Positions 1-12,535 of a DNA stretch of 12,535 bases are shown piece after piece (position 1 is the first letter of the stretch; each line of letters opens with the position of its first letter). A program made the translations under genes and the position numbers. The notes under the pieces are model-generated. The model saw only the letters and a list, made by a program, of their open reading frames with translations, did not search any database and had not been told where the DNA came from. Where the stretch lies: positions 1 to 12,535 of the forward strand of contig JALVYZ010000199.1 of NCBI GenBank assembly GCA_027037705.1, written 5' to 3'. This DNA comes from a bacterium (lineage in GTDB: Bacteria > DYJV01 > JALVYZ01).

Positions 1-2015
1 AGATTCTGTTGTTTTAAATCAATTAAATAATGCTCTATTTTTTCAACATCATTTTCTGTAAATTTTTTCATCCTCAAATCATTTAAAATTCCTGTTTCAT
101 TAACAAGTTTTTTTAAAGATTTAAATTTTTCATTTGCAAGCTCTTTGTCTTTATGTAAGGCTGTGTTATATTCCTGAATTTTCTCCTGAAGTTTTAAATA
201 TTTATCAAATAGATTTCCTTTTTTTATTACAGGAGTTAAATGGGATAAGATTATTCCTCTTCCTCTTCTTTTTGCCTGAATTGCTTCTCCAATATCATCT
301 ATAATATATGGGTATAACAGAGGAATATCCTGCATTAAAAAGTCACCATTATCCCAGTAAATTGTTCCAGCCTGTTTTCCTGGCATCCATTCATGAGTCC
401 CATGTGTCCCAAGATTTATAAGACAATCTGCCCTAAATATTTTTTTAAGCCACAGATAAACTGCAATATATTGATGATGGGGAGGAAGAGTAACATCATG
501 ATACATTTTTATTGGGTCCTGTCCCCAGCCTCGTGAAGGCTGTGGTAAAATTATTACATTTTTGCTAATTTTAACCATTGGAATTATGAAATTTCCTTTA
601 TATACCATTATTTTGCTATCTTCAGGCTTTCCCCATTTTTTATAAACAGGTTCAATAAAATTGTAAGGAACATTTTTTATCCATTTTTTATACTCTGAAA
701 TTGGGAGTAACACCACTTTATTTGATTTAACAAGTTTTTCAATTTCTCCTGGTGCATAATTTCCAACATTTCTACCAGACAAAAGCATCTCTTTTTTTAA
801 TGTTTCATAATCAAGTTTTATATTTTTCGGTATACTATATCCTTTTTCTCTAAGTTTATTTAAAATTACAGAAAGAGATTTCATCACATTTAAATAACTT
901 GCACCTATGTTTTGTTTTCCAGGATGATGGTTGTAATAAATTATTGCAATTTTTTTATCTTTATTTGGTTTAATTTGAAGTTCGTGCATCTTTTTGATTC
1001 TTTTAATCAAATAGTCAACCTGATAATCTATCATTCTTGAAATATAGATATATTTTTTCAAATCAGAATCATAAATTTTTTCTTTTGACCCAATAACAGT
1101 AGGCTCAATTAATCCACCAAGTTCAGGCAATGATATTTGAAAAGACACTTCAAAAGGAGTTAATCCAATATCTGAAATTTCCCATTGTTCTTTTGAACTT
1201 TGAAAAAGAGAGATTGCGTTGTAAACAGGGACATTTAGCTCTTTTAAAGTATTTTTCCCTTTTTCATCTAAAGAAGCAGAAAATTTAAATGATATTCCAA
1301 TAATTGCTGAAATTTTAACTTTCTTTCCAAGATAAAATTTTCTCACTCCTATATAATCTGGAAAACTGTATGAAACAATAACATTTATTCCAGCCTTTTC
1401 AAATCTCTTTACAATTTCTGATATTAAACCATCATTGACCATAGGTTTATAATAAGTTATTCCAATCCAAAATCCATTTGGATTATAGTGTTTTGAATTT
1501 TTATACCATTTCAGGTAATCTTTTGTTGAAGTGAAAATTTTATCACTATCAGGATGAGCTAAAAACGCTTCTGGTATATTAACAGGTGGAGAAAATTTTC
1601 CATATAAAACATATTTTAATAAATTTTCTGTGTTTTTAAGGCATGGAAAACTGAAATATTGAATAATTTTATTGTCATAAATCAATTTTCTGTTTGTTTT
1701 TCTTGATGCTCCACCATTTACACTTCTCAATGAATAAATCTTACAGCTATCAGGCAAAATTTTAAAAACATTAAATACAGAAGCATACATTGTATCCACC
1801 AAAAAAATTTTATACTCTTTTAAGTCTTCTTTTTTTAAATTATTAAAATCTTTTCTTACAAAAAAGGTTACTTTGTTAGATAAATTGAGTTTTTTAATTG
1901 CTTTTGAGAGAACCCGAGAATAAGGTTCTCCTATTAAAAAAGCAATTTTTTGATTATTGGCAGAAAGATTTATTAAAAAACATAGAAAAAAGACATGAAA
2001 GAGAATTCTTTTCAT
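1..2015 (-). CDS. CobN/HmuS-like chelatase large subunit, exported form, C-terminus beyond the window
   Basis: The first 671 codons are in the window and the reading frame is open to the left edge; CobN proteins are usually about 1200-1300 residues. The family signature is clear: L-I-N-L-G-T-H-G-T-H-E-W-M-P-G-K-Q at residues 532-548, and YYNHHPGKQNIGASYLN further upstream. The start ATG overlaps the TGA of the 126-residue gene (ATGA), implying translational coupling. The N-terminus MKRILFHVFFLCFLINLSA looks like a signal peptide, which classical cytoplasmic cobaltochelatase CobN lacks. No CobS/CobT-type ATPase partner is seen. Linkage to an ExbB-like and a DUF2149 protein matches the hmu arrangement, where the CobN-like HmuS is reported to take metal out of haem. 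Under a B12 riboswitch the likely substrate is a corrinoid. Insertion versus removal of metal cannot be decided from the sequence. Confidence 0.9.
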   Translation of the reverse strand, partial: MKRILFHVFFLCFLINLSANNQKIAFLIGEPYSRVLSKAIKKLNLSNKVTFFVRKDFNNLKKEDLKEYKIFLVDTMYASVFNVFKILPDSCKIYSLRSVNGGASRKTNRKLIYDNKIIQYFSFPCLKNTENLLKYVLYGKFSPPVNIPEAFLAHPDSDKIFTSTKDYLKWYKNSKHYNPNGFWIGITYYKPMVNDGLISEIVKRFEKAGINVIVSYSFPDYIGVRKFYLGKKVKISAIIGISFKFSASLDEKGKNTLKELNVPVYNAISLFQSSKEQWEISDIGLTPFEVSFQISLPELGGLIEPTVIGSKEKIYDSDLKKYIYISRMIDYQVDYLIKRIKKMHELQIKPNKDKKIAIIYYNHHPGKQNIGASYLNVMKSLSVILNKLREKGYSIPKNIKLDYETLKKEMLLSGRNVGNYAPGEIEKLVKSNKVVLLPISEYKKWIKNVPYNFIEPVYKKWGKPEDSKIMVYKGNFIIPMVKISKNVIILPQPSRGWGQDPIKMYHDVTLPPHHQYIAVYLWLKKIFRADCLINLGTHGTHEWMPGKQAGTIYWDNGDFLMQDIPLLYPYIIDDIGEAIQAKRRGRGIILSHLTPVIKKGNLFDKYLKLQEKIQEYNTALHKDKELANEKFKSLKKLVNETGILNDLRMKKFTENDVEKIEHYLIDLKQQN

Positions 2016-2392
2016 TTGGAAGAAGTCCAACCATCAGGCATTCTAATCTTAGCCTCAGTCTTTTCTGGATGTTTTTCAAGATGTTTATATTTTTTATAAG
2101 CCTGTTCTGCTAATTTTTCCAATAAATGAGGTAAATCAGAATTTGTCCATTTTTCATTTAATTCAGAAATAATTCTATCTGAAATTTTATAATATGGTGG
2201 GTTTTCAGGATTAAAAATAATATCATCTTCTTCTATATCTAATTCTTTTTCAAGAATATTTTCAAGTAGTTTAACAACTGATAATTCAAATGTATTTACA
2301 ATATCTTCAATATGTTCAGCTTTATTTATTTTTTCTCTGAATTCTGGAATTATTTCATCATATTTTCTTGTAAAGGATAACATTTTTTCCAT
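2012..2392 (-). CDS. Unrecognised 126-residue soluble protein coupled to the cobN-like gene
   Basis: I do not recognise this family. The protein is charged and mostly helical in appearance, with no signal peptide or membrane segment, so it is probably cytoplasmic. It has an acidic middle (ELDIEEDDIIFNPENPPYY, about residues 50-68) and a Lys/Glu-rich C-terminal helix ending in MPDGWTSSK. The start is well supported: a strong Shine-Dalgarno AAAGGAGGG lies a few bases upstream of the ATG. The stop overlaps the start of the CobN-like gene by ATGA, so the two are likely made together. A role as an accessory or regulator of the chelatase/channel complex is only a guess from position. Confidence 0.8.
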   Translation of the reverse strand: MEKMLSFTRKYDEIIPEFREKINKAEHIEDIVNTFELSVVKLLENILEKELDIEEDDIIFNPENPPYYKISDRIISELNEKWTNSDLPHLLEKLAEQAYKKYKHLEKHPEKTEAKIRMPDGWTSSK

Positions 2393-2425
2393 AAATTCCC
2401 TCCTTTCAACTTTTTTATACTCCTA

Positions 2426-2431
2426 ATTATA
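2426..2431 (-). promoter_or_regulatory. Possible internal -10 box (TATAAT) ahead of the 126-residue gene
   Basis: A perfect TATAAT on the minus strand lies 34 nt before the ATG, in the 70-nt gap after the DUF2149 gene. At 17 nt upstream there is no recognisable -35 (CATTTT). In DNA this AT-rich such a box occurs easily by chance, so an internal promoter is only possible. Confidence 0.2.
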
Positions 2432-2462
2432 ATATAAGAAAGTTTTTTAAAATGAAAACAGA

Positions 2463-2795
2463 TTATTTTTCTGGAATATAAATAATTCTACCATCTTTTA
2501 AACGATAGGCAGTGCCTAATTTCTCACCTTCACCTTTGCCAATTTTTCCTGTTACTTTATATGCTTTTATTACTTTTCCTTTTTTTATAATAATTTCATA
2601 TTTCCCATTTGGACTCTTTTTCATAATTGTTATTTCAGATTTTTCATTAAAAAAATCCTGTAAATGGTAAACACTCATTAATGCAAGGAGAAGGCTTACT
2701 ACAAAGACAAGTCCAATATCAAATAGATTTGCCACTCCACTTAAAGGGTCCTCTGTCACAGTTAATGAAAATCTTCGTTTTTTTAAAAATTTCAT
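2463..2795 (-). CDS. DUF2149 family protein, probable ExbD-like stator partner
   Basis: This 110-residue protein has a short basic cytoplasmic N-terminus, one membrane helix (about residues 22-46) and a small C-terminal domain outside the membrane. The DPLSGVANLFDIGLVF block and the C-terminal LGTAYRLKDGRIIYIPE match my memory of DUF2149. The topology is that of ExbD/TolR, and Asp26 at the start of the helix (F-D-I-G-L-V-F) lines up with the proton-carrying Asp of ExbD (D-V-M-L-V-L). I infer that it replaces ExbD as partner of the ExbB-like protein encoded upstream. The start is set by an in-frame stop five codons upstream. No Shine-Dalgarno is visible: the ATG is preceded by an AC-rich hexamer array. 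The gap from the ExbB-like gene is 188 nt, the largest between genes from btuB onward. Confidence 0.85.
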   Translation of the reverse strand: MKFLKKRRFSLTVTEDPLSGVANLFDIGLVFVVSLLLALMSVYHLQDFFNEKSEITIMKKSPNGKYEIIIKKGKVIKAYKVTGKIGKGEGEKLGTAYRLKDGRIIYIPEK

Positions 2796-2804
2796 AATTA
2801 TTAA

Positions 2805-2834
2805 GTGTTAGTGGTGGTGTTGGTGTTAGTGTTT
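2805..2834. repeat. Hexamer tandem array upstream of the DUF2149 gene
   Basis: Five units on the plus strand with consensus GTGTTA: GTGTTA, GTGGTG, GTGTTG, GTGTTA, GTGTTT. The transcribed (minus) strand is rich in CAC/AAC. The array begins 10 nt before the ATG and fills the space where a ribosome binding site would sit. Confidence 0.75.
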
Positions 2835-2841
2835 TTTCGTC

Positions 2842-2897
2842 TCACGAACCATGAGCCACGAACCACGAATCACGAATCACAAATCCTCAATCCCCAT
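2842..2897. repeat. Heptamer tandem array (YCACGAA) between the exbB-like and DUF2149 genes
   Basis: Eight 7-base units in perfect register: TCACGAA, CCATGAG, CCACGAA, CCACGAA, TCACGAA, TCACAAA, TCCTCAA, TCCCCAT. The first six are close copies and the last two are decayed. No spacers are present, so this is not CRISPR. It carries no open reading frame of note. Confidence 0.85.
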
Positions 2898-2960
2898 TTC
2901 CATACAAAACCAACATAGATATTTCAAATTCTGCATTAAATAAACAAATAAAATTAACTC

Positions 2961-2995
2961 CTTTAACCTTCAACCTTCCGCCTTCAGCCTTGTTT
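2961..2995. repeat. Heptamer tandem array overlapping the end of the exbB-like gene
   Basis: Five 7-base units: CTTTAAC, CTTCAAC, CTTCCGC, CTTCAGC, CTTGTTT. The units cover the stop codon (2984-2986) and last codons of the exbB-like gene. On the minus strand the distal end merges with an AAAGGAG (2958-2964) that has no start codon at a normal distance. Confidence 0.7.
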
Positions 2996-3610
2996 TTGTT
3001 TAAACACAACCTCAGTAAAAAGTTCAATATTTTTCATATCCTCTTGAGTCCATCTTTCTTTTATAACTGCAAAAAAGTAAGCCATTGCTCCAATTGCAAG
3101 CCCAACAACAGTTGTAGTAAAGGCAATAATTAAACTTGACGATAATTTGTTTATATCACCGGAACTTAAAGATGCAAGTCCAGTGCCCATCGGAATTAAT
3201 GTTCCCATTAGCCCAAGACTTGGTCCCATTCTAACTGCAATTTTTATTTTATCAACCTCTTTCTGCATCTTTAATTCTTTTTCCTGAAGTAAATTTTCCA
3301 CTTTAATTTCAATTAAATTATTTTTTTCATTTAATAAAATTTTATTCAACTTTTTAAAATAATTTACAACATTTACAGTGAAGTAATCAAATAATTCCTC
3401 TGGAATTTGACCAGAATTTATCACTCTGTCAATTAAATCATTTGAATTTACAATTTTTTTAAGTTTTTTTCTTTCAATCCATTCTGCAAAAACAATCCCT
3501 CCCTGATACAGAATCCAGCATATTAAGACAACAAGAAAGAACATTACAGGGATTAACAGAGAAGAGGAAATAACATAAATTATTGTCTGTAAAAACGCTT
3601 GAAATTGCAT
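2984..3610 (-). CDS. MotA/TolQ/ExbB family proton channel protein
   Basis: This 208-residue inner-membrane protein has three predicted helices (about 12-40, 126-150 and 158-184) and a long charged cytoplasmic loop between the first and second. That is the ExbB/TolQ layout. The second helix carries GPSLGLMGTLIPMGTG (129-144) and the third FTTTVVGLAIGAMAY (164-178); the family's conserved pore-lining Thr and small residues are present. It should form a proton-driven motor with a single-helix partner, here most likely the DUF2149 protein, because no ExbD or TonB is seen. The start is 8 nt after the DUF2162-type gene, with an AGGAT ribosome binding site overlapping that stop. Its own stop lies inside a heptamer array. 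It could energise the TonB receptors, but the cluster type suggests service to the CobN-like protein. Confidence 0.9.
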   Translation of the reverse strand: MQFQAFLQTIIYVISSSLLIPVMFFLVVLICWILYQGGIVFAEWIERKKLKKIVNSNDLIDRVINSGQIPEELFDYFTVNVVNYFKKLNKILLNEKNNLIEIKVENLLQEKELKMQKEVDKIKIAVRMGPSLGLMGTLIPMGTGLASLSSGDINKLSSSLIIAFTTTVVGLAIGAMAYFFAVIKERWTQEDMKNIELFTEVVFKQKQG

Positions 3611-3618
3611 ATTTAATC

Positions 3619-4314
3619 CTATTTTTTCAATTTATATTTCATAAATCCGGAAGCAATGATTAAGATAAAACTAAAAAAGAAAATAGAATTTTTTTTATAA
3701 AATTCCAAACCCTGAGAATAACTGTATGAAGAAATTCTAAAAATTCTGTCAATATCAGAAAAAACTGGAGCAACTATGTATGTAACAATAAAATAAACTC
3801 CCATCATTATTAAGCTCATACCAAGGAATGTTTCTGGTCTCGTCTTGAAAATTTTTACTATGAATCCAGTTATAACTTGAAATCCTATAAAAGCAAAATA
3901 AAAGTAAATAGTGTATTTTATGCTATAATTACCAATAAATTTGTATAAAAAAGCTATACTTAATAAAATTACTAAAAAGCAAAAAGGACAGGGCATTGTT
4001 AATAAAAGATATGCTTTTGTGTCTTTACTGTCATTTAATAACACTTTTATTCCCCAGATAAACATTCCAGAAGCAAGAATAAAGTGAATTAACATTCCTT
4101 TTTTTAAAAAAGCCTCAAAAATTGTAAAATGTTTTATAAAATCAAAATATTTAATTATGTAATAATTTGTTAAAAATACTCCTAAATAGGCTATAAAAAT
4201 AAAAGTTATCTGTCTTAATCTATTTTTAGATACAATGTAGGCCATTCCAATTCCTGATTTTATTGCAAATATGCCAGATGTAAATAAAATCCCAATTATT
4301 AATGTCTTAATCAT
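3619..4314 (-). CDS. DUF2162-type polytopic membrane protein, putative transporter
   Basis: The protein has 231 residues and about six to seven hydrophobic helices. I assign it to DUF2162 by overall pattern: the N-terminal helix with K-S-G-I-G (residues 19-23), the Pro/Cys block MPCPFC (107-112), and neighbours that recur with this family in methanogens and some bacteria (ExbB-like, DUF2149, CobN-like). The family has been likened to LysE-type exporters. C109 and C112 form a CxxC inside or at the edge of a membrane helix, a plausible site for metal binding or redox chemistry. The start overlaps the end of the BtuF-CbiZ gene by 8 nt, so the two are translationally coupled. Cobalt or corrinoid-fragment transport is inference from context. 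Confidence 0.75.
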   Translation of the reverse strand: MIKTLIIGILFTSGIFAIKSGIGMAYIVSKNRLRQITFIFIAYLGVFLTNYYIIKYFDFIKHFTIFEAFLKKGMLIHFILASGMFIWGIKVLLNDSKDTKAYLLLTMPCPFCFLVILLSIAFLYKFIGNYSIKYTIYFYFAFIGFQVITGFIVKIFKTRPETFLGMSLIMMGVYFIVTYIVAPVFSDIDRIFRISSYSYSQGLEFYKKNSIFFFSFILIIASGFMKYKLKK

Positions 4315-6283
4315 GGTTAATTATCCCATAAAGAATTCCATCAATACATCTATCAATTATAAATGGAAAATCTGTTTCTTTGAAATTTTTAACATTTTTG
4401 AATTTTTTCTTGCTAATTTTTTCAGCAACAAATTTTACTTCATTATTAATAAAGTTTTTGCCAGTTAAATTAGCTTCATAATCATCAGAAACCGCAAAGC
4501 ATTGTTTTAAAAAATCACTGTATTCTGGATTTAATAATACATTGTCAAGTTCAAGCATTGCTTCTTTTAAAGATATATTTTTCCTGTATTTTTTTATTAT
4601 TTTAGCAAGGTCAAATAATCTTATGTTTCTTTCTTTTAATCTTTGTAAAATGTTTCTATTTGAAACTATTCTATTTTGCTTTAAAATCGCTTCTTTTACC
4701 CCTTTGTAAACTAATTTTGATAAAATTTCTGCAAATTTTGTATGTCCGCCAGCAACATTTTTTTTTCTGCCATTTCCTGAAACAATGATAATATTATCTG
4801 TGCCAGTGCCTGTAGCCTGATACTTTGCTCTCTGATATGAGCTTCTTATGTCAAGGTCTTGTAATGCTTCTGTTTTTGCTTCTGTAATAGTTATTATACT
4901 TCTTGCCATTGCCCTCTCGGTTAAATTTAAATTTGTAAGAACTATAATATTTATTGTCCCATGATTAATATACATTCCTCTGTCTTTTGAAATTCTCATT
5001 GCATTTGAATTTACACCTGCTGTAATATAGGTTGCAATTTTTATGTCTTTAAATTTTGCAAAATTTATTGCAATATTGTCCATATTTGCACCAGTATAAA
5101 GAAGAGAGGAATTTTTTAATGTAATTCCTAAAGCTTCTGCAACCTCTTTTTTAAATTCTTTAAAATTTTTATGCGCTTCATTCCAGCGAGGTGGCACAAG
5201 ATAATGATTTCCAATATATTTTACAGTTCTGAAACCTTCAAGTGTTGATAAAATTTTTTGAGGTTTTTTAAATTCAATTAAAAGGGTTTTATGTGGAAAA
5301 TCATTAATTATCCCGTAAATTAATTCAGTATTTTTTACAAAATCAAAATAGTTCTCTAAATGCTTTCTTTTTATTATCTTATGTTTTGTGATTATATTTT
5401 CTTTTTTGAAAAAATAATCTCCATAAATAGATGCACTTAACCATTGAATAAAATAACCTGTGAGTTCAGAAGGTCTGCATGTTAAAATACAGGGGAAAGT
5501 GTATATTTTATGATTTTTTATTGCGTTTACATCCCTCCACTTAGGTTGAGAAAAGAAACCTTTTAAATAATTTTTATCATTTCCACAAACATAGATAAAA
5601 TCTGGATTAAATTCTTTCCATTCCTTTAATGATATTTTGTATATTTCACTATTAGTTTTAGGAATAAATGGAATTCCACCTGATTTTTTTATCACATCTA
5701 ATTGAAAAGAATCTCTTCCTGGCACGAATCCTCTTCCCATTACTCTAATAACTCTTCTTCTTTTATTTTGGGGAATAAATCTTAGTTTTCCTTGAATTAA
5801 GGCAATTTGGGATTTCATTTTTCTTATTAATTCTTCTGCATTTTTTTGTTTGTTAAATAAATTTCCCAAAAATTTAATATTTTTGTATATATCATTTATA
5901 GAATGAGCTTCCATTGTGATAATTTTTACTCTGTTTTTAAAATGATTAATAAGGTTTTTATGGAATTTTGAGCAAAAAATTAAATCAGGGTGCAATTTTT
6001 CTATTCTTTTTATGTCTGGTGCAAAAAATCCTCCAACAATTGTCTTTTGAGTGGCTTCAAATGGATATGTGTCATGATATGTAACTCCAACAATTTTATC
6101 TCCAACTCCAAGAGCAAAAAGAATCTGCGTTGTTGTAGGATCAACAGATACTATTCTTCTGTATTGATTGGCGAATAAAGAAATTGAAAAAAATAAAATT
6201 AATATGAAAACAAAGGCTAAAGGTAGAAGGGGGAAGACTAAAAAATTTTTAAATTTTTCTTTTTTAAATATAAAATTTTTCAT
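4307..6283 (-). CDS. BtuF-CbiZ fusion: exported corrinoid-binding protein with an adenosylcobinamide amidohydrolase domain
   Basis: The protein has 658 residues. Residues 15-37 are strongly hydrophobic and end at SLFA-NQ, a signal peptide or membrane anchor. Residues 42-285 are a BtuF/TroA-type binding domain (RRIVSVDPTTTQILFALGVG, then GGFFAPDIKRIEKLHPDLIF). Residues 320-540 match CbiZ: TAGVNSNAMR (421-430), ITEAKTEALQD (466-476), ATGTGTDNIIIVSG (490-503) and GGHTKFAE (512-519). CbiZ cleaves the amide bond of the nucleotide loop of pseudo-B12 or adenosylcobinamide to give cobyric acid and is normally cytoplasmic; here it follows an export signal. Residues 545-658 are an extra region I do not recognise. 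The Shine-Dalgarno AGGAG is the last unit of a heptamer array. Together with the riboswitch this points to periplasmic corrinoid capture and trimming. Confidence 0.9.
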   Translation of the reverse strand: MKNFIFKKEKFKNFLVFPLLPLAFVFILILFFSISLFANQYRRIVSVDPTTTQILFALGVGDKIVGVTYHDTYPFEATQKTIVGGFFAPDIKRIEKLHPDLIFCSKFHKNLINHFKNRVKIITMEAHSINDIYKNIKFLGNLFNKQKNAEELIRKMKSQIALIQGKLRFIPQNKRRRVIRVMGRGFVPGRDSFQLDVIKKSGGIPFIPKTNSEIYKISLKEWKEFNPDFIYVCGNDKNYLKGFFSQPKWRDVNAIKNHKIYTFPCILTCRPSELTGYFIQWLSASIYGDYFFKKENIITKHKIIKRKHLENYFDFVKNTELIYGIINDFPHKTLLIEFKKPQKILSTLEGFRTVKYIGNHYLVPPRWNEAHKNFKEFKKEVAEALGITLKNSSLLYTGANMDNIAINFAKFKDIKIATYITAGVNSNAMRISKDRGMYINHGTINIIVLTNLNLTERAMARSIITITEAKTEALQDLDIRSSYQRAKYQATGTGTDNIIIVSGNGRKKNVAGGHTKFAEILSKLVYKGVKEAILKQNRIVSNRNILQRLKERNIRLFDLAKIIKKYRKNISLKEAMLELDNVLLNPEYSDFLKQCFAVSDDYEANLTGKNFINNEVKFVAEKISKKKFKNVKNFKETDFPFIIDRCIDGILYGIINHD

Positions 6284-6293
6284 TGTTTTTTAC

Positions 6294-6328
6294 TCCTGAC
6301 TTCAGACTTTAGACTCCCAACTAAAAAC
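6294..6328. repeat. Heptamer tandem array over the btuB stop codon
   Basis: Five 7-base units: TCCTGAC, TTCAGAC, TTTAGAC, TCCCAAC, TAAAAAC. The array spans the btuB stop (6321-6323) and most of the 37-nt gap. Its first unit, read on the minus strand, supplies the AGGAG ribosome binding site of the BtuF-CbiZ gene. It has the same period and placement as the array at 2961-2995 but a different unit sequence. Confidence 0.65.
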
Positions 6329-8324
6329 TATAATCAACTGAAACATAAAAACTCCTTCCCTCAAGAGGATAATACGGAGTTTTTGGTACATTGTATCCAT
6401 TTGCATAAGCATACATATCCTGTTCATTTGTAAAGTTTTTGACTGTAAAACTTAATCTCAACTTTTTTGAAATTGAATAGACCATCCCTGTATTAAATAT
6501 TGTATAATCATTGTAGTAATAATATCCACCATCATCAAAATAATTTTTTCCAATTTTATTTCCATCAATCCAGTAAGAAAATTTATTCAAATTTAATTGA
6601 AGTCTTGCATAAATTGAATTTTCTGGCCTGTTAGGTAATGGTTTATTGTTTTTATATCCAGTTTGGTGTGATTTTGAATCAATTTCTGTATAGTTGAGTG
6701 CAAAATTTATTAATTTAAAATTTAAATTAAATAGAATTTCATATCCTTTAATTTCTGCATTTTCAATATTTTTGTATTTAGAGTATCTTTCATTAACCAT
6801 TATAAATTCTATTAAATCTTTCACTTTATTTTTAAAAAAAGTCATATCTCCAGAAATATTAAATGGATAGTTTTTAAAATTATAGTTAAAACCAAATCCA
6901 AAATCTTTATTTCTACTAAATTCTGGTTTTAATGATTCATTCGCTAATAGAGTAGCTCCATCTCCGAATTTTTCATAGAAATTTGGGAACCTATAATATT
7001 GGCCATAATTAAATTTTAAGTATGGATTTAATTTTTTAAAAATTGGCAGAAAATATTTTAGTCCAATAGATTTTGAGCCTTTATTATAATGAGATTTCAA
7101 ATTAGTTATTTTATTTTTATCAATAATTCTATTTTTTCTATATACAGGTTCAATTATTAAAGATTTTTTAAGAAAATAGAATTTGTTAGAAAAGGTTAAA
7201 TCTAACTCATTTCTATAATAACTTGAATCTTTTAAATAAGATAAATTAGGAGAGAACTTGGTTTTTAAATTTTCAAAATTTTTTGAAAGATAAAATTTTA
7301 TATTTAAAAAATTATTTTTTTTATATTCAAAAGATAAATTTAATCCTCTTTTTCTCGTATAATATTTTGATTTTAATAAACCATACATTCCAAGTGCAAA
7401 TTTAGGATTTTTAAAATATTTTCTTTCTCTTCCATAATAAGTCTGAAAACTAAAAATAGCATTTTTGATTGAAAAAGTGTCTGAGAATTCAATTTGATTT
7501 TTTATTCTATTAAAAGAAGCATCTGTATCAGTTTCAGGGGTATCCCTGCCTGGAGCAGCACCAGGTAATTCTTTGTGTTTATAAAAGTGTCTGTATGTTA
7601 GATTTACAATAGAATTTTTAAATGATTTTGATAAATTGTATAAAACATTCTTTTGATGATAATAATTGTTTCTCCTATGTGCATGGTAATCATCAGTATC
7701 ATTGAACGGTGTGTTTGCATCATTATAGTATGGGTAATCTCCTTTTCTTGTTTCAAATCCTATGTTTAAAAAGTTGTTAAAATTTTTAATATTCAAATTT
7801 AAATTACTTTCTGTCTGGAAAAATTTAAAACTTCCATAAGTTGCTTTAAAATTCATTCTTTTTGTTTTTTTCTTAGTAATAATGTTGATAACACCACCAA
7901 TTCCGGCTCTTCCAAATTGAGGTGGTATATTACCTCTATAAATTTCAATTTTTTTTATGTCTTCTACAGGTATACTACTTAAATCAACAGAAGATTCTCC
8001 ACCACTGTTAACAAGAATACCATCAACATATACAAGAACCTGAGAAGAAGTACTTCCTCTTATTGAAATAGTAGTATATGATCCCCTTCCTGCGAGATTT
8101 GTTACATGAACTCCAGGTATAGTTTCAAGCAGTTCTCCAACTGTTTTCTCCTCAAATTTGCGTTTTTCTACATTTATTATAGTTTTAGTATAAGGAGATT
8201 TTTCAGAGGAAGTTTTAATTTTTGTAGATTTTACAACAATTTCAGGAACCAGATAGAAGTTTTCAGCGTATATATTGGTAAGTATAAATAGAAAGAAAAT
8301 TATCTGAATAATTATAATCTTCAT
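6321..8324 (-). CDS. btuB: BtuB-like TonB-dependent outer-membrane receptor for corrinoids
   Basis: This is a full-length 667-residue receptor. The signal peptide ends at NIYA-E (residue 20) and a TonB box EIVVKS follows at 28-33. The plug domain runs from about 40 to 155, with VGELLETIPGVHV, ISIRGSTSSQVLVYVDGILV and FGRAGIGGVINIIT. The rest is a beta-barrel rich in alternating aromatic residues, ending in the outer-membrane signature VSVDYSF with terminal Phe. The Shine-Dalgarno AAGGA lies 8 nt from the ATG, directly after a terminator hairpin. Substrate assignment rests on the upstream cobalamin riboswitch and the BtuF-CbiZ gene 37 nt downstream; the barrel alone would not separate cobalamin from other large metal complexes. 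Confidence 0.88.
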   Translation of the reverse strand: MKIIIIQIIFFLFILTNIYAENFYLVPEIVVKSTKIKTSSEKSPYTKTIINVEKRKFEEKTVGELLETIPGVHVTNLAGRGSYTTISIRGSTSSQVLVYVDGILVNSGGESSVDLSSIPVEDIKKIEIYRGNIPPQFGRAGIGGVINIITKKKTKRMNFKATYGSFKFFQTESNLNLNIKNFNNFLNIGFETRKGDYPYYNDANTPFNDTDDYHAHRRNNYYHQKNVLYNLSKSFKNSIVNLTYRHFYKHKELPGAAPGRDTPETDTDASFNRIKNQIEFSDTFSIKNAIFSFQTYYGRERKYFKNPKFALGMYGLLKSKYYTRKRGLNLSFEYKKNNFLNIKFYLSKNFENLKTKFSPNLSYLKDSSYYRNELDLTFSNKFYFLKKSLIIEPVYRKNRIIDKNKITNLKSHYNKGSKSIGLKYFLPIFKKLNPYLKFNYGQYYRFPNFYEKFGDGATLLANESLKPEFSRNKDFGFGFNYNFKNYPFNISGDMTFFKNKVKDLIEFIMVNERYSKYKNIENAEIKGYEILFNLNFKLINFALNYTEIDSKSHQTGYKNNKPLPNRPENSIYARLQLNLNKFSYWIDGNKIGKNYFDDGGYYYYNDYTIFNTGMVYSISKKLRLSFTVKNFTNEQDMYAYANGYNVPKTPYYPLEGRSFYVSVDYSF

Positions 8325-8335
8325 TTTTGATCCTT

Positions 8336-8364
8336 AAAAAGCTCCCCACAAGGGGAGCTTTTTT
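8336..8364 (-). terminator. Rho-independent terminator between the propeller gene and btuB
   Basis: The stem GCTCCCC (8341-8347) pairs with GGGGAGC (8352-8358) around a 4-nt loop, with A and T runs on both sides, so it can also work in the other direction. On the minus strand it begins at the stop codon of the propeller gene, and its T run leads straight into the AAGGA ribosome binding site of btuB. No promoter fits between it and btuB, so it probably acts as a partial terminator inside the operon. Confidence 0.85.
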
Positions 8365-9826
8365 AATAGTTATAGTCAGTTCCTATTTTATATGGAGGAT
8401 AACCAAGTTGTTCATCAGAAATTTTATAAATATTTCCAGCTTTATCAATTAATACAAGAGCTCCAGGTTCAATTATTTCTTTTACTTCTTTTGTTTTATA
8501 ATCAATATCAGCTTTTCCTCTATCTGCAAGAACAATATAACCACAAATATAATCAATATCAGAAATATATGATGATGCACTGTAAACAGTGGTAGTTATT
8601 AATCCATTCTTAGTAGAGTCATCATAAGTATTTATGTTTAATATTTTATACACATTGTATGGAGAACCCCAACTACCATTTGTTACTAAATAAACTTCTC
8701 CATTAGGAGTTATCTCAAAATTTTTTATATATTCTGTTGTATTATCAGAATTTACTATTGGTGAGATCTTGAAATTTTGGTCTACAGACATATTTGCTAA
8801 ATCAATTCTATATATTTTTCCAATTGGATTTGAATAATCTCCCATGGATAAAAAATATAATTTATCATTATAAACTTGTAGACTTCGAGGAGAATAATCA
8901 ACTAAAATGGAATTTTCTATCTGGTCTGTATCAGTATTAATTACTAAAATTAAACTTTTGTCAGGTTGAACATCTCCATAATATGTTCTTGCTCGATCTA
9001 AAGATACAAAAAGTTTATTTTTATAAATCACCATATGCTCTGCACCAACATATTTGTTTTTGGAACCATTGTCAGCAACATATAAATAAGGAGTCAAATC
9101 AATTGAATCTAACTCTTCTCCAGTTAAAGGATTAAAAATTAATATACTATTATCAAAGTAAGTTGTTAAATATGCTTTTTTTAAATTTTTAAAAGCAATA
9201 CTATGAGGATTTTGTCTTTGAATATTATAGTTAGCAATTAATTGATTGTTTGAATTTTCGTTAAAATTACTAAATCCTGTTTTATAAACATAAAAAGTTG
9301 AAATCCCTCCAGTATTAGGAGCATCAACAACAAAAGTATAACCATCAAAGTAATAACTTCTAATATCTCCACCTAATGGAACTTGATTTAAATTTTTATG
9401 TGGTCCATCTGTTGCTATTACTGAAAAGCCACCAGTTTGATAATTATACGACTCTGTTACAATTGGAATATAATTAGCTGGACAATAACCTTGAATATTT
9501 AATTTTTTATTACCTGTTGCATAAACAACAAAACTTTCCCCTTGATAAATAGTGTATAATTTTTGGTATCCTGCATCTTCCAATGTTGACATTAAATTTT
9601 CATCTCTTGCCCAAACAGCCCAATTTTGAGGGGTGAGATCAAAACTTGATCCATCTCCAATGTACTTTATCAATCCTAAAATATTTTCATCATCAAATTG
9701 GTTCATTGTAATTTGATTGTCCTGTGCTCCATAAAAATTCCAACCTGGATGTAAATTAATATTCTGGGAGAAAGAGATAGAAGTAAATAAAAATACCCCT
9801 ACTAATGCAAGTAAAATTTTTTTCAT
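8363..9826 (-). CDS. Secreted beta-propeller-like protein, possible BtuG-type corrinoid-binding protein
   Basis: The protein has 487 residues. A signal peptide MKKILLALVGVFLFTSISFS is followed by Q; there is no lipobox Cys, so it should be free in the periplasm or secreted rather than a lipoprotein. Residues 24-120 form a small N-terminal domain opening with LHPGWNFYG. From about 130 on, repeated strands of the kind KNKLFVSLDR, NDKLYFLSMG, NGEVYLVTNG and CGYIVLADRG suggest a YncE-like beta-propeller. It is the first gene after the cobalamin riboswitch and directly precedes btuB. In Bacteroides the B12-binding surface lipoprotein BtuG is also a propeller paired with BtuB, so a cobalamin-binding role is a reasonable inference, but I see no specific BtuG motif. 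The start is backed by GGAGG 8 nt upstream of the ATG. Confidence 0.85.
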   Translation of the reverse strand: MKKILLALVGVFLFTSISFSQNINLHPGWNFYGAQDNQITMNQFDDENILGLIKYIGDGSSFDLTPQNWAVWARDENLMSTLEDAGYQKLYTIYQGESFVVYATGNKKLNIQGYCPANYIPIVTESYNYQTGGFSVIATDGPHKNLNQVPLGGDIRSYYFDGYTFVVDAPNTGGISTFYVYKTGFSNFNENSNNQLIANYNIQRQNPHSIAFKNLKKAYLTTYFDNSILIFNPLTGEELDSIDLTPYLYVADNGSKNKYVGAEHMVIYKNKLFVSLDRARTYYGDVQPDKSLILVINTDTDQIENSILVDYSPRSLQVYNDKLYFLSMGDYSNPIGKIYRIDLANMSVDQNFKISPIVNSDNTTEYIKNFEITPNGEVYLVTNGSWGSPYNVYKILNINTYDDSTKNGLITTTVYSASSYISDIDYICGYIVLADRGKADIDYKTKEVKEIIEPGALVLIDKAGNIYKISDEQLGYPPYKIGTDYNY

Positions 9827-9832
9827 TTTAAT

Positions 9833-9911
9833 AACCTCCTAAATTTTTTATTTCCGGAGGTTGATTGGAGGTAAAAAATAGAAATGAATATGCTTTCCTC
9901 CAACCCCCCGG
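9833..9911 (-). promoter_or_regulatory. Riboswitch expression platform: alternative pairings over the ribosome binding site
   Basis: The Shine-Dalgarno strand GGAGGTT (9833-9839) can pair perfectly with AACCTCC (9856-9862). That same strand, extended as CAACCTCCGG (9854-9863), can instead pair with CCGGGGGGTTG (9901-9911), leaving one bulge and one G-U. A third option, TTGGAGG (9897-9903) with CCTCCAA (9865-9871), competes with the second. No T run follows, so control is probably at translation start of the propeller gene. Confidence 0.65.
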
Positions 9912-9921
9912 GAGTTTTATT

Positions 9922-10265
9922 CTTTTGCAGGCCAGGTATTCCGCCTCGTCAATGACGCACTTACTTAAGAGATAATTAAAAAAAGCTTCATAAAGCGTTA
10001 CAATTTCCTCTTAAAGTAAGTGCGTCAGGAACCTGATTTTTATCTCTGCCTTCCCAGTGTGCGAGCTTCGTACCCTACACACCAGTGACAGAGAATCAGG
10101 TTCTCCCCGAGCACCTGGAGGATGAATAATCATTAAAAGAATGAATTTCTTTCTTAATAAAAAGTTCAATACTTCTTAAAAATTTCTCTTCCACCAGGTG
10201 CTCGGTTGACTCACGGCTGCGGGGCCAGGGTGGGATTTTCACCCACTTCCCTGAACCTGCAAAAG
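9922..10265 (-). ncRNA. Cobalamin riboswitch aptamer
   Basis: On the minus strand P1 is a perfect 10-bp stem: CTTTTGCAGG (10256-10265) with CCTGCAAAAG (9922-9931). The 5' core has AGGGAAGTGGGTGAAAATCC and CCCCGCAGCCGTGA. The P4-P6 part has CACTGG...CTGGGAAGG, and the 3' side has the B12-box-like GGAATACCTGGCCTGC. These are hallmarks of the cobalamin aptamer. Two arms are greatly extended: a 12-bp stem CCGAGCACCTGG/CCAGGTGCTCGG (10107-10118 with 10194-10205) closing a 75-nt AT-rich loop, and a 19-bp stem (9953-9971 with 10008-10027) closing 36 nt. It is GC-richer than its surroundings. It should repress the downstream operon when B12 is plentiful. Confidence 0.95.
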
Positions 10266-10280
10266 CTCACTTAACAGAGT

Positions 10281-10309
10281 TTTTTAAAAAAATCAATACA
10301 AAATTTCAA
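10281..10309 (-). promoter_or_regulatory. Probable promoter of the riboswitch operon
   Basis: The minus strand has a -35 TTGAAA (10304-10309), a 17-nt spacer and a -10 TAAAAA (10281-10286). The start would fall near 10274, about 9 nt before P1 of the aptamer, which is the expected place. The -10 is weak, and transcription reading in from the decayed binding-protein gene is also possible because I see no terminator between them. Confidence 0.4.
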
Positions 10310-10400
10310 TGAATAATCTTTTGTTATTGTTGAAGATTTTTGCATTAACATTAAAAACATCTTTAATTAATTTGTTATCAATTATTGATTTATCACCATA
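10293..10400 (-). pseudogene. Third-frame coding remnant downstream of the decayed binding-protein gene
   Basis: Just past the TGA of the binding-protein remnant, the frame shifted by +1 stays open for 35 codons (YGDKSIIDNKLIKDVF to NNNKRLFIEILY) with ordinary codon use. The YGD after an LIFP-like stretch and the K-x-L-x-I-E pattern loosely resemble the BtuF-to-CbiZ junction of the fusion protein in this window (IYGDYFF at 286-292; HKTLLIEF at 331-338). That suggests a shifted, partly deleted tail, possibly the start of a lost CbiZ part. The similarity is weak, and the operon promoter overlaps its end. Confidence 0.3.
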
Positions 10401-11216
10401 ATGGGAATATTAAATAAACATTTTTATTTTTATATGCTTTTAATGTTAAATATCTTTCTTTGTATTTTTGAAAATTTGCCTCAATTATTGGAAGTGAAGT
10501 TTTGTCTATAAAAATTATATCTGGATCCCATATGTATAAATCTTCCCAATTTACAAATATATGCCCTTTTAATTTTGAATAATTAGCTACATTTATAACA
10601 TTTATTAAATTTGCTGGATAAAAATCTGTATCAGTGCTTGTTAAATCATGTAATCCTTTATAAGCAATTCCTCCAATATAAACTTTTTTCTTATTTTTGA
10701 CATATTTTGTTCTCTGTTTTAGATCAATAATCATGTTATTAATGAATTTAACTAATTTTTCTGCTCTGTTTTCTTTATTAAAAATTTTCCCAAGTTTTAG
10801 AAGAGAAACTAAAAATTCGTTATTTAAACTTCCGAGAGTTCCATAATTTAACAATACAACTTTTGTGTTAGTTTTTTTCTCAATTAAATCAACTTGAGCT
10901 TTTGTATATCCAACTGCAATAATTATATCAGGACGAATAAGATTAATTCTTTCAAAATAGGGTAAAACTCCTGGTCCTCCTTCTGTAATTACTGGTAAAT
11001 TTTTAATATTTTTTTTATTTTAATTGAGTACGGTCTTATTAATCCAGTTCTTAATTTAAATTCTATATTTTCAACCCCACATAACTTATTTTCAAGATTC
11101 ATATATACAATAAATCTCAATGCTCCTGGACAAATAGCAATAATTTTATTATATTTGGCAAAAAGAGAAAAACATAATAATTGTAAAATAAAAATTATTT
11201 TTAAAATTTTTTTCAT
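10393..11216 (-). pseudogene. Frameshifted periplasmic binding-protein gene (BtuF/FepB-like)
   Basis: The gene starts at ATG 11216 with a signal peptide ending SLFA-K, then IIAICPGALRFIVYMNLENK and LRTGLIRPYSI, typical of ABC-type metal-chelate binding proteins. That frame stops at 10989. The next frame continues the same protein without loss: NIKNLPVITEGGPGVLPYFE, then RPDIIIAVGYTKAQVDLIEK, down to NVYLIFPLW and a TGA at 10393. The frames join at a run of eight A (11009-11016 as T on the plus strand); a -1 shift there restores one product. The end is also short, since a normal protein would continue another 40-60 residues. No Shine-Dalgarno is visible before the ATG. It is most likely a pseudogene; slippage at the A run or a sequencing error could explain the first break but not the short end. 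Confidence 0.75.
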
Positions 11217-11241
11217 AATTTACATTTCTATTATAGATTAT

Positions 11242-11269
11242 AATCTTCGTGATTTGCGTTTCTGACTGG
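11242..11269 (-). promoter_or_regulatory. 28-nt conserved leader element, copy 1 (upstream of the decayed binding-protein gene)
   Basis: In transcription orientation it reads CCAGTCAGAAAC, two more bases (GC), then AAATCACGAAGATT. It matches the copy at 11419-11446 at 24 of 28 positions without gaps. The 3' half can fold as AATC-ACGAA-GATT. Its end runs into a TATAAT (11237-11242), so it could also be a promoter with its -35 inside the element. It ends 25 nt before the ATG. Confidence 0.6.
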
Positions 11270-11295
11270 CACCTCTCTTCATGAGAAGCGATTTT

Positions 11296-11324
11296 TTAAT
11301 AACAATTGAATGTAAAAATGTCAA
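11296..11324 (-). promoter_or_regulatory. Probable promoter for the decayed binding-protein gene
   Basis: A perfect minus-strand -35 TTGACA (11319-11324), a 17-nt spacer and a -10 TATTAA (11296-11301). The predicted start near 11289 lies about 20 nt before the conserved 28-nt element. It faces away from the plus-strand promoter at 11349-11378. Confidence 0.5.
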
Positions 11325-11355
11325 TTATTTTAATCTAAATTATAAATATTGACAT
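11318..11355. repeat. 8-bp inverted repeat containing both divergent -35 boxes
   Basis: ATGTCAAT (11318-11325) and ATTGACAT (11348-11355) are perfect inverted copies, starting 30 bp apart (about three helical turns). Each contains the TTGACA of one divergent promoter. It may be an operator for a dimeric regulator, or simply two matched -35 regions. Confidence 0.6.
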
Positions 11356-11378
11356 GAATTAAAACAGATGGTAATAAT
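11349..11378 (+). promoter_or_regulatory. Probable promoter for the right-hand TonB-dependent receptor
   Basis: A perfect -35 TTGACA (11349-11354), an 18-nt spacer and AATAAT (11373-11378, five of six matches to TATAAT). The start should be near 11385, giving a leader of about 125 nt that holds the conserved 28-nt element and several small hairpins. Confidence 0.6.
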
Positions 11379-11390
11379 TATTCACCAAAA

Positions 11391-11509
11391 AACTCAAGAA
11401 GAGTTTAAATCAAAAAATCCTGTCTGAAACTCAAATCATGAAGATTTATTAGTTCTGAAGAACCTCTTAAAAAATTGATTTTAAAATTTTTAAAAGGAGG
11501 TTTTTAAAA
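11391..11509 (+). promoter_or_regulatory. Structured leader of the TonB-dependent receptor gene, unassigned
   Basis: In order: hairpin AAACTC-AAGAA-GAGTTT near 11400; the 28-nt element at 11419-11446 with hairpin AAATC-ATGAA-GATTT (11433-11447); hairpin GTTC-TGAA-GAAC (11452-11463); then AACCTC (11461-11466), which can pair with GAGGTT (11497-11502) of the Shine-Dalgarno region. The last two pairings share bases and exclude each other, as in a translational switch. I recognise no known riboswitch class. Confidence 0.4.
11419..11446 (+). promoter_or_regulatory. 28-nt conserved leader element, copy 2 (upstream of the TonB-dependent receptor)
   Basis: It reads CCTGTCTGAAAC, two bases (TC), then AAATCATGAAGATT. 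The four differences from copy 1 include one in the hairpin loop and none in the four stem pairs nearest the loop. It begins about 34 nt into the predicted transcript and ends 63 nt before the ATG. Confidence 0.6.
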
Positions 11510-12535
11510 ATGAAAAAGTATTTTTTTATTATTTTTTTGTTGATTCCTTTGTCTTTAGTTGGAGAAAATTTTTATTCCTTACAAGAAATTAATATAAAAG
11601 CGAAATTAATAAAATCTGCAAAACAAAAAGGAGATACTTTATTTACAGGTATAAGTCTTGACAAAAACAGTTTAAAATTATCTGGAGAAGGTGGTAAAAA
11701 TAGCGTTTATAAAGCAATATCTATTTTGCCAGATGTAAATCTTGATAATGATGATCCATTTGGTTTATCAGATAAGAGATTAAGGATAAGAGGCACATCT
11801 GATTATTTTATTGGAATTACTGTTGATGGAATCCCAAATTATGGAATAATGCCAATAGGACCAAGAGACTATATTTATGATGTTGAAAATTTTGATAAAA
11901 TCAAAGTCTATCCTGGAGCAACCCCTTCTGATTTAATGACAGGTTCAGGAAATAGAGGAGGAGCAATTGAAATAAAAATAAAAGAATCTTTAGATAAACC
12001 ATCTATTAGTTTTAACCAGGATATTGGAGCGTTTTCATATTCTAAAACTTATTTAAGATTTGATTCTGGAAAAATTTTTAAAAATGGTCCAAAATTTTTT
12101 ACTTCATTCTCCTATACTGATGCTGACAAATGGAAAGGAGAAGGGAAATTAGGCCCGAGAAAAAACTTTTCTTCAGAATTTTCACATAGTTTTAAAGATA
12201 TTATAAATATGAAGTTTTTTGTAAATTACAATTCTATTAGTAGGCATCTTTTTAAAGGTTTAACCTATAATGAAATAAAAAATTTACATAAATATTACTA
12301 TCATGATTTTAATGATATAAAAAATACTTTTGATTATTATGGTTACAATAAATTTGATGCAATTAATAGAGATTATTTTGGTATTGTTAATTTTAAAATT
12401 AATAATAATCTATCTTTATCAGTTAAACCTTATTATTCAAAAGAGAATAATACAAAATATGAAAAGGGATTTTCTTTTTATGATTGGAAAACTCAGAAGA
12501 CAAAATATTTTATTCTAAATAAAATTAATAATTCC
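11510..12535 (+). CDS. TonB-dependent outer-membrane receptor, C-terminal part beyond the window
   Basis: The first 342 codons are present and the frame is open at the right edge. A signal peptide (MKKYFFIIFLLIPLSLVG) is followed by a probable TonB box QEINIKA (about 25-31). The plug has VYKAISILPDVNL, KRLRIRGTSDYFIGITVDGI, FDKIKVYPGATPSDLMTGSG and RGGAIEIKI, then barrel strands begin. The start is fixed by AAAGGAGG 9 nt upstream. It is transcribed away from the decayed binding-protein gene and shares with it the 28-nt leader element, so the two probably served the same substrate. That substrate is unknown: this leader has no cobalamin aptamer, and the plug differs clearly from the btuB product in this window. 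Confidence 0.9.
   Translation, partial: MKKYFFIIFLLIPLSLVGENFYSLQEINIKAKLIKSAKQKGDTLFTGISLDKNSLKLSGEGGKNSVYKAISILPDVNLDNDDPFGLSDKRLRIRGTSDYFIGITVDGIPNYGIMPIGPRDYIYDVENFDKIKVYPGATPSDLMTGSGNRGGAIEIKIKESLDKPSISFNQDIGAFSYSKTYLRFDSGKIFKNGPKFFTSFSYTDADKWKGEGKLGPRKNFSSEFSHSFKDIINMKFFVNYNSISRHLFKGLTYNEIKNLHKYYYHDFNDIKNTFDYYGYNKFDAINRDYFGIVNFKINNNLSLSVKPYYSKENNTKYEKGFSFYDWKTQKTKYFILNKINNS

Follow-up and report, generated by a model that had tools for sequence, protein, structure and literature searches.

A B12-riboswitch operon with an exported CobN-like protein and an ExbB/DUF2149 channel, possibly the corrinoid equivalent of the hmu system for haem

The window analysed here (the whole stretch of DNA, 1-12,535) is one whole contig of the source genome. 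It carries a cobalamin riboswitch followed by genes for a BtuG-like propeller, BtuB, a BtuF-CbiZ fusion, DUF2162, an ExbB-like protein, DUF2149, a 126-residue orphan and a CobN-like protein, in that order, with intergenic gaps from the propeller to the CobN-like gene of 38, 37, −8, 8, 188, 70 and −4 bases. All genes named in an earlier note on this DNA were found where that note had placed them, on the minus strand, and profile matches agree with its reading of the genes and riboswitch as running in one direction; its statement that neither BtuC/BtuD nor CobS/CobT is encoded in the window also stands. A scan for sigma-70 promoters and terminators gave a result at chance level. The features are as follows.

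9922..10298, minus strand, cobalamin riboswitch leader (RF00174 match and fold)
8363..9826, minus strand, exported BtuG-like beta-propeller (PDB matches)
6321..8324, minus strand, BtuB-like TonB-dependent receptor (PF07715, PF00593, TIGR01779)
4307..6283, minus strand, exported BtuF-CbiZ fusion (PF01497 and PF01955)
3619..4314, minus strand, DUF2162 membrane protein in the place of HmuT (PF09930)
2984..3610, minus strand, ExbB-like proton-channel subunit, counterpart of HmuU (PF01618)
2463..2795, minus strand, ExbD-like DUF2149 protein, counterpart of HmuV (PF09919)
2012..2392, minus strand, 126-residue orphan (open reading frame only, no family)
3..2030, minus strand, exported CobN-like (BtuS-type) protein (PF02514; first codon ATG at 2015; incomplete at the contig end)

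The leader scores 34.7 bits against RF00174, above the Rfam gathering cut-off of 31.5, with the Rfam match spanning 10298-10176. Premature closing of the aptamer by Infernal explains why the score is not higher. A perfect 10-bp closing stem (CUUUUGCAGG/CCUGCAAAAG), in which 10265-10256 pairs with 9931-9922, encloses large internal hairpins, and the fold has z = −11. A 231-bp portion of the leader recurs as a 91% identical copy before another gene of the source genome. A simple riboswitch regular expression missed known riboswitches in controls, so its lack of matches in the plasmid loci is not taken as absence.

For the propeller, the sole PDB matches are 8bai, 8baz and 3DSM, all at the same place over about 190 residues and with weak E-values (2.5-2.8e-4); 3DSM is apo-BtuG2. 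A single-sequence model (pLDDT 41) was uninformative, and no second propeller copy was found in the source genome. Whereas BtuG is a surface lipoprotein, the propeller signal peptide, MKKILLALVGVFLFTSISFSQ, has no lipobox Cys. The best NCBIfam match of the TonB receptor is TIGR01779 (TonB-B12), at 155 bits, which is below the cut-off. A BtuF-like binding protein (PF01497, 2.7e-26, residues 44-264) and the adenosylcobinamide amidohydrolase CbiZ (PF01955, 1.5e-49, residues 337-529) share one 658-residue frame with a signal peptide, confirming the earlier placement of this fusion outside the cytoplasm, where its domains would predict a loop-stripping activity. The same fusion occurs in loci L046, L054, L055, L076 and L080, and exported CbiZ or BtuF-CbiZ in at least nine of the surveyed loci.

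The membrane partners are equally recognizable by family. DUF2162 (PF09930, E 1.1e-34) has His77, Trp87 and PCPxC invariant among 30-33 homologues, and its model is an all-helical membrane protein (pLDDT 86); comparisons with NicO (hhalign and fold) and HmuT (hhalign) gave no convincing match, and middling fold Z values to MFS halves are meaningless for helical bundles. In the ExbB-like protein (MotA/ExbB, PF01618, E 1.3e-11) Pro130, Thr137 and Thr165 are invariant in 37 homologues, as is Asp26 at the membrane segment of DUF2149 (PF09919, E 3e-31) in 36. The 126-residue orphan, whose gene overlaps the CobN-like gene by 4 bases, has no signal peptide, no significant family in profile searches and no relative in the surveyed loci.

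The CobN-like protein matches PF02514 (CobN/Mg-chelatase, E 1.3e-136) over the first ~676 of ~1,300 residues (2015/2030-3), and is 57-59% identical to a complete 1,317-residue homologue with a C-terminal anchor. Hydropathy indicates an N-terminal signal segment; the CobN-like proteins of the surveyed clusters share such a hydrophobic segment, to which the complete ones add a C-terminal anchor that is absent from cytosolic CobN proteins. The CobN of CobNST, in contrast, is cytosolic and soluble. Being exported and anchored, the CobN-like protein is therefore out of reach of a cytosolic AAA+ motor.

The GTHGTHEW motif of the CobN-like protein contains an extra His. Judged on complete relatives, since the window copy ends before it, the D-D-x-x-Q ring-binding motif of CobN (7c6o, 9uk9) is common to most exported members, as LDNDDFFQY, some of them having A or M in the final position. 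The best solved-structure match is HmuS, but its active-site residues are not conserved: the position of the haem ligand His254 is Phe in the window and Phe, Leu, Met or Tyr in relatives, against His in all three HmuS proteins, and in the LSLDHxxEFMGG motif (His1209/Glu1212), before which the window copy is cut, relatives have Asp at 1209 (Gly in one) and mostly Gln at 1212. The Met-rich domain IV insertion, a feature of HmuS, is absent from the exported homologues. In 31 of them GTHG and PTGRN lie 210-248 residues apart, versus 323-510 in three HmuS proteins from Hmu operons, with the nearest complete homologue, L045 (215), standing in for the window copy, which ends before this stretch. In the tree, the exported CobN-like proteins form a clade separate from HmuS. 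A haem identity was rejected on active-site residues, tree position and gene content. Corrinoid-type and haem-type members are at present mostly annotated alike as cobaltochelatase CobN.

Beyond the window, the source genome has a single CobN gene. Its sole FecCD-family match is a ZnuB-type permease, rejected as BtuC since it is ZnuB-like and adjoins a ZnuC-type ATPase, and no BtuC was found by a FecCD-family search of this incomplete genome. It carries CbiD, CbiE, CbiG, CbiA, CbiB, CobD and BtuR together with a cytosolic CbiK, genes of anaerobic B12 synthesis, which can therefore do without the CobN-like protein; CobU and CobS had no match in the incomplete assembly. A ChlI/ChlD-like (AAA+/VWA) pair, presumably cytosolic, lies on another contig (C59), and is thus not a linked motor as in CobNST. 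The genome agrees with the earlier note in lacking BtuC, and anaerobic synthesis genes are present, but it does possess this unlinked pair. A CobNST reading was rejected on the export of the CobN-like protein and the early-insertion CbiK pathway.

A scan for DUF2149 returned 46 loci, mostly from Desulfobacterota and Nitrospirota. Directly upstream of the same cluster, a B12 riboswitch is present in 23 of the 46 and also in the distant G261, where the order is BtuB-exported CbiZ-DUF2162-ExbB-DUF2149-CobN; in G001 one B12 riboswitch precedes TonB receptor-CobN and another DUF2162-ExbB-DUF2149. The proposed corrinoid relative of hmu S-T-U-V is thus a systematic, riboswitch-linked cluster. It is found in Desulfobacterota, Nitrospirota, Planctomycetota (anammox), Geobacter-type bacteria and the isolated lineage of the source, with Trichlorobacter thiogenes and T. 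lovleyi SZ among cultured carriers. The claim that it stands 'instead of BtuCD' holds for the source genome but fails as a general rule: BtuC is missing in 12 of 26 carriers including the source (11 of the 25 others), while the remaining 14 of the 25 have a clear FecCD permease. In two related clusters a NicO-type permease takes the place of DUF2162, one in Runella, where hypB-hypF and hypC-D-E genes surround it, the other being L053; CbiQO follows CobN in L052 and L041, CbiMNQO adjoins the operon in L051 and L065, and exported CbiK occurs in the L049 operon and adjoining a receptor in G001. These nickel-permease swaps and cobalt-transporter neighbours favour metal release and import.

The closest known system is hmuYRSTUV of Bacteroidota (PMC12583661, PMC10100974, PMC13227078), in which HmuS, an enzyme of gut bacteria, removes iron from haem with its T, U and V partners (PMC12583661). 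Like the window, it combines an exported, anchored CobN-superfamily S protein with a small membrane T protein, an ExbB-like U, a DUF2149 V and a TonB receptor feeding them. The window differs in its B12 riboswitch, its BtuB/BtuG-like/BtuF-CbiZ front end, the lack of HmuY and a DUF2162 protein, not recognizably HmuT, in the T position, besides the differences in active site, insertion and clade described above.

Contrary to the suggestion that the system was not yet described, several reports precede ours. BtuS was proposed by Rodionov et al. in 2003 (as quoted in PMC6460266) as a third, B12-regulated CobN type distinct from CobN and ChlH, with which our riboswitch census and tree agree, and Hmu-like operons with a cobalamin riboswitch were noted in Bacteroides fragilis in 2023 (PMC10100974); metalloporphyrin salvage or cobalamin metabolism was the role suggested there (PMC6460266, PMC10100974). 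The window differs in its exported BtuF-fused CbiZ, a genome without BtuC and other lineages. In 2012 a cobN-exbB-exbD-tonB cluster was described among cobalamin genes on plasmid pSZ77 of Trichlorobacter (Geobacter) lovleyi, with no CobS/CobT and a role of cobN unknown to its authors (PMC3403914). This locus (L136) resembles the window in its TonB receptor-DUF2162-ExbB-DUF2149-CobN genes, there beside cobT/bzaF, but has TonB-ExbB-ExbD energisers and no CbiZ in the cluster. Operon-2 of Dehalobacter restrictus (a cytosolic CobN/ChlID/CbiZ set) has a cobalamin riboswitch and is induced when the strain, which shows no corrinoid biosynthesis under the conditions used, is starved of corrinoids (PMC4285132), and G261 has a cytosolic BtuFCD-CobN-ChlI-ChlD set (L127). 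Both share a CobN-family protein with the window, and the former also CbiZ, but there CobN is paired with magnesium-chelatase-type ATPase subunits (cytosolic in L127), whereas the window's is exported and accompanied by a proton channel.

Taken together, these data suggest that corrinoids are caught outside the cell, probably processed, and perhaps stripped of cobalt. We give an even chance to the fuller reading, in which a periplasmic machine repressed by B12 handles corrinoids much as hmu handles haem, so that cobalt is removed and imported. By sequence, the BtuG-like propeller and BtuB would move corrinoids into the periplasm, where the exported BtuF-CbiZ may bind them and clip the nucleotide loop to leave a cobyric-acid-type corrinoid with the lower face of the cobalt freed. 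The anchored CobN-like protein would bind the ring, its architecture suggesting an ExbB-like/DUF2149 stator in place of the CobST/ChlID ATP motor, and by analogy with HmuS would most likely labilise and remove the cobalt. As the transporter swaps hint, DUF2162 or a neighbouring Co/Ni transporter could then import the metal, which may feed the anaerobic B12 synthesis of the cell. Several points weigh against this. Corrins grip their metal tightly, and Ni-corrins are described as exceptionally stable to metal removal (PMC7693184); DUF2162 has no link to NicO by sequence or fold, there are just two NicO swaps, and the source genome has ChlI/ChlD-like genes. The 14 of 25 carriers with a BtuC-type permease could import corrinoids, which also counts against it.

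An unlikely but serious alternative is corrinoid import and remodelling without demetallation, in which the CobN-like protein is a periplasmic corrinoid carrier energised by ExbB/DUF2149, DUF2162 replaces BtuCD in moving the loop-less corrinoid inward, and the cell rebuilds its own cobamide inside. It would suit the carriers without BtuC, the exported CbiZ with CbiB, CobD and BtuR in the source genome, the predicted all-helical DUF2162, and the Dehalobacter data, since induction by corrinoid starvation without synthesis fits salvage better than destruction (PMC4285132). However, BtuC-bearing carriers retain the system, NicO ion permeases take the DUF2162 place in two clusters, the homologous HmuS is a dechelatase rather than a carrier (PMC12583661), and CobU and CobS are unmatched in the incomplete source genome. 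Periplasmic metal insertion or exchange, with cobalt loaded into metal-free or wrongly metallated corrins so that environmental corrin serves as a cobaltophore or is repaired, is distinctly improbable: D-D-x-x-Q is shared with cobalt-inserting CobN, CobNST chemistry runs toward insertion (PMC7689651) and exported CbiK accompanies two systems, but the nearest functional precedent with the same partners works in reverse, no gene exporting a metal-free corrin was seen, and the neighbouring permeases indicate inward metal traffic. We give very little weight to a conventional cobaltochelatase of the late-insertion type with the C59 pair as its motor. The single CobN and the ChlI-like protein (55-57% identity) with a VWA partner in both the source genome and G001 would speak for it; against it stand the export and anchoring of the CobN-like protein, the anaerobic CbiD/E/G and cytosolic CbiK of the source, and the lack of linkage to the pair in either genome. 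A plain haem-iron hmu system with a B12 riboswitch by chance, despite the HmuS match and common ExbB/DUF2149 partners, is hardly credible, given the recurrence of BtuB, BtuG-like proteins, CbiZ and B12 riboswitches, the lack of HmuY and the unconserved HmuS features.

Returning to cobalt removal, we propose more tentatively, and think it rather doubtful as a whole, that a proton-driven periplasmic S-T-U-V module has diversified by metal, serving haem iron, corrinoid cobalt and, in the hyp-linked NicO cluster, nickel tetrapyrroles; the cobalt branch, acting after loop removal by exported CbiZ, would be the first enzyme system to take cobalt from a corrinoid. Enzymatic cobalt removal from corrinoids was not found in the literature searched. 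What becomes of corrinoids in the environment is an active question for microbial ecologists, and because T. thiogenes and T. lovleyi SZ are cultured carriers, gene deletion tests are feasible. The GTHGTHEW motif, together with D-D rather than D-H, provides a fingerprint to tell corrinoid-type from haem-type members, and the general idea would be that the proton gradient, instead of an AAA+ ATPase, can drive a chelatase.

On the minus strand of the window, which is all of contig C199 of the source genome (G000; 2.05 Mb in 496 contigs, 92.8% complete), a cobalamin riboswitch is followed, in order, by genes for a BtuG-like propeller, a BtuB-like receptor, a BtuF-CbiZ fusion, DUF2162, ExbB-like and DUF2149 proteins, a 126-residue orphan and a CobN-like protein, confirming the one-direction operon of the earlier note. 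Intergenic distances are small or negative, except for 188 bases 5′ and 70 bases 3′ of DUF2149, and the CobN-like gene extends past the contig end. Two further genes are present:
10393-11216, minus strand: second BtuF-like binding protein directly upstream of the riboswitch, in two frames with one frameshift in an A-rich run
11510-12535, plus strand: second, divergent TonB-dependent receptor, truncated where the contig stops
The split BtuF-like gene is either decayed or an assembly error.

The riboswitch scores 34.7 bits. A closing stem of ten perfect pairs (10265-10256/9931-9922) surrounds several long hairpins (fold z −11), which puts the element at about 370 nt, not 123; Rfam closes the aptamer too early because of the long imperfect hairpins in the variable arm, which give the leader (9922-10265) its unusual size. 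On contig C124 of G000 (L037, 2616-2946), 231 bp of this leader recur at 91% identity upstream of a truncated gene for a porin-like outer-membrane protein (422 aa), which may from this leader copy be a member of the B12 regulon.

Riboswitch linkage recurs among genomes, as a survey proposed in the earlier note now indicates. A DUF2149 profile scan of GTDB contigs returned 46 loci, 23 with a riboswitch directly 5′ of the cluster in the same direction (RF00174; RF01482 in L090), three of them with tandem pairs. Many of the remaining loci are truncated at a contig end; six that do include upstream sequence have no riboswitch (L050, L053, L064, L078, L082, L085), and in L047 and L084 it points in the opposite direction to the cluster. 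The closed genome G261, found apart from the scan, has the order riboswitch-BtuB-exported CbiZ-DUF2162-ExbB-DUF2149-CobN. The same-order genome G001, sole near relative of G000 in the collection, has one riboswitch 5′ of receptor and CobN and a second 5′ of DUF2162-ExbB-DUF2149; its contig at L045, from a sulphidic cave set, carries the questionable name ‘Candidatus Methylomirabilis sp.’. Exported BtuF-CbiZ fusions also occur in L046, L054, L055, L076 and L080 (two copies), and unfused exported CbiZ in L072, L081 and L040; the CbiZ called in L071 has no clear signal peptide at its N-terminus. Two anammox operons, also with tandem B12 riboswitches, encode an exported DUF4430 protein instead of exported CbiZ between BtuB and CobN (L058, 3440-3892; L067, 4510-4905), a domain resembling the C-terminal domain of transcobalamin. 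Signal-peptide CbiK lies under a B12 riboswitch in G001, with a TonB receptor (L039, 5228-8846), and in a Desulfobacteraceae MAG, where it opens the CobN operon (L049, 294-1501).

The closest solved structure to the CobN-like protein is HmuS (9d26), but HmuS identity was rejected on the insert, residue marks and tree position. Published HmuS marks are a Met-rich insert, Met79, His254 and His1209/Glu1212 (PMC12583661), of which all but Met79 were compared. In the corrinoid-linked proteins the insert is absent (GTHG to PTGRN, 210-248 residues versus 323-510 in HmuS), His254 is missing, the His1209 position is Asp, and the next motif position is mostly Gln, as in CobN and unlike Glu1212. A second His (GTHGTHEW) is present in nearly all of these proteins. 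At that position HmuS and the cytosolic proteins show Leu or Ile, and Gln occurs in three exported proteins that do not belong to the group, those of L082, Runella and Pseudoalteromonas. The copy in the window has the second His and lacks His254, the other marks lying beyond its cut end. An N-terminal hydrophobic segment is found in all corrinoid-linked proteins but the 5′-incomplete L083, and a C-terminal anchor in the complete ones. In a maximum-likelihood tree the three HmuS form one clade, and the window protein falls in a 14-row exported-family set with 100% support. Judged by sequence, the corrinoid-linked exported proteins are neither HmuS nor CobN.

G000 has one CobN-family gene. Its sole FecCD match is a ZnuB-type permease adjoining a ZnuC-type ATPase, so BtuC appears to be missing from this 93% complete genome, and the suggestion that the system stands instead of BtuCD holds here; as a general rule it fails, since a strong FecCD permease match is present in 14 of the 25 other genomes that carry the system (weak or no match in 11). 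The search for cobalamin synthesis genes that had been suggested yielded CbiD, CbiE, CbiG, CbiA, CbiB, CobD, BtuR and cytosolic CbiK, together with B12-binding mutase-type subunits. The anaerobic set and cytosolic CbiK mark G000 as an anaerobic B12 producer with no need of a late cobaltochelatase. No CobU or CobS turned up in G000 (93% complete); in G001 both are present and adjacent. A ChlI-like and ChlD-like pair on C59 (L125, 9216-11152), with its G001 equivalent on C167 (L126, 5774-7722), has a conserved context with no ChlH or CobN beside it; being unlinked and without access to the periplasm, it is an unlikely partner of the exported protein. In G261 (L127, 174-11231), the exported-CobN operon is preceded, at a distance of a few kb, by genes for BtuFCD, a cytosolic CobN and ChlI/ChlD; by gene content this genome holds both ATP-type and proton-type versions.

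CobN and ChlH require an AAA+ partner driven by ATP (PMC7689651). Since such a partner is out of reach for an exported CobN, we infer that a proton-driven ExbB-like/DUF2149 stator would be the natural substitute for the ATP motor. HmuU and HmuV have been described as ExbB-like and ExbD-like (PMC10100974), and the invariant Asp at the DUF2149 membrane segment and invariant Pro/Thr residues of the ExbB-like protein fit a proton channel. In DUF2162, a His and the PCPxC motif are invariant. On the Runella slithyformis plasmid pRUNSL01 (L138, 2887-10921), exported CobN-ExbB-DUF2149 with a TonB receptor has a NicO-like permease in the position otherwise held by DUF2162 and sits inside a hypB-hypF...hypC-hypD-hypE hydrogenase maturation cluster, possibly a nickel version of the module. 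A NicO permease adjoins the receptor in L053, and the module has cobalt ECF transporters as neighbours in L041, L051, L052 and L065. These swaps and neighbours favour metal as the species crossing the inner membrane. An extracytoplasmic CbiZ would leave the lower axial side of the cobalt accessible. Together with the swaps, this makes cobalt release from the corrinoid our preferred function, with about an even chance of being right. The chief points against it are that metal corrins are inert (Ni-corrins, PMC7693184), that some carriers keep BtuC, and that a related Dehalobacter CobN/chelatase/CbiZ operon is induced on corrinoid starvation (PMC4285132).

The earlier note's suggestion that the system could be one not yet described proved too strong. 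A third type of CobN, BtuS, was linked to B12 regulation as early as 2003 (quoted in PMC6460266); the B. fragilis btuS1 single mutant, unlike btuS2, grows on haem iron without a significant defect (PMC6460266). Hmu-like operons under a cobalamin riboswitch (PMC10100974) and a Trichlorobacter plasmid cluster (PMC3403914) were also already noted. The literature searched mentions DUF2149 in five papers but not DUF2162, and holds no account of the exported BtuF-CbiZ, the GTHGTHEW fingerprint, the permease swaps or a mechanism. The system is real, widespread and in part predicted; it belongs with the Hmu/BtuS kind, and its function is putative.
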